Source of the DNA: a virus
Reading direction: 5' to 3' (one strand)
DNA: 54,010 nt
IMG/VR virus record: IMGVR_UViG_3300036944_000329
Span: 1-54,010 of that record
The position numbers and the translations under genes were made by a program. The notes under the pieces are model-generated. The model was given only the letters and a program-made list of their open reading frames with translations, did not search any database and was not told the DNA's origin. Numbering within the stretch: the stretch's first letter is position 1; every line of letters starts with the position of its first letter. Positions 1 to 54,010 of the stretch are shown here, piece after piece.

Positions 1-1
1 C

Positions 2-1588
2 ACTGCCGGTAACTTTGACTCCACCACTGCTACAGGTTTCTTTGGTGAAATTCCTGCTACAGACCTTGTTGATGATTATGATTATCGTGGCACATGGTCA
101 GCATCTATCGCATACACTGCTGGTCAGAGTGTTGTTTACAATGATGTTAAGTATGTTGCCCTGACATCTACCACAGGAAATCAGCCAGATATTTCACCAA
201 CACAATGGGGCGTGGATACACGGGAGAATCTCCCAACAGGACGTTGGTTGTTTGAACACATGGGCTTTGGTCAAGGCGTGTTACAGTTTGCTGGGAATAC
301 AGCATCAGATGCGGGTTGGCTTAAATTCTATAGTCACGGTAAGGTGTTGTATGTAGCTAAGAAACCTTTTGCTCACTCTATTTCTTGGGATGCGATTGCC
401 TGTCGAGATGGTGTGTTCGGTGATAGGACAGTTCGCATAGGCACTAAGTTATATAAAGTGAGACTGTTGACTGGTGCTGCATCTGACCCGATTGATCTAA
501 CCAACATTGTGGCTACAGATAGCTGTACTCAGAATTATGGCGGTGGGTCTGAATACAATGAACTCATCTACCGTATTCATCAGACTGTTGTGACATGTGG
601 TTCTGATACATACGATGGTGGCCCACAGGTGGGTGCGAATTGGGCTAGTTATACAGATACAGATTTACAAGTTGGTGGAACTCTGACTGGACGTGCTAAG
701 TGGACACAAGAGACCACATCAAACAACACCTCCTTTCGTGTCTTTCGTGGCTATGATCGTCTTTCTAACTTGGGTTCGCACACGTCCTCGAATGGGTTTA
801 CCGACTACGGTTGGCTGCCTGTCTTAGAACTGATCTCTGATGGCGATGAGCCATATAATAGCGCCGTGTTGGGCGTAGGCCCAACCCAGCTTACATACGA
901 TTTCCATACCGATACGGGTTATTTCGGCACTGTATCCTCAGCCGAATTCATATCAGGAAGTGCTTTAGCCTCAAGTATTGGTCTAACATCTGGTACAGCA
1001 ATCAATGACACAACAGATTGGTTAAAGTTTTATTGGCACGGACAGATCCACTATGTCCCGATGAAACCTCTTCGTCACAGTGTTAGTTGGGATCATATAT
1101 ATGACAGAGGTGCTGTGTATGGTGTATCTTCGATGGGATTGTTTGGCAAAGTAACCGCAGCTCCGAGTGTTGTCCAGAATCGTGAAGTGACAATCGGGAC
1201 AGATACATTCCGAGTGAAGCTCTTGAAAGGTGCTGAGAACGGAGATGTTGACGGAAGTACAAGTTTCCCTGCTGCCGACGAATCTGGTAGAAACTCCGAA
1301 TACAACGACCTCATTTATCGTGTTCATCAGGATGTTCCATCAAGCGCATCTGGACTAACTTATGATGGCGGCGGTCAGATCGGGGATAATTGGGCAAGCT
1401 ATACTGATACAGATCTTGTTATAGCTGCTGGTGATGGTCGTTATAAATGGGCTATTGAAAGACGTTCTGATTCCACCTCCGGTCGTGTCTATCGGGGCTA
1501 TGTTCGTCTTTCTGGCTTGCATTCGCTCACGTCCTCGGGTGTGTCTACCGACTTCGGTTGGCTGCCTTCGCTTGTCTTAAAGCCGTAA
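2..1588 (+). CDS. Variable virion protein (tail fibre or receptor-binding type), 5' end cut by window edge
   Basis: The frame is open from base 2 to the stop, 528 residues visible. A GTG at 212 lies inside the frame and is probably not the true start. Residues about 28-68 look like a chitin-binding (CBM5/12-like) fold: spaced W and Y residues around YTAGQSVVYNDVKYVAL. Two tandem homologous domains follow, about residues 106-277 and 340-528. Each starts WLKFY-HG---YV--KP--HS-SWD and ends RGY-RLS-----TSS---TD-GWLP. Domains ending in GW-P-L are typical of C-type-lectin-like phage display proteins, some of which are targets of diversity-generating retroelements. The last 93 bp of each domain show that signature (see the variable repeats). 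It probably sits at the tail tip and contacts the host. Function is inferred from context and fold pattern. Confidence 0.8.
   Translation, partial: TAGNFDSTTATGFFGEIPATDLVDDYDYRGTWSASIAYTAGQSVVYNDVKYVALTSTTGNQPDISPTQWGVDTRENLPTGRWLFEHMGFGQGVLQFAGNTASDAGWLKFYSHGKVLYVAKKPFAHSISWDAIACRDGVFGDRTVRIGTKLYKVRLLTGAASDPIDLTNIVATDSCTQNYGGGSEYNELIYRIHQTVVTCGSDTYDGGPQVGANWASYTDTDLQVGGTLTGRAKWTQETTSNNTSFRVFRGYDRLSNLGSHTSSNGFTDYGWLPVLELISDGDEPYNSAVLGVGPTQLTYDFHTDTGYFGTVSSAEFISGSALASSIGLTSGTAINDTTDWLKFYWHGQIHYVPMKPLRHSVSWDHIYDRGAVYGVSSMGLFGKVTAAPSVVQNREVTIGTDTFRVKLLKGAENGDVDGSTSFPAADESGRNSEYNDLIYRVHQDVPSSASGLTYDGGGQIGDNWASYTDTDLVIAAGDGRYKWAIERRSDSTSGRVYRGYVRLSGLHSLTSSGVSTDFGWLPSLVLKP
728..820 (+). repeat. 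Candidate DGR variable repeat 1 (internal domain)
   Basis: These are 31 codons at the end of the first lectin-like domain. Compared with 1475-1567 there are 15 differing bases. Fourteen are at codon positions 1 or 2, in codons such as ttt/ggt, gat/gtt, aac/ggc, ggt/cat, cac/ctc, aat/ggt and ttt/tct. The 20 unchanged codons carry no silent difference. Every differing site could derive from an adenine in a common template. The upstream parts of the two domains differ at many silent sites, so recent templated overwriting fits better than ordinary divergence. Confidence 0.65.
1475..1567 (+). repeat. Candidate DGR variable repeat 2 (C-terminal domain)
   Basis: Partner of 728-820, ending just before the last seven codons of the gene. 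It is followed after about 50 bp by a GC-rich hairpin and then by an Avd-like gene, the usual order in diversity-generating retroelements (variable repeat, hairpin, avd). I found no copy of the segment elsewhere in the window that could be the adenine-rich template repeat. Confidence 0.65.
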
Positions 1589-1617
1589 GGCTGTCTCTTA
1601 ACACTAACATCTAATAT

Positions 1618-1657
1618 GTGCGCGTTTAATGGCGGGGCTTGTCCCCGTCTAGCGCAC
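1618..1657 (+). other. Two-tier hairpin downstream of variable repeat 2
   Basis: Outer arms GTGCGC (1618-1623) and GCGCAC (1652-1657) enclose an inner 7-bp stem GGCGGGG/CCCCGTC (1631-1637 with 1643-1649, one G-T pair) with a 5-base loop. No T-run follows, so a plain terminator is unlikely. A stable hairpin just after the variable repeat is a known retrohoming element in DGRs. It could also be a processing or attenuation structure before the next gene. Confidence 0.6.
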
Positions 1658-1669
1658 TAAGGAATAATT

Positions 1670-1990
1670 ATGGTTGCTGATGGATTACTAGTGTTCTCTA
1701 AAGCAGAATCATTGTTCTACAGAATCTATCCATCTTTGATTAACTATCCTCGTGGTGAGAAATACTCTACGGTGGCTGCCATCAAAGATAACTTCATAGG
1801 ATTTCTCACAAGAATAAACCAAGCCAACTCTGTTAAGTCAAAACGTATAATGTATCTACAAGAGGATATTACCAGATGGTCTACTTCCAAAACAACGAAG
1901 CACAATTCTACACAACAAAAGCTATATTCACTGATACAGGCCATCCTGTTGAGCAATATACAAATGATCGTCAATACTATGAAAGCCTAG
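1670..1990 (+). CDS. Avd-like four-helix-bundle protein (DGR accessory), probably C-terminally truncated
   Basis: 106 residues, ATG preceded by AAGGAATAATT. Residues about 5-65 follow the bAvd/four-helix pattern: LLV--KAE-LFYRIYPSLINYPRGEKY, then IKDNF, then QANSVKSKRIMYLQED. In DGRs Avd binds the reverse transcriptase and is needed for mutagenic retrohoming. After about residue 66 the match fades: the expected LR-A-E and final GGW-type helix is absent. From base 1876 the frame runs out of phase through the next gene, a 115-bp overlap that is extreme for this genome. I infer a deletion that joined the first two thirds of avd to the start of the tail gene and removed the template repeat and reverse transcriptase. 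An intact divergent Avd with overlapping genes is the alternative. Confidence 0.6.
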   Translation: MVADGLLVFSKAESLFYRIYPSLINYPRGEKYSTVAAIKDNFIGFLTRINQANSVKSKRIMYLQEDITRWSTSKTTKHNSTQQKLYSLIQAILLSNIQMIVNTMKA

Positions 1991-2547
1991 TAGGACAATG
2001 GGGCCATCTGTCCAACCTATCCTTCGAGGATGTCGTCCCAACACAATCTCAGCAAGCTCGTCTAGTAGAACTAAATAACCTAGAAGTTCCTAACAAAGAT
2101 CTCTGGCAAGGCACCTGTGCTACATTCGTTGAGCATGGTATTATCCTCCCAGATGATTCTAGCCCACTATCTTCACTAGAACCTTCCTACAGAGAATCTA
2201 CACTCAATTTCTTCCGTGAAGAACGTAGGCAGATTCTCAAGCAAGAACGTGATGAACGTATCTCTCTTCCAATCAATAATGTTCAAGTGGGACGTATTGA
2301 GGACAGAGAGAACGTGACAGGTACTATCTCGAATTGGGATATTCTTGGTCTGACAACATCAATCAAATGGGTGATGTCTGATAACACGCTACAAGATCTC
2401 TCTAAAGCTGATCTGGAGGCTGTTGTAATTGGATATACACAACGTAAGGCTCAGACATTCTCTGCTTACGAACAGGCTGTGATTGCTTTACAGCAAGCAT
2501 CTACGATTGAGGAGATTATGGGTGTAATGTTACCGGAGGCTGTATGA
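1876..2547 (+). CDS. Tail-associated protein with DUF4376-like C-terminal domain
   Basis: 223 residues. The start is supported by AGAGGA nine bases upstream and by an N-terminus (MVYFQNNEAQFY) typical of phage tail fibre assembly and chaperone proteins. Residues about 115-220 fit the DUF4376 pattern found in tail fibre-associated proteins: a charged helix REERRQILKQERDERI, then a conserved beta/alpha part with TSIKWVMSDNTLQDLSKADL and a final alanine-rich helix. It overlaps the Avd-like frame by 115 bp and its stop overlaps the next start by 4 bp. Role in fibre attachment or folding is inferred from the family and position. Confidence 0.7.
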   Translation: MVYFQNNEAQFYTTKAIFTDTGHPVEQYTNDRQYYESLVGQWGHLSNLSFEDVVPTQSQQARLVELNNLEVPNKDLWQGTCATFVEHGIILPDDSSPLSSLEPSYRESTLNFFREERRQILKQERDERISLPINNVQVGRIEDRENVTGTISNWDILGLTTSIKWVMSDNTLQDLSKADLEAVVIGYTQRKAQTFSAYEQAVIALQQASTIEEIMGVMLPEAV

Positions 2548-3053
2548 GGAAGGTAGTGGCTACATTGTTCTTAGGATCTGTCCTAACCGGGTGCTCCTTA
2601 GACACAACTAATCGAACACTCTCTGTTATAACTTCTGCCACAAACATTGCTTACACATATGAGAATGGACAGGCTGTTAAATTCATCGACAATGCCCCTC
2701 TGACAGACCTTGAGATAACAATGGTGTTGGAGGCTTTTGATCAAATAGACCGTTCGAAGTCTGTCCTAAAACACTACCGAGACAATCCAGACAAACTCGT
2801 TCTGAACATACAAGATGTATCATTTCAATATGCTAAGATCAAATCAGCCTACCTAAGCATTCGAGAGATAGTCTTGTCTCACAAGGATGCTTACAACGCT
2901 CCAGAATGGGCTGTATTCAAAGAGTTTGATCAGAGTGCATCCGTATTAGACAAAGAGTTTAGACAGCTTGTGGAGGCTGTAGAGGCCAATACAGCACTTA
3001 CTACAGCTATACGTCTGGCTGATACCGCTATTAAGATAGGAGCTATGTTGTGA
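2544..3053 (+). CDS. Phage lipoprotein of unknown function
   Basis: 169 residues. MRKVVATLFLGSVLTGCS is a lipoprotein signal with lipobox LTGC, so the mature protein would start at Cys17 and be anchored in the outer membrane. The rest is mostly helical, with no motif I recognise. It starts inside the ATGA overlap with the upstream gene and ends in a GTGA overlap with the next one, so the three genes are translationally coupled. Lipoproteins made late sometimes block superinfection or act in lysis. That is only a possibility here. Confidence 0.7.
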   Translation: MRKVVATLFLGSVLTGCSLDTTNRTLSVITSATNIAYTYENGQAVKFIDNAPLTDLEITMVLEAFDQIDRSKSVLKHYRDNPDKLVLNIQDVSFQYAKIKSAYLSIREIVLSHKDAYNAPEWAVFKEFDQSASVLDKEFRQLVEAVEANTALTTAIRLADTAIKIGAML

Positions 3054-3562
3054 TCCCGTTCGACAGATCAAAGGATCAGATACTTCAGCACGGAATATCT
3101 GTCAGGTACTATCATGGACAATCCACCGAGGACAAGATTGTACTTGTTCCTTGGGTGTTGTGGTCAGCACGATTTCAGATAAAGATAATCATACCTCGCT
3201 TCTTTATCTACGATGGAGCGTCAGTCCCGAAGTCTTTACGAAGTATCGTGTCCAAAGCTGGTCCTCTTGAGATAGCATCTTTACCGCATGATTTCGGCTA
3301 TACACTCCCCGCATATCATCCAGACGAAACGGTTCTCACCCGAGATGAATGGGACTTAATCCTCAAGGACTTCTGTGAGCTTGAAGGTATGTCTTGGAGG
3401 CGTAGGCAATATGTGTACCTAGCCGTGAGGTCTGCTGGATATTTTGCCTATAACAACAAAGACAAGGCTTTCTTCTGTCCAGATGAACACAAGGATTGGT
3501 ATATCCAAGAATATTCATATCTAAACATACCAAAAGAGAATGGTGATTATAAAATAATATAG
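3050..3562 (+). CDS. DUF1353-type tail assembly protein
   Basis: 170 residues with a GTG start coupled to the preceding stop. The segment FFIYDGASVPKSLRSIVSKAG followed by ASLPHDFGY matches the DUF1353 family core (DGAS-P, then L-HD-lY), a small conserved protein of phage tail regions. Later Trp, Arg and Tyr-rich stretches (MSWRRRQYVYLAV) are also family-like. The biochemical role of this family is not settled. Position between the lipoprotein and the tail tube gene supports a tail or virion function. Confidence 0.65.
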   Translation: MIPFDRSKDQILQHGISVRYYHGQSTEDKIVLVPWVLWSARFQIKIIIPRFFIYDGASVPKSLRSIVSKAGPLEIASLPHDFGYTLPAYHPDETVLTRDEWDLILKDFCELEGMSWRRRQYVYLAVRSAGYFAYNNKDKAFFCPDEHKDWYIQEYSYLNIPKENGDYKII

Positions 3563-3571
3563 GAGAAAGCC

Positions 3572-4510
3572 ATGTCTAATTCTAACATGGTGGAAGTGTA
3601 TGTGGCAGGACACGGGGGAGATGTCCTACCTGTCCCAATCACTTCCGAGAATATCACTGTAACGAAACAAATTGAATACAGGGAGAATATACGCTCAGAC
3701 AGGTGTGTCAATAAATGGTCTGAAGTATCCTACACATCCTCTGCCCAAATAGATTTCCACCTAACCCTCAACCACGATTGGTTGTTTGAACACGCTCTTG
3801 GTGGGGATTGGCAAAATGGCGCATATTCTTCCTCTCTACAGTATTCAAATGCAATCAAACCGCTTGTTATTGGAAAGCATTTATCTGATCTCGATCACTG
3901 GGAGGTGTGTACGGATGCTTACCTAGACACACTATCCCTAGACGTGTCATACGGGAATATTGTCAACGGTTCTGCTACGTTTGTTTCTAATGGACATTCG
4001 TTTGAGAATGAGTTTAGCTCTACGCCAACAATAGAACATCAACCAGTGATTACAAGCAAAGATGTTGGTGTGATTGAAGTGGAGGGATATGACACTGGTA
4101 TGTTTATCGAGAGTCTAGATATGGTGATTAGTAATTCATACCAGCAACGCACTCCTATTGGTAATAAATATGTGTCTGGGTGGACGCCAACTAAATTCAC
4201 AGTGACTGGGAATATGAGCATCTACCTGACACAAGAATCTCTGAGCTTGTATAGAGAAAATTTCGAGACCAAGACATTCTCACTACGTTGGTGGTTACAT
4301 GCTAATGACACTATCTACGAATTCTTCCTCCCTGAATGTGTGTTAGATATCACAACACCTGTCGCTGAAGGGTTGGATACAGATATGTTTGTCAATGTCT
4401 CGTATTTTGCAATCTACTCTGAGACATTTGGTGGCGTGATGCAGATAAACAAATGGCGGGATATGTCGCTAGTGGATATAGCAGCCAACTCTCTATGGCC
4501 AAAAGCATGA
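3572..4510 (+). CDS. Tail tube (major tail) protein
   Basis: 312 residues with a good ribosome site (AGGAGAAAGCC) before the ATG. The N-terminal part has the phage tail tube pattern: VPITSENITVTKQIEYRENI, the charged IRSDR motif, and a beta-strand region followed by HDWLFEHALGGDW. Two similar halves (about 1-155 and 160-300) fit the duplicated beta-barrel of tail tube proteins; the second half repeats ITSKDVGVIEVEGY and TGNMSIYLTQESL. Such proteins stack as hexamers to form the channel through which DNA passes, and indicate a long-tailed virion. Confidence 0.75.
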   Translation: MSNSNMVEVYVAGHGGDVLPVPITSENITVTKQIEYRENIRSDRCVNKWSEVSYTSSAQIDFHLTLNHDWLFEHALGGDWQNGAYSSSLQYSNAIKPLVIGKHLSDLDHWEVCTDAYLDTLSLDVSYGNIVNGSATFVSNGHSFENEFSSTPTIEHQPVITSKDVGVIEVEGYDTGMFIESLDMVISNSYQQRTPIGNKYVSGWTPTKFTVTGNMSIYLTQESLSLYRENFETKTFSLRWWLHANDTIYEFFLPECVLDITTPVAEGLDTDMFVNVSYFAIYSETFGGVMQINKWRDMSLVDIAANSLWPKA

Positions 4511-4520
4511 GGAATTATAG

Positions 4521-5969
4521 ATGACAACATATAACACAGGGAATCCTGTTGGGAGTGCTGACCCAAAAGATTTCTACGACAATGCTGAGAACTTAGACTT
4601 AGCTATAAACGGAACAGGGGATATGTGGTTAGACCGCCTTGGCGTGTCACGCAAAAGCATAGCTGGATATAACAAGGATATGCAAGATCGAGTAAATGAG
4701 GCTGCTGCTAGTGCTAGCAAGGCTTCTATATCTGAACAGAATGCTTTAGCCAGTGAGCAAGCAGCAGCCTTGTCTGAATTAAATGCTTCAGCTAGTGCAT
4801 CTGCTGCATTAACATCTGAACAGAATGCTTTAGCCAGTGAGCAAGCAGCAGCTCTGTCTGAATCAAATGCAACCACATCGGAGGCGAATGCCCTAGCTAG
4901 TGAACAATCCGCAGCCTCCTTGTACGATCAATTTGATGATCGCTATCTAGGTAGTAGGGCAGACAACCCCACTGTAGATAATGATGGTAATACTCTCCTT
5001 GAGGGCGCTCTTTATTGGAATTCTACAGCTAAAGTGATGCGTGTTTGGGATGGTGTCATCTGGAAAGATATTGTCATCCCCGATTATGGCACTGCTGCAC
5101 TGGTTAATACAGGCACAGCCTCCGGCGAGCTAATCGGCACAGATGAGGCGAACGACTACTACGGCCTGCAATACAAGCCGTCCGTTGCACCCACAATGTC
5201 ATCCGATTTCTGTGCTAACGAACACAAACTCTACGAGCAATACGGCCTTGAGCCTAAAACCATCTTGCAGCAATGGGATGTAGTGCGTAATTCAGAGGCT
5301 ACCTATTTCGATGCAAACGGTGTGCTGCAAACGGCTGGGATCAATGAGCCTCGGATTGATTATGATCCGGCTACGGGAGAATGTCGGGGGTTGTTGGTTG
5401 AGGGGCAGCGTACAAATATCCAGCTTTACTCAAGAATGCAACAAGGATGGGAATTTACGGGGTACGATGAAGTATATAATGCAGCGATAGCGCCCAACGG
5501 TGAGATGGAGGCGCTAGAGGTTTATTATAACGGCGTAACGGCTATTAATATACGTTCGTATACCGCACCTTCTTCTACCCAGATGGTTTTTTCTATTTTC
5601 TTTAAAAACAAAAACTATTCAAAGGATTTCGTTCGGTTCTTAGTTAGAAACAACACAAGCGGAACAAATTTTATACAAGGCAACTTCGACTTAACTGATA
5701 ATAGTTTTCCAGATGGATCTCCTTGGCGCTCTGAATCTGTAGGTGACGGTTGGTATAGAATTTGGTTCACGACACCAATCGACATGGTTACACAGGGCGA
5801 CATTTTGTATTTCTATCTGGGTGAAACAGGGAGTGATATTTTCTTGGGAGCTGGCTCTTATTATTTTTGGGGCTGTCAGGCAGAGAATGGTACAGAGCCT
5901 TCTAGTTTAATTTATACCGCAGCATCTGCCGTAACCCGCGTAGCCGACATCATCACCCCAACAGTATAA
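4521..5969 (+). CDS. Tail fibre protein: coiled coil plus lectin-like domain
   Basis: 482 residues. Residues about 1-55 resemble a fibre attachment domain (DPKDFYDNAENLDLAINGTG). Residues 56-135 form a long alanine/serine/glutamate-rich coiled coil with internal repeats (SEQNALASEQAAALSE twice). A collar-type segment DDRYLGSRADNPTVDNDGN and YWNSTAKVMRVWDG follows, then a concanavalin-like lectin domain with the marker LLVEGQRTNIQLYS (about residues 290-305). The end RVADIITPTV is the point where related fibre domains usually continue into another sandwich half. That half is found as the next open frame. Bases about 5100-5400 look richer in G+C than the neighbours, suggesting exchange of the receptor-binding part. 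Confidence 0.8.
   Translation: MTTYNTGNPVGSADPKDFYDNAENLDLAINGTGDMWLDRLGVSRKSIAGYNKDMQDRVNEAAASASKASISEQNALASEQAAALSELNASASASAALTSEQNALASEQAAALSESNATTSEANALASEQSAASLYDQFDDRYLGSRADNPTVDNDGNTLLEGALYWNSTAKVMRVWDGVIWKDIVIPDYGTAALVNTGTASGELIGTDEANDYYGLQYKPSVAPTMSSDFCANEHKLYEQYGLEPKTILQQWDVVRNSEATYFDANGVLQTAGINEPRIDYDPATGECRGLLVEGQRTNIQLYSRMQQGWEFTGYDEVYNAAIAPNGEMEALEVYYNGVTAINIRSYTAPSSTQMVFSIFFKNKNYSKDFVRFLVRNNTSGTNFIQGNFDLTDNSFPDGSPWRSESVGDGWYRIWFTTPIDMVTQGDILYFYLGETGSDIFLGAGSYYFWGCQAENGTEPSSLIYTAASAVTRVADIITPTV
4731..4863 (+). repeat. Direct repeat in the fibre coiled coil
   Basis: A 49-bp stretch starting tctgaacagaatgctttagc at 4731-4779 recurs almost exactly at 4815-4863, 84 bp later (28 codons, four heptads). 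Unit gain or loss by recombination would lengthen or shorten the fibre without breaking the coiled-coil register. Confidence 0.75.
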
Positions 5970-5979
5970 GGAGCACACA

Positions 5980-6231
5980 ATGCAGATTAACGATCAAGGC
6001 ACCTTCTACGTTGAGGGTGAATATACAAACGGTGAAGTAATTATGTCGGCAGGATCGTTTGAAATCCTTGCTGACGCTGACGGGTATAAAAAATACTGCG
6101 TTGGTTATGACGCAACCACCACGCCAAATCCTTCAGGGCAGATAATCCAGCTCGAAAATGGCCGCCACCGTGATTTCCGGTATTACCCATACAAACTGTC
6201 CGCTGCTGAAATTACGGAGCTGACACGATGA
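5980..6231 (+). CDS. Detached C-terminal half of the fibre lectin domain
   Basis: 83 residues. QGTFYVEGEY at the start and ENGRHRDFRYYPYKLSAAEITELT at the end match the last beta-strands of concanavalin-like fibre domains, which normally continue directly from the end of the preceding protein. Here a stop at 5969 and a fresh ribosome site (AAGGAGCACACA) make it a separate product. It may associate non-covalently with the fibre, or the gene may have been split by mutation and then repaired for translation. Overlaps the next start by 4 bp. Confidence 0.65.
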   Translation: MQINDQGTFYVEGEYTNGEVIMSAGSFEILADADGYKKYCVGYDATTTPNPSGQIIQLENGRHRDFRYYPYKLSAAEITELTR

Positions 6232-6503
6232 TCAATTTAGACATTATCGGCACTATGTACGATCTGGATACCACTGATCCAGATAACCCAGTCAGCACTC
6301 CAATTGCAGGCTATCACGTTAATACCGACCATCCGATTACTGGCGCTGAAGAATATATAGTGGTGCCCAATAGCCCAAGCAGGGTGTTTGCTGGAGCGGA
6401 TACACTGTTCTACAGCTTCCCGGATGAGGATACGTTCAAGGGTTTCTTCCCTGAATTGTATCCGCCTGAGTTGGAGGTTCTACCTGATGAAATTCAAGCG
6501 TAA
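6228..6503 (+). CDS. Small tail-region protein of unknown function
   Basis: 91 residues, coupled to the previous gene by an ATGA overlap. The start MINLDIIGTMYDLDTTDPDNPVSTP and the acidic end LPDEIQA show no family I can name, but short proteins of this type often follow fibre genes. It lacks signal or membrane segments. Its 3' end is overlapped by the lipoprotein gene that follows. Confidence 0.6.
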   Translation: MINLDIIGTMYDLDTTDPDNPVSTPIAGYHVNTDHPITGAEEYIVVPNSPSRVFAGADTLFYSFPDEDTFKGFFPELYPPELEVLPDEIQA

Positions 6504-6819
6504 AACAATCCTCACACTAGCATGGGCGCTGCTTCTAGCGCCTGTGTTTGTGCTGCTTCTAGCTGGGTGCTCCGCGACAAAGGATCAATTCCCTGAGCGT
6601 AAACGTGACGCTATCTTTGCCGAGATATTTGTCGTTGACGAGATACCGAACGCCAAGTCTGATGTATTAGGCCAAGCTAAATGGTCGGGTAACAGATGTA
6701 CTGTCTACGTCCGCTCAGATATCTATCCGTATGCTATGACACATGAGCTAATGCACTGCTTCAGCGGCAATTGGCACGAGGGCAATAAGTCGGCAGAGTA
6801 TCAGCATATTGTGGACTAA
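6487..6819 (+). CDS. Lipoprotein with HExxH metallopeptidase-like motif
   Basis: 110 residues from the ATG at 6487, which gives a canonical lipoprotein signal: MKFKRK, hydrophobic stretch, LLLAGCS lipobox. The mature part carries MTHELMHCFSGNWH, an HExxH zinc-binding motif followed by another His seven residues after the second motif His, reminiscent of but not identical to the metzincin spacing. It lies directly in front of the holin and spanin candidates, so a zinc-dependent role in lysis or envelope passage is possible. It is too short for most known peptidases, so activity is unproven. Overlaps the previous gene by 17 bp. Confidence 0.65.
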   Translation: MKFKRKTILTLAWALLLAPVFVLLLAGCSATKDQFPERKRDAIFAEIFVVDEIPNAKSDVLGQAKWSGNRCTVYVRSDIYPYAMTHELMHCFSGNWHEGNKSAEYQHIVD

Positions 6820-6830
6820 TAGGAGCCAAC

Positions 6831-7037
6831 ATGATCTCCCCAGAGCAATTCGATAAATGGCGTGTTGTGCCAAGACTTCTAACCGCACTCTACGGATGGA
6901 TATGTTATGACACACACATTTGGTTCCAGAATCTTCCTGCTCCAACGTCTGAGCAACAACTCTATGCCAATATCATCTGGGGAGCTGCTGCTGCTTGGTT
7001 TGGTCTATATGTAAACTCTGGCAACAGAAAGGAGTAG
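6831..7037 (+). CDS. Putative holin or membrane protein of the lysis cassette
   Basis: 68 residues. The pattern PEQFDKWRVVPRLLTALYGWICYDT, then ANIIWGAAAAWFGLYVNSG, is shared by small phage proteins found beside spanin genes: two hydrophobic helices and a short charged tail. A holin would permeabilise the inner membrane and start lysis. The start follows AGGAGCCAAC and the gene is separated by 3 bp from the i-spanin gene. Confidence 0.6.
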   Translation: MISPEQFDKWRVVPRLLTALYGWICYDTHIWFQNLPAPTSEQQLYANIIWGAAAAWFGLYVNSGNRKE

Positions 7038-7040
7038 TAT

Positions 7041-7385
7041 ATGTGGCTAAAACATTGGAAGATGATTCTTGTTGGAATTACTCTTCTCGGATCATTCTAT
7101 GCCGGATATGTCTATAGTACATACCAACACCAATCAGATGCTATCTCCGACATGATTGATAGGCAAGATATTCTTCGGGAGTATATGTCTAGAGAATCTG
7201 AGATAGCAAGTATTGTAGAAGAACGCCTGTCTACACTATCTGCTAATGAGCGTGTGCTAGAACGTGAACGTGTACGTATTGTCGAGAAGCCTGTCTACAA
7301 CATATCCTGCATAGACGAGGAAGGACAGGCTCTAATTAAGCAATACGCTCTAGGGGCTTCTATAGAGGGTGTAGGAGATGAGTAA
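7041..7385 (+). CDS. Rz: Inner-membrane spanin (Rz-like)
   Basis: 114 residues. One N-terminal membrane anchor (MILVGITLLGSFYAGYVY) is followed by a periplasmic coiled coil (SEIASIVEERLSTLSANERVLERERVRIVEK). Its 3' end overlaps the start of a small lipoprotein gene by 8 bp, the classic Rz/Rz1 arrangement. Spanins link the inner and outer membranes and fuse them in the last step of lysis of Gram-negative hosts. The assignment rests on topology and gene order, since spanins are poorly conserved in sequence. Confidence 0.75.
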   Translation: MWLKHWKMILVGITLLGSFYAGYVYSTYQHQSDAISDMIDRQDILREYMSRESEIASIVEERLSTLSANERVLERERVRIVEKPVYNISCIDEEGQALIKQYALGASIEGVGDE

Positions 7386-7626
7386 ATCTAGGCAATACGT
7401 TCTGTTGGGGATGTTATTAACATCCCTCACAGGATGTTCTGCTAAGCCTGAGGTGTCTCCGCAAGTGATGCAGCAAACACTCCTTATCAAATGTCCATCT
7501 ACACTACCATATGACTATGGAACAGAAGGATCTGACTGGATGCTGATGGCTAAGGAGTGGTCTAGCTTATACCACGAATGTGCAACAAGACACAATGGTT
7601 TGATTGATGTATTAAATTCAAAATAG
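7378..7626 (+). CDS. Rz1: Outer-membrane spanin lipoprotein (Rz1-like)
   Basis: 82 residues starting within the end of the i-spanin gene. The signal MSKSRQYVLLGMLLTSLTGCS has a clear lipobox (LTGC), placing the mature protein in the outer membrane. Cys at CPSTLP and HECATRH could form disulfides. It would pair with the coiled-coil i-spanin through the periplasm. It is longer than lambda Rz1 and not strongly proline-rich, which is common outside lambdoid phages. Confidence 0.72.
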   Translation: MSKSRQYVLLGMLLTSLTGCSAKPEVSPQVMQQTLLIKCPSTLPYDYGTEGSDWMLMAKEWSSLYHECATRHNGLIDVLNSK

Positions 7627-7635
7627 GAGGGGAAC

Positions 7636-7929
7636 GTGAGTGACGGGGATGATTTACACAGGAGGGTGTCTAAGTTAGAATCTCAACACGATAGATTGCT
7701 TGAATCAACTCAGCAATTAGTTGTGTCAACGAGACTCTTAACAGAAAACATCACACAGATGTCTGAGATAATCAAGGAGCTGAAAGCCCTTGAGCCAAGG
7801 ATTCGGCAAATGGAGATGGACGTGAATAATAACAAGCTGATGTCCCGTGCATTAGTTTGGCTAGGTACTACTGCCGGTAGTGCTGCTGTTATCATGCTCA
7901 TCACGTATCTAGCTAATCTAGGCCAATAG
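7636..7929 (+). CDS. XhlA-like coiled-coil/C-terminal membrane protein
   Basis: 97 residues with a GTG start after AGGAGGGGAAC. Residues 1-65 form a coiled coil (RRVSKLESQHDRLLESTQQL), and residues about 70-93 form one membrane segment (LVWLGTTAGSAAVIMLITYLA). This order matches haemolysin XhlA-like proteins, which work with holins or endolysins in phage lysis. Its place after the spanins supports a lysis role. Confidence 0.6.
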   Translation: MSDGDDLHRRVSKLESQHDRLLESTQQLVVSTRLLTENITQMSEIIKELKALEPRIRQMEMDVNNNKLMSRALVWLGTTAGSAAVIMLITYLANLGQ

Positions 7930-7945
7930 GCCAAGGCAGGAGAAT

Positions 7946-8320
7946 ATGTCACTATGTGTATTAGAGGCAATTCATTGGATCACCCTCTGCCTGTATTTGA
8001 TTGTAACGATTAAGGCAATATTGATCCTTCCACATGTTAAGCATTGTCCTCATAAACAGGATATGGGCTGGATTGTGTATGCCTATTTGTTCTGCCTAGT
8101 ATGTATGACAAGTGTGTTTATGTGGCTACAAGTGGATTGGATTGTTGCGAACTATGACCAAGCTGTTGAAACAGAACATGCCTACTTGTGGGCTATATAT
8201 GATGTAACCAACGCTTTTGTCCAGTTCTTCTATCTCCTAGGACTAGAGGTGTGGGTGAAATGGAAGTGTTTAGACAAGCAAGGGAATTATTGTCCAAGAC
8301 GTAGGCGGGATGATCCTTAA
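7946..8320 (+). CDS. Multi-pass membrane protein of unknown function
   Basis: 124 residues with three likely membrane helices (about 7-28, 44-64 and 88-106) and a basic C-terminus CPRRRRDDP. It is the last gene of the rightward late operon, followed at once by a strong terminator. It could be an additional holin or antiholin or a protein that alters the host membrane. No family recognised. Confidence 0.6.
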   Translation: MSLCVLEAIHWITLCLYLIVTIKAILILPHVKHCPHKQDMGWIVYAYLFCLVCMTSVFMWLQVDWIVANYDQAVETEHAYLWAIYDVTNAFVQFFYLLGLEVWVKWKCLDKQGNYCPRRRRDDP

Positions 8321-8362
8321 CGGAACGTGATCCCTAACAAGGTATTGCAGGTAGGGAGATTT

Positions 8363-8399
8363 AGGCCAGATGTCCGTATTGGATGTCTGGCCTTTTTTT
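8363..8399 (+). terminator. Rho-independent terminator of the late operon
   Basis: A 13-bp stem (AGGCCAGATGTCC with GGATGTCTGGCCT, two G-T pairs), a 5-base loop, then seven T. A nearly identical terminator closes the rightward operon at 39003-39038. Confidence 0.92.
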
Positions 8400-8412
8400 G
8401 TTTGTCTACACC

Positions 8413-8643
8413 TCACCAATACTTGTTATCACCGTTAGACACTTTCACAAATACCTCCGCTTGACGATCATCTATCCATCTCACATCTAGTGGCAGAATG
8501 AATGCGTCCTTGTGATGAACACTCTTTAAATATCTCAAGCATGTCATCTCTATCTCAGAATCATCCATGCCTGCTACGTCACCAACGAGTATTCGGTATG
8601 TTTCTTCGCGATGTATTACGTTTGACCTTTGAATGTCCATCAC
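8413..8643 (-). CDS. Small unknown early protein
   Basis: 76 residues, the last gene of the leftward early operon, facing the late-operon terminator. Acidic with a few hydrophobic strands (AEVFVKVSNGDN). It begins in a 4-bp overlap with the gene upstream, typical of this operon. No family recognised. Confidence 0.6.
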   Translation of the reverse strand: MMDIQRSNVIHREETYRILVGDVAGMDDSEIEMTCLRYLKSVHHKDAFILPLDVRWIDDRQAEVFVKVSNGDNKYW

Positions 8644-8837
8644 CTCTCCTCCACAAGAAATGTCAGATAGTAGATATTATCATCACTATCAATATCCAGA
8701 CAAGAGATTGTAGCAGAGGGGTACAGAGCCACTAAACGATCAAAACACAACTCCTCTACAACATCTTCGTCTACGTCTGTGACAACCAGTCTGTGTGTCA
8801 GAGATTTGTCGCTAATACTATCATTGATTACTTTCAT
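8640..8837 (-). CDS. Small unknown early protein
   Basis: 65 residues, strongly acidic in the middle (VTDVDEDVVEELCFD) and in ISCLDIDSDDNIYYLTF. Overlaps both neighbours by 4 bp, so it is translated as part of a coupled block of four unknown genes. Small acidic early proteins often bind and block host enzymes, but nothing here identifies a target. Confidence 0.6.
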   Translation of the reverse strand: MKVINDSISDKSLTHRLVVTDVDEDVVEELCFDRLVALYPSATISCLDIDSDDNIYYLTFLVEER

Positions 8838-9382
8838 ACAGACTCCTCCACAGAATATCGCATCATATGAGGTGTTCTGTCCTCGTACTCAATCCATTCT
8901 ACAATAAACTTTACATTATTGAAGAGGATGTGCTGCTTAATGAACTTTAACGGCCCTTCTCTGGGATGGACACACTCCTCAACAACATCCTCTCCGTATT
9001 TCTCACACAAGCCCTTATCTAGCCCCCACAAGTGATATGACCACTCTTGAAACGGGTAGTGGTGATTATCCAGCACAGGGTAGTATTCGTGCTCATACAT
9101 CCACAAACACCCTTCCCGCAAGTATGTGTCGTCACACATCAATGGGATCATATTGTCATCTTCTTCGTCAACACTTTTGAACGATAGACAGATGTGACCA
9201 CCTTTCCCAAGAGCCTCTTCCAAAGAGTCAGCAATATCACCATACATGTACTCAGCAATACCTTGTTTGGTGTAGTGCTGTTCAAACATACCGAATGATG
9301 ATGTACTGGAGAAGAAGATTATCGGCAACCCATCTTCGGGTATATCATCTAGTGACAATTCATGCAGTGTCAGTGTTTTCAT
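8834..9382 (-). CDS. Unknown early protein
   Basis: 182 residues, acidic and rich in His, Tyr and Trp, without signal or membrane helix. DIPEDGLPIIFFSS near the start could be a beta strand and loop. Coupled to both neighbours by ATGA overlaps. I do not recognise a family. Confidence 0.6.
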   Translation of the reverse strand: MKTLTLHELSLDDIPEDGLPIIFFSSTSSFGMFEQHYTKQGIAEYMYGDIADSLEEALGKGGHICLSFKSVDEEDDNMIPLMCDDTYLREGCLWMYEHEYYPVLDNHHYPFQEWSYHLWGLDKGLCEKYGEDVVEECVHPREGPLKFIKQHILFNNVKFIVEWIEYEDRTPHMMRYSVEESV

Positions 9383-9798
9383 TCCACAATCTCCAATTCA
9401 GACATCTTCTCATAACTCCCGAACACAATATCATGTGGAATCAGCACCCACAAGTATTCATGCTTTAATGGAATCACCTTAGTAGTGTAGTATTTGTCAC
9501 ACTCCAACACAAGGTCTAGCTTCCACCAATCAGGATGGTTGTAATATGTATCAAGATCACAATCATCTGGATCCAAATAGTTTTCACCATCCCAGATTAT
9601 AGGCATGAAAGAGAGTCCTTGTCCTTTGTAATCCTTAGTGTTAGCCGACCATTCACCATCAATGTAATAATACTTGTCTTTTACAGTGAATCTTACAACG
9701 ATAATGCCATCAGGATGTTCTCGGCAGGATACTGTCTTGATAATATCACTGTAAGATATTGGTGTATTATGTACGAATCTATGTATGTGTAGCTTCAT
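9379..9798 (-). CDS. Unknown early protein
   Basis: 139 residues, start preceded by TAGGAGGAAAC. The composition (many Tyr, Asp and Lys; GIIVVRFTVKDKYYYIDGEW) suggests a small beta-rich soluble domain. First gene of a coupled group of four that runs down to 8413. No family recognised. Confidence 0.6.
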   Translation of the reverse strand: MKLHIHRFVHNTPISYSDIIKTVSCREHPDGIIVVRFTVKDKYYYIDGEWSANTKDYKGQGLSFMPIIWDGENYLDPDDCDLDTYYNHPDWWKLDLVLECDKYYTTKVIPLKHEYLWVLIPHDIVFGSYEKMSELEIVE

Positions 9799-9843
9799 GT
9801 TTCCTCCTAAGTGTTTGGTTCAGACATCTGTAGTGTAGTCTTG

Positions 9844-10314
9844 TCAACTGTCTTTCAGCTTGAATCCAAACATAGTGCGTTCTGTATGCCCTAACGGATG
9901 TTCTCCCTGTTCCCACCAATCAGACATCTCAACAACACCACTCTTGTCGGAGAACACCTTAGCGTGACACATCCCTTTGCTAAGATTGTTCTTGTTGCAA
10001 TAGCGTTCAAGAGCATCTGTCAGCTCAAGTAGTGTATCTAGGTGCATCTCACCAAGTTCTAGCTGGCAATGTCCGTTGTATTCGTTGTCCTTGGACACAA
10101 TCATGTTGATCATGATGTCACCAAGAGCTGTGTTGGTGTTCTTGTCACCTTGATGCTTGAATGGTGTTGTCTTGACAATCTTAACAACATCGAATGAATC
10201 GCAGATGTGCTTTTCAGCATAATAAGCAGTGGATGCTACAATGTTTGAAGAACATCGTTCCCATTCACCTGCATCTTCATTTAGGACATCATACACGACA
10301 TTATATGTGTTCAT
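9844..10314 (-). CDS. Unknown early protein
   Basis: 156 residues. The N-terminal part (MNTYNVVYDVLNEDAGEW) and a later GEMHLDTLLELTDALERYCNK helix suggest a compact alpha/beta protein. It is separated by 12 bp from the homing endonuclease gene upstream, and its stop is followed after 45 bp by the next gene. No recognised motif. Confidence 0.6.
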   Translation of the reverse strand: MNTYNVVYDVLNEDAGEWERCSSNIVASTAYYAEKHICDSFDVVKIVKTTPFKHQGDKNTNTALGDIMINMIVSKDNEYNGHCQLELGEMHLDTLLELTDALERYCNKNNLSKGMCHAKVFSDKSGVVEMSDWWEQGEHPLGHTERTMFGFKLKDS

Positions 10315-10326
10315 TCGACACCCTCC

Positions 10327-10938
10327 TTATAAAAATCTTGTACATAATGCCTGAGCAATACGAGCATCTGTAACATATTCTGAATCAGCTAATTGACAAG
10401 CTAATTCGTGTTTTCGTTTTTTCCAAACTAAATGAGCTTGGTTAGGGTCGTTGAATAGACCTAGATATTCTCGTTTACCAGTGAAGGGGTTGCGGCATCG
10501 AGCCTGAAATTTACCTTTATAGGAGCTAACGCCTAGCGGGAATTCTCCACGAGCATTGCCGCTATCATTCAAAAAAGTATTCACAATAGATGTAACGAAT
10601 ACGCAAGTATCTGGCCCGTATTCTTTATTACCTACAACTAACAAGTCTTTATCTAGTTGTTTGTTCTCCCAAGATTGGGACTCCATCCAGCACTTGAAGT
10701 TTGAGAATGTTAACCATTCTTCACAAACAGAGCAGCCAATATAAGTAGGTTGCTTTTCATGGTACTTTTCAGAGTAACACCGTTTTAGCATATGGCACCA
10801 TCTAGCATAATACGGGCATACCCATACCATTTTCCGTTTACCATCCACATTTTCATACAAAGTCACATTGTAATTGGCATCATTTAAACCCACACCCTGT
10901 ACTAACTTATTCGTTGATCTTATTTTAATACCTATCAT
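10327..10938 (-). CDS. Free-standing HNH/AP2-type homing endonuclease 1
   Basis: 203 residues. The N-terminal half has the nuclease-family signature: CPYYARWCHMLKRCYSEKYHEKQPTYIGCSVCEEWLTFSNF, conserved Cys and His residues, then LDKDLL-GNKEYGPDTCVFV. The C-terminal half (FQARCRNPFTGKREYLGLF) is an AP2-like DNA-binding domain. Two paralogues lie at 23591-24193 and 25929-26522, sharing also the end TD-R-AQAL-TR-L. Such enzymes cut intron-less or gene-less alleles and copy themselves into them. It overlaps the glutaredoxin gene by 4 bp, showing a precise insertion between genes. Confidence 0.85.
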   Translation of the reverse strand: MIGIKIRSTNKLVQGVGLNDANYNVTLYENVDGKRKMVWVCPYYARWCHMLKRCYSEKYHEKQPTYIGCSVCEEWLTFSNFKCWMESQSWENKQLDKDLLVVGNKEYGPDTCVFVTSIVNTFLNDSGNARGEFPLGVSSYKGKFQARCRNPFTGKREYLGLFNDPNQAHLVWKKRKHELACQLADSEYVTDARIAQALCTRFL

Positions 10939-11189
10939 ACCAAATCCTCTTCAACAAGGTAGTCGCACAGTTCAGTATAACCACCAATGTATTCATTCCC
11001 GTACACAATCTGTGGCACTGTCTTAACCTCGACATTATCATTAACTAAACTAATGGTATCAATCAACTCAACCTTAGTTATATGCTCCCCAACCGAATAG
11101 TATTGATACGGGATGTTGTTGTCCTGAAGAATCTGGACAGCCTTAGTGCAGAACGGACAATCTGGTTTACCATATACTTTGAATAGCAT
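10935..11189 (-). CDS. Glutaredoxin
   Basis: 84 residues. MLFKVYGKPDCPFCTKAVQIL contains the CPFC redox site of glutaredoxins. KTVPQIVYGNEYIGGYTEL carries the conserved cis-proline and the GG-(D/E)L glutathione-binding loop. It would pass electrons to the phage ribonucleotide reductase, whose large subunit ends in a CESC redox tail. Cytosolic; length normal for the family. Confidence 0.9.
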   Translation of the reverse strand: MLFKVYGKPDCPFCTKAVQILQDNNIPYQYYSVGEHITKVELIDTISLVNDNVEVKTVPQIVYGNEYIGGYTELCDYLVEEDLV

Positions 11190-11192
11190 ATA

Positions 11193-11369
11193 TTATTCCT
11201 CCTTACAATTAGCAATACTTTTCAGATCAATCACAACAAGCACGTTCTCTTCATATACAGAATGAGTGATCATCAGATGCCTGAGATCAAGTTCTGATTC
11301 AATCACTCTTGCAACAACTGGTTGTGGACAGTGTTCTAGCCAGTCTTCTAATGGTGTTTCCACAATCAT
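11193..11369 (-). CDS. Small unknown early protein
   Basis: About 58 residues. An ATG at 11378 has no ribosome site. The GGGAGGA there fits better as a ribosome site for a GTG at 11363 or, at close spacing, the ATG at 11369, so the start is uncertain by a few codons. ENVLVVIDLKSIANC near the end looks like one beta strand and helix. No family recognised. Confidence 0.5.
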   Translation of the reverse strand: MIVETPLEDWLEHCPQPVVARVIESELDLRHLMITHSVYEENVLVVIDLKSIANCKEE

Positions 11370-11617
11370 TCCTCCCAAATAAATTCATCGTTAATTGTAA
11401 TCAGATAACACTTCTTCCATAGCTGAACAGACACAAATATAGAAGGTGTATCCAGACTAACATTCATGTTCAGACCAAAGCTGCGATCACAGACATCGTA
11501 CACACCTAATGTGAGCAATGCTTTGTTGCCGTAGATACCTAGCCCATACTCTCGGTAAGAACCTCGATCATGTATGCTTTTGGCGAATAGTTTGTCAAAG
11601 AACATCATTGTCACCAT
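11366..11617 (-). CDS. Small unknown early protein
   Basis: 83 residues, overlapping both neighbours. A predicted mixed alpha/beta protein (YGLGIYGNKALLTLGVYDV; IFVSVQLWKKCYLITI). Possible start two codons later at the second Met. Function unknown. Confidence 0.55.
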   Translation of the reverse strand: MVTMMFFDKLFAKSIHDRGSYREYGLGIYGNKALLTLGVYDVCDRSFGLNMNVSLDTPSIFVSVQLWKKCYLITINDEFIWEE

Positions 11618-11945
11618 TCATCATCAGGAATACGATCATAGCTGCACGGAGAGGGTTCTCATCTGTGTAAATGTATTCATCATACTCTGCTATAGGCAAC
11701 ACACCGTACTGAAAATCGATATTGATCTTATTTTCAACGATTATAGGCCAAGCGTCTGCTGGGTTGTCGCAGTAGTCCTTTAGTTCTATTTTGTAAAAAG
11801 CATCTCCAACAGGCCCACAGTCGTACAGATATGTACCGCAATTAGATAGCGACCAATAATCAACGACATCCCCGTACAGAACTCTCAAGACTTCGGTGTT
11901 AATATCCTCATCACTCATTTGTTCGTATTTGTCCATCATCCACAC
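11595..11945 (-). CDS. Unknown acidic early protein
   Basis: 116 residues, strongly acidic (DEDINTEVLRVLYGDVVDYW, YDEYIYTDENP). Start could be the ATG at 11945 or the in-frame Met four residues later. It overlaps the upstream membrane protein gene. Acidity and size resemble phage proteins that mimic DNA or bind host factors, but there is no specific motif. Confidence 0.55.
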   Translation of the reverse strand: MWMMDKYEQMSDEDINTEVLRVLYGDVVDYWSLSNCGTYLYDCGPVGDAFYKIELKDYCDNPADAWPIIVENKINIDFQYGVLPIAEYDEYIYTDENPLRAAMIVFLMMNGDNDVL

Positions 11946-12142
11946 TCCTTATCAAAATCACTCTTCAAAGTGGCTTTGGTCAGATCATCTAGTCTAATCC
12001 AATGTAGCTGGTCTTTCAACAAGTGTTTCTCGTCCTCAATGTCACCAATACGTTCTTGCTGGGTGATACAGACACCAGCTAAGTATAGGACTAAGATGAC
12101 CAAGAAGACAAGTAGTGATGTCATTACAATGTTATATGGCAT
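11936..12142 (-). CDS. Small membrane protein with coiled coil
   Basis: 68 residues from the ATG at 12142 (preceded by GAGGGAATAGT). One N-terminal membrane helix (IVMTSLLVFLVILVLYLAGVCI), then a charged, probably coiled-coil tail (ERIGDIEDEKHLLKDQLHWI). The topology resembles an i-spanin, but it lies in an early operon and has no paired lipoprotein, so I leave it as an inner-membrane protein of unknown role. Confidence 0.6.
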   Translation of the reverse strand: MPYNIVMTSLLVFLVILVLYLAGVCITQQERIGDIEDEKHLLKDQLHWIRLDDLTKATLKSDFDKECG

Positions 12143-12143
12143 A

Positions 12144-12455
12144 CTATTCCCTCTCATACATATCGGCTGAAGTGCATTGCCAGATGTTATGAATGAATTG
12201 CTCTAACCAAGCAACATCCTTTACACATTCAATCTTAACATCCATGAATTCATCTCGTCCAGACTCTTTGTATTGGAATTGTGCATCCGCAGTGTAGCTG
12301 TTCATTTCACGATACCAATAAATGTTGATGAAATACATCCTGTTGTGTTGATCATCACGAATACACTTCTGGTAAGCCTTACTCGCATACTCTGGACAGA
12401 ATGGTGATTTAGGGAATTCTTTGTAACCATTATCAATAAGGGTTTGTTCGTTCAT
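12144..12455 (-). CDS. Unknown early protein
   Basis: 103 residues beginning MNEQTLIDNGYKEFPKSPF, a start seen in small phage proteins. YFINIYWYREMNSYTADAQFQYK suggests paired beta strands. It sits 1 bp from the deaminase gene, so it is cotranscribed with nucleotide metabolism genes. Function unknown. Confidence 0.6.
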   Translation of the reverse strand: MNEQTLIDNGYKEFPKSPFCPEYASKAYQKCIRDDQHNRMYFINIYWYREMNSYTADAQFQYKESGRDEFMDVKIECVKDVAWLEQFIHNIWQCTSADMYERE

Positions 12456-12456
12456 A

Positions 12457-12876
12457 TCAACCTCCTACAAATTCTTTAGCCACACCAACATCTGTGGTGT
12501 AGATTATCTCTTTCACGCCAGCATCTGCTAAAGCTCGCATACAGATGCGACATGGCCTACACATCTTAACATCACCATCTAGTCCACGTCTAAACACGTA
12601 CACAGAAGCTCCTGTCAGATCCACCCCTTTAGATTTAGCCTCTACGATAGCAGTCATTTCAGCGTGCAGGTAGATGGCGTCAGGCTTCCCTACAAGTGAT
12701 GCGTAATGATGTTGTAGAGGGTGGGTTTTGGTTAGCGTGTTGTAGCCAGAGGCAACCAATCTACGATTTTGTGCAATGACACAGCCGATATGGAATCTGT
12801 AGTGGTCTGATTGCTTAGACTCCTTTTCGGCTAGATGTAGGAAACGATTGTCTCTGGCTGAAAGCATTCTAATCAA
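12457..12876 (-). CDS. Deoxycytidylate (dCMP) deaminase family enzyme
   Basis: 139 residues. Zinc site HAEMTAI (His plus catalytic Glu) with the second part CRPCRICMRALADAGVKEIIYTT (PC-iC). It would turn dCMP into dUMP, the substrate of the ThyX enzyme encoded at 49456-50418. It is smaller than T4 dCMP deaminase, so a related cytosine or cytidine deaminase cannot be excluded. Coupled by a 4-bp overlap with the upstream gene. Confidence 0.8.
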   Translation of the reverse strand: MIRMLSARDNRFLHLAEKESKQSDHYRFHIGCVIAQNRRLVASGYNTLTKTHPLQHHYASLVGKPDAIYLHAEMTAIVEAKSKGVDLTGASVYVFRRGLDGDVKMCRPCRICMRALADAGVKEIIYTTDVGVAKEFVGG

Positions 12877-13139
12877 GCCTCCACATCAATATGCAATTCA
12901 TTCACAATACGTTCACGAAGATTCTGTTCACGTTCGTAGATGGTGTTGTGCAGAATGTTCATTAGCATTTTTGTCTCAAGAGGTGTTAGTTCAAGTTGGT
13001 CGTGAAAGCCATCTTTAGCAACACGTACAGTGACAACACTATCTGGTGAGAGATTGTTGGCAACATCGTTCACGGCACGGATACGATCTGTGCATTCACG
13101 CCAATTTTTGATCAGACGTTCAGCTTCGGTTAGGTTCAT
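12873..13139 (-). CDS. Unknown protein, first gene of the deaminase operon
   Basis: 88 residues from the ATG at 13139, chosen because AGGAGA precedes it by 6 bases; the longer frame to 13172 lacks one. Mostly helical (LTEAERLIKNWRECTDRIRAV; LTPLETKMLMNILHNTIYEREQNLRERIV). It follows a clear promoter at 13173-13201, so it heads the operon running to 8413. No family recognised. Confidence 0.65.
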   Translation of the reverse strand: MNLTEAERLIKNWRECTDRIRAVNDVANNLSPDSVVTVRVAKDGFHDQLELTPLETKMLMNILHNTIYEREQNLRERIVNELHIDVEA

Positions 13140-13172
13140 TTGGGATTCTCCTGTCTCAATTGATTTAGACAT

Positions 13173-13201
13173 AGTGTAGGGGATGGATTGGTCTGGGTCA
13201 A
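13173..13201 (-). promoter_or_regulatory. Sigma70-like promoter for the deaminase-glutaredoxin operon
   Basis: On the minus strand TTGACC (13196-13201), a 17-base spacer, then TACACT (13173-13178), followed by the first gene start at 13139. Confidence 0.75.
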
Positions 13202-13250
13202 GGGGTTTGTGCAGATTATTTCTCCCATAGCTCTCCCTTGAATTACGGGC

Positions 13251-13288
13251 AAAAGAAAGCCCAGAAATCCTAGGGAGGAAGTCTGGGC
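13251..13288 (-). terminator. Terminator after nrdB
   Basis: On the minus strand GCCCAGA pairs with TCTGGGC across a loop of 16 bases, followed by TTTCTTTT. It separates the RNR operon from the promoter of the next operon. Confidence 0.75.
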
Positions 13289-13294
13289 GGGAGG

Positions 13295-14386
13295 TTAGAA
13301 GTCGAATTCTTCGTCAACACCATCGCTGTCTACATTGCCAATCAAGTAGGAGATATTCTGAATCTCTTGGTTAGCACCTTGTACTAGATTTCGGTCAATA
13401 TATTTGTCCACGAATGGTAGTGGGTTCTGACTCACCACAGGATATTCCCAATCAAGACCCAAGTAATCAAAGACTGGTTTTGCTATATGATACACGTAGT
13501 CCTTCAACAAGGGTTCATTCAGACCAAGTACCTTACGACCTTCACTGAACACGTATTCAGACCATTTTAGCTCTTGATCGACAATTGCTGTAAATATAGC
13601 GCCAATCTCATCTTTGATCTCAACGTACTCTTTACGATAACCCTCCCTATTAAACATGGCATCAAACACCTTACGATCCCCCTCAGCGTGGAGTAGTTCA
13701 TCGGCACAGATGAGTGATACCAGTTTACCAATGCCCTGATATCGACCTGTCTCAGCCAGTGCAAACGTGCAAGCAAATGATGCCATGAATGAGATTGCCT
13801 CTAGTCCATACAAGACAGCCATATTTTTCAGGATTTGTTTACGCACAACACCTTCGTCAACAATATCACCTTGCGACCATTTTACCCCGATTTCATAAGT
13901 ATCGTTAAACACCTTACCAATAATACCAGTCCTATACTGAACCATCACATCATTCTTGCCTTTCTCAAGTACAGCATTGCTGTCTACAAAACAATTGCGG
14001 ATGATGTGGGAATATGTGCGAGCGTGAATCACCTCAAACATTGACTGGATTGATAACCACTCATGCAGTTCAGTGTTGCTGATAAATGGGCTAAAGGTCT
14101 CAAGGATACCTCTGGAAGCTGTGGCATCAAGTAGCCACTGAGCCAGCAGATTGAGCACCATAACATCCTTCTCGCTATCAGGTGCCTCCGCCAAGTCCAG
14201 CCTGTCTTGTGACAGAGTGACTTCTGATTCAGTCCAGTATTGGGCACGTTGAGATAGATACATCTCCTCAATCTCTGGATAGGTCACATTGATCGTATCT
14301 GAGAACCCAAGATCATCGCCAAGAAACAAAGGGTAGTTTCCTGATCGGTTGTTGTTGTTACTAACATTCATCAGGTTTTTTGACAT
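13295..14386 (-). CDS. nrdB: Ribonucleotide reductase class I small subunit
   Basis: 363 residues from the ATG at 14386, which has GGAGGT at good spacing; the frame reaches back to 14416. Di-iron ligand motifs are visible: EVIHARTYSHI (ExxH), FALAE, and CADELLHAEG (ExxH). It forms the radical-bearing beta subunit that pairs with NrdA encoded just upstream, reducing ribonucleoside diphosphates to deoxy forms. Length is normal for phage beta subunits. It is separated from nrdA by a short hairpin that may adjust the subunit ratio. Confidence 0.93.
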   Translation of the reverse strand: MSKNLMNVSNNNNRSGNYPLFLGDDLGFSDTINVTYPEIEEMYLSQRAQYWTESEVTLSQDRLDLAEAPDSEKDVMVLNLLAQWLLDATASRGILETFSPFISNTELHEWLSIQSMFEVIHARTYSHIIRNCFVDSNAVLEKGKNDVMVQYRTGIIGKVFNDTYEIGVKWSQGDIVDEGVVRKQILKNMAVLYGLEAISFMASFACTFALAETGRYQGIGKLVSLICADELLHAEGDRKVFDAMFNREGYRKEYVEIKDEIGAIFTAIVDQELKWSEYVFSEGRKVLGLNEPLLKDYVYHIAKPVFDYLGLDWEYPVVSQNPLPFVDKYIDRNLVQGANQEIQNISYLIGNVDSDGVDEEFDF

Positions 14387-14396
14387 ATTACCTCCA

Positions 14397-14427
14397 TAAA
14401 AGAATAAGGGAGTCACTAAGGACTCCC
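14397..14427 (-). terminator. Intercistronic hairpin between nrdA and nrdB
   Basis: On the minus strand GGGAGTC and GACTCCC form a 7-bp stem with a short loop, followed by TTATTCTTTT, just before the nrdB ribosome site. It could partly terminate or stabilise the transcript. Confidence 0.65.
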
Positions 14428-14436
14428 GTTATCATA

Positions 14437-15390
14437 TCACAATGTACAGCTTTCACAAGCAGCTTCTTCTACTTCTCGAACAGTATCTGAATCGTCCTTA
14501 CTAGGCATTCTGAAGTTGTGATAATACCAAGTCTTCATCCCAAGTTTAGCGGCTAGGAAGATAGACTTCATCATCTCTGCATCAGAAAATGGGCCTTTGT
14601 TATAGTCATGGTAGAAGTCAGCGCTAATCCCCTGACTGCACCATTTCTGCACAATCGCATACACTTTAACCATATCTTCTGAAGCGACATCCCAAGCATA
14701 TTGGTACTTAACAGTGTCCATATCAGGTGCCCGGAAGTAAACGCTACCCTTGCGGGAGTTCTTATATATTTCTAGGTCACGCACTGGATAGAGACTATTC
14801 GTGCTACCTGTTACGAGAGAACTACTCTCACACGGCATGTAGCTCTCTAATACACTGAACCGAACACCGTGTTCCAGAATGTCCTTCCTGAGACTTTCCC
14901 AATCGTAAACATTGTCTTGTGAATGATACATATCTACAGTTTTGGTGTATGTGTCAGAAGGAATCCATCCCTCTGCGTATTTGGTACGATCCATGTACTC
15001 ACACTTACCCTTCTCCTTTGCCAGACGAACAGACGCTTTATGTAAGAAGTAGGAGTGTCGTTCAGCAAGTCTGTGAAGTGCGTTACGTCCTTCCTCTGTA
15101 TCGTAGCGGTAGCCATTCTTAGCCATCCAGTGAGCTACGTTAGTCATACCTACACCAATTGACCGATACCCTTTCGCTGTGGCCTCCATACTCTCGAATG
15201 GGTACTTCGTATCATCAATTGTGTTGTCAATAATCTTGCAAAGTGTGTAAGCAAGATCTTCATACTCCGCATCAGTGTAATCGTCCACTACGATACTGCC
15301 CAAAAAACACAGTGCGATTGTCCCGTCTGCATTCTCCTTGTAAAGCTCTCTTGGACTTGAGAACGGTTTAGTCGGTAGCAACACCTCTTG
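14437..15390 (-). CDS. nrdA: Ribonucleotide reductase class I large subunit, exon 2
   Basis: 317 residues after splicing, starting with CAA GAG GTG (Q-E-V-L-L-P-T), which completes the active-site motif N-L-C-x-E begun in exon 1. Further family marks are MTNVAHWMAKNGY, SSLVTGSTNSLYPVRDLEIYK (the GSTNS phosphate-binding segment), and the C-terminal CESC tail that is reduced by glutaredoxin. A GTG at 15384 could be misread as an independent start, but there is no ribosome site and the fragment would lack half of the barrel. Spliced length with exon 1 is 738 residues, normal for NrdA. Confidence 0.93.
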   Translation of the reverse strand, partial: QEVLLPTKPFSSPRELYKENADGTIALCFLGSIVVDDYTDAEYEDLAYTLCKIIDNTIDDTKYPFESMEATAKGYRSIGVGMTNVAHWMAKNGYRYDTEEGRNALHRLAERHSYFLHKASVRLAKEKGKCEYMDRTKYAEGWIPSDTYTKTVDMYHSQDNVYDWESLRKDILEHGVRFSVLESYMPCESSSLVTGSTNSLYPVRDLEIYKNSRKGSVYFRAPDMDTVKYQYAWDVASEDMVKVYAIVQKWCSQGISADFYHDYNKGPFSDAEMMKSIFLAAKLGMKTWYYHNFRMPSKDDSDTVREVEEAACESCTL

Positions 15391-15618
15391 CGAGGAACCT
15401 AATGCTTTCGCACTAGCTCGGACTATATCACCATCCCATAAGGATGCCGGACGCTAATCTTGTCTTACGATCTACGCTTAGATCACCAAGTAGTCTCTAC
15501 ACCTTCCTGACAAGATCGTGTCAGGCTTGGCTCGGTATTGCCATCACCATTACGTGTTAAGGTTTCACCGAATTCATCCGGTTATTCGAGATACATTGCT
15601 GTATCAAGCTGCCAATTG
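15391..15618 (-). ncRNA. Group I self-splicing intron in nrdA
   Basis: 228 nt with no internal endonuclease gene. The 5' exon ends CTGT. CTGTC pairs with GGCAG (15609-15613) to give P1 with the U-G pair at the splice site. TTG before it pairs with the 3' exon CAA (P10). The intron ends in G (15391). Core segments: TTCGGTGAAACC (P, 15561-15572), AATACCG (Q), GTAGAGACTA (R, 15491-15500) and GATATAGTCC (S, 15420-15429), with P7 between GACTA and TAGTC. Splicing joins TGT to CAA in frame, restoring the active site. Confidence 0.92.
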
Positions 15619-16881
15619 ACAGAGGTTGCTCAACCTAATTTCCTCTTTGAACGGAGTGTGCTTGTTCACATTATTAATGAATGTGATGTAGTTACGCCCA
15701 GTGTCCCTACGGGCTTCTACGAGCTGCTTCAGGATACCACGAGCATCTACCACTTTCTTCTTAACGTCACTAGCCAGCACACGTTCATATTCTTTCTCAA
15801 AAGCACCTTCATCTTCGCTGTAGAACAGCTCCCACAACTTAGGTGCGTAATAGGGACTGACGCACATCCAAGGTTCTTTCTTAGCTGCTTTCTTCAAGAA
15901 CAGGTTATTGACCGCAATCGAATAGTCTAACGTATCAATCCGGTAGTTCTCTGGTGTACGTTGTTGCTTCATTGTAAGCAGTGCATCAACTTCAGGGTCA
16001 AGAACCGTATAGGTCACTGTACTAGAGCCACCACGAGTCACCTGAGAGTTTGCTGCAACAGCACTGGCAATGTGCTTATAGTATGAATGCTTACCAGAAT
16101 GAGTCACCATACCCCCCTTAACAGGGTCTTTAGGTGCTCGTGTAGTCAATTCAATACCAATACCACTACGCTGTGCTGTCAGCTTGTATGCTACATCAAT
16201 CGCTGCCTGAATACTATCTACAGTGTCCCCTCCGCTCATAACCGCACAACTGGGGGAGGATTCTAGCAGAGTACGGCTTCCGTTTAGCGTTGGTGTGGGC
16301 AAGTTTAACTTCAGGTTACTCAGCTTTTGGTACGCACTAATAACTTCTTGCAAACGATTGTCTTCGTTACGCATTTGGTTCATAGCGACACCCATAAATA
16401 ACATCTGAGGAGACTCTACGACACCTTCTGACATATTCACTAGGTACTTATCGTATAGTTGTTTCAATGTCGCGTATGTGTAAGTGAAATCCTTAGTGTG
16501 GTCAATTACGTTGTCAAGTTCAACCAGTTCGTAATCTGTATAGCCCATATCAACCCACCAACCATTCTCAACAGCTTCTTCATAGAAGTCTTTAAGGGAT
16601 GGGATTGAAAAGCACTTATATGCCTCCTTATAAATGTGTCCAACAAGCAGTCTAGCTGCCATTCGTGTATGCCCGTCTGTCCGTTTGGACAAGCAAGAGT
16701 TAATGAGTGCATTGTGCAGATCTACTGTTGTACAACGCTCAGACAGACCACGAACAGCATTGAATACAACAGATGACCAATCAACACCGCATTCCTCAGA
16801 TGCCCAGCTAGACCATTTGTTCAGGTTGTCTACGTCAAACTCTGCAACAGAACCATCTCGTTTAATAATCTCTTTAATCAT
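15619..16881 (-). CDS. nrdA: Ribonucleotide reductase class I large subunit, exon 1
   Basis: 421 residues, MIKEIIKRDGSVAEFDVDNLNKW onward. SSPSCAVMSGGDTVDSI contains the conserved redox cysteine of the barrel, and the exon ends ...RLSNLC, the catalytic thiyl-radical cysteine. Unspliced reading continues only QLAA and stops, so the protein needs the intron removed. The start ATG overlaps the stop of phoH by one base (TAATG), implying coupled translation in an operon phoH-nrdA-nrdB. Confidence 0.93.
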
Positions 16882-17651
16882 TAAATTGTTTCTCCTTTAC
16901 CATCACTATACTCCTCATAAGCATCATTCACGATCTGCACAATTTCAGACCGCATGTTATATTTATTACTAAATCTGTAGAATGCAAGATTATCTTCCCA
17001 CACGTCTTTCCGAACACAACCCAATTCATCAAAGAACACCTTAACTGCGGCAGCAAGTCCATTACGGCGACCGTCCGTTGTATACATTTGCGTACTATCC
17101 CCCTCAACACAGCATGTGGAGTTACGCCCAATACGTTCAAGTAGCATCTTCAAGATCATTGGTGGCATCTGTTGCGCCTCTGTGATTAAGATGAGGCTGT
17201 CATGCAGTGACCGCCCGATTGCATAGTTACTTGGCATAAAGTGGATTCGCTTGTTCAAATCACATTCTACCTTACCTTTACTCAAAAGCTCCTCAAGGAT
17301 GTCTCGATAGGCTATGAAGTGAGGCTCCAGCTTCTCATCGAGGCCATTCGGAAGACTGCCAATTTTATCTGGGCCAACCTCAACAGGTTGACGGATAATA
17401 ACAATCTGCTTGTACTTATCTTTAAGATATTGCTCAATATAAGTGTAGAGGATTGAACTACTCTTCCCAACGCCTGCCTTAGAATCGACAAACACGATGT
17501 CCTTTTCGTACAGAAGTTTTCGTAACTCTTGCTGCTCATCATTCAACACCCACTCGTTGATACCGTACATATCCCCGCCGTAACTATGACGTGGGTCTAC
17601 GTTGTCTGCTTGCTTACGCTTACGAGTCATACGATCTTTCTGTCCAGCCAT
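16881..17651 (-). CDS. phoH: PhoH-like ATPase
   Basis: 256 residues. Walker A VDSKAGVGKSS (about 57-67), then the PhoH-specific RQPVEVGPDKIGSLPNGLDEKLEPH. LILITEAQQM matches the Walker B region (consensus D/E-E-A-Q), and CCVEGDSTQM is motif III-like. PhoH proteins are RNA- or DNA-dependent ATPases related to RecD-type helicases and are common in marine phages. The exact role in infection is unknown. The N-terminal 25 residues are basic. It begins the PhoH-RNR operon. Confidence 0.88.
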   Translation of the reverse strand: MAGQKDRMTRKRKQADNVDPRHSYGGDMYGINEWVLNDEQQELRKLLYEKDIVFVDSKAGVGKSSSILYTYIEQYLKDKYKQIVIIRQPVEVGPDKIGSLPNGLDEKLEPHFIAYRDILEELLSKGKVECDLNKRIHFMPSNYAIGRSLHDSLILITEAQQMPPMILKMLLERIGRNSTCCVEGDSTQMYTTDGRRNGLAAAVKVFFDELGCVRKDVWEDNLAFYRFSNKYNMRSEIVQIVNDAYEEYSDGKGETI

Positions 17652-17675
17652 ACCCTACATCTCCTTCTGTCTTAG

Positions 17676-18182
17676 TTACACAATCACCAGCTTACCTTTA
17701 AGATCCCCTCTAGTCAAGGCTTCTCTGATCTTATCTGTGTCGGCTTCTGAATAACTGACTAGCACACTAGGTGCATTGCTAGTCCCCCCCTCAACACCAT
17801 CTACATGCCAAAACTTCAGGCGTCCTTTAAAGAACATCACGGAGTGTGCTTTGTTCCAAACACTTTCGTGGAAACCAATCGTCTCTGTACGTGCAAAGAT
17901 AAGTGCTATCCCTGAACCATGCTCAGCTAGTTTATCCAGCCACTTAAATGTCTCTCTACCATAAGGAGGGTTACACCACACACGTCCGAACCAATCTTCA
18001 GTGAGGCCATCTTTAGGATTCTCGGAATCAATCCCCCAATGCTCTTTTGCTGTATCCCACGGACGCCTCTCTGCTGGACTACAAGGGTCTAGGTCAAATG
18101 CTCCAAGACAATCTATAATGTATTTTGGAGTGAGCCATTCATCTTTATTGTCCGTGTTTGTGTTAAAATTCTTAGTACTCAT
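17676..18182 (-). CDS. Phage Dam-type DNA N6-adenine methyltransferase
   Basis: 168 residues from the ATG at 18182, preceded by TGGAGG; the frame is open further but without a ribosome site. The N-terminal DEWLTPKYIIDCLGAFDLDPCSP and the catalytic VWCNPPYG (NPPY) are hallmarks of the phage DNA N-6-adenine-methyltransferase family (PF05869). It could protect phage DNA from host restriction or mark it during replication. A terminator lies before it. Confidence 0.88.
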   Translation of the reverse strand: MSTKNFNTNTDNKDEWLTPKYIIDCLGAFDLDPCSPAERRPWDTAKEHWGIDSENPKDGLTEDWFGRVWCNPPYGRETFKWLDKLAEHGSGIALIFARTETIGFHESVWNKAHSVMFFKGRLKFWHVDGVEGGTSNAPSVLVSYSEADTDKIREALTRGDLKGKLVIV

Positions 18183-18196
18183 ATACACCACCTCCA

Positions 18197-18227
18197 AAAG
18201 AAAGTCGGGGCACATATCATGCCCCGA
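18197..18227 (-). terminator. Terminator after the dUTPase gene
   Basis: On the minus strand TCGGGGCA pairs with TGCCCCGA around a 7-base loop, followed by CTTTCTTTT, just upstream of the Dam-type gene. Confidence 0.85.
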
Positions 18228-18250
18228 ATACATCATCCTAAATTGTCCTA

Positions 18251-18691
18251 TCAAACACCAGTGCTACCAAACCCACCTTCACCACGATCTGTCTCATCAA
18301 GATCATCCACAACCTCAAATTCTGCCTTCTCGTATTTCTGCAAGACAGCCTGAGCAATACGTTCCCCATCCTTAACTACGAATGGCATTGTTCCGCCATT
18401 ACTCAGGATGACACCAATCTCGCCCCTGTAGTCCTGATCACAGAGACCTCCGATAGCGTGTACGCCATGTTTAGATGCCAATCCTGAACGAGATTTGATC
18501 TGAACATAATACCCTTCTGGGATAGCCATCGCAACACCCGTCTTGACCACAACCTGTTCCTGTGGTGCTAGGACAAAATGTCCTTTACCTGTCTTACTCA
18601 GATCAGCGTACAAGTCAAACCCAGCTGCACCTTCTGATCCATATGTCGGGATGATTGCATTATTTGTCAGTTTCTTGATCTGTACTTTCAT
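18251..18691 (-). CDS. dut: Trimeric dUTP diphosphatase
   Basis: 146 residues with the five dUTPase motifs in order: AAGFDLYA (I), KSRSGLASKHGV (II-III), LCDQDYRGEIGV (III), ERIAQAVLQ (IV) and the C-terminal RGEGGFGSTG (V). It hydrolyses dUTP to dUMP, preventing uracil incorporation and feeding ThyX. Overlaps the upstream gene by 4 bp. Confidence 0.95.
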   Translation of the reverse strand: MKVQIKKLTNNAIIPTYGSEGAAGFDLYADLSKTGKGHFVLAPQEQVVVKTGVAMAIPEGYYVQIKSRSGLASKHGVHAIGGLCDQDYRGEIGVILSNGGTMPFVVKDGERIAQAVLQKYEKAEFEVVDDLDETDRGEGGFGSTGV

Positions 18692-19137
18692 TCTGAATAC
18701 CCCTCCATATTAACTCCTACGAAATCAACTGACTCAGAATAGTATCCGTTGGATTCACCCAACCAACGCATCCATAGACCGCCTTTAGTTGTTTCAATCT
18801 TGTAGAATGTATAGGTGTAGGATTCAAAATGGTCTACACCAAACTCGTCCGTGCCATTGTAACCAGACTCACTTGACACTTCTTCAGCTGACAGGATTAC
18901 ACCACCAACAATACTCTTAGGGTCTTCATCCACATCTGCAATCAAAACACACTCGCAGCAATCTTGATCGTGGTACAAACAATAAACCCAGCCGTCCGTT
19001 GTTTCAATCCAGAACTCGTCATCATCAATGTTGCCTTTATCGACACTCTTTACAACCTTGCCAACCATATGATTAAGATCGTTTGTTTTGTGTTTGTTCG
19101 GAATCGCGTATTCAAGATACGGTTTAAATTGTTTCAT
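18688..19137 (-). CDS. Unknown early protein
   Basis: 149 residues, acidic, with a beta-rich central part (DEFWIETTDGWVYCLYHDQDCCECVLIADVDED) and GGLWMRWLGESNGYYS near the end. The CC-C cysteines could bind metal. Coupled to dut and to the gene upstream by 4-bp overlaps. Function unknown. Confidence 0.6.
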   Translation of the reverse strand: MKQFKPYLEYAIPNKHKTNDLNHMVGKVVKSVDKGNIDDDEFWIETTDGWVYCLYHDQDCCECVLIADVDEDPKSIVGGVILSAEEVSSESGYNGTDEFGVDHFESYTYTFYKIETTKGGLWMRWLGESNGYYSESVDFVGVNMEGYSE

Positions 19138-19334
19138 TCCATATTCTCCTTCTCAAATTTAACAGGCCAATAATTCTCACACACTACATCGTAATCTTGA
19201 TCAAATGAATTCCATACAAGATCATACATATACATCGCATAACTTTGCCAATATGGGTGTGGTGTAGCTTGGTTCCGATGACACATCCTTGCCAGAGGAC
19301 ATTCGTCATTCTTACACATTGTAATGTCTGCCAC
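19134..19334 (-). CDS. Small cysteine-containing conserved phage protein
   Basis: 66 residues from a GTG at 19334, chosen because GAGGAG lies 7 bases upstream. It gives MADITMCKNDECPLARMCHRNQATP, a widely seen start for small phage and prophage proteins with C-x5-C-x4-CHR, possibly a metal-binding knuckle. The rest (PYWQSYAMYMYDLVWNSF) is aromatic. Function unknown. Confidence 0.65.
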   Translation of the reverse strand: MADITMCKNDECPLARMCHRNQATPHPYWQSYAMYMYDLVWNSFDQDYDVVCENYWPVKFEKENME

Positions 19335-19345
19335 AAGGGGTCTCC

Positions 19346-20314
19346 TCAAACATTCATCAATGTGTACTGCATCTGCTCTTTCGTCTTCACATTCTTGCGG
19401 CTACGCTTAATCGACCCACAATTCCCGCAACGATATGTCTCGAACTTAGACAGGTTAGTGTAAGCATGTTTACCAACCATCTTGTCCATATCATCACTTC
19501 CACAAGAATTACATCGTACACGATCATCATTGTGATGTAAAGCTACGTTTGGATGATTCTTCATAAATGGTCTCACCTTGTAATACAGGCTAACCAGCGT
19601 GGGTATGTCGCCACGATTGTATTCAAGCAGCTGGTTCATAGCCTCAGAATCACCATTCATGCAATCAAGCCACAATCCTATACCAGACGTACTCAACTTA
19701 CGCTCTAGCTCAAAATACCGTGTAGCACTGTCTAGGCTATTCGATGGCAGACTGAAATGCTTGCGTAATGCTTTCAGCGTACACACCACCTTGTAAGGAG
19801 ATGGTGGCGACATTCCGTGATAAGCAAATCGTGTATTCATCCAGCCATCATCAAAACTAGCATTATGAGCAATAATGATATCAGCTTCGTCTAGTAGTTC
19901 CCACAGCTGTTCGATCAAGAGAATGTCGTTTGCATAATCTCCGTCACGCCATGTTGGTAGCTGATGTAGACCAAGAGAATCGTATTCAGCATTATGTGGG
20001 GTTGATGTATTCAACTTAGCCCAAGCTGCTGTCAGGACATACGGTTCCTGAATCACTGCTTGTGGGCTGATGTTAGCCTTGAATCGAGGGAATGTAGCTG
20101 CAATTGTAGCACTCACCTCTAGGTCAATAAACAGGATATTGGCCCCGTCTTTAGCCTCAACCAACCCGGTATCTTCTCGCATTCGAGCAAGAATATCATT
20201 CACACTACTCTTCTTGCTAGGACTTCCCCACAATGCGTGTGAGATTTGTCGGGAGGACATCCCTTGCTTGGACATCTTTAGAATCTGTTCCACCGTGTTA
20301 TCATCGTGCTTCAT
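19346..20314 (-). CDS. DnaQ-like 3'-5' exonuclease with HTH and zinc ribbon
   Basis: 322 residues. Residues about 8-40 look like a helix-turn-helix (GMSSRQISHALWGSPSKKSSVNDIL). Residues about 60-240 have RNase H-fold exonuclease motifs: ILFIDLEVSAT (D-x-E), IIIAHNASFDDGW (N-x-x-F-D), and YNRGDIPTLVSLY (final D). The C-terminus holds a zinc ribbon CNSCG...CGNCG. It is similar to predicted ribonuclease H-like exonucleases of phage and is overlapped at the start by an HNH gene. Role in recombination or DNA degradation is inferred. Confidence 0.75.
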   Translation of the reverse strand: MKHDDNTVEQILKMSKQGMSSRQISHALWGSPSKKSSVNDILARMREDTGLVEAKDGANILFIDLEVSATIAATFPRFKANISPQAVIQEPYVLTAAWAKLNTSTPHNAEYDSLGLHQLPTWRDGDYANDILLIEQLWELLDEADIIIAHNASFDDGWMNTRFAYHGMSPPSPYKVVCTLKALRKHFSLPSNSLDSATRYFELERKLSTSGIGLWLDCMNGDSEAMNQLLEYNRGDIPTLVSLYYKVRPFMKNHPNVALHHNDDRVRCNSCGSDDMDKMVGKHAYTNLSKFETYRCGNCGSIKRSRKNVKTKEQMQYTLMNV

Positions 20315-20748
20315 TCAGTTTCCTCCGAATAATCCATCTCATTGTCAAAATCCAAAGTCCTCTTGGTAATAATGTTTGAGATATTACCTTGCGAATCGTT
20401 GAACATCTTACCAAGTTCAACTTGTGTATGTTCACCGGATGAGTATGCTGCTCTGATGAACTCAATGTCAGATCGGGTATATTTTGTTTCTCTTTTATTC
20501 CTAGCTTGAGTTTTTCTGTCAGCCCATCTACAATTATCTTTGTTGTAATTTCCATCGTTGTCGATTCTATCGAGTGTTGCGTTCTCAAACCAAGAAGGCC
20601 CCATATCCTCTAGGAAATCTGAAAAGGAGTCCCACTCACACTTTATCCCACGACCGCCGTAATCTTTATACCGTTTTCCCTTCGTGTAGTTACATCTCTG
20701 CCTCATAGCAGCGTATGAGTTATGAATCTGAGTGCCTTTGTAAGCCAT
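20311..20748 (-). CDS. HNH homing endonuclease (GGRGI type)
   Basis: 145 residues. NSYAAMRQRCNYTKGKRYKDYGGRGIKCEW is the DNA-contact segment of a well-known phage HNH family, followed by ATLDRIDNDGNYNKDNCRWADRKTQARN, which carries the catalytic residues. The tail (SDIEFIRAAYSSGEHTQVELGKMF) resembles a helix-turn-helix. It starts 29 bp inside the upstream gene and overlaps the exonuclease start by 4 bp, so it probably invaded between them. Confidence 0.85.
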   Translation of the reverse strand: MAYKGTQIHNSYAAMRQRCNYTKGKRYKDYGGRGIKCEWDSFSDFLEDMGPSWFENATLDRIDNDGNYNKDNCRWADRKTQARNKRETKYTRSDIEFIRAAYSSGEHTQVELGKMFNDSQGNISNIITKRTLDFDNEMDYSEETE

Positions 20749-21307
20749 TCTTGCCCTCCTCTAATTTAGACTTCTCTTGAACTACCAGTCGGTTGCCGAA
20801 GTATACAACTTTCTCAGCGTCATACAATCCCTTATCGTAACCAGCCTTTGCTTTGCCAAGATGCTGTGCGGCACACTTACGCCAGATTGCTTTGAATGCG
20901 TTTCCTTCGGCGTAGTTCATGCAGAGTGCTTCAATAATCTGATTGCACTCAACCTTTGTACCATCAGGTAACTCCACAGTGTAGTAGCTAACAGACCCAC
21001 CTGTGTACTCTTTCTCAGGCACATCCTCCACTAGTGACACAGACTCTTTCTTACCCTCTATTGGAACATACCAAGGTTTGTCTGGGATTGGTACTGATCC
21101 GAGTTCACAGAGGGTATGGTTTCGGCACTTCATCCACCCCGTACCTGACCAGTAGTGTAAAAAACCATCCGAGCAGTAAGTCATATAAGACGTCGGATTG
21201 TCGTCGTCTAAATCAAAGTGTGTAGCCCCCGCTGGCGGTTCTCCACAAGATTTAATTAGAGCACAAAAATGATCCTGTTGCTCTTTAGTCAAGTCATCCC
21301 ACTTCAT
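20720..21307 (-). CDS. Unknown protein, paralogue of the gene at 21852
   Basis: 195 residues. The first 85 residues (LTKEQQDHFCALIKSCGEPPAGATHFD, then SVPIPDKPWYVP) are clearly related to the N-terminus of the 21852-22436 product, so the pair arose by duplication with divergent C-termini. The C-terminal part (YAEGNAFKAIWRKCAAQHLGKAKAGYDKGLYDAEK) looks like a domain that binds nucleotide or DNA, but I cannot name it. The last 10 residues overlap the HNH gene. Confidence 0.6.
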   Translation of the reverse strand: MKWDDLTKEQQDHFCALIKSCGEPPAGATHFDLDDDNPTSYMTYCSDGFLHYWSGTGWMKCRNHTLCELGSVPIPDKPWYVPIEGKKESVSLVEDVPEKEYTGGSVSYYTVELPDGTKVECNQIIEALCMNYAEGNAFKAIWRKCAAQHLGKAKAGYDKGLYDAEKVVYFGNRLVVQEKSKLEEGKNGLQRHSDS

Positions 21308-21855
21308 ACTTTACCCTCCTCCACTAACTCTCGAACACTTTGCTTACGAACACTTGCATTATTACTTGGCTTGTTATGTTTTGCAAGCAATGCCTGCAAT
21401 TCTTTCACAGGCAATTTTGTCAGCTCAATAATCCGCTTCTCAATCACAGCCTGTTCAAATGATATGCCCATACGTTCAGCGTATGACTTAATCTTATGAG
21501 CCTCTTTGTCCACCACTTGTAGCTCGTCACTTGTAGCAAGGAGGTGGATGATGTACGGGATAATATCATCTTCACAAAGCAAGCTCTTATGCCCTTCTTT
21601 ATGATCCACCTCAGCCTTGCTCGTCATCACCCATTCGCCTGTTAGGGCACAGATGTGACCTTTCTTACCACGTCCCTTGTAATCAGGGGGTGGTGGAATG
21701 GCTGATACCTGTTTAGCCCGTAGCTTCATAGGACTCTTTGACCACAAGGAACGCCGTAGCGCCCCTCTCAGGTATGACCAGAACTTAGCCTCTGTCGGGA
21801 ATAGGTCTGGGTACATTTCCATTAGTTTCTGGATATGGGCCTCCAAGTGTGTCAA
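21304..21855 (-). CDS. HNH nuclease-like protein
   Basis: 183 residues. ICALTGEWVMTSKAEVDHKEGHKSL gives a C-x-x-x-G...DH core, and DELQVVDKEAHKIKS supplies the downstream His, as in HNH nucleases of phage replication modules. Unlike the homing types it is embedded in a run of 4-bp overlaps and flanked by the two paralogous unknown genes, so it may be a resident recombination or repair nuclease. N-terminal helix region unknown. Confidence 0.65.
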   Translation of the reverse strand: MTHLEAHIQKLMEMYPDLFPTEAKFWSYLRGALRRSLWSKSPMKLRAKQVSAIPPPPDYKGRGKKGHICALTGEWVMTSKAEVDHKEGHKSLLCEDDIIPYIIHLLATSDELQVVDKEAHKIKSYAERMGISFEQAVIEKRIIELTKLPVKELQALLAKHNKPSNNASVRKQSVRELVEEGKV

Positions 21856-22436
21856 AACACATCCTCCACATCATATTCGTATTCACCACAATCAACTCCC
21901 ACGTTTACATCAGCGAATAAGTCAAAGTGTAACACGTCATCGGATTCCCAGCTAGACATTAACGTAAGACCAGCACTGCTTATATAACTAACACCATCAA
22001 TCTCACCAGCATCATAACGCTTGATCAAATCCTTCATCCAGCGTCTTACGTCTAGGGGGAGCTTGTTTCGCCAATCCTCTTGTGCGTATGGACTGTTGGC
22101 TACAATCCAGTCGATAGCTCGGTTGAAAGCATCTCGGTCGTAGACAATCTTGCGGATTTTTGGTTTGGATGTTAGGGCTACGTCAGCAGGACGATACCAA
22201 GGCTTGTCTGGGATGCTAACAAACTTAGCCCCCTCTAGTGTCCTAGGGTTATATCTAATCCACTCAGTATCTTGTCTACACCAATACTGCCAGACGCCTG
22301 CGTGAATCCTGCTCCAGCTACTAGAGTAACAATCCATGATGTCAAAGTGTGTTGCCTTTGTAGGCGGTTCACCATAGCACTTAATCAACCCGTCAAAATG
22401 CTCTCGCTGCTCTTTAGTCAAGTCAATGTATTTCAT
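21852..22436 (-). CDS. Unknown protein, paralogue of the gene at 20720
   Basis: 194 residues. It shares its N-terminal domain (LTKEQREHFDGLIKCYGEPPTKATHFD ... SIPDKPWYRP) with the 20720-21307 product, while the C-terminus is different and ends very acidic (DVGVDCGEYEYDVEDVF is the type). Coupled on both sides by ATGA overlaps. Function unknown. Confidence 0.6.
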   Translation of the reverse strand: MKYIDLTKEQREHFDGLIKCYGEPPTKATHFDIMDCYSSSWSRIHAGVWQYWCRQDTEWIRYNPRTLEGAKFVSIPDKPWYRPADVALTSKPKIRKIVYDRDAFNRAIDWIVANSPYAQEDWRNKLPLDVRRWMKDLIKRYDAGEIDGVSYISSAGLTLMSSWESDDVLHFDLFADVNVGVDCGEYEYDVEDVF

Positions 22437-22546
22437 ACGTTTCCTCCGTAATACCAGACAGACATCTTGTAAATGTAATTGGACACGATTATGGTGCTGG
22501 AAAGTGTGGATATTGTTAGTAGATAGGGTAGGAAAAGTGTGTTCAT
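22433..22546 (-). CDS. Tiny single-pass membrane protein
   Basis: 37 residues, start at 22546 inside the ATGA overlap with the exonuclease stop and with GGAGGA upstream; its stop overlaps the next start in the same way. One hydrophobic helix (LFLPYLLTISTLSSTIIVSNYIY) and a short tail. The double coupling argues that it is a real gene. Function unknown. Confidence 0.65.
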   Translation of the reverse strand: MNTLFLPYLLTISTLSSTIIVSNYIYKMSVWYYGGNV

Positions 22547-23580
22547 TCGTTTGTATCCTCCAATGTTTTCAGTCCGATTCGCTTCTTATAATCAGGCCAT
22601 ATCTCATTTTTCTTACGCATCATATAAACGAGGCTCAACTGCTCATCGGCCAATTCGACATACGTCCTTGTGACAGTGTTGCCCAGCCAGTCCTTGTATG
22701 TATGTGTGTCACCGTAATGCCCTTTGTAAGCTTCTAAAACCCTAGTATATATCTCTTGTAGAGATTTGCAACCCTCCAGATACTTTCGAGCCGTCTTTTC
22801 CCCGACACCTTTATAGTTACCCAGATCATATTTCTTACGAATCTCTTGCGGCATGTTGGGCAAGCCGGGTATTGAGTCTGTAGGGTCGCCCATTAGCGCC
22901 TGAACCCCCGTCCAGATGTTTGCCTCAAGCTCAGTCGTACACTTGAATTCGTCTTTAATAAATTGATAGGTGCACCCGGCTACCCCGAAAAGGTCTTTAT
23001 CGATACTTGCAAGACAAACATCCGTATCCACACCACATCTCTCATAACTCTGGTACAGAGCACATGCGATAGCATCATCACATTCGCAGTCTGGTGTCAC
23101 CCTTGCACCATATTTGTCAATCAAATGCTGCCTGATTGCTTTCAGGTGAATGGGCTTTGCGTTATTCTTGCGTGCATGTTTATACTCAACAACACTGGCA
23201 ACATCTTTGCGGAAATTCTTATCCCCGCTCAAGTAGTAAATGTATTTACCAGCTTTGACGTTCTTCTCGATGAACTTGCAGAAGTTATCGCACACCTTTT
23301 TAGCATCGTCTAATTCGCCATATACTTTCCGACTCTTACGCACCCAACCAGAAGTGTCTATGTTGAAGAACTCTCTGGCCTCTTCTTGGTGAATCTTGCA
23401 AGACACTGCTGAATCAAACTCTTGGATCAGATCATCGTCTTGATCGTATAGTTCATAGATCGTGTTCTCAACTGCTGCTGCTGACCGGTATGCAATAATG
23501 TCAGCATCAACCACACAATACTTGTATGTCTTGTCTCGCATCTGCTCTTCAGATGGACACTCCTGATACTCTGTTTTCAT
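22543..23580 (-). CDS. 5'-3' exonuclease / flap endonuclease (T7 gp6-like)
   Basis: 345 residues from the ATG at 23580, preceded by AAGGAGG; a longer frame to 23631 would run into the homing endonuclease gene. YKYCVVDADIIAYRSAA, TPDCECDDAIACALY and ASIDKDLFGV supply the acidic metal site. GDPTDSIPGLPN and YKGVGEKTARKYL form the helix-hairpin-helix DNA-binding part. It would remove RNA primers and resect DNA for recombination in the phage replisome. Confidence 0.88.
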   Translation of the reverse strand: MKTEYQECPSEEQMRDKTYKYCVVDADIIAYRSAAAVENTIYELYDQDDDLIQEFDSAVSCKIHQEEAREFFNIDTSGWVRKSRKVYGELDDAKKVCDNFCKFIEKNVKAGKYIYYLSGDKNFRKDVASVVEYKHARKNNAKPIHLKAIRQHLIDKYGARVTPDCECDDAIACALYQSYERCGVDTDVCLASIDKDLFGVAGCTYQFIKDEFKCTTELEANIWTGVQALMGDPTDSIPGLPNMPQEIRKKYDLGNYKGVGEKTARKYLEGCKSLQEIYTRVLEAYKGHYGDTHTYKDWLGNTVTRTYVELADEQLSLVYMMRKKNEIWPDYKKRIGLKTLEDTNE

Positions 23581-23590
23581 ATACGCCTCC

Positions 23591-24193
23591 TTATAAGTAA
23601 CGTGTACGTAATGCCTGAGCAACACGTTCATCAGTTACATATGCTGATTCGACTAACTGGCAAGCTAATTCGTGCTTGCGTTTCTTCCAAGCTAGATGTG
23701 CTTGGTCTGGGCAGTCGAATAGTCCGAGGTATTCTCGTTTGCCCGTGAACGGGTTTCTGCACTGAGCCTCAAACTTCTTTGCCACATTATGAAAACGAAC
23801 TCCGAGCGGATAGGCTCCACGACTGTTGCATCTATCTAGAGTAAAGGTGTTCACAACGGATGTAACGAATACGCAAGTTTCTGGCCCGTATTCTTTATTA
23901 CCACTGATTAATAAATCTTTATCTAGTTGTTTGTTCTCCCAATCCTGTTGCTCCATCCACAGCTTAAAATTACTAAACGTCAACCAGTCTTCACAAACTG
24001 AACAACCTGAGTATGTTGGATAATGTTCATGATACTCTTTAGAATAACAACGTTTTAACATATGACACCATCTAGCATAATATGGACATCGCCAAACGAT
24101 TGTCTGTTTCCCATCTATCCGCTCATACAGAGACACTTTATAACCGGCGTCATTAATACCGACACCATACACCTTACTACATTCCCTTCCCAT
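23591..24193 (-). CDS. Free-standing HNH/AP2-type homing endonuclease 2
   Basis: 200 residues, closely related to the products of 10327-10938 and 25929-26522. CPYYARWCHMLKRCYSKEYHEHYPTYSGCSVCEDW is the nuclease part, FEAQCRNPFTGKREYLGLF the AP2-like DNA-binding part, and TDERVAQALRTRYL the shared end. It lies between the ssDNA-binding protein and exonuclease genes, just upstream of the exonuclease ribosome site. Confidence 0.85.
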   Translation of the reverse strand: MGRECSKVYGVGINDAGYKVSLYERIDGKQTIVWRCPYYARWCHMLKRCYSKEYHEHYPTYSGCSVCEDWLTFSNFKLWMEQQDWENKQLDKDLLISGNKEYGPETCVFVTSVVNTFTLDRCNSRGAYPLGVRFHNVAKKFEAQCRNPFTGKREYLGLFDCPDQAHLAWKKRKHELACQLVESAYVTDERVAQALRTRYL

Positions 24194-24207
24194 CCCCTCA
24201 CCTCCTT

Positions 24208-24247
24208 AGACAAGGAAGCCCCGCCAGATCACTCCAGCAGGGCTTTG
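24208..24247 (-). terminator. Terminator after the ssDNA-binding protein gene
   Basis: On the minus strand AAGCCC...GC pairs with GC...GGGCTT, interrupted by one mismatch, and is followed by CCTTGT. T-run weak, so termination may be partial. Confidence 0.6.
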
Positions 24248-24261
24248 GTTCGTGTTAGTTA

Positions 24262-24948
24262 TCAGTACAGATCGTCATCAGAGTCCACTTCAAATGGTAC
24301 ATCATCATCGAAATCGAACCCAGTGTCCGGCTTAGACTCCTTAGCTTGTGGGATCTCATAAGAAATACCCAGCTCGTTGTCTACAATCTGACCACCAGAA
24401 CCGCCTTCGTATGGTACATGCTCAACCACTTGAACAAGGTTCAGGCTAACAACCAGTTGGTCATCTCGGTTGGTATAGCCGAAACACTTGATATTGCAGA
24501 TAGAACCATTCCCGATGTTCTCTTCGAACGGTTTACCATCTTTACCAACAACGATCAGTTTGGCTGGTTTACCTTGGTTTGTTAACTCGTTCAGAGTGAG
24601 GCTAATGCCGTGCATTCCATCAACATCATCGTAACTCACCTTCTCGTCTTCTTTCAGTTGAGATGACAGGGGGTACTTAATTTTGCGCTTTTTCGTCTTG
24701 TCTCGCCCAACAGCCATCACCTGTTTATTGATCAGAACAGTGTCCTCAAGGTATTCACGGGTATCTGAATCAACAAATGCGGTCAGTTGGTATTCGCGCT
24801 TAGACTGATTCTTAGCATCTGGTAGTGGCTCGGAATACTTCTTCTTTGGCTCATGTACTGATACGAAGTACACAGGTACATTCTTCAGGTACAGGAATGA
24901 GAACTTGCCATCTTTGACCAGTTTAGCTGCGGTTTTAGTAATCGCCAT
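24262..24948 (-). CDS. Single-stranded DNA-binding protein (T7 gp2.5/DUF2815-like)
   Basis: 228 residues. An OB-fold-like beta core (FSFLYLKNVPVYFVSV; REYQLTAFVDSDT; NGSICNIKCFGYTNRDDQLVVSLNLVQVVEHVPYEGG) and a strongly acidic, flexible C-terminus (FDFDDDVPFEVDSDDDLY), the tail by which such proteins contact polymerase and helicase. It covers ssDNA during replication and recombination. It has its own promoter at 24992-25020, suiting a protein needed in large amounts. Confidence 0.8.
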   Translation of the reverse strand: MAITKTAAKLVKDGKFSFLYLKNVPVYFVSVHEPKKKYSEPLPDAKNQSKREYQLTAFVDSDTREYLEDTVLINKQVMAVGRDKTKKRKIKYPLSSQLKEDEKVSYDDVDGMHGISLTLNELTNQGKPAKLIVVGKDGKPFEENIGNGSICNIKCFGYTNRDDQLVVSLNLVQVVEHVPYEGGSGGQIVDNELGISYEIPQAKESKPDTGFDFDDDVPFEVDSDDDLY

Positions 24949-24991
24949 AATATATTTCCTCCGGAATAATTTGTCTAAATGAGCCTGCCTG

Positions 24992-25020
24992 AGATTACAT
25001 CAGACTGGTGTTCATGTCAA
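24992..25020 (-). promoter_or_regulatory. Promoter of the ssb operon
   Basis: On the minus strand TTGACA (25015-25020), 17-base spacer, TAATCT (24992-24997). Same -10 hexamer as at 25541, 25875 and 34328. Confidence 0.8.
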
Positions 25021-25027
25021 TACGTTC

Positions 25028-25303
25028 TTAAAGACTCTCTACAAGATCTAGCAGCTCTTTGTCTGCTTCAATCTTCTCAGCTTTTTTCCGCTCATTATAC
25101 TCGATGTCATACTTGATCTGAGCAATGTTGTTCACATACCCTCCATCAACACCATATTTGTCCTGAACATACGTCTTGCTGTCTTTGATCAGATCCTTAG
25201 CTGAATCAATCTGAAGCATAGCATCCACAATCGTATCAACTTGCGACAGAATGTTCTTGCGTGATTCGTTATCGTTCGGTAGTTCTTTTAGAAATTTGCT
25301 CAT
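25028..25303 (-). CDS. Small helical charged protein
   Basis: 91 residues, nearly all helical and rich in Asp, Lys and Glu (NDNESRKNILSQVDTIVDAMLQIDSAKDLIKDSKTYVQD). It resembles in style the small proteins that accompany T4-type and T5-type replication genes, but I cannot assign a family. Coupled to the upstream gene by 4 bp; the ssb promoter lies just after its stop. Confidence 0.65.
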   Translation of the reverse strand: MSKFLKELPNDNESRKNILSQVDTIVDAMLQIDSAKDLIKDSKTYVQDKYGVDGGYVNNIAQIKYDIEYNERKKAEKIEADKELLDLVESL

Positions 25304-25509
25304 TCAGTTTCCTCCTGCTTATTGTTACGTTTGCGGCGGGTGTTGCGCTTGGGTTTTTCTTGTTCAGCATCTTCCTGCACATGTGCCTGAGGTACACCCT
25401 TCTGCTGCTTAGATCGCCGTTCAATCTCCTTTCGTGCAGACAGTCCACGAGGACTACTTTCTTCAGCCATTACAGCCAGTTGTTTGTCAGTGAATGTAGT
25501 CATGTTCAT
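25300..25509 (-). CDS. Small basic/low-complexity protein
   Basis: 69 residues. N-terminal helix TDKQLAVMAEESSPRGLSARKEIERR, then a charged low-complexity tail (KRNTRRKRNNKQEETE), probably nucleic acid binding. Good ribosome site GGAGATGC before the start. Preceded by its own promoter at 25541-25569. Confidence 0.6.
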   Translation of the reverse strand: MNMTTFTDKQLAVMAEESSPRGLSARKEIERRSKQQKGVPQAHVQEDAEQEKPKRNTRRKRNNKQEETE

Positions 25510-25540
25510 TTTGCATCTCCTTCTCGGTTAGTGTTGGTGT

Positions 25541-25569
25541 AGATTACATGGATCAGATTGTTGTGTCAA
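25541..25569 (-). promoter_or_regulatory. Early promoter
   Basis: On the minus strand TTGACA (25564-25569), 17-base spacer, TAATCT (25541-25546), reading into the gene at 25509. Confidence 0.8.
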
Positions 25570-25584
25570 CATAATTCGTGGATA

Positions 25585-25649
25585 TATTTACGCTGGTGTA
25601 AAGTATTTACGCTGGTGTAAAGTATTTACGCTGGTGTAAAGTATTTACG
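25585..25649. repeat. Three tandem 19-bp units, each an inverted repeat
   Basis: Unit tatttacgctggtgtaaag at 25585-25603, 25604-25622 and 25623-25641, then a partial unit. Each contains TTTAC...GTAAA arms, so it may bind a dimeric protein. It lies between two promoters and forms the end of the 25626-25835 reading frame. Confidence 0.8.
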
Positions 25650-25835
25650 CCACACTTCCTTGATTTCATACTCTGACGTATGATCTTGTGCATGAATCTC
25701 GAACAATGTCTGGATGAATTGTTCAGCCTGTTCTCTGGTGGAGCATGTGCGCAGGTATGTCGTCTCGAATTCTTTGCTAGATTGATCTAGGTAGGTACGA
25801 TAGATGTCGTACACACATTCGATTATTGGTTGCAT
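25626..25835 (-). CDS. Small unknown early protein
   Basis: 69 residues from the ATG at 25835, which follows CAGGAGATCCC; the frame to 25865 has no ribosome site. A helical protein (IIECVYDIYRTYLDQSSKEFETTYLRTCSTREQAEQFIQTLFEIH). Its last codons and stop are made of the 19-bp repeat, so repeat expansion there would not harm the protein. It lies between two promoters of the TAATCT type. Confidence 0.6.
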   Translation of the reverse strand: MQPIIECVYDIYRTYLDQSSKEFETTYLRTCSTREQAEQFIQTLFEIHAQDHTSEYEIKEVWRKYFTPA

Positions 25836-25874
25836 CTGGGATCTCCTGTCAGATGGTTTGGACAATATCGGTGT

Positions 25875-25903
25875 AGATTACCTTTGTTAGCTTCCTGTGT
25901 CAA
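25875..25903 (-). promoter_or_regulatory. Early promoter
   Basis: On the minus strand TTGACA (25898-25903), 17-base spacer, TAATCT (25875-25880), upstream of the gene starting at 25835. Confidence 0.8.
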
Positions 25904-25928
25904 TAGTTTTTTGTTCAAATGCAGCTTA

Positions 25929-26522
25929 TTATAGATACCTTGTACGTAATGCTTGCGCAACACGTTCATCGGTTACGTGTTCTGAATCAGCTAGTTGGCA
26001 AGCTAATTCGTGCTTACGTCTTTTCCAAGCAAGGTGAGCTTGGCTAGGGCATTCGTACACACCAAGGTGCTCTTGTTTCCCAGTAAATGGGTTGCAGCAC
26101 CGAGTCCTAAACTTCTTCGCCAGTTTATCAAAATGAACTCCAATCGGATATTCTCCTCGACTATTGGCACTGTCAGTTAAAAAAGTGTTTACTATTTGTG
26201 GAACAAATACACAGTTGTCAGGGTTGTATTCTTTATTGCCAACCTTCAATAAGTCTTTATCTAGGTGTTTGTTCTCCCAATCATGTTGTTCCATCCATGC
26301 TCGGAAGTTCGAGAACGTATGCCACTCTTCACAAACAGAACAGCCTATATAAGTAGGTTGCTTCTCGTGGTACTTGCCAGAATAACAGCGTACCAACATG
26401 CTCTGCCACTTATTGTAAAACGGGCACACCCACACAACCTTCCGTTTTCCATCAACATTTTCATTCAAAGTCACATCGTAATTTGCATCATTAATACCTA
26501 CGCCTGCTACTAATTTAGCCAT
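25929..26522 (-). CDS. Free-standing HNH/AP2-type homing endonuclease 3
   Basis: 197 residues, third copy of the family (with 10327-10938 and 23591-24193). CPFYNKWQSMLVRCYSGKYHEKQPTYIGCSVCEEW, LDKDLLKVGNKEYNPDNCVFV and FRTRCCNPFTGKQEHLGVY mark the nuclease and AP2-like parts. It follows the polymerase gene by 13 bp. Its similarity to copies 1 and 2 suggests spread within this genome or repeated arrival. Confidence 0.85.
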   Translation of the reverse strand: MAKLVAGVGINDANYDVTLNENVDGKRKVVWVCPFYNKWQSMLVRCYSGKYHEKQPTYIGCSVCEEWHTFSNFRAWMEQHDWENKHLDKDLLKVGNKEYNPDNCVFVPQIVNTFLTDSANSRGEYPIGVHFDKLAKKFRTRCCNPFTGKQEHLGVYECPSQAHLAWKRRKHELACQLADSEHVTDERVAQALRTRYL

Positions 26523-26535
26523 ATATTCCCCCTTA

Positions 26536-28647
26536 TTAGTGAATCGAATACCAGTCTGGGCCAGCTTGAGCCGTGCCCGTTACCAACACATCCAAGCCAA
26601 TTCGCTTTGACGCCTCGCCATACATATCTGTCATAAGTTTCATACCGATTTCCTGTTCCTCTAAAGGGAACTCCGCAGTCAATTCATCGTGAATTGACAG
26701 TATTTGATGGCCTTTTAATCCCATCTGACCCATCTTGTGATTAAGCCAGCAAACAGCCTCATTTTGCAGTACCGCCTCTGAAGCCATCAGCAAATAGTTG
26801 AGAAGCTTGTGCTCTGACATGCAGTACACCCAAGTATTCCCAGCAACTTGTATGAAACCACCTCGTCCGTATGGGTGTTCTTTGAACACCTTGCGTAACC
26901 GCTCTTGTAAGTCACCCATTGCCGGAAGCTCCCTTGTGAATCGCTCCTTGATGGCCTTGCCTTGTGCTGCTGTTTTTAGCTTCAGGGTTGTCGCAAGCTT
27001 TTCGTCACCGCCTCCGAAGAGGTAGCAGTATATCCCATTTTTGCTGTACTTCCGTATGTCCGTCAACTGTTTAATGAGTGAAGCATCTTGTGTCTCTCTT
27101 GCCTCCTGTACCATATCACTACTCATTACACCAAATGCTTGTGCGTTCAGTGTGTGAGGGTCTGTACCTACGTAATTGTGGTTCTCATCAAACTCTTGCC
27201 CAGACAGTACAGCGTGTGTATATGCCGGATCGCCCATGAAGTTAGCAAGCAGTCGTAGCTGTGCTGAATCCATGTCAACAGACACAAGGATCTTACCCTC
27301 ATCTGCTACCCAAGATTTCCTCATTTCCGCTCCATAGAGTGCTGACGGACTCGGCACGTTTACGATACCCCTCTGGGCCGCTCTACCCGTGCTGGTCGAC
27401 CACGCCATACAGCCCGATGCAATGCGCCCATCTGCACGTAACTGGTTAATCCACCCCTTTTCATCACTCTTTTCATTAGCGAATGTCCTGCGCCGATGCA
27501 CATAAGTGTTATACTTGGCAATCTTTTCACCCAAGTCTCCACTGATACTGTCGAAGCTATCCTCAGTGAGCTTAGGGGATTTGGGGATCATCTTACCCCT
27601 CTCATCACGGACAAACTTGCCCTCAGAGTCCTTCTCATAGTTCCATTGCGTAGGCTCCCAGCCGATACTAAGTAGATATTCCTTGATAACAGCATGTTGA
27701 GACATCTTGGCCTCTAAGTAATCAATCTTTGTGTACGGGCCTGCAACTAAACGATCTGACTCATCAGGCTCTTGGCTGATGCCAAAATGTGTTGCAGTGT
27801 GCTTGTCGTAATTGCCATTCTTCAGGAACACCTTAGTTGTTGGCATGTAAGCATCCTTGATGACTTTGCCGCTCTCATCAAACTTATTAGGTGGTGTCTT
27901 ACGGAAGAACGCAGTCCACTTGTTGCTTACATCTGACCATGTACATTTAGGTGCCTTGACTTTAAGCTGCTTAGGCAGCAATGGCTCAATATCCTTCCTA
28001 AGATCCTCAATGAACCCATCTAGCTCTTCAACACACCTGAGCATGTGATCTTTGTCACCCTTTGTACCATACAGCTCTTGCTTAGTGTACCAGTAAGATG
28101 TTGCTTGTGTACGCCTGATGGCCTCTACAAAGTTCAGTCCAGTCTTCTCAGCCTCATTGTTGAGGTATTTGTATGTCCGTAAGTTGATCTCAATATCAAC
28201 CAACACACGGTTGAGCTTCTCAGCGTCCCAGTACGTCCAGTCGTCAATCGGAGGTTTTGGGTACTTGAACAGTTGCCCGTAATACTCCAAGCCATGATTT
28301 CCACTAAGCCCTTTCAAGCGAGGACGATCATAGATCTGACATTTAGACTGAATGAAAGTATCCCAGCACTTGCTGAACGGAACGGTTGCTCTTGTCCACA
28401 AATGCGGGAAAAACTTTTCTAACACATGGTAGTCGTAGCCGAGAAAGTTGTGTGCAACGATCTTGTCATAGCTCATCAAGAACTTGACACCATCCTCAAG
28501 AGTGCCATCTACTTTATGATTGCCGCAATCTTGTTCTGTAAAAACATATGATTGCTTTGTCTCAGCATCAACTGCTGCAATCACCCAAATCGTAGTAATC
28601 TTGTCGAGAAGCGCATCCGCCTCTATATCAAAAACAACAGTCCTCAT
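26536..28647 (-). CDS. Family A DNA polymerase (T7-like)
   Basis: 703 residues. The N-terminal 3'-5' exonuclease has VVFDIEADAL (D-x-E) and KIVAHNFLGYDYHVLE. Polymerase motif A is ILVSVDMDSAQLRLLANF, motif B DIRKYSKNGIYCYLFGGG, and motif C ILSIHDELTAEFP. No separate 5' nuclease domain, as in T7; that activity is encoded at 22543. This is the replicative polymerase working with the primase-helicase at 29311. Its first nine codons are almost copied at the start of the HNH gene upstream (see findings). Length matches T7 gp5 (704 residues). Confidence 0.95.
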   Translation of the reverse strand: MRTVVFDIEADALLDKITTIWVIAAVDAETKQSYVFTEQDCGNHKVDGTLEDGVKFLMSYDKIVAHNFLGYDYHVLEKFFPHLWTRATVPFSKCWDTFIQSKCQIYDRPRLKGLSGNHGLEYYGQLFKYPKPPIDDWTYWDAEKLNRVLVDIEINLRTYKYLNNEAEKTGLNFVEAIRRTQATSYWYTKQELYGTKGDKDHMLRCVEELDGFIEDLRKDIEPLLPKQLKVKAPKCTWSDVSNKWTAFFRKTPPNKFDESGKVIKDAYMPTTKVFLKNGNYDKHTATHFGISQEPDESDRLVAGPYTKIDYLEAKMSQHAVIKEYLLSIGWEPTQWNYEKDSEGKFVRDERGKMIPKSPKLTEDSFDSISGDLGEKIAKYNTYVHRRRTFANEKSDEKGWINQLRADGRIASGCMAWSTSTGRAAQRGIVNVPSPSALYGAEMRKSWVADEGKILVSVDMDSAQLRLLANFMGDPAYTHAVLSGQEFDENHNYVGTDPHTLNAQAFGVMSSDMVQEARETQDASLIKQLTDIRKYSKNGIYCYLFGGGDEKLATTLKLKTAAQGKAIKERFTRELPAMGDLQERLRKVFKEHPYGRGGFIQVAGNTWVYCMSEHKLLNYLLMASEAVLQNEAVCWLNHKMGQMGLKGHQILSIHDELTAEFPLEEQEIGMKLMTDMYGEASKRIGLDVLVTGTAQAGPDWYSIH

Positions 28648-29246
28648 ACAACCTCCTTGTAATTTTTATTACGAAGAATCTTCCACATTGTCTGATATTT
28701 TATCCCGAACTCATCTGCGGTCAGTTGTATGTTGCCACAATTCTCATAAAACTCCCTCGCGGCTACCACCTGTTCGTTTGTCATTGTTGCTCTTGGATGA
28801 CGTTCGCACTTGTTTGACGCCAATCCTGTATCGTAACTGTGTCTCACATTCTCTTGTGGCGTGACCCATTCCAAATTCGACGGGGTGTTGTTCTTTTTAT
28901 CGCCATCGATATGGTTCACTTGCGTGTTAGTGTCCTTGTCTGGGTTGTCGACCCACAGAGTTGCCACCAACCTATGGACAAAAATAGATTTCTTTATCTT
29001 CTTGCCTTTGACTTTTCTACTGACATGGAGTACGGAATACCCGTCAACTGATGTCTGTAGTTTACACATCTTCTGTTTAGTCGTGTAGCTGAAATAGCCG
29101 TTTATGTTTCTGCTTGTCTTTTCGTATGGAACTGATCTAACCCTTCCGAAGTTAGAGACCTCGTATCTATCAGAAAGACAAACATCACCAGCGATATCAG
29201 GTGCCGGTGCCCAAACTTCCTCTATGTCAAAAACCACTGTACTCAT
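28644..29246 (-). CDS. NUMOD4/HNH homing endonuclease fused to a copy of the polymerase start
   Basis: 200 residues. The first nine (MSTVVFDIE) repeat the polymerase N-terminus. Then a NUMOD4 motif (RYEVSNFGRVRSVPY), an HNH core (FVHRLVATLWVDNPDKDTNTQVNHIDGDKKNNTPSNLEWVTPQENVRHSY) and a C-terminal helix-turn-helix-like part (GNIQLTADEFGIKYQTMWKILRNK). It begins where polymerase should begin and ends in a 4-bp overlap with the rebuilt polymerase start, indicating insertion just after the ninth polymerase codon. Confidence 0.88.
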   Translation of the reverse strand: MSTVVFDIEEVWAPAPDIAGDVCLSDRYEVSNFGRVRSVPYEKTSRNINGYFSYTTKQKMCKLQTSVDGYSVLHVSRKVKGKKIKKSIFVHRLVATLWVDNPDKDTNTQVNHIDGDKKNNTPSNLEWVTPQENVRHSYDTGLASNKCERHPRATMTNEQVVAAREFYENCGNIQLTADEFGIKYQTMWKILRNKNYKEVV

Positions 29247-29286
29247 CTTTCCTCCGTCATCAATATATCATTTGAATCAGTTAGTG

Positions 29287-29314
29287 ATTATAAGCATATA
29301 CCTGTGAGTGTCAA
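29287..29314 (-). promoter_or_regulatory. Promoter of the polymerase operon
   Basis: On the minus strand TTGACA (29309-29314), 16-base spacer, TATAAT (29287-29292), a consensus -10. It overlaps the end of the primase-helicase gene. Confidence 0.8.
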
Positions 29315-31119
29315 TACAAATCATCGAATACAGGTTCATCAAAAGACTTCTCCGTATCCTGATTCTCAAACACGCTCATGTCAGCATCTTCCTCCAAGTC
29401 CTTAACCTCGACAAGTTCTCCTGTCACATTGTTATACAACACCCTTGCCGCAACAGAGGTATTGCCGCTATATCTATTTTTAAGCACTCGGATGGTTGTC
29501 GTGTTGCGTTCAACCGGGTCGTCTGCTTGCCCGTTACGTTCAAACCCAATCACCATATCCGACAACTGAGCAATGCCTGCACTTCCTCGAAGTTGTGCCA
29601 GAGACGTTGCAGCACCCTCTTCATGCCCCTTACCATCACCGGGACGTTTAAGGTGGCTGATGATGAACAGGCAAATATCCAACTCTTGCACAAGTGTACG
29701 CAACTTCGTGCAGATCTCGTCTAGAGCCTTCCGCTCGTCTCCATAACCACCTGCCGACACCATGATCGAGATGTGGTCTAGGAAAATGTATTTACAATCT
29801 GCTGCCCTGACAAAATATGTGATGTTCTCACAAATAGTGTCAATATCTGCGGCACCGAAGTGGTCATAAAGGAACACACGGCCTGTTCCTAGTGTGGCAT
29901 CAAAAGCCTCCTTCATCTCTTCTGTTGTTCGCTCTACGTCTGGCAGATGTAGCAGCTTGTTTGCTTCCATAGACATAATGGAAAGAGCTGTACGCTTAAC
30001 GCTCTCTTCCAAGAACATACCGCCAACATTTGAATCTGTCGTCTTCAAAATGTGGTGCAGGATTTTGCGGGCAAATGTGCTCTTTGCTACGCCGCTACCC
30101 GCCGTTAGTGTCACCATCTCCCCAGTACGGATGCCGTGTGTCACCTTAGTAAGTCCCTCCCAAGGGTATGGGATAGATTCTACACCGTCTACGGATGAAA
30201 CAGTCTCCCAAAGACCACGACCATCCAGAATACCGGCTGGTGAGTAGTCCTCTGCATTCCAGAAGGCTGAATAGAACTCCTTACCCTTCCCTTTCTTCAA
30301 CATATCGCAAGGGTCTTTCTCGCTGAAAGACATAATCTTAGTCTTACCTAGCGGCAGACACTTGCAAATGTCACGAGCACCTTTCTTGCCTACATCATCC
30401 TGATCAACACATACCAACACCTTCTCAAAAGAGTTTAAGAAGTTGTAATTGGTCTTTACAGACTTTGTGTTAATACCGTTAGGGAGGCTCACAACGGCTG
30501 TAACATAACCTTCACGATTAGCGTTATCCTGCATCATCTTCTGAGCTGCAAGCATATCCAAGTAGCCTTCTGTCAGAATAAGGAACTTCTTACCAGCCTT
30601 GTTCTCGTACTCACCACCCTTATCAAAGAGGTGTTGCCCTTGCAGCTCACAATTCTTTACATCACCAATCGCACTAAACTGCTTGGGGAGAGTTCGTTTG
30701 AAGTATCCAGTGATGTGTCCTTCCTTCGTTACAGGGTAGTAGTGGGCATCAATCTCACCAGTCTCTTGATCGTAAGAAACTTTCATGCCGTACATCTCTG
30801 CGATGTTTAGAGGAAGCTTGCGCTCCCGAACACCCCGCACATCATAATTCTCTGTGATTTCCTTTACCAGCTCTACGTCTGACATGCTATCTTCATCCTC
30901 CTGTTCAATAACGTGAACGTAACCTGTTTCATCTACTAATTCGTTAGCAAGCAGTCTTTGGTGGCTAGACCATTGCTGGCAACTGAAACAGAAGCCCGTG
31001 AAATACTCTTCACCAGAATCAGTGAAGTGTTGGTAGATACCGTGTGCATCACTACTACTGCAATGTGGACATTCTGTGTGACCTAAGAACGTACCCTCCA
31101 CCATCTCTTTCTCCCCCAT
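29311..31119 (-). CDS. Primase-helicase (T7 gp4-like)
   Basis: 602 residues. N-terminal zinc-binding domain CPHCSSSDAHGIY...CFSCQQW. TOPRIM primase signature LILTEGYLDMLAAQKM and VLVCVDQDDVGKKGA. RecA-like helicase with Walker A TAGSGVAKSTFAR and Walker B-like KYIFLDHISIMV, then LRGSAGIAQLSDMVIGFERN. The acidic end (DEPVFDDLY) resembles the polymerase-binding tail of T7 gp4. It unwinds DNA and makes primers at the fork. Confidence 0.95.
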   Translation of the reverse strand: MGEKEMVEGTFLGHTECPHCSSSDAHGIYQHFTDSGEEYFTGFCFSCQQWSSHQRLLANELVDETGYVHVIEQEDEDSMSDVELVKEITENYDVRGVRERKLPLNIAEMYGMKVSYDQETGEIDAHYYPVTKEGHITGYFKRTLPKQFSAIGDVKNCELQGQHLFDKGGEYENKAGKKFLILTEGYLDMLAAQKMMQDNANREGYVTAVVSLPNGINTKSVKTNYNFLNSFEKVLVCVDQDDVGKKGARDICKCLPLGKTKIMSFSEKDPCDMLKKGKGKEFYSAFWNAEDYSPAGILDGRGLWETVSSVDGVESIPYPWEGLTKVTHGIRTGEMVTLTAGSGVAKSTFARKILHHILKTTDSNVGGMFLEESVKRTALSIMSMEANKLLHLPDVERTTEEMKEAFDATLGTGRVFLYDHFGAADIDTICENITYFVRAADCKYIFLDHISIMVSAGGYGDERKALDEICTKLRTLVQELDICLFIISHLKRPGDGKGHEEGAATSLAQLRGSAGIAQLSDMVIGFERNGQADDPVERNTTTIRVLKNRYSGNTSVAARVLYNNVTGELVEVKDLEEDADMSVFENQDTEKSFDEPVFDDLY

Positions 31120-31140
31120 ACAATCCCCTCCAAATTATCC

Positions 31141-31158
31141 GGGGCCATCTCTGGCCCC
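31141..31158 (-). promoter_or_regulatory. Short hairpin before the primase-helicase gene
   Basis: GGGGCC and GGCCCC with a 6-base loop lie between the stop at 31165 and the ribosome site of the helicase gene. No T-run follows, so it is more likely an RNA processing or stability element than a terminator. Confidence 0.5.
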
Positions 31159-31164
31159 TAAATC

Positions 31165-31344
31165 TCAGCCCAAATAATACTCAACCGGATCATTCAGAAC
31201 AATCATACAAGCCTTACCTTTCTTGTCCAGCCACTTCCATGTAATACTCTGTTCCCGACCACTCCACTTAGGTGCTCGATCAAGAGCTGCTGTCACATTG
31301 TCCTCATACCACTTGTCGAATTGTTCTTTGCTGACACGTTTCAT
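31165..31344 (-). CDS. Small unknown protein
   Basis: 59 residues, starting in an ATGA overlap with the protease gene. MKRVSKEQFDKWYEDNVTAAL is helical, then a short beta part (SITWKWLDKKGKACMIVLNDP). No family recognised; the coupling and codon pattern support that it is real. Confidence 0.65.
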   Translation of the reverse strand: MKRVSKEQFDKWYEDNVTAALDRAPKWSGREQSITWKWLDKKGKACMIVLNDPVEYYLG

Positions 31345-32264
31345 TCATCGTCCCCTGACGATACAAGCTCAAGTTCCTCTGGTTCATAACACCAGCCAGA
31401 TTGTAGGAAGTGCATTGTCTCGTCAATATCAACGATGAAGTCTTTGTGTCCAATATCATCCCCGCCACCATTCTCTGTTGAGATAACACGGACATGATCA
31501 CCCACTTTAAACTTTGGTGGAGTCTCTTGTTTAGACTTGCAATCACAATCCTCACACCCTCCACAATGCTTGTTCAGATCAGATCCTAGCTGGTATTCGT
31601 GACCAGACGTATCCTCAGAACCCTCCGCATCAAACTCGTCACAACCGTCTAGTTCATCCTCAATGAATGCCTCAGCCTGTTCTTCGGCTTCTTGCTGACG
31701 GATCTCCACCATGCGCTGTAGACGTTCTTCGATCTGATCCTTATCTAGCCATAGATCAATCCCTCGTAACACATCGTCAATCTCTTCAGCTGTCAGGAAA
31801 TCCTTATATACAGCATGAAACAAACGCGTGTGATGTTTACGATCATGGTCTGTCTGGCTGAACAAGTCGGAAGTTTTCCCTGCTGCACCATTCGACCCAT
31901 TGTGCACTAGCATCTCAGCAAAGTCTCCTAGACTAAATGAATGCCCAGCCAAGAAGATGATACTCCCTGCTGAATGTGCTGACCCAGTGATACGTGTATG
32001 GATGTGCCCTTCGCATGTAGACATTGCATCCAGAAACTCCATCGCTGTAGCTAGATAGCCTCCGCCAGTGTTGATTAGGATCTCACATGAATCATTCTCT
32101 GTCATATTGTGTAGGATATTAAGCTCCTCGTTAAAATCCTCTGGGGCTGTAATGTCACAATTCAAACGGATTACGTGATGATTAGCCTGCATTGACTGTG
32201 TTTGCACACGGCCTTGCTGTGGCATACCCATAACGATGGCTTCACCTAGGTTGTTCTTGCTCAT
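31341..32264 (-). CDS. ClpP-like serine protease with C-terminal Cys cluster and SH3-like domain
   Basis: 307 residues from the ATG at 32264, preceded by TAGGAGGAAAG. Residues about 40-190 follow the ClpP/crotonase fold: INTGGGYLATAMEFLDAM, then ITGSAHSAGSIIFLAGHSF with the likely nucleophilic serine, then EMLVHNGSNGAAG with the likely histidine. A charged helix follows, then HCGGCEDCDC and a KOW/SH3-like FKVGDHVRVIST. Phage ClpP-like enzymes usually mature the capsid, but this one sits among replication genes. A regulatory or host-degrading role is possible. Confidence 0.75.
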   Translation of the reverse strand: MSKNNLGEAIVMGMPQQGRVQTQSMQANHHVIRLNCDITAPEDFNEELNILHNMTENDSCEILINTGGGYLATAMEFLDAMSTCEGHIHTRITGSAHSAGSIIFLAGHSFSLGDFAEMLVHNGSNGAAGKTSDLFSQTDHDRKHHTRLFHAVYKDFLTAEEIDDVLRGIDLWLDKDQIEERLQRMVEIRQQEAEEQAEAFIEDELDGCDEFDAEGSEDTSGHEYQLGSDLNKHCGGCEDCDCKSKQETPPKFKVGDHVRVISTENGGGDDIGHKDFIVDIDETMHFLQSGWCYEPEELELVSSGDDE

Positions 32265-32289
32265 ACTCTTTCCTCCTACGTTGATTGAA

Positions 32290-32574
32290 TTATTCACCAA
32301 TATCACTAATTACAATGTCACATCCCACCACCTTACCAGCCTTCTTGACCAACTTCGGGTGATAACTATACCGATAACTCTTGCCAATATCAACCTTATC
32401 CAGATCAATGTTATCCTTCTCTGTCTGATCCAGACCATTCCACCAATCAATTGCCTCGCAGATGTCAACGAGTAGTTTGGCTGCTTGTGGTGAATCAAAC
32501 TTGATTGGATCACTGTACTTGACTGACTCTTGACTGATATAGCCTTCTTCTACTGCTTGGATTTCGTATGACAT
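32290..32574 (-). CDS. Unknown early protein
   Basis: 94 residues, MSYEIQAVEEGYISQESVKYSD. The middle (AAKLLVDICEAIDWWNGLDQTEKDNIDLDKVDIGKSY) is helical, the end beta (CDIVISDIGE). It sits between the wall hydrolase and protease genes. No recognised family. Confidence 0.6.
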   Translation of the reverse strand: MSYEIQAVEEGYISQESVKYSDPIKFDSPQAAKLLVDICEAIDWWNGLDQTEKDNIDLDKVDIGKSYRYSYHPKLVKKAGKVVGCDIVISDIGE

Positions 32575-32575
32575 A

Positions 32576-33052
32576 TCAGTATTTCTCCTTCATAAATGAA
32601 TGTTCGCCTATCATAGCAACAACATTCATTCGCTGCAACCACTTTGGCCTACGTTCTAGCTTAGACTCATTCACATACCACTTAGCTCCGTTGGTATAAT
32701 CAGCAATATACCCGTTCTGAACATCCAATGCAACCCTTGTGGCCCACCATAGTGCATCTGCATCTGGGACGGACATGTTGCTAAGATGTGTGACAGGTTG
32801 ACCATTGTTACGATAGCTGTATTGGTATGGCTGAGACAGCACACCACAATACGTATCAGGGAAACGATCACTCTCTACACGATTCTTAGCCACAAGAGCT
32901 ACAGCATACTGTCCTGACAGGGGTTCTCCTCGTGCTTCGTGATAAACCATCTCAGCCAAGCACAACACCTCACCAAGAGGCTCTGTAGGACTTTGTGGAT
33001 AGGATGATAGTGCCTGAGCTATCACTACAGATGCGATTGTGTTTGTTAGCAT
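32576..33052 (-). CDS. SleB-type cell wall hydrolase
   Basis: 158 residues. An N-terminal hydrophobic segment (NTIASVVIAQALSSY) may be a signal. LAEMVYHEARGEPLSGQYAVALVAKNRV is the hallmark of the Hydrolase_2/SleB family, with the catalytic Glu in HEARGE; WWATRVALDVQNG and GAKWYVN follow. It would cleave peptidoglycan glycan strands. It is encoded in the early operon rather than with the lysis genes, so it may act in a special step or be made early and held inactive. Confidence 0.82.
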   Translation of the reverse strand: MLTNTIASVVIAQALSSYPQSPTEPLGEVLCLAEMVYHEARGEPLSGQYAVALVAKNRVESDRFPDTYCGVLSQPYQYSYRNNGQPVTHLSNMSVPDADALWWATRVALDVQNGYIADYTNGAKWYVNESKLERRPKWLQRMNVVAMIGEHSFMKEKY

Positions 33053-33105
33053 ATTTGTGTCCTTTTAATTACGGTCGCATAATATATAGATGGATGTAAT
33101 CCAGA

Positions 33106-33603
33106 TTATCTGGACAAGAGTATAGCATCTAGATCATCTTCATCAAAGTAATCATCGCACATTGCTGACACAGCCACTTTATCTCGCTCAATAAATTCAA
33201 GGGCCAGTTCACACGCTTGCAGATACCTGCGTGATTGTCTCTCCTCAATGTCTAGGAACCAAGAAACTTTGCTTGCAGTGATCTCGTCAAACTTACCTAA
33301 CAGGTATACAAGTTTACGTAGCGATAGAGGTCTTTGCTCACCGTTCTTTCGGTACCAATTCACACGACAAACGCCTACAAGGATGTTCTCAACTCTTGGA
33401 TCTAGACTAGATATAGACCTGTTACCAAAGCTTACAAAATAATCACGGTATTTGTTTATGATCACTTTTGGCTTACGCCCTTTGCAAGACACCTTATCTA
33501 CATTATCAGGATACTCTTCTCCAGAGAAGCGCATCTTCAATTTAGTCTTTTCAGACATTGTGCTCATCTTACTCAACGGAAGAATCTCTTTAGACCAGCT
33601 CAT
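33106..33603 (-). CDS. Possible DNA-binding regulator, second gene of the early operon
   Basis: 165 residues. LRKLVYLLGKFDEITASKVSWFLDIEERQSRRYLQACELALEFIE looks like a winged-helix or helix-turn-helix (transcription-factor-like) segment, and KVSCKGRKPKVIINKYR is a basic patch. It begins at the stop of the first gene of the operon. Being made first after the leader, a role as regulator is reasonable but only inferred. Confidence 0.55.
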   Translation of the reverse strand: MSWSKEILPLSKMSTMSEKTKLKMRFSGEEYPDNVDKVSCKGRKPKVIINKYRDYFVSFGNRSISSLDPRVENILVGVCRVNWYRKNGEQRPLSLRKLVYLLGKFDEITASKVSWFLDIEERQSRRYLQACELALEFIERDKVAVSAMCDDYFDEDDLDAILLSR

Positions 33604-33839
33604 TACACACTCTCCTCTCGTTTCAAGTTAGTCCACATTACATCATACACTCTGACTGATTGCAACATCCAATTCAGAATATCTTGTTCATACACTGACA
33701 AGGATTTCTCTGTCAGACGGTAGTAGTGGATGGTAGCAGCACTAGCCTTGTCTAACATTCCACCAGCTTCATTCCAAGCATCCATTTCAGCATTAGCAGG
33801 CACCCCTCCTACCCAATGTTGTATCTTGTGTTGTTCCAT
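33603..33839 (-). CDS. Small unknown protein, first gene of the early operon
   Basis: 78 residues from the ATG at 33839, which follows CAGGAGAACGTG; an ATG at 33866 is in frame but without a ribosome site. Helical, ending LKREESV. It is the first gene after the promoter at 33867-33895 and the CTAG-rich leader, so expressed very early. Function unknown. Confidence 0.6.
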   Translation of the reverse strand: MEQHKIQHWVGGVPANAEMDAWNEAGGMLDKASAATIHYYRLTEKSLSVYEQDILNWMLQSVRVYDVMWTNLKREESV

Positions 33840-33866
33840 CACGTTCTCCTGTTCGATGTCTGACAC

Positions 33867-33895
33867 AATCTATCTGATCACGATTGATGAGTCAA
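33867..33895 (-). promoter_or_regulatory. Promoter next to the first early gene
   Basis: On the minus strand TTGACT (33890-33895), 17-base spacer, TAGATT (33867-33872), close to the first gene start at 33839. Confidence 0.65.
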
Positions 33896-33929
33896 TGGTT
33901 GTTAGTCACAATTGTACTCAGACACCCAG

Positions 33930-34180
33930 ACTAGATGTCTAGACTAGATATCTAGTTTAGATATCCTATCTAAATATCTTATCTAGATATATAGTATTTA
34001 TAAGTATAATAGTAACTAAATAATACTAGCTAATATATCTTGTTAAGAAGTCTAGTCTAGATATCCAGTATAGATGATCTAGTCTAGATATCTTGACCAG
34101 ATCGCCTAAGCGAAGCGTACATCTTCTGTGATAGTGTTGTCAATACCCTTTTCAAAGATTCTTAACAAAATGTCTTGTTA
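33930..34180 (-). promoter_or_regulatory. CTAG-rich leader/origin element, copy 1
   Basis: AT-rich DNA packed with TCTAGAC, AGATATCTAG and related motifs, headed on the minus strand by the promoter-like TTGACA (34138-34143), 18-base spacer, TACGCT (34114-34119). Read leftwards it is homologous to 52740-52960 read rightwards: both share AAAGGGTATTGACAA, TACGCT, the CTAG repeats and CTTCTTAACAAGATAT. No gene fits here. It is either a long leader of early transcription or part of a replication origin. Confidence 0.7.
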
Positions 34181-34304
34181 AGATGTCGTAGTAAGCATCA
34201 TATGTATATGTAAATACTTGTTATTACTAGTGATTCCTTGTTAGAGATGGTGTCATCCCTTGTGATCAGATGTGTAGGCTTCGCCTGAATGTGATCAAAA
34301 TGTC

Positions 34305-34333
34305 TTGACACAACATCCGGACAAGACTAATCT
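34305..34333 (+). promoter_or_regulatory. Promoter of the rightward small-gene operon
   Basis: TTGACA (34305-34310), 17-base spacer, TAATCT (34328-34333), the same class as the minus-strand promoters near 25 kb. The 120 bases before it hold no gene. Confidence 0.8.
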
Positions 34334-34364
34334 AGTCAAAACATCCAAACAAGAGGGCTTAACC

Positions 34365-34673
34365 ATGATCGTAAACGTAACAGAAACATTCCGTGTGAAC
34401 ATTGATACCTACGGGAATCATCAACCAGAGTTCTTCAAACCATCCAGCCTGATTGAGAAGGGCAAGAATGCTGGTGAGATGTCTGAACCAAAGTGGGTGA
34501 GCGCTGGTAAGTATTACCGCAATGTAGCTCAGGCTATCTGGTGGGGTATTGAGAACGGATATCTTGGTGAGGACAATGTTGCTGATGAACAGTCTCTGAA
34601 ACAACACCTAGATACGCTTGAGGCTAGAATTAGCTTGCTAACATCCCTGCTTAACAGTATACAGTCAAAATAA
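34365..34673 (+). CDS. Unknown early protein
   Basis: 102 residues from the ATG at 34365. MIVNVTETFRVNIDTYGNHQPEFFKP is beta-like, the rest helical, with a final coiled coil (LKQHLDTLEARISLLTSLLNSI). First gene of the rightward operon. The stop lies in a hairpin (AAGCCTC/GAGGCTT) that may reduce read-through. Function unknown. Confidence 0.6.
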   Translation: MIVNVTETFRVNIDTYGNHQPEFFKPSSLIEKGKNAGEMSEPKWVSAGKYYRNVAQAIWWGIENGYLGEDNVADEQSLKQHLDTLEARISLLTSLLNSIQSK

Positions 34674-34799
34674 GCCTCCAGAATAGCCCTGAGGCTTACG
34701 AAAACAGGGGTAGAAGGCACGATCTAGGTTCCACCTAAGCCAACGTATAGGGTGAATTAAAACAGGCTAATTTCCTTAGTAGATTCTATCAGAAAGTGT

Positions 34800-34828
34800 T
34801 TGACACCACTCTGGTGATGGACTAAGAT
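34800..34828 (+). promoter_or_regulatory. Internal promoter
   Basis: TTGACA (34800-34805), 17-base spacer, TAAGAT (34823-34828), 35 bases before the next gene. Confidence 0.75.
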
Positions 34829-34863
34829 ACAAACATACAGGAAAGACATTTGGAGGAAAAACC

Positions 34864-35088
34864 ATGACGCCGTTTGAACTGAACAAGATCAAGCCTCAAG
34901 TGATCACTAACGAATGCTCCAAACAACACGTAATCAACGTGATGCAGAACCAGATTGACTTGCTGAAGATCGCCAAGGAACTTGCCGAACAAGTAGATTC
35001 ACTTAATGAAAAATCTGGTGAAATTGGTGCTGGAAAGTGTTTGACAATGAAATCTCTCGCATCTACACTACTCACATATCTTAAATGA
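34864..35088 (+). CDS. Small helical protein
   Basis: 74 residues, strong ribosome site TTTGGAGGAAAAACC. Helical throughout (VINVMQNQIDLLKIAKELAEQVDSLNEK). No recognised family. Confidence 0.6.
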   Translation: MTPFELNKIKPQVITNECSKQHVINVMQNQIDLLKIAKELAEQVDSLNEKSGEIGAGKCLTMKSLASTLLTYLK

Positions 35089-35103
35089 CTCGGAGGAAAC
35101 AAC

Positions 35104-35415
35104 ATGTATACAATCAACTACAGCCTGATCAAAGGCACTGGCGAAGAACTCTTGTACGAAGTGTTGGTGAATGTTAGTCGCTATGAGAACGTGAAAGGCA
35201 ATCCTAGCACCTACGATAGCGATTGGGATTATCACGGCTACACTGACATTGATTGGGATATTGTTCGTACAACATGTACCAACGAAGATGACAACGAATG
35301 GATTGTAGATGACATTGATGCTGAGTTGACAGATGAAGAGATTGAAGAGTTTAATGAGTACGTGACAGAGAATCTGATTCAGATGATAGCTGAGGAGGAA
35401 CGTGATTATGAATAA
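35104..35415 (+). CDS. Acidic early protein
   Basis: 103 residues, very acidic, with WDYHGYTDIDWDIVRTTC and DDIDAELTDEEIEEFNEYVTE. This composition occurs in DNA-mimic inhibitors of host nucleases, but also in many unrelated phage proteins. The ribosome site CGGAGGAAACAAC is strong. The stop overlaps the next start. Confidence 0.6.
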   Translation: MYTINYSLIKGTGEELLYEVLVNVSRYENVKGNPSTYDSDWDYHGYTDIDWDIVRTTCTNEDDNEWIVDDIDAELTDEEIEEFNEYVTENLIQMIAEEERDYE

Positions 35416-35560
35416 ACCATCCCTACACCAAGACGCTCGCATCTACATCCCAAAAGAACGTCTAGAGGTGTTGACAGCATACGAACAATACGTAACAATG
35501 AACACCAAGCTAGAGCGTAACAGCTTCAGCAAGCTGGCTAAGCAATTTCGGAGGAAATGA
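35408..35560 (+). CDS. Small basic protein
   Basis: 50 residues, overlapping the previous gene by 8 bp and the next by a ribosome site. MNKPSLHQDARIYIPKERLEVL, then basic tail NSFSKLAKQFRRK, suggests nucleic acid or membrane contact. No family recognised. Confidence 0.55.
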   Translation: MNKPSLHQDARIYIPKERLEVLTAYEQYVTMNTKLERNSFSKLAKQFRRK

Positions 35561-35562
35561 TC

Positions 35563-35820
35563 ATGTGGTGTAAGACAATCTCAGACAATAACCTCAAGAA
35601 AGGCCTATCACCTGTACGGAATAATCTGGCCCGTAGTCTACGCCAATACCGCAAGCTGGTACGATCTGGACAGCGTTACACGTATGAGTGTGGCATCCAA
35701 TACGGCATCTGTCTTGGTGAACAGGCCCAAGTGATGATGGCTGAACGTATTGCACGGGATGTGCGAGTGAAGACTATGTGCGAGATGTACGAGGCAAAGG
35801 AAAAGGGTGAGTTCATGTGA
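35563..35820 (+). CDS. Small basic early protein
   Basis: 85 residues from the ATG at 35563, with GGAGGA seven bases before it; an ATG two codons earlier overlaps that site. Helical, basic N-terminal half (NNLARSLRQYRKLVRSGQRYTYECGIQYG). Function unknown. Confidence 0.55.
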   Translation: MWCKTISDNNLKKGLSPVRNNLARSLRQYRKLVRSGQRYTYECGIQYGICLGEQAQVMMAERIARDVRVKTMCEMYEAKEKGEFM

Positions 35821-35950
35821 GAAAGGATTGTCTAGCCAAGGATGGCTTACGCAAGAACAGGTTTTGAAAGTAGAATTTGTGCTGGACATTCCTGATTGGG
35901 TTGGTGATAATGTCTGTATGTTGATGGATAACTTGGAGGCAGTAAAATGA
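35807..35950 (+). CDS. Small unknown protein (GTG start)
   Basis: 47 residues, GTG start at 35807 inside the previous gene, with AAGG six bases before. QVLKVEFVLDIPDWVGDNVCMLMDNLEAVK is a plausible beta/alpha end, and the stop forms an ATGA overlap with the next start, supporting translation. Short, so moderate confidence. Confidence 0.45.
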   Translation: MSSCEKGLSSQGWLTQEQVLKVEFVLDIPDWVGDNVCMLMDNLEAVK

Positions 35951-36147
35951 AATATGTAACAACAAAAGAGATGCATATGCGGATGGGCTTTAGCGCATTT
36001 ACTCTACCAGTTGGGTCTACTGTCGAAATTAATCAGGTAGATACAGAACACAGAAAAGTCTTAGTAGAGGTTGGTAGAGATATTGACTGGGTCTCTGATA
36101 GAATCATTCAATCTTTGGAATTGGTGAAGGAGAAACAAAATGACTAA
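35947..36147 (+). CDS. Small protein, duplicated (copy 1)
   Basis: 66 residues: MKYVTTKEMHMRMGFSAFTLPVGSTVEINQVD, a small beta-barrel-like protein (GSTVEINQVDTEHRKVLVEVG). Nearly the same protein is encoded at 36732-36917, with two unrelated genes between. Function unknown. Confidence 0.65.
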   Translation: MKYVTTKEMHMRMGFSAFTLPVGSTVEINQVDTEHRKVLVEVGRDIDWVSDRIIQSLELVKEKQND

Positions 36148-36460
36148 AGATTTTCGAGATGAGATGGTCGTGGGCGTAGATAGTGAACACTACCCTCGTG
36201 CAAAAAGACTTGATATTACAGACGAGCTATCTATTAGTATCCAAGCAAACCAAGGAGCTTACTGCCAACCTAGAACTAACCTACCATCCTACAAGGACTA
36301 CTATGAGTTTGAACTGGGGTTCCCAAACTTTGTCCCACCTGCTTATATCATGCAATATGCAGAAGACAGTTTATACCCTGAAGATACAGTGTACGGATAT
36401 GTGCCTTACGATTTGATCCAAAGAATGATTAATGAGTTGCGAGGAGGAGAAACAAAATGA
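36140..36460 (+). CDS. Unknown protein
   Basis: 106 residues, overlapping both neighbours (8 and 4 bp). ARAKRLDITDELSISIQANQG-like start and a Pro/Tyr-rich middle (YEFELGFPNFVPPAYIMQYAED). No family recognised. Confidence 0.6.
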   Translation: MTKDFRDEMVVGVDSEHYPRAKRLDITDELSISIQANQGAYCQPRTNLPSYKDYYEFELGFPNFVPPAYIMQYAEDSLYPEDTVYGYVPYDLIQRMINELRGGETK

Positions 36461-36735
36461 CTTGGAAACTTACAGATGAACCTAACAGTACGTTCATTTA
36501 CGAACTGAATGAGAAAGGTAGCAATATCTGGTTTGCTAATGTTCAACCGGGGTTTGATAACAATGGTAAACGTGGCACTGAAGATTATCTGCATAAAATT
36601 GCCAGCAAAATGTCTCATGCGGAAGATATGTACGATCTGTTAAAGGACATTCTGAATTCAAATTGCAGAACATCTGAGTTTAATGACGATATCGAAGATC
36701 TAATGGAGCGGATCAATACAGGAGAAAGAAAATGA
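36457..36735 (+). CDS. Unknown protein
   Basis: 92 residues. MTWKLTDEPNSTFIYELNEKGSNIWFANVQPGFD suggests two beta hairpins, then an acidic helical tail (DDIEDLMERINTGERK). Ends in a 4-bp overlap with the second copy of the duplicated gene. Confidence 0.6.
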   Translation: MTWKLTDEPNSTFIYELNEKGSNIWFANVQPGFDNNGKRGTEDYLHKIASKMSHAEDMYDLLKDILNSNCRTSEFNDDIEDLMERINTGERK

Positions 36736-36917
36736 AATATATAACAACAAAAGAGATGCACATGAGGGTGGGTTTTAGCTCATTTACTCTGCCAGTCGGG
36801 TCTACTGTCGAAGTTAATCAGGTAGATACAGAACACAGGAAAGTCTTAGTAAGGATTGGTAGAGATATTGATTGGGTGCCTGATGTAATCATGCAATCTT
36901 TGGAATTGGTTAAGTAG
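36732..36917 (+). CDS. Small protein, duplicated (copy 2)
   Basis: 61 residues, about 80 percent identical by eye to the 35947-36147 product but ending five residues earlier. Nucleotide differences are mostly silent or conservative, so both copies look maintained. Function unknown. Confidence 0.65.
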   Translation: MKYITTKEMHMRVGFSSFTLPVGSTVEVNQVDTEHRKVLVRIGRDIDWVPDVIMQSLELVK

Positions 36918-36930
36918 GGGGTGTAGTTAG

Positions 36931-37272
36931 ATGAAACTGTCAAAACAATTGATCAAACGATTCAAAAATCCTAACATCGCAGTCAGGTTGATAAATGGTC
37001 GCTACAAAATGGCTACGGCGACAGTTACCTACTCAAATGGTTGTACATATATTGTTGAAGTGACTAGAGTACACAAACTCACGGAGATGTTTGGAGGCAA
37101 GGAATATCGTAAATTCTTGTCACCTACCTCTAAGAACTCACACGATGTAATTGACGTACCTCCAGAATTAGAATGGGTAGCTGACAAGTTGTATGAATTG
37201 GCATACATTTCGGATGAAGATGCCCTTTTAAATCGAGAGAGCATCTTAAAACTTCTTTCAGATCATTTTTAA
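36931..37272 (+). CDS. Unknown protein
   Basis: 113 residues. Basic start MKLSKQLIKRFKNPNIAVRLINGRYKMATATVTYSNGC (beta strands), then helices. A two-part small soluble protein. No recognised family. Confidence 0.6.
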   Translation: MKLSKQLIKRFKNPNIAVRLINGRYKMATATVTYSNGCTYIVEVTRVHKLTEMFGGKEYRKFLSPTSKNSHDVIDVPPELEWVADKLYELAYISDEDALLNRESILKLLSDHF

Positions 37273-37286
37273 GTAGGAGACTGTCA

Positions 37287-37514
37287 GTGACGCTATTACA
37301 GATTTACATCCTGTTACATACCCTTTGCTCGATAATCTGCTACGGAGCCGTGTTCGGATATTGGCAAGGTAAATACGAGATAATCAGAAATGAACATTAC
37401 ATCTTTGATATTTTATTCTCAATGTTCTGGGCACTTTTTGGCCCACTAGGTTTGTTAAGTGCATACAGTTTTTCAAAAGGTACATTGTTCAATTACGGGT
37501 TCAAGTTCTATTAA
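37287..37514 (+). CDS. Small membrane protein
   Basis: 75 residues, GTG start after TAGGAGACTGTCA. Two membrane helices (LLQIYILLHTLCSIICYGAVFGYW; FDILFSMFWALFGPLGLLSAY). Function unknown; could be one of the early membrane-modifying proteins. Confidence 0.6.
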   Translation: MTLLQIYILLHTLCSIICYGAVFGYWQGKYEIIRNEHYIFDILFSMFWALFGPLGLLSAYSFSKGTLFNYGFKFY

Positions 37515-37529
37515 TAGATGGAGACTGAA

Positions 37530-37754
37530 ATGTATTACATAATCATCCTAACAGACACATCTGGTAAAGAAATCGCTCAAAGAGCAGTGTCTAATGAATT
37601 GAACGACTATTGGTTGAAGATGGTAGCTCAAAATATGCTGGATAAGTATGGACGGAGCATTGCTGATACGATTGTGTCAGTGGTGCGATGGGATGGGAAG
37701 TGTTATGAAATTGTTGAAAAGAATTTGTTGAAAGGTGTTCCGAAAACGAAATAA
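37530..37754 (+). CDS. Small unknown protein
   Basis: 74 residues from the ATG at 37530, with TGGAGACTGAA as ribosome site; an ATG at 37518 overlaps it. MYYIIILTDTSGKEIAQRAVSNELNDYWLKM is a beta-alpha start. Last gene before an internal promoter. No family recognised. Confidence 0.55.
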   Translation: MYYIIILTDTSGKEIAQRAVSNELNDYWLKMVAQNMLDKYGRSIADTIVSVVRWDGKCYEIVEKNLLKGVPKTK

Positions 37755-37759
37755 ACATG

Positions 37760-37788
37760 TTGCACAAGAGGAATGTGTGGGCTAGAAT
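37760..37788 (+). promoter_or_regulatory. Internal promoter
   Basis: TTGCAC (37760-37765), 17-base spacer, TAGAAT (37783-37788), 33 bases before the next gene. Confidence 0.65.
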
Positions 37789-37821
37789 GTCTTTAACGAA
37801 TCAAGCAACAGGAGAATCCAA

Positions 37822-38112
37822 ATGAAACACATTACCAAACAAGAAGCTCTGAACAAGATCAACTCCAGCAACGGACGTGTGTTCGGGGTTGTGTTTGAGA
37901 AGGCTGACGGAAGTGTGCGTAAGATGTCTGGACGTATTGATGTGACCAAACACCTCAAAGGAGGGGTGGCTACATATAAGGGGAAGGATGGATCTAAGCA
38001 GAATGTCGGTCTGTACGAGATGGCTGGCAAGAAGAGTGGGTATAAGTGTTTTAGTCTGGATCGTCTGAAAGAGATTCATATTGATAACGAAGAATATGTG
38101 GTGGAGGAATAA
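37822..38112 (+). CDS. DUF2693/SH3-barrel-type protein
   Basis: 96 residues. GVVFEKADGSVRKMSGRIDVTKHLKGG, then LYEMAGKKSGYKCFSLDRLKEIHI, fits the DUF2693/SH3 beta-barrel family common in phages of this kind. These small barrels often bind DNA or RNA. It has its own promoter at 37760-37788. Confidence 0.65.
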   Translation: MKHITKQEALNKINSSNGRVFGVVFEKADGSVRKMSGRIDVTKHLKGGVATYKGKDGSKQNVGLYEMAGKKSGYKCFSLDRLKEIHIDNEEYVVEE

Positions 38113-38115
38113 GGT

Positions 38116-38448
38116 ATGAACAAGATTCTTATTGCAAGCATTGTTCTGACAGGGGTGGCTTCCAGTGTTCAGGCAAATCCAATCGCTGACGGGTGTCGGG
38201 AATATGAAGGTCTGGCTAAGAGTCTTATGCAACATCGTCAAGAAGAAACGTCTATGTCCAAGCTTTTTGGTATGATTGATACAGGTGATGCTAAAGTGGA
38301 TAATGTTGCTAAGCTGATCTTGCTTGATGCTTATGAACAGACGGGGTGGGCTAGTAAAGATCGTCAGGATAAGGCTGTTCGAGAGTTCGGTAATAAGTGG
38401 TGGAAAGAGTGTGTCAAGAATCCTGAAATGTTCTTTGATTTGGATTGA
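38116..38448 (+). CDS. Secreted (periplasmic) unknown protein
   Basis: 110 residues with a classical signal peptide: MNKILIASIVLTGVASSVQA, cleavage expected after A20. The mature part is helical with two cysteines (C27, C102) and ends with acidic residues. Export to the periplasm suggests a role against superinfection or in the envelope; no family recognised. The 188 bases after its stop show nothing I can call a gene. Confidence 0.65.
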   Translation: MNKILIASIVLTGVASSVQANPIADGCREYEGLAKSLMQHRQEETSMSKLFGMIDTGDAKVDNVAKLILLDAYEQTGWASKDRQDKAVREFGNKWWKECVKNPEMFFDLD

Positions 38449-38636
38449 TAGGGGTGTATCTCAGGGAGTCTTGCAACGATTTAATGTAAAAGTTCGGCAG
38501 GATAAGATACCGGGTAGTTCCTCATTTGGTGGCGAACCATTTAAGGGGAGAGTTCGACAAAATCCGTTTGTAAGGGGTGTCATCAGAATTTCAGGGCCGA
38601 GGATTTAAGATAAAATTTCCATAAAAAGGAACACAC

Positions 38637-38990
38637 ATGCAACTACAGAAGCTAGACAATGGTGATGTCTTGATCAAAGGTGGTCACAACGGTAAGTGGC
38701 AGGAGGAGATTCTAGTTAAGAGTCATTTGGTTCCTATCTTTGAAACCATCATTGGCTTGCTATATGACGAAGACATGTATATTGATACATACATATACGT
38801 AGGACAAGAATCAGATCAAAGCGATGATGATTGGGATGAGCAACAAATAATGATCTCTCAGAGTGCTAGACAGCTACACCTATCACAAGACCAGTCTGTG
38901 AGTAACACACGAGCAAGACTGCATAATGTCACATTAGATATGAAGCAGCAGCTAGAATTGCTTACATGGTTAGATCAGGAATACAAATGA
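38637..38990 (+). CDS. Unknown protein, last gene of the rightward operon
   Basis: 117 residues. MQLQKLDNGDVLIKGGHNGKWQEEILVKSHL is a beta-rich start, with a DQSDDDWDEQQ-like acidic loop and a helical end (LDMKQQLELLTWLDQEYK). Followed after 12 bases by a strong terminator. No family recognised. Confidence 0.6.
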   Translation: MQLQKLDNGDVLIKGGHNGKWQEEILVKSHLVPIFETIIGLLYDEDMYIDTYIYVGQESDQSDDDWDEQQIMISQSARQLHLSQDQSVSNTRARLHNVTLDMKQQLELLTWLDQEYK

Positions 38991-39002
38991 GACAGAGTAT
39001 TT

Positions 39003-39038
39003 AGGCCAGATGTCCTTGATTGGATGTCTGGCCTTTTT
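39003..39038 (+). terminator. Rho-independent terminator of the rightward small-gene operon
   Basis: A 13-bp stem AGGCCAGATGTCC/GGATGTCTGGCCT with a 6-base loop and T-run, nearly identical to 8363-8399, so one terminator type has been copied in the genome. Confidence 0.92.
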
Positions 39039-39039
39039 G

Positions 39040-39657
39040 TTTGTGCGATGGGTGGAGCAGGTCGATTTTGGCTGAGGGGAGGCTAGATTGATTTGGCCAG
39101 ATTTTCTTGAATGGGAATTTGGGTAAGGTCGGTTTCGGTTGAGGGAGCAAGGAGATGAAATGCTGAAATTCTCTGAGCTAAAATTTTGGGTAAGGTCGGT
39201 TTTGTTTCAGGAAAACCAGTTTTCAAATCCCCAGATTTTCTGGCCTAAATTAACTCTTACTAAATTAGCATCTACTAATAAATCCCTAGCTAAATTAGCA
39301 TTGTCTAAATTAGCTCCAGCTAATATAAACATGCGTAAATTAGCCTTTACTAATTTAGTAAATTACAATATACGACTAATTCTCATTTGCTATCTTTCGG
39401 GCACGGTCGGCCCTCCCCCGCTGGGGTAGCAAAAATATCCGTCCACAATGCAATTATGCCATATCATTACCAGCGAATGCAAGCGCATACTCTAAAATTT
39501 ATTTTCCCGGTTATCTGGTCAAAATGTATTGACTGTATCGCCCCTTTCGTGCTATTCGCGTGCGTGCGCGTGATATATAAGGTGACTATAGCTGAATGGT
39601 ATATGTATATATGAATACGTAATAAGCAAATTATTCTAAAATTTTCTGTTTTAGTTG
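39040..39657. other. Non-coding spacer with repeats
   Basis: About 600 bases with no credible gene. It contains TTGGGTAAGGTCGGTTT twice (near 39119 and 39187), the 15-bp array at 39245-39364, and a GC-rich hairpin-like stretch near 39405-39425. An open frame across the array is a product of its period. Confidence 0.6.
39245..39364. repeat. 15-bp-period tandem array (CTAAATTAGC type)
   Basis: Eight consecutive 15-bp units starting at 39245, 39260, 39275, 39290, 39305, 39320, 39335 and 39350, consensus CTAAATTAGCnnnnn. Units 3, 6 and 8 are more divergent. Confidence 0.8.
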
Positions 39658-39685
39658 TTGACGCCGTGTCTGATTGCTTTATACT
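39658..39685 (+). promoter_or_regulatory. Promoter of the 39.7-42.3 kb module
   Basis: TTGACG (39658-39663), 16-base spacer, TATACT (39680-39685). The transcript would start near 39692. Confidence 0.75.
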
Positions 39686-39691
39686 TAGTTA

Positions 39692-39853
39692 CATAAGGTT
39701 AGCGACCTGAACAGCCCGGACCTGATGACCATGGTAGACCATGCGAGGCGTTCCGTTCCGAAAGGATAAAACAGCGCGGGGCTTGAGCCTTAAAGCGTAT
39801 TCTAATTAGAGTGTGCTTTAAAACTTAAACCAGAAAATGTAACAGGTGAAAAC
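39692..39853 (+). promoter_or_regulatory. Structured 5' leader of the module
   Basis: About 160 bases before the first gene with CATGG/CCATG, CCGTTCCGAAAGG and TTAAAGC/GCTTTAA pairings. Long for a gene in this genome, so regulation at the RNA level is possible. I recognise no riboswitch class. Confidence 0.45.
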
Positions 39854-40093
39854 ATGAATATTAACATTGATCCACGTTTTAACGTTCTGCTAGAAAACGA
39901 TGAGGACAATTCTTTTGCCATTGAAGTGGCTGAGGTGATTCAGGACATGCTCGAAAGTGAGGAGGTTAGCGCAGGAGAGAAGGGGCGCTGGTTTAACTTG
40001 AAAGAGGACATGCTTAAAGCGGTCGAGCTGAGCAAATCCCTTGAGCATGATTGGATTGAATCGGAGTTAGAATTCTGGGGATTGAACTATTAA
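39854..40093 (+). CDS. Small acidic protein
   Basis: 79 residues, start after AACAGGTGAAAAC, a ribosome site style shared by this module. Highly acidic and helical (LLENDEDNSFAIEVAEVIQDMLESEEVSAGEKGRW; LEHDWIESELEFWGLNY). A DNA-mimic inhibitor is conceivable but unproven. First gene of the module. Confidence 0.6.
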   Translation: MNINIDPRFNVLLENDEDNSFAIEVAEVIQDMLESEEVSAGEKGRWFNLKEDMLKAVELSKSLEHDWIESELEFWGLNY

Positions 40094-40174
40094 GCGTAGA
40101 ATTATCCGGCTGCATTCTTTCGAGTGCAGCCCAGTAATTCAATGCAACACAAACAAACGAAAAGGTATAAGCTT

Positions 40175-40567
40175 ATGCTTACAAATAAAGAATACTGGGT
40201 CGAAGTAAACGCCACTGCTGAAACAGTAGTGGAAACAGCATTTGATATCCTGCAATATGATGGGATTGAATCGCCCACTATTAAACAAGTGTATGACACT
40301 ATTTTCGACAGTGTACTTCATGAAACGGTGGACGCGCATCAATGGGTTATTTATACCGCATACCATTTACCAATTCTACAGCATACAGATAATGCTGAGT
40401 ATATGGTGGACAATTTCGGCGGTGATTATGTCGAGCACGCTGTAAAGGAATCAGGTGTTGGTGGATTGCATCAGGCAATGGCTTATTGGGCACTGTATGC
40501 CGATATTGCAGATAAAATTGATTCTGATTTTATTGCAGAAACTTTGGGCGATAAAGTAAGCGAGTAA
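40175..40567 (+). CDS. Unknown protein of the accessory module
   Basis: 130 residues from the ATG at 40175 (AAAAGGTATAAGCTT upstream); the frame is open to 40124. Acidic alpha/beta protein beginning MLTNKEYWVEVNATAETVVETAFD and carrying WVIYTAYHLPILQHTDNAEYMVD, similar in style to antirestriction-type proteins of plasmids and phages. That resemblance is weak. Confidence 0.6.
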   Translation: MLTNKEYWVEVNATAETVVETAFDILQYDGIESPTIKQVYDTIFDSVLHETVDAHQWVIYTAYHLPILQHTDNAEYMVDNFGGDYVEHAVKESGVGGLHQAMAYWALYADIADKIDSDFIAETLGDKVSE

Positions 40568-40627
40568 CCATTAAACGCGCCTACTATTTGTGGGCGCATA
40601 TTTTCCTAAAGTGTAATAGGTGAAATT

Positions 40628-41176
40628 ATGTCAATTAAAAAACTTATCTCCGATATTAATAAGGCTGTAGAATGGTGGACTGATTATCAGGAGGACAACC
40701 GCGCTGGCGAGGAGTGTATTCCTTTCGATTGTATCACTGATGCATATGCTTATCGTAAAAACGATATCGATCAATCACTAATTGATACATTGGCTGAGGC
40801 TGGTATCAACACAGACAATATTGATCTGGATCGTTTAGTTGATCGCCTCTTACACTTTCATCTTGAATATGAAACGGGGCACATATTTAGTGGGCATGAC
40901 AATTACAAGGTTTATTTTGATCACTGGCCATTGCAGGAGCATCATACGCAGTTCGATATTAACTCAGATGAGCATGGTCGAATAACTCCTGCACGTCTTA
41001 AGGTGTTACAGCGTAATATAGACGCCTGCATATCCTCTTATCAGGAATACAAAACAGACAACACTATACAATCAATTGACCTTTGCTGGACTACGGATGC
41101 CGTTTGGATTGTATACGTCAACAAGGATGCGATTATAGAAGCGTACACCGATATAACAGAAGAGGTTGAAGAATAA
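40628..41176 (+). CDS. Unknown acidic protein of the accessory module
   Basis: 182 residues, acidic and helical: ISDINKAVEWWTDYQEDNRAGEECIPFD, then TLAEAGINTDNIDLDRLVDRLLHFHLE. Ribosome site AATAGGTGAAATT as in the first gene of the module. The stop overlaps the next start by 1 bp. No family recognised. Confidence 0.6.
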   Translation: MSIKKLISDINKAVEWWTDYQEDNRAGEECIPFDCITDAYAYRKNDIDQSLIDTLAEAGINTDNIDLDRLVDRLLHFHLEYETGHIFSGHDNYKVYFDHWPLQEHHTQFDINSDEHGRITPARLKVLQRNIDACISSYQEYKTDNTIQSIDLCWTTDAVWIVYVNKDAIIEAYTDITEEVEE

Positions 41177-41349
41177 TGAAAATAAAAACAGTACAAGGTT
41201 TTCGGGGTTATTGGACGGCAACCAAAGGAACCAAAGTGATTGCACGGCATAACAGCCTTACACTACTTGAGCAGGAACTAAAGGCCCAAGGATATACGGA
41301 ACACAGGGTGAAATTTTATAAAGGCGGCGAACGTGTGTACTCAATTTAA
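41176..41349 (+). CDS. Small basic protein
   Basis: 57 residues, TAATG coupling with the gene before. Basic: MKIKTVQGFRGYWTATKGTK, then LLEQELKAQGYTEHRVKFYKGGERVYSI. The shape resembles a small beta-alpha-beta protein. Function unknown. Confidence 0.55.
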   Translation: MKIKTVQGFRGYWTATKGTKVIARHNSLTLLEQELKAQGYTEHRVKFYKGGERVYSI

Positions 41350-41437
41350 AACCAGTGCAAAGGATGCGATTATAGGCGGTAGTGTGTGGGCCATAGTGGT
41401 GGCTGGATTGTTTCAAATTATTCTCATTAATGCTTAA
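41333..41437 (+). CDS. Tiny membrane protein (paralogue 1)
   Basis: 34 residues, GTG start inside the previous gene. AKDAIIGGSVWAIVVAGLFQIILINA is one membrane helix, almost the same as the end of the 41652-41780 product (GG-WA-VVAGLFQ-ILI). The two must be paralogues, which supports that both are translated. Confidence 0.5.
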   Translation: MCTQFKTSAKDAIIGGSVWAIVVAGLFQIILINA

Positions 41438-41458
41438 TCAATTCCAATAGGTAGAATC

Positions 41459-41647
41459 ATGATTATTTCTCAGTCCGTAGAGTTTGACGTTATTTTGAAA
41501 GAGAATCTCGACTATAAAGGGGAAAAGGTGTTCACTGTTATCTATGGATTGCAGGTGGAACAATTCAAGGATCTGCTAGTTGCTTTGGATGAATACACCT
41601 CATGCATCAGTCATGCCGCAGCTTGTGAAGGCTATTTTGGGGAATAA
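41459..41647 (+). CDS. Small unknown protein
   Basis: 62 residues after TAGGTAGAATC. Beta-rich start (IISQSVEFDVILKENL), helical end with YTSCISHAAACEGYF (two cysteines). Located between the two tiny membrane protein genes. Confidence 0.55.
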   Translation: MIISQSVEFDVILKENLDYKGEKVFTVIYGLQVEQFKDLLVALDEYTSCISHAAACEGYFGE

Positions 41648-41651
41648 GACA

Positions 41652-41780
41652 ATGAAGGCTCAAATTACAAAAGAGACATTTTCCTCCCTGTATAAAGCCG
41701 CAGGGGATTTTATTGGTGGTATCTTTTGGGCCGTAGTAGTTGCTGGATTGTTTCAGCTTATATTGATTCGTGTTAAATAA
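41652..41780 (+). CDS. Tiny membrane protein (paralogue 2)
   Basis: 42 residues, start after GGGGAATAAGACA. Soluble start (MKAQITKETFSSLYKAAGDF), then one membrane helix (IGGIFWAVVVAGLFQLILI). Paralogue of 41333-41437. Single-helix peptides of this size in phages may act as holins, pinholins or superinfection blockers. Confidence 0.6.
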   Translation: MKAQITKETFSSLYKAAGDFIGGIFWAVVVAGLFQLILIRVK

Positions 41781-41799
41781 CGGTTGGAGACTATAGATT

Positions 41800-42108
41800 A
41801 TGAAAATCGCATATATTGAAACGCACAAATACGCACCCGAGCTGAACAAAGCTGTTTTACAGAACGGTGCAGTGTTGGACGCGCCATCATGCTATACAAT
41901 AAGGGATTTTCGAAAGACTAATTTTCCAATGGTGCGGAAGGGTCGATGGTGTAAGATAGAATATGTCAACCATGACATGCCTGGATTAAACCGCACCTAT
42001 AATGGGCACGCCAATTATAAGGGAATAATGGTTACACTGAAGGCATTAAAAAAGCGGCATAACATGCCCAATGGTCAATTCAAAATCAGCATTAAATATA
42101 TAGGGTGA
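41800..42108 (+). CDS. Basic unknown protein of the module
   Basis: 102 residues, basic (pattern KNF-MVRKGRWCKIEYVNHDMPGLNRTYNGHANYKGIMVTLKALKKRH). Might be a small RNA- or DNA-binding protein. Ribosome site TTGGAGACTATAGATT. No family recognised. Confidence 0.6.
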   Translation: MKIAYIETHKYAPELNKAVLQNGAVLDAPSCYTIRDFRKTNFPMVRKGRWCKIEYVNHDMPGLNRTYNGHANYKGIMVTLKALKKRHNMPNGQFKISIKYIG

Positions 42109-42185
42109 TATTATGGCATGGGATACTAGAATTAGAAAATGGCGTATCAATTGAGACAATTAACCCAGTAATGGGGAATAAGACA

Positions 42186-42275
42186 ATGGCAATGATCACC
42201 ACCAAAAACCAGCGCAAGCAACACAAAGCACAACGTAAGGCCAGAAGGAATGCGCGTGGCAAGTTGTGGCAATGA
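42186..42275 (+). CDS. Tiny highly basic peptide
   Basis: 29 residues, MAMITTKNQRKQHKAQRKAR and on to GKLWQ: more than a third Lys or Arg. Start after TGGGGAATAAGACA, a sequence identical to that before the 41652 gene. Probably binds nucleic acid. Last gene of the module. Confidence 0.5.
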   Translation: MAMITTKNQRKQHKAQRKARRNARGKLWQ

Positions 42276-42293
42276 GTGACTAGTGTGAACAAT

Positions 42294-42333
42294 GGCCCGG
42301 ATTATCTTAGTAGGTAGTCCGGGCTTTATTTTT
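42294..42333 (+). terminator. Terminator of the accessory module
   Basis: GCCCGGA and TCCGGGC form a 7-bp stem across a 16-base loop, followed by TTTATTTTT. Confidence 0.85.
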
Positions 42334-42400
42334 GGCTGTAATAATGTATTTGAGATACATCTTTATCAGTGTTTCATGTGGAACATTTGCCACCATTGGT

Positions 42401-42583
42401 GCCTGAATCAATCCTTGCCTGAATCAATCCTTGCCTGTATCATCCTTGCCTGTATCATCCTTGCCTGTATCATCCTTGCCTGTATCATCCTTGCCTGTAT
42501 CATCCTTGCCTGTATCAATCTTGCCTGTATCAATCTTGCCTGTATCATCCTTGCCTATAGCATCCTTGCCTGAATCAATCCTT
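42401..42583. repeat. 12-unit tandem array, 15-16 bp period
   Basis: Twelve head-to-tail units, consensus GCCTGTATCATCCTT, starting at 42401 with two 16-bp units (gcctgaatcaatcctt), then 15-bp units, and ending with one 16-bp unit. All units are open in several frames on both strands, so the open frames here are a by-product. Confidence 0.92.
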
Positions 42584-42624
42584 GAAAGGATAGCCCACTC
42601 CCCATCCAAGCCACTATACCCCAC

Positions 42625-42811
42625 TAAACATGTCCACAAAATACACTTTTTGACATAGAATGGCATATGCCGGACATATGCCCAGATCATCCAGCCTAAA
42701 CATGTCTCCAAAATACATTTTGGACATAATCTCCAGCCTACATTATTGCACCTAAACATGTAATCGAGATACATTATTGCCAGATAACATGTATTACGTA
42801 TACATTATTGC
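42625..42811. repeat. Iteron-like repeats
   Basis: Copies begin at about 42625, 42697, 42753 and 42786, core taaACATGTnnnnnnnATACATTATT. The last two are the most complete. A related palindrome ATGTATTTGAGATACAT is at about 42346-42362. Confidence 0.6.
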
Positions 42812-43822
42812 AGCCTAGAATCCGCCTGTAAGCTTGCCTAAGACAATCTAGCCTGAGTATATACGCCACTATATGTAACAGGATAACGTGGCACACAATG
42901 TAAGATAGAAGGCCTCAGCGGCATAGTGGCGGGTAGTTTGAGGAGATTCTAACAGGATGAGATATGGTGGGAGGTGGCGTGTTAAACACCTCAAGTGATA
43001 TTGTCCAAATTACACCTCGAACGATATTGTCGAAATCTAGGTCTGGATGATCTTCACAGGAAACCAACTCAGAATTCCAGCCTCGATATGGGAGGGGGTG
43101 TTTTGGACAGAAATGCAGCCTAGAATTCCAGCCTAAATGTTCAGCCTAAATTTTACAGGGGAGAATTCTGGACAAGACGCCTGAACACTAGATATATAGG
43201 GACATCTAGCCTAGATATGCAGCCTACACTATAGGGGCAGGGGGTACTTTGGGATAGGCTCTGGCAACAATTACATAAGGGATATGTCTATCTATAGGAA
43301 TTATAAAGGGAAATTCTGGAGGGATGTCTGATCACGATGTTGTAGCAATGTATATATGTATTGCTATTACATGTATTGTAAAGAGTATTGTTGTTAGGAT
43401 GTATTTAGAATAGGGATATGTGCTAGAAATCTAGCCTAAATGTCTTGGCAAGGGTATGTGGCTACAAATCCTAGCAATAGGGACACACAAGTGTGCATAT
43501 GTGTATTTACGTGATTCCTATCTAGAGGGTCTTAGCCTATATCTTGTGCGGATATTTGTGCTGGATGTGTTGACTAGAATGCTGGTTAGAATAGGGGCTG
43601 GATATTGAGCACAGAGATGCGCACACGGATGTGGCTAGGTGGTCTTGGTAAGAAGGGGAGAATATAAATACACGTATTTCTCCCCATCTTGGTAGGATGT
43701 TCTTGTAAAAATCTCTCCCTGAGAATACTCTTCCAAGGAGGTCGGCAAACTCCCATTTTATGCGGGTTACAGACTAGCAAAATCCAATCTGTCCCCCACC
43801 CTTGGTCGGCAAACTATTTTGT

Positions 43823-45253
43823 CTAAATATCCATGCTGATCCTCTTCTTCAATGCACGTCCTCCAAATCGTAAGTATTCTTCAAATGTAAAGCACTTACA
43901 TTCAGGATTCCTTTCAATCCATCTCTGATAATCTTGTGTACGTCTTTTGAGTTTGATTGGATCTAGTCCAGAATCCTTCCCAGAATAATCTCCACCCAAC
44001 CATGACTCAAACAATCTCTGCATACGAGCACTGAGTATAGCCACTTTCATCGGTTGTCTGTTTCGAACACATCCTCTAAACAACCACTGCAACATCTCTG
44101 ACAAAGCATACCTGTCTTTATTCATAGGAACACCTTTGTGTGAGAAATAGGTGGCTACACTCTGATGAGGATGTTTGTTGATACAATATATCATCAGTTT
44201 CTTGTGACTATATTCATTAGTGGCTCTCACTGTATGTGATAGAAAACTGTGCCTACACTCTTCATCACCATCTTGATCTAAGAATGTGCAGTCCGAGCAC
44301 TCACCAATCTTAACCGTCTTTAGCCACTTCTCTGTATCGACCATCTTGCCATCAACATCTTTCCAAGATGAATACATAGTAAACAGAGTGTCCTCTAACC
44401 TTGTATCAGTCATGTCCATAAGATTCTTGATACAATTATTTAGCTCAGATCGTATTGAATCATGTTTCTGGTAATAACCCTTGGTTAATGCACCTTTGTC
44501 ATACCCATAACAACTACAATCAACAACTGTGATCAAGGATCTGAATGTTTCCATGATCTCATCCACTTTCCTCTGATCAATCTGATAGTAGTCAAAAGGT
44601 GTTTCATAATACTTGAAGTAGTGATACATGACACTTCCTTCAAACATATATGTCAGGATGACCACCTTATCGAATAGTTCAATAAGTCTTAGAGGAATCT
44701 CGAACACAAAGAACTTATCGTGTATCAGATATAGCTGTTCATTATCTGCTGCTGTCCATATATCACGATATCGTTCAAGACGTTTTCCTGTCCACGTTAC
44801 ACGCTTGTCATCTTCATTCACAGCAATGAATTGTGCTTTCAGAAGTGCTTTCGTATCTTCATTACTTACACCTGATTGAAGTGGCCTAACTGTCTCTAAC
44901 ACTTCGTCCATGACCAATATCTTCTTACCCTTTGTTGTCTTATATGCGATGCTCTTTAACATCTTCTGGGTAAGGTTCTCGAACATAGCATGTGACGTAA
45001 CAACACTCTTGTCCGTGTGTTCTAGCAAGTGTTCTAGTGATTGTGTTTTTGTATGTTTCTCTGAAGATGGTTCAGTAAAGTCTATTTCAGGACAACTCTG
45101 AATATACCTACTCACTTCTGATAGTAGTGGTGTGAATACAAAGTAGAAGTTGTCTGGATTATTATTTATCTCTTGTATTACTTCGTTAGTCTTGCCGTAA
45201 GACATCGGTGCATCATATACTAATATCTTTTTCTTGTGGTCAAACAATCCCAT
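43823..45253 (-). CDS. P-loop ATPase, putative replication or origin helicase
   Basis: 476 residues from the ATG at 45253, preceded by GGGAG; the frame extends to 45283. Residues 8-24 hold a Walker A-like VYDAPMSYGKTNEVI. ILVMDEVLETVRPL is a DE-type Walker B (DEAH-like), and VVILTYMFEGSVMYHYFKYY resembles helicase motif III. Later parts include a Cys/His pattern (CSDCTFLDQDGDEECRHSF) that may bind zinc. It resembles origin-binding-type superfamily 2 proteins only in layout. It is the gene directly beside the repeat-rich region, which supports a role in replication initiation. Confidence 0.65.
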   Translation of the reverse strand: MGLFDHKKKILVYDAPMSYGKTNEVIQEINNNPDNFYFVFTPLLSEVSRYIQSCPEIDFTEPSSEKHTKTQSLEHLLEHTDKSVVTSHAMFENLTQKMLKSIAYKTTKGKKILVMDEVLETVRPLQSGVSNEDTKALLKAQFIAVNEDDKRVTWTGKRLERYRDIWTAADNEQLYLIHDKFFVFEIPLRLIELFDKVVILTYMFEGSVMYHYFKYYETPFDYYQIDQRKVDEIMETFRSLITVVDCSCYGYDKGALTKGYYQKHDSIRSELNNCIKNLMDMTDTRLEDTLFTMYSSWKDVDGKMVDTEKWLKTVKIGECSDCTFLDQDGDEECRHSFLSHTVRATNEYSHKKLMIYCINKHPHQSVATYFSHKGVPMNKDRYALSEMLQWLFRGCVRNRQPMKVAILSARMQRLFESWLGGDYSGKDSGLDPIKLKRRTQDYQRWIERNPECKCFTFEEYLRFGGRALKKRISMDI

Positions 45254-45270
45254 CCATATCTCCCATATAA

Positions 45271-45291
45271 TAAAAGAGGACAAAGCCCTCT
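45271..45291 (-). terminator. Weak terminator after the GIY-YIG gene
   Basis: On the minus strand AGAGG/CCTCT with a 7-base loop, then TTTTA. Short stem, so probably leaky. Confidence 0.5.
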
Positions 45292-45294
45292 CGG

Positions 45295-45930
45295 TTAAAC
45301 TGATTTAGGTCTCTTGTTGTAGAGGTCAACACCTGACTTGAAGTATTGTATGATTGTCTTACGTTCTAGTTCCAGTGCCTCACCTTCTAAAAGATTTTCA
45401 GCGACCTTTCTAACCTCCACACTCCCACCACTTAATACAGCTGCGTTCAATTTCTTAGATGAAGATCTTCCGCTTGATACATGCAGGAGTCTATTTCCCT
45501 TCCCCTTTCCGACATACTTTATCTCCCCGTCCACTAATGCCTCATACACATAGTAACCTCTGAGGTCTTCGTAAAGGATGTGGAACAGTGTAGTGATCGC
45601 AGGGCTTATCATGATCTTAGTGAGTTCACTATAATCTATTTCATGATACTCGAATACCGATTTGAACCGTTCCTCGTCTATCAGATCTTCTACCAAGTTC
45701 ATACCGACAGCAACCCCCTGTGTAAAAGCAAGAGCCTGCTGTAATTTTGTGGCACTACTCGCATCGCTATAATCCCACCTCCGGTTACAAAGATCTTCCC
45801 CATTAGGGTACGAGGCAATTATTGGATAAATTGCTTCAGAGTAAGTCGTTGGTGAGTGCCCCTCATCTTCAAAACACTCCTCATAATCTTCATAAACTCG
45901 TTCTACAATCTCTAATGCCTTGCTTTTCAT
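45295..45930 (-). CDS. GIY-YIG domain protein (putative endonuclease)
   Basis: 211 residues. The C-terminal 90 residues are a GIY-YIG nuclease domain: YYVYEALVDGEIKYVGKGKGNRLLHV (the GIY analogue and YVGKGKG with catalytic Arg), a Glu in LLEGEALELERKTI, and the final Asn in LYNKRP. The N-terminal 115 residues are helical, with CFEDEGHSPTTYSEAIYPIIASYPNGE, and of unknown function. It could be a homing-type or repair nuclease. The layout differs from T4 Seg proteins, where the nuclease part is N-terminal. Confidence 0.75.
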   Translation of the reverse strand: MKSKALEIVERVYEDYEECFEDEGHSPTTYSEAIYPIIASYPNGEDLCNRRWDYSDASSATKLQQALAFTQGVAVGMNLVEDLIDEERFKSVFEYHEIDYSELTKIMISPAITTLFHILYEDLRGYYVYEALVDGEIKYVGKGKGNRLLHVSSGRSSSKKLNAAVLSGGSVEVRKVAENLLEGEALELERKTIIQYFKSGVDLYNKRPKSV

Positions 45931-45943
45931 GGAACCTCCTATA

Positions 45944-45968
45944 CAAGAAAAGGGAGCCGTATGCTCCC
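45944..45968 (-). terminator. Terminator
   Basis: On the minus strand GGGAGC, short loop, GCTCCC, then TTTTCTT, between the genes at 46004 and 45930. Confidence 0.8.
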
Positions 45969-46003
45969 GTCAAGATCATCCTAACACTCTCTATCCATCC
46001 AAG

Positions 46004-46303
46004 TCAACCCCCAGCCCAAAAGTCCCACACACCATTCTCTTGAGCCTCAATATCCGTCAAAACCATCTTATTCCCAAATGCTTGCATTGTATCCCCCATC
46101 GGCATATTCCATGTGCGTTCGCTGATCCAACTCTTACCCACTTCTCTGATGACGATTGTACCGAAGCACTCTTCCAGCTCATACACTGTGTTTGGTTTTA
46201 GCATGGATTGATCTTTCATACACACGCCAACGAAGATGTCTGGCTTACACTCCTCATCACCGGGTTGTGATGGACGTGTTACGAATCGTGCTATTGAGTT
46301 CAT
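46004..46303 (-). CDS. Unknown protein
   Basis: 99 residues: PDIFVGVCMKDQSMLKPNTVYELEECFGTIVIREVGKSWI has alternating beta strands, probably a small barrel (CDS of this type often bind nucleic acid). Coupled by 4 bp with the gene before it and followed by a terminator. Confidence 0.6.
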   Translation of the reverse strand: MNSIARFVTRPSQPGDEECKPDIFVGVCMKDQSMLKPNTVYELEECFGTIVIREVGKSWISERTWNMPMGDTMQAFGNKMVLTDIEAQENGVWDFWAGG

Positions 46304-46497
46304 CTCATCAACCCTCCAATAATCTCACCAATACTATCATCATCCAAACCCTCCCACTCACACCACTGATCTTCCGTGATCAGCTTGGATAGATAGAATT
46401 GTTCAAGAACATCCTTGTTTGAACACAGTGGTTTGTATTCACCTAGTTTGTGGTGCTGCCTGTATGCTCTAGCTATCTCTGTTTGAATGTTGTTCAC
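46300..46497 (-). CDS. Small unknown protein
   Basis: About 65 residues if the GTG at 46497 is used, supported by GGGAGAAAGG; an ATG at 46521 is also in frame. Helical, ending WEGLDDDSIGEIIGGLMR. Its 5' end overlaps the preceding gene by about 29 bp. Confidence 0.5.
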   Translation of the reverse strand: MNNIQTEIARAYRQHHKLGEYKPLCSNKDVLEQFYLSKLITEDQWCEWEGLDDDSIGEIIGGLMR

Positions 46498-46753
46498 CAA
46501 CCTTTCTCCCAAGTTCTGCAATAATCTTACGACATTCCATCACTTCACAGTATAGTAGAGCAGCAATCTCAATCCCACCATTGTCACAAAACTGATCGTA
46601 AGCAACATCTCCACCAAAAGCAGCCTCCGAGATTATGTATTTAAAGTTATTAAGCGTTCTTTCTGAAAGACCATTTGGCGCAAGCATCTTGTAGTCTTCT
46701 AGGTGGACAATATCCTCTTTAATGTTCTGCACAATACGTAGTTCTATGCTCAT
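46469..46753 (-). CDS. Unknown helical protein
   Basis: 94 residues from the ATG at 46753, which has GAGGGTGG upstream and overlaps the stop of the previous gene (ATGA). Helical (SIELRIVQNIKEDIVHLEDYKML; MECRKIIAELGRKV). Function unknown. Confidence 0.6.
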   Translation of the reverse strand: MSIELRIVQNIKEDIVHLEDYKMLAPNGLSERTLNNFKYIISEAAFGGDVAYDQFCDNGGIEIAALLYCEVMECRKIIAELGRKVGEQHSNRDS

Positions 46754-46911
46754 TTGCCACCCTCTTGCATATGTTCCTTCATCCAATCCAGCCACACTTG
46801 TGACCAAACACCTGTCACCGTAGGCATCTGTTCATAGAAAGCCTTTTCCAGCTTGTCTGCACCAAGAATCTCTTTCAGTTCTGCCGGTGATATATCTAGT
46901 GTGATTTTCAT
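46750..46911 (-). CDS. Small unknown protein
   Basis: 53 residues, MKITLDISPAELKEILGADKLEKAF, ending MKEHMQEGGK. 4-bp overlaps at both ends make it a member of the coupled chain from 47111 to 46004. Function unknown. Confidence 0.6.
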   Translation of the reverse strand: MKITLDISPAELKEILGADKLEKAFYEQMPTVTGVWSQVWLDWMKEHMQEGGK

Positions 46912-47111
46912 ACTACATTCTCCTCATCTTCTATATCGTAGAAGTACTTAACTCTCAATTTTCCGTGAATACCAACCTCAAACTCTCTCCAGACAACACA
47001 GTCTAGGTCATCATCTACATTCCCAGTCGCATCAGGAAACAGTTCCCAAAGCATCCCAATTTGCTTTAGCGTTCCGTATTCCTGCAAAGACAATTCACCA
47101 AGTTGTTTCAT
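46908..47111 (-). CDS. Small acidic protein
   Basis: 67 residues. Helical start (LGELSLQEYGTLKQIGMLWELFPDATG), then beta-like acidic end (KYFYDIEDEENVV). Directly follows the stop of the zinc-ribbon gene. Function unknown. Confidence 0.6.
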   Translation of the reverse strand: MKQLGELSLQEYGTLKQIGMLWELFPDATGNVDDDLDCVVWREFEVGIHGKLRVKYFYDIEDEENVV

Positions 47112-47429
47112 TCAATATCCCCCACAAACACACTCGTTCTCATTCCATGCCTCGCATATACATACACGACCGATTATCTCCAGTGTGTCCGGATCAACAC
47201 TATAACCAACACTGTGACCAGCCTGTTGCATGACAAGGATCGGTCTAGCACAAGCATAATCATATTCGTGATAATGAATGTAAGCATTGATCTTCATATT
47301 CCTAGCCACACAATTTAGACAGAGGTGTTCTTCGTTCTTGTCTGGCAAGATTGGTGCAGGCTCTTTGATGATAACAGAACACTGGTCACAGATGATAGCA
47401 CCATTACCGTTGTTGTATTTATAGGCCAT
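47112..47429 (-). CDS. Small zinc-ribbon-like protein
   Basis: 105 residues. CDQCSVIIKEPAPILPDKNEEHLCLNC gives a C-x2-C ... C-x2-C zinc ribbon, with a second Cys-rich end (RVCICEAWNENECVCGGY). Probably a nucleic acid or protein contact module. A single-base junction with the gene before. Confidence 0.65.
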   Translation of the reverse strand: MAYKYNNGNGAIICDQCSVIIKEPAPILPDKNEEHLCLNCVARNMKINAYIHYHEYDYACARPILVMQQAGHSVGYSVDPDTLEIIGRVCICEAWNENECVCGGY

Positions 47430-47854
47430 TACAGTTCCTCCAAATAACCTCGTTCAAACAATCCATCCAGCATATCGGATACGTCTGTAACCAATGTGCC
47501 CAAATCTGCCCTGTAAAGGATACCATCGTAGCCAATCACATCCCCATAGAATCTCACCTGAGCATTCGGCAACCATTCTTCGTAAGATGTTTTGCCCGGA
47601 TTCACCTTGCTCAACAATGATGACAATGTGTTGTCTGACAGCGTGTTCGTATCAATCTCCACCATATCAAATCGAGAACTACACATCTTCTTGTTGGTGA
47701 GAGCATTGTAGAAAGCATCTCCTGTCAGGATGGTTGCTTGCCACTCATTGTCCAGATCCACCAGCATGGAATCAGACGAAGCAACACGAACACGTTTAGC
47801 CTCGACAGTGTAAGCTGATTCAATATCAGATACGATGATCAACACTTTCTTCAT
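47429..47854 (-). CDS. Unknown protein
   Basis: 141 residues from the ATG at 47854, after TTGGAGACGCAC; four residues longer with the ATG at 47866. MKKVLIIVSDIESAYTVEAKRVRV is a beta-strand start, then a mixed alpha/beta body. Resembles no family I know. Confidence 0.55.
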   Translation of the reverse strand: MKKVLIIVSDIESAYTVEAKRVRVASSDSMLVDLDNEWQATILTGDAFYNALTNKKMCSSRFDMVEIDTNTLSDNTLSSLLSKVNPGKTSYEEWLPNAQVRFYGDVIGYDGILYRADLGTLVTDVSDMLDGLFERGYLEEL

Positions 47855-48099
47855 GTGCGTCTCCAAAGTAAGTCAAACAGATATGGACAGGATGTGTAGT
47901 CAATACGTTTGTGCTGATACATCTTGTCATGCTTTGTCTCATCAATATTCCATACACGTTGGTAGCGAAAACCATCTCCAATACATGTGATAGTGTACGT
48001 CATCTTGTCTGGATTGAACGTGTAGCTACGATGTGTTGGTTCAGTGGATGCCCAGACACGTCCCCATTTATGCTCGCTAATTTGTTTAGTGCTGATCAT
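47851..48099 (-). CDS. Small unknown protein
   Basis: 82 residues from the ATG at 48099 with GAGGAGGA upstream. ISTKQISEHKWGRVWASTEPTHRSYTFNPDKMTYTITCIGDG, a beta-rich small domain, ending in WRRT. Coupled to both neighbours. Confidence 0.6.
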   Translation of the reverse strand: MISTKQISEHKWGRVWASTEPTHRSYTFNPDKMTYTITCIGDGFRYQRVWNIDETKHDKMYQHKRIDYTSCPYLFDLLWRRT

Positions 48100-48304
48100 G
48101 TGTGTCCTCCTCAATCTCTTGTGCCCAATGTACTAATACGAAATCAAGAATACAATCTTCTGGCGTAATGTCAATAGGATCAACTCCAGCAGACCATTGT
48201 GCTGATGACCAATAATTCCAGTAGTAGTCTAGAATGTCTTTCTCTGTCAGGATTTCCTCAACACCGTTGTTACCATCAAATCCTGTTACAATGTAACGTT
48301 TCAA
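48086..48304 (-). CDS. Small acidic protein
   Basis: 72 residues, MKRYIVTGFDGNNGVEEILTEKDIL, acidic and Trp-rich (YYWNYWSSAQW), ending EIEEDTHDQH. Its end overlaps the next gene's ribosome site. It directly follows the methyltransferase gene. Function unknown. Confidence 0.55.
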   Translation of the reverse strand: MKRYIVTGFDGNNGVEEILTEKDILDYYWNYWSSAQWSAGVDPIDITPEDCILDFVLVHWAQEIEEDTHDQH

Positions 48305-49078
48305 TTATTTCTCCTCAAGTTTGTTAGCTATGGTGCTCAACACACGATCAGTGCCAATGTCGTAGTAGTGTGCATCCATCTCAATGCCGATGAACTTACG
48401 GTCAAGATTAACACAAGCAACACCAGTTGTGAATGATCCTGATGTGAAGTCTAATACAGTTTCACCTTCGTTGGTGTAGGTGCGGATCAGGTATTCCATC
48501 AACTCAACAGGCTTTTGAGTCGGGTGGATTGTACCTCGCTCAACTACTCCAAACTTTAACACCTGTTTGGGGTATCTGAATCCAGTGTTGTCATTCCTAA
48601 AGTTTGTATAGCTCCCATAGTTATCTGTCATGCTTGTACTAGCAGCATGATTCTTACCAGCTTTATCCTTGTACGGGGATCCCTCAGTCATCTGAGGATT
48701 GTATGTACATTGCTTTCTGTAGAATACAAGGATGTCTTCCTTGTCACGCATTGGCTGCTTCTTTGCATTAAGATGACCAGTCCCTTTAGGTTTCATCCAA
48801 ACCCAGTCGTACTTGAATTGTTTGATGTTACTGGCAACTAACACTGATGTGAATGGTTGTGCTGCGTGGAGTACAATGGCGGCATTTGGTTTACACACTC
48901 TACTAATCTCTGACCACATACAATCTAGGTCAATCACTGAATCCCACTTATTCTGAGTTGTACCGAAAGGAGGATCAGTCAGAACCATATCCACACTACC
49001 ATCAGGGATCTCTTTCATCCGTTCAAGGCAGTCACCCTTCATAAACCAAAGCGAATCTGTTTTGTAATCTTCTTGCAT
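48305..49078 (-). CDS. Beta-class DNA methyltransferase (N6-adenine or N4-cytosine)
   Basis: 257 residues. MVLTDPPFGTTQNKWD holds the DPPF catalytic motif IV near the N-terminus. IHPTQKPVELMEYLIRTYTNEGETVLDFTSGSFTTGVACVNLDRKFIGIE is motif X plus the SAM-binding motif I, here FTSGSFTTG instead of the usual F-GSGTT. Motif order IV...X-I marks the beta class. It has no partner restriction enzyme beside it, so self-protection is likely. The second methyltransferase of this phage after 17676. Confidence 0.88.
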   Translation of the reverse strand: MQEDYKTDSLWFMKGDCLERMKEIPDGSVDMVLTDPPFGTTQNKWDSVIDLDCMWSEISRVCKPNAAIVLHAAQPFTSVLVASNIKQFKYDWVWMKPKGTGHLNAKKQPMRDKEDILVFYRKQCTYNPQMTEGSPYKDKAGKNHAASTSMTDNYGSYTNFRNDNTGFRYPKQVLKFGVVERGTIHPTQKPVELMEYLIRTYTNEGETVLDFTSGSFTTGVACVNLDRKFIGIEMDAHYYDIGTDRVLSTIANKLEEK

Positions 49079-49115
49079 AAGTGTCTCCTTAAATGTCTTG
49101 TTCAGATACTAGGCA

Positions 49116-49143
49116 ATCATAGCACACGAGATGTCGGTGTCAA
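49116..49143 (-). promoter_or_regulatory. Promoter of the methyltransferase operon
   Basis: On the minus strand TTGACA (49138-49143), 16-base spacer, TATGAT (49116-49121), 37 bases before the methyltransferase start. Confidence 0.8.
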
Positions 49144-49152
49144 TACTCCAGA

Positions 49153-49186
49153 CAAAGAAAAACCCCAAGCATTTCTGCTCAGGGTT
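49153..49186 (-). terminator. Terminator upstream of the methyltransferase promoter
   Basis: On the minus strand AACCC..AGCA, GAAA loop, TGCT..GGGTT, then TTTCTTTG. Ends the ThyX-lysis operon. Confidence 0.7.
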
Positions 49187-49193
49187 CATCGTC

Positions 49194-49469
49194 TCAGCCA
49201 TTCCTTGCTCTGTAATCTTCGTACCAACCTTTCACCACATCATCTTGTGGGAAGTGCTGGCTAGTGTATGTCCAAGCATCATCCTCAATGAACACTTCTG
49301 GATAGACGCTGGAATGATCCCATAGATCAGGATAACGCTCACACATCGTCTGCATATACCTCACTGAGAGGTCGTATATGTGGTCGCTGATCCATTGTTG
49401 ACCTGTGTTGTACGCATACGCTGCTGCTAACAGGAAACGCTGGTCATTCTCTATGTCAGCTAGGGTCAT
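49194..49469 (-). CDS. Unknown protein
   Basis: 91 residues from the ATG at 49469, overlapping the thyX end by 14 bp; the frame runs much further back in thyX but only as an overlap. Helical (ENDQRFLLAAAYAYNTGQQWISDHIYDLSVRYMQTM), with acidic DDAWTYTS. No clear ribosome site, so translation may depend on thyX. Confidence 0.55.
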   Translation of the reverse strand: MTLADIENDQRFLLAAAYAYNTGQQWISDHIYDLSVRYMQTMCERYPDLWDHSSVYPEVFIEDDAWTYTSQHFPQDDVVKGWYEDYRARNG

Positions 49470-50418
49470 ACTTATTACACACGTTGTCTTCAATAAGTTG
49501 TCTGTGCTGAATCCATCCTTTGAAGTTCCCTGACCAAAGATTACCTGAAGAGTCTTGATGAGTGACGCCTTCAGTACTATTCCAATCATCCCAATAAAGT
49601 CCGTCAATGTCATTACTGACAGGCGTTGCTTGGTGCTCGAACGGAGAAGCATGAACAGGTTTAGACTTAACCAACTTATCGTAGATGTCTAGCGCCTTGT
49701 CCAAGCTATCATCCAACACGCGGTAACTAACCTGAGCACAACAAGATGCTGAAACTTTCAAGGCAACTTCAAGAGTGTTACCAACATCATCCAGAGATTC
49801 TGACTTCTCTGTCCAATACCCTGATTCATAATAAGGTGTGTGCCAATCATTTGCAGAAAGCAATACTGGTGCAGATTCTTGCATTGCTTTGTACATACAA
49901 TCAGCAAGCTCCTTGATTTCAGGTTGTGCATCTTTGTGACAACGCAGCCAGAAGAAGTTGTCAAACTCTGTGGATGTCAGCACTGTTTTCATCATCTGGA
50001 ATGGCTCTAGTAGGCGATTGACAATCTGCTTATGATAGCCCGCATCAGCAAATCGCTCAGCCATATCAGCAGCTTTGTGGGCACTGACCATCCAAGCAAC
50101 CTTGGCTGCATGACTTGATTGCTCATCAATCTTAACCAGAGTAGTGCATTCGTTTTCAGCTTGCATTCCTTGTTGATTGGCTCCCCAATGGATAGGCGTG
50201 GCTGGGTTGTTCCTTACCTGTTCAACCATCTTCTTGATCGGGACAGCGCGACTACTCATAGCATTACGGCTGCACAATCTATGGGTCATAAGTTCGCTAT
50301 GGATGAATCGCGGATACTCCAACTCAAACGTAGTAATGCGCTTATTACTCTCACTCACACTGTCTGCAACAATTCGAGCAACAATTCCACCCTTGCCTTC
50401 AACAACACTTTTGCACAT
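49456..50418 (-). CDS. thyX: Flavin-dependent thymidylate synthase
   Basis: 320 residues, start after TAGGAGAGAAT. HSELMTHRLCSRNAMSSRAVP is a phage form of the ThyX motif (HR-x-S-R-N-x-S-S-R). FERLLEPFQMMKTVLTSTEFDNFFWLRC is the typical C-terminal-half helix with nucleotide contacts. It makes dTMP from dUMP using methylene-tetrahydrofolate and FAD. Longer than bacterial ThyX, but normal for phage enzymes. Confidence 0.88.
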   Translation of the reverse strand: MCKSVVEGKGGIVARIVADSVSESNKRITTFELEYPRFIHSELMTHRLCSRNAMSSRAVPIKKMVEQVRNNPATPIHWGANQQGMQAENECTTLVKIDEQSSHAAKVAWMVSAHKAADMAERFADAGYHKQIVNRLLEPFQMMKTVLTSTEFDNFFWLRCHKDAQPEIKELADCMYKAMQESAPVLLSANDWHTPYYESGYWTEKSESLDDVGNTLEVALKVSASCCAQVSYRVLDDSLDKALDIYDKLVKSKPVHASPFEHQATPVSNDIDGLYWDDWNSTEGVTHQDSSGNLWSGNFKGWIQHRQLIEDNVCNKYDPS

Positions 50419-50437
50419 ATTCTCTCCTAAATAATTT

Positions 50438-50695
50438 CTACTGAATTGCTAGAAAGATCATACTAGCAATCAACGCAATAGGCAAGGCCCATACATTCAT
50501 CCCCACTGTAGCCAATGTCCTGAACGCACTCTCCATTGAGACACTCTTATTTGTAGATCGTTCAACAACACGCTTGTATGCGTCAGGATTGTTCTGCTTC
50601 ATCTGACCATGAATGAATCCATCCTTGATGAGCATGTTAAGAATGAATTGCCACATGATGTTAGTCACAGCATAGGTGAGCCATATACCCGTCAT
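50438..50695 (-). CDS. Membrane protein next to the endolysin (holin candidate)
   Basis: 85 residues. Two membrane segments (IWLTYAVTNIMWQFILNML and VGMNVWALPIALIASMIFLAI) separated by a charged loop. Its start overlaps the endolysin stop by 4 bp, suggesting a holin that releases that endolysin. No holin family motif seen. Confidence 0.6.
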   Translation of the reverse strand: MTGIWLTYAVTNIMWQFILNMLIKDGFIHGQMKQNNPDAYKRVVERSTNKSVSMESAFRTLATVGMNVWALPIALIASMIFLAIQ

Positions 50696-51102
50696 TCATC
50701 ACCTCGCATCAACTGGAAGTGTGGGCCATCTTTGAAAGATTCCCAATCACCGCCCCATACAACCTCATACCCTAGCTCATCAGCAGCCTGCTTGAACGCT
50801 TTGGCAATCTTTTCGTAATACTCCCACTCCCAGCTAATCTTGCCACCAACATAAGCAGCAACATCCACAGCTCGTCCGTAATCATCACCAAAGCGAGGGA
50901 TATGGTAGCTCTTGTATGTCTGACTCTTACCTTGCTCAACAAGCTCTCGCTGACGAGCATTTGTACGCAACCCCTCTGTCACAGCAAAGTCCACCTCAGA
51001 CAGCTCTAGTGCACGGTAGGTGATACGGATCAGCTCAGGATGCACTCCGTACAGATTGTTCAGAGAACGTCTTGAAAAGACGAATCCACTCTTAGTTGTC
51101 AT
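50692..51102 (-). CDS. Endolysin, L-alanyl-D-glutamate peptidase (M15/VanY type)
   Basis: 136 residues. FAVTEGLRTNARQRELVEQGKSQT, then SYHIPRFGDDYGRAVDVAAY (S-x-H...A-D zinc site), and GWGGDWESFKDGPHFQL-like end with the third His (actual text VVWGGDW, GPHFQL) are the marks of phage M15 endolysins such as T5 Lys. It would cut the peptide of peptidoglycan. It is far from the spanin cassette and on the other strand, unusual for lysis genes. Confidence 0.9.
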   Translation of the reverse strand: MTTKSGFVFSRRSLNNLYGVHPELIRITYRALELSEVDFAVTEGLRTNARQRELVEQGKSQTYKSYHIPRFGDDYGRAVDVAAYVGGKISWEWEYYEKIAKAFKQAADELGYEVVWGGDWESFKDGPHFQLMRGDE

Positions 51103-51316
51103 TATTAATCTCCTTCAAGAATTGCTCAAACTCTGGCTCAGTGCTGTAGTAGCGAATCACCTCAAGCAAGGCTTCGTCAAAAGCGTCTGGATCAAAACCA
51201 ACCTCACGCCGTAGCCAATAGGTCTCTTGTAGATTATCTCGCACAAGAACGTCGATCACATCTGTATCAGATAGATCACGATAATTATCAATGTTACGAA
51301 TTGGGCCAAGAATCAT
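51092..51316 (-). CDS. Small unknown protein
   Basis: 74 residues. DLSDTDVIDVLVRDNLQETYWLRREVGFD is helical and acidic. Overlaps the endolysin start by 11 bp. Function unknown. Confidence 0.55.
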   Translation of the reverse strand: MILGPIRNIDNYRDLSDTDVIDVLVRDNLQETYWLRREVGFDPDAFDEALLEVIRYYSTEPEFEQFLKEINNDN

Positions 51317-51317
51317 A

Positions 51318-51602
51318 TCAATGCACCTTCATAAATTCAAAGTTAATGTTGTCAGATTCCATATCAGCAATGACTTCTGCTTGCATTGCATCAAGGAACT
51401 CAATCACACTGTCTAGGTTATGCGTGGACGTATCTAGCAAAGAATACATCTCACCAAGACTCAGTTCAAGTTTTCCCTGTGATGCCAATCGCACATCATC
51501 ACGCATGACATCTAACACGTTACGAATTTTGTTCAATTCTGTCAGAGGGTCTTTATGTGGCAAGAAACTCTGGATGATTTCTGTTGTTGATTTAGTTTTC
51601 AT
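51318..51602 (-). CDS. Helical unknown protein
   Basis: 94 residues, start after AAGGAGGATAACG. Helical with leucine spacing (LTELNKIRNVLDVMRDDVRLASQGKLELSLGEM). Might be an oligomeric small protein. Bases 51603-51669 before it hold only a very short frame. Confidence 0.55.
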   Translation of the reverse strand: MKTKSTTEIIQSFLPHKDPLTELNKIRNVLDVMRDDVRLASQGKLELSLGEMYSLLDTSTHNLDSVIEFLDAMQAEVIADMESDNINFEFMKVH

Positions 51603-51669
51603 CGTTATCCTCCTTGGGTTGCTGGCGAAGTTGGTTGGCGTAGTCTTGCATCCACTTAACCAGCTCAGC

Positions 51670-51807
51670 TCATTTGTAGTGGCTCGCTGTCATACCTTTC
51701 TCATAGAGCATGTTTGATAGCATCTGCTCAATCACTTCGGCATCATGGGCGGCGAGTGACGTATCCACATCTTCCTCTAGTTCTTTAATTCGTTTATCTT
51801 TGTTCAT
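51670..51807 (-). CDS. Small acidic helical protein
   Basis: 45 residues from the ATG at 51807, preceded by TGGAGGAACTTGTT. MNKDKRIKELEEDVDTSLAAHDAEVIEQ is a coiled coil. Longer frame to 51915 lacks a ribosome site and overlaps the upstream gene. Confidence 0.55.
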   Translation of the reverse strand: MNKDKRIKELEEDVDTSLAAHDAEVIEQMLSNMLYEKGMTASHYK

Positions 51808-51823
51808 AACAAGTTCCTCCAAT

Positions 51824-52039
51824 TCAAATGTATGCCCAATACAAAGCCTTACCCAACTTCTCACCGCACTCTGCATCAATGTAATCGTAGCCATTATAAC
51901 TCTTGCTGTAGCCATTACGCAAGCCTTTTCTGATCACAAGGTCTGACGTAAATACCCAGACAATAGTCTCAGGTGGCTCAAGTTTACTATCACAACGATT
52001 CCATTTCAAGGATAAGATTTCATCTTTATAGTTCATCAC
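51824..52039 (-). CDS. Small unknown protein
   Basis: 71 residues, MMNYKDEILSLKWNRCDSKLEPPETIVWVFTSD, a mixed beta protein with a GYSKSYNGYDYIDAECGEKL middle. Overlaps the upstream stop by 4 bp. Function unknown. Confidence 0.55.
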   Translation of the reverse strand: MMNYKDEILSLKWNRCDSKLEPPETIVWVFTSDLVIRKGLRNGYSKSYNGYDYIDAECGEKLGKALYWAYI

Positions 52040-52323
52040 AATGGTGTTCCTTCAAAATAAGCCATCTGAATCTTGTATTCAGGACAGCTATCACCCATCT
52101 CAAAGTGTACGCCATCGAACACTGCCTTAACAGGTCTACCGAAATTATCGTAGCCAGAGAATTCAGGTAGTGTTACGTACACTCCCATTGCTTGCATCTG
52201 TCTCAAGATCAGCATCAACCGAGACTGAAAGTGTTTCTGAACACTACGGTCAGAGAAGTCTTGACCAGAGAACTCGTACAAGGTGTCTGCAAGAGCTTTT
52301 ACACGTTTTTTCATGTCACCCAT
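52036..52323 (-). CDS. Small unknown protein
   Basis: 95 residues (92 from the second Met). Basic helical start (MKKRVKALADTLYEFSGQDFSDRSVQKHF), then a beta end (VYVTLPEFSGYDNFGRPVKAVFDGVHFEMGD). Function unknown. Confidence 0.55.
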   Translation of the reverse strand: MGDMKKRVKALADTLYEFSGQDFSDRSVQKHFQSRLMLILRQMQAMGVYVTLPEFSGYDNFGRPVKAVFDGVHFEMGDSCPEYKIQMAYFEGTPL

Positions 52324-52537
52324 CCGAACGTACCTCCTCGTCTGTAAAACGGCTCAGAAGCTCTTCTAGGTAGCTTCTCGTCTGCATTGCTTGATGCAAT
52401 CTGTCTACACGCTCTTGTAGCAAGAGATTCTTTCGTTTTAGATCACTGATAACAACATCACGTTCCTGTAATTCTTTCTCAAGCTTCAGCAGAGATGTCT
52501 TGGCTGCTTTCAGCTCGTATTGCATGTGTTCGATCAT
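52316..52537 (-). CDS. Coiled-coil protein, first gene of the operon
   Basis: 73 residues, nearly all coiled coil (YELKAAKTSLLKLEKELQERDVVISDLKRKNLLLQERVDRL). First gene of the leftward operon behind the promoter at 52599-52627; AGGAGGT lies about 12 bases before the ATG. Function unknown. Confidence 0.6.
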   Translation of the reverse strand: MIEHMQYELKAAKTSLLKLEKELQERDVVISDLKRKNLLLQERVDRLHQAMQTRSYLEELLSRFTDEEVRSDG

Positions 52538-52598
52538 GCCTATCTGTACCTCCTGATTGCATTGTTAGTTTGTGTGTTTGTCTGTGTGTGTTTTCATA

Positions 52599-52627
52599 AT
52601 TTACTCTTGTCAGGATGTATTGTCAAT
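52599..52627 (-). promoter_or_regulatory. Promoter of the leftward 52.5 kb operon
   Basis: On the minus strand TTGACA (52622-52627), 17-base spacer, TAAATT (52599-52604). Confidence 0.75.
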
Positions 52628-52630
52628 ACC

Positions 52631-52678
52631 TTGTGTTCAAATACTTTGGTGCCTAGCACCAGATCACTGAACACAAGA
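52631..52678. promoter_or_regulatory. Nested inverted repeat (operator or cruciform candidate)
   Basis: Perfect 10-bp arms CTTGTGTTCA (52631-52640) and TGAACACAAG (52669-52678) enclose a second inverted repeat GGTGC/GCACC (52649-52653 with 52657-52661). It lies 3 bp upstream of the -35 of the leftward promoter, a good place for a regulator. Confidence 0.7.
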
Positions 52679-52739
52679 GTGACACGAATCCTAGCACGAT
52701 TGATCACAGGAAAGCAAGAAGATGATGATCACAAGTAAT

Positions 52740-52960
52740 CTTAAAGAATCTTTGAAAAGGGTATTGACAATGGTATAGCAGGTTTGGTACGCTACCGCTT
52801 GCGGTGTCCAGACAAGATTATCTAGACTAAATATCTAGACTAGACTTCTTAACAAGATATCTTAGCTAGTATAAATACTAATATAATAATACTTATTACT
52901 TATATATTATCTTAACTAGATATCTAGACTAGACTCTAGGCTAAACATCTAGACCAGAAT
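52740..52960 (+). promoter_or_regulatory. CTAG-rich leader/origin element, copy 2
   Basis: Inverted homologue of 33930-34180. AAAGGGTATTGACAATGG begins it, with TTGACA (52764-52769), 18-base spacer, TACGCT (52788-52793). Dense CTAG-containing motifs and an AT-rich middle follow, with no gene until 53291. Confidence 0.7.
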
Positions 52961-53034
52961 TCTAGACAAGATCTCTAGTCAAGACATCCAGCCTAGAACT
53001 CTAGTCTAAACATCCTAACAAGATCTCTAGCAAA

Positions 53035-53086
53035 GAATCTTAGCAATGAATCTTAGCAATGAATCTTAGCAATGAATCTTAGTAAG
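53035..53086. repeat. Four tandem 13-bp units
   Basis: GAATCTTAGCAAT at 53035, 53048 and 53061, with a variant at 53074, at the end of the CTAG-rich region and just before the promoter at 53113. Confidence 0.85.
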
Positions 53087-53112
53087 ATTACACAAATATA
53101 CTGTGATTACTA

Positions 53113-53141
53113 TTGACATCGTTTCCTGACTAGCGTATAAA
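53113..53141 (+). promoter_or_regulatory. Promoter of the zinc-ribbon gene
   Basis: TTGACA (53113-53118), 17-base spacer, TATAAA (53136-53141). A leader of about 145 bases with GT-rich repeats follows. Confidence 0.8.
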
Positions 53142-53290
53142 TCATACTATGTGTTGTGTGAGTGTGTGTGTGATCTAGACATCTGGTGTGGGATGTCTAG
53201 GCAAGATGTTTAGCCTGTGTGTCTGGCTAGGATATTTAAACAAAATAAATAGGGAGACATTCCCGTGTAAAAGTATTGGAGAAATGATTT

Positions 53291-53617
53291 ATGTATTGTA
53301 AAGCATGTAATAACTACGTTGGGTATAAGCGAAAGAAACCTGCTACGACATTCACAACGGTAGATTCAGTTACGAAGGAATCAGTGATCGAAGGATTCCC
53401 GAAGAAAGAGGAAGAGGATCTCTGTAACACATGTCTACGAAGTATTCGTGATATGAACTCTGATCTGTCAAATGTGGCTGGGCATCTATTCTTCGATATG
53501 GCCCCTTCGTATATCCTGACCGAGAATTATCAGGACAAGTTTGAGACAGAGTTATCTGAAGCGACTCTGGACACGACATTCCGGTACGTAGAGGATGTTT
53601 ATAATGGTTACAAGTAG
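53291..53617 (+). CDS. Small zinc-ribbon protein
   Basis: 108 residues. MYCKACNNYVGYKRKK starts with C-x2-C, and DLCNTCLRSIRD gives the second C-x2-C, a zinc ribbon. Then a helical part. TTGGAGAAATGATTT precedes the start. Only gene between the two rightward promoters here; expressed very early or as a stand-alone unit. Function unknown. Confidence 0.65.
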   Translation: MYCKACNNYVGYKRKKPATTFTTVDSVTKESVIEGFPKKEEEDLCNTCLRSIRDMNSDLSNVAGHLFFDMAPSYILTENYQDKFETELSEATLDTTFRYVEDVYNGYK

Positions 53618-53638
53618 TTATTGTAAGTGTTATTGCTA

Positions 53639-53667
53639 TTGACATACATAAACTATATCTCTACTAT
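53639..53667 (+). promoter_or_regulatory. Promoter of a presumed non-coding transcript
   Basis: TTGACA (53639-53644), 17-base spacer, TACTAT (53662-53667), directly after the zinc-ribbon gene. Confidence 0.75.
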
Positions 53668-53669
53668 AG

Positions 53670-54010
53670 TATCACTGAGGCGGGGAACGTTTCAAAAGAT
53701 CCCAATGACCAGAATGATTCGCTACCGTTCTGGTCTCTATCTTGGGGCCGTATCCCTGAGCATGGATTCAAAAGGCTCAACTAATTCAAATACACACTAA
53801 GCCTCTGAACACATCATCCCTAGTGTTCATAAACGATTGCAGAGAATTGATACAGCGAAACAATCAGCTCAAATCAGTGTGTTAATTAAGTATCTCCGTG
53901 CCGATATGGGTTAAGTCGGATTGTCTTGTTTGTGTAGGGACTTACAGGATGATGCTCCAGCTCAATTCCATGTGTGCTTACATTTAATTAGCTCACAGGT
54001 CTAGGAGACA
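53670..54010 (+). other. Non-coding, structured region after a promoter; extends past the window
   Basis: No open frame of useful length. A perfect 8-bp hairpin GACCAGAA/TTCTGGTC (53707-53714, 53728-53735) and smaller stems suggest a structured RNA or the start of a long leader. No tRNA or known RNA class fits. Confidence 0.4.

Follow-up and report, generated by a model that had tools for sequence, protein, structure and literature searches.

The closest described systems are diversity-generating retroelements (DGRs). In the DGR of Bordetella phage BPP-1, which has the order mtd-avd-TR-brt (TR, template repeat), sequence change is specific to adenines, and the single variable repeat (VR) is located at the 3' end of the target gene. 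A hairpin is often found just past the VR in DGR targets.

Both multiple VRs within one open reading frame (ORF), which are rare, and broken phage DGRs have already been reported. The DGR of Marichromatium purpuratum has three tandem FGE-sulfatase domains in one ORF (PMC3521204), a case in which an artefact or a pseudogene remained a possibility (PMC3521204), and 31 DGRs with several VRs in one ORF have been described (PMC6642488). In epsilon crAss-like phages, the reverse transcriptase (RT) genes of DGRs are fragmented or deleted in some members (PMC11054128).

In this study, we analyzed a viral sequence of 54,010 bases (IMG/VR record IMGVR_UViG_3300036944_000329), hereafter called the window. 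It is a metagenomic fragment that opens inside a gene and lacks the upstream structural genes. A reading of its sequence (the original prediction) had attributed two tandem repeats in this first gene to a DGR. Here, we describe how these repeats relate to intact DGR cassettes in sister phages and to a deletion that removed most of the mutator from the window.

Two tandem variable repeats in one virion gene

The target gene, its repeats and the gene that follows are located as follows.

2-1588, + strand: target gene, an open frame whose 5' end lies beyond the window; it encodes a virion/tail protein that ends in two lectin-like domains
727-820, + strand: VR1, the C-terminal 93-94 bp of domain 1; altered at 11 of the 23 template adenines and at 3 other bases
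809-819, + strand: IMH-like GC-rich conserved end of VR1, GGTTGGCTGCC, of putative role; VR/TR identity stops here
840-854, + strand: weak hairpin ATGGC-GATGA-GCCAT, 19 nt past VR1, of putative function; also present in L001 and L002
1474-1567, + strand: VR2, the C-terminal 93-94 bp of domain 2; altered at 16 of the 23 template adenines and at 3 other bases
1556-1566, + strand: IMH-like GC-rich conserved end of VR2, assigned on the same basis as that of VR1 and likewise of putative role
1581-1592, + strand: weak hairpin AGCC-GTAA-GGCT with a 4-bp stem, 13 nt past VR2, read from the sequence (it falls below the 5-bp stem used as cut-off in the hairpin search)
1876-2547, + strand: next gene, DUF4376 tail protein (PF14301, 4e-10; phrog_2837 tail protein, 5e-4)

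Two IMG/VR contigs, L001 and L002, represent sister phages, with target proteins 91% identical; the full-length homologue in L002 has 906 amino acids and is encoded at 8864-11584. The target gene matched the virion structural protein families phrog_16120, phrog_21620 and phrog_3589, and also phrog_1062. No homologue of the domain was confirmed in genome contigs, which were searched for host identification, and among named phages the DNA relatives of the first 12 kb of the window were limited to one 135-bp match.

The two 93-bp repeats (728-820 and 1475-1567), whose match continues one base further 5' (727 and 1474), differ at 15 of 93 bases. As originally counted, 14 of these differences are at codon positions 1 or 2 and one is at position 3 (cgt/cgg), so that the 31 repeat codons comprise 10 amino-acid changes, 20 identical codons and one synonymous codon. 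The scarcity of silent change, on which the original prediction had relied, was borne out: among codons for the same amino acid, silent differences were found in 1 of 21 in the repeats versus 35 of 70 just upstream (Fisher p = 1e-4), and the same contrast was seen in L001 (p = 5e-5) and L002 (p = 1e-3). The skeleton common to VR1 and VR2 is beyond chance, with 0 matches in 100 shuffles.

A lectin-like fold of the target domains is plausible from structure prediction. The single-domain AlphaFold model (pLDDT 82) had as its best PDB match Treponema denticola variable protein 1, a DGR target; this match is weak (E = 4e-3, TM-score 0.26). The further PDB matches were mostly formylglycine-generating (FGE-type) enzymes. 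A two-domain model was of low confidence (pLDDT 70, pTM 0.54) and was left unused. By analogy with DGR targets in general, the domains may function in receptor binding.

Other features of the window

At the corresponding position, L001 and L002 lack a block of approximately 4 kb (window 3565-7625), in which the window encodes a tail-tube-like protein (3572-4510) and a tail fibre (4521-5969). Three paralogous genes of approximately 200 codons occur in the early region (10327-10938, 23591-24193 and 25929-26522; 73-80% DNA identity); a further copy is present in contig L074, and a 135-bp match was found in Pseudomonas phage 16Q, where it is named DNA-binding protein. A group I intron (15399-15628, - strand; Rfam RF00028, 68.6 bits, E 2e-17) interrupts the gene for the large subunit of ribonucleotide reductase (14437-16881, - strand), whose frame is open on either side. 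Degenerate arrays of TCTAGACTAGA-like repeats with 13-bp spacing are located at 33912-34163 and 52744-53049, 18.7 kb apart; they are mutually inverted, with arms of 66 and 50 bp. An additional tandem array at 42397-42606 consists of about ten copies of a 15-bp unit, ATCCTTGCCTGTATC.

Intact DGR cassettes in sister phages

Both sister phages have the gene order target(VR1, VR2)-avd-TR-RT-9-like RNA-RT, and the DUF4376 tail gene follows the RT in both. The TR is located at 12070 in L001 and at 12062 in L002 and is identical over 93 bp. When the six VRs of the three phages were compared with this template, 92 of 138 template adenines were changed versus 14 of 420 other bases (p = 2e-54). Adenine was replaced by G, T and C about equally (34, 32 and 26 times, respectively), and 8 of the 14 non-adenine changes were confined to two positions, 84 and 93. 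The original prediction that every variable site could be derived from adenine is correct for 13 of the 15 sites that differ between the window repeats; repeat positions 21 and 68 are T in the sister template. The conserved end reads GGCTGGCTGCC followed by T in the VRs versus GGCTGGCTGCC followed by C in the TR, and may have a role in homing.

The sister RT (332 amino acids) matched RVT_1 (2e-22) and phrog_1423 reverse transcriptase (3e-97), contains the motifs LGNLTSQ and YADD, and is 37% identical over 271 amino acids to Brt of phage BPP-1. Sister Avd matched bAvd in Pfam (1e-13), Avd phrog_3206 in PHROGs (2e-15) and DivGenRetAVD in NCBIfam (3e-16), the last under the curated cut-off of that model. 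Between TR and RT, the RT-9 RNA of L002 scored 39.7 bits (E = 4e-5), below the gathering score of 46.1; in the more distant L003, it scored 87.5 bits. Thus, L001 and L002 each combine an RT near the target, a TR with adenine mismatches, an Avd and an IMH-like end. The L002 record also extends far into the upstream structural genes, which are absent from the window; those included are apparently the genes for terminase, portal and capsid, as named from reading the sequences rather than from a profile search.

No second TR or RT was found in the L001 and L002 records. Each sister has a single TR for its two diversified VRs, so both domains draw on the same template. With a matching TR, avd and RT behind the same gene in the sisters and with the changes falling on template adenines, the predicted DGR cause of the repeats is confirmed at the level of sequence comparison: VR1 and VR2 have the properties expected of DGR variable repeats.

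Deletion of the mutator in the window

The original prediction also expected a template repeat and an RT within this genome. Neither was found in the 54 kb; stubs of the cassette flank a deletion junction instead.

1670-1864, + strand: avd stub, the first 65 of 123 codons (98% amino-acid identity to L002 Avd, tblastn)
1859-1863: deletion junction with a 5-bp microhomology, CAAGA; 1388 bp missing versus L002 and 1387 bp versus L001
1860-1934, + strand: RT remnant, the last 24 codons plus stop, overlapping the next gene (tblastn 92%, RT residues 309-332)

The junction was mapped by BLAST coordinates: window positions 1-1863 correspond to L002 10000-11859 (94%), and positions 1859-3565 to L001 13250-14957 (98%) and L002 13243-14950 (93%). 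The avd stub still matched bAvd (9.3e-5), DivGenRetAVD (1.1e-5) and Avd phrog_3206 (9e-6), and its frame continues to an unrelated stop at 1990; with 65 of 123 codons left, the window has no intact Avd. The start codon of the next gene (1876) and its likely ribosome-binding site, AGAGG (1861-1865), outlast the deletion. In the 54-kb window, RVT_1 had no match and the RT was represented by the last 24 codons at 1860-1931, while the template skeleton was matched only by VR1 and VR2.

Because the window has no TR and no RT, mutagenesis is most likely past, and the VRs have most likely stayed as fixed end products, frozen in the sequence that the last diversification left. The data do not support the active hypervariable display that had been proposed, as avd is reduced to a 5' stub and the TR and nearly the whole RT are gone from the window. 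A genome without template or RT had been named as evidence against a DGR, and the window, over the length that it covers, contains neither; the DGR origin of the pattern still stands.

Other cassette states in relatives

A wider search by domain alignment yielded 26 loci, in which the cassette was found in several states. A full-length RT plus a TR/VR pair is present in L003, L048 and L051/L052. Contigs L005 and L006, which are 99.99% identical, keep the VR and avd and have a TR that lacks its 3' end. In place of the RT, they have an HNH endonuclease ORF (HNH, 2e-6) fused in frame to the last 15 RT codons:

L005 2390-3133 and L006 3860-4603: HNH endonuclease ORF replacing the RT

In L059 (5682-6833), the DGR is decayed: avd is interrupted by a stop codon, and the RT has broken frames and an internal deletion, yet the TR and a strong RT-9 RNA are still there. 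In L004, the target gene is followed by a short stretch and then by the tail gene, and avd, TR and RT are all absent. Between L003 and L005, avd is 99% identical and the target gene 87%, which suggests that the cassette is exchanged as a module.

These loci allow a tentative generalization, which we consider possible rather than probable: DGR mutagenesis in this protein family may be a transient state, in which the machine first randomises the binding domains and is then destroyed again and again in different ways (by microhomology deletion, by HNH-endonuclease replacement, by pseudogenisation or with clean absence), selected VRs persist, and avd-TR-RT is a module that recombination can exchange.

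Proposed history and alternative explanations

The history that we consider highly probable is that retrohoming made the tandem VRs, that the mutator was then deleted, and that the VRs have since been frozen. A TR approximately 0.5 kb downstream would have been the single template for VR1 and VR2 in one virion protein. Its RNA would have been reverse transcribed, with random bases put opposite adenines, and the cDNA would have overwritten both lectin-like domains at their 3' ends (mutagenic retrohoming). A microhomology deletion would then have taken the 3' half of avd, the TR, the RT-9-like RNA and the RT except for 24 codons; it would have spared the start and ribosome-binding site of the next gene and left the VRs frozen. 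The sequences themselves show the VR/TR relation, the intact cassettes of the sisters, and the deletion and stubs of the window; we infer that the changes arose by retrohoming, that the virus truly carries the deletion, and that the VRs receive no help in trans.

The lost template may have left a trace. Repeat position 84 is T in both window VRs, whereas L001 and L002 have C there in their TRs as well as their VRs; in the simplest reading, both window VRs were copied from a TR of their own lineage that had T at this position, before its deletion. When positions 84 and 93 are set aside, each window VR has one non-adenine change, which is not above the sisters, and this lack of excess suggests that the loss was recent.

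The same absence of surplus non-adenine change would be expected if the VRs were DGR products but the deletion were an assembly chimera or a minority variant, in a population that keeps an intact, active DGR. Searched for in other viral contigs, the junction sequence was found in none, so that it is known from a single record. The affinities of the window also change near this point. Informative sites to the left of the junction nearly all agree with L002; from 1924 to 2009, the stretch checked, all agree with L001. This switch, within about 60 bp of the junction, fits phage recombination, yet it calls for caution about a chimeric contig. The identity between L001 and L002 themselves jumps from 79% to 98% at this point inside avd, and the middle of avd is thus a recombination boundary in at least two comparisons. 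To the right of the junction, site 1902 agrees with L002 and not with L001, which makes it probable that the join and the switch do not coincide. Moreover, the 5 bp common at the junction are far under usual assembly k-mers, the ribosome-binding site and start of the next gene are kept, and cassettes have been broken independently in other relatives. We therefore regard a chimera or minority variant as unlikely, though it is the least improbable of the alternatives.

Considerably less probable is continued diversification of the VRs in trans, by a TR and RT supplied from the missing part of the phage, by a sister phage infecting the same cell or by the host. The VRs keep their IMH-like ends and are hence still plausible targets, and since the window lacks the upstream structural genes, a second template or RT could reside there in this genome. 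However, the window and the sister records contain no other TR or RT, and the only matches to the VR skeleton beyond the window came from the L001 and L002 viral contigs, with none among genome contigs. Finally, gene conversion between the domains plus positive selection on binding-site residues, with no retroelement, would have conversion alone account for why VR1 and VR2 show almost no silent differences. Both the template and the adenine bias contradict this explanation, which leaves unexplained a separate 93-bp template copy in which 13 of the 15 differing sites are adenine, the adjoining avd, RT-9-like RNA and RT, and adenine-specific change in six VRs; we consider its probability negligible.

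Discussion

Retrohoming followed by loss of the mutator would provide a natural comparison between close phages with and without a mutator, in which the evolution of VRs after the loss can be asked, as can whether mutator loss follows once binding is good enough. In genome scans, VR-like repeats that lack a TR and RT could be explained through relatives.

The target domain is also found outside these phages. Virion proteins of jumbo phages (PhiPA3 gp80, Salicola phage SCTP-2 gp82 and Noxifer) belong to the same domain family by sequence, and PhiPA3 and Noxifer have the same domain by predicted fold, with E 3e-19 for the best match in that library. PhiPA3, SCTP-2 and Noxifer are absent among the RT matches listed (134 further records lie beyond these), and the domain is therefore probably used there without a DGR.

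As in the epsilon crAss-like phages (PMC11054128), a full DGR is present in some members of the group and the RT is lost in others. The target differs from theirs, and no crAss-like link was seen here. In addition, unlike in those phages, an exact deletion, an avd stub and an RT tail are visible, and in one relative an HNH endonuclease replaces the RT.

The sisters resemble BPP-1 in the order target(VR)-avd-TR-RT, in adenine-specific change and in the 3'-terminal location of the VR. In contrast to BPP-1, with its one VR, two VRs are located in one gene here, and the window lacks TR and RT. In having two VRs in one gene, the locus is similar to DGRs with several VRs (PMC3521204, PMC6642488), in which tandem paralogous domains occur in one ORF and a VR ends each domain. 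Unlike the Marichromatium case, the arrangement is common to three phage contigs, and a single TR serves both VRs in the sisters. Both VRs differ among the window, L001 and L002; separately diversified repeats in the same arrangement in three contigs support tandem VRs in one protein as real. The locus combines features of these known kinds: tandem VRs in one virion gene, a machine that has been cut out, and sister phages that keep it.
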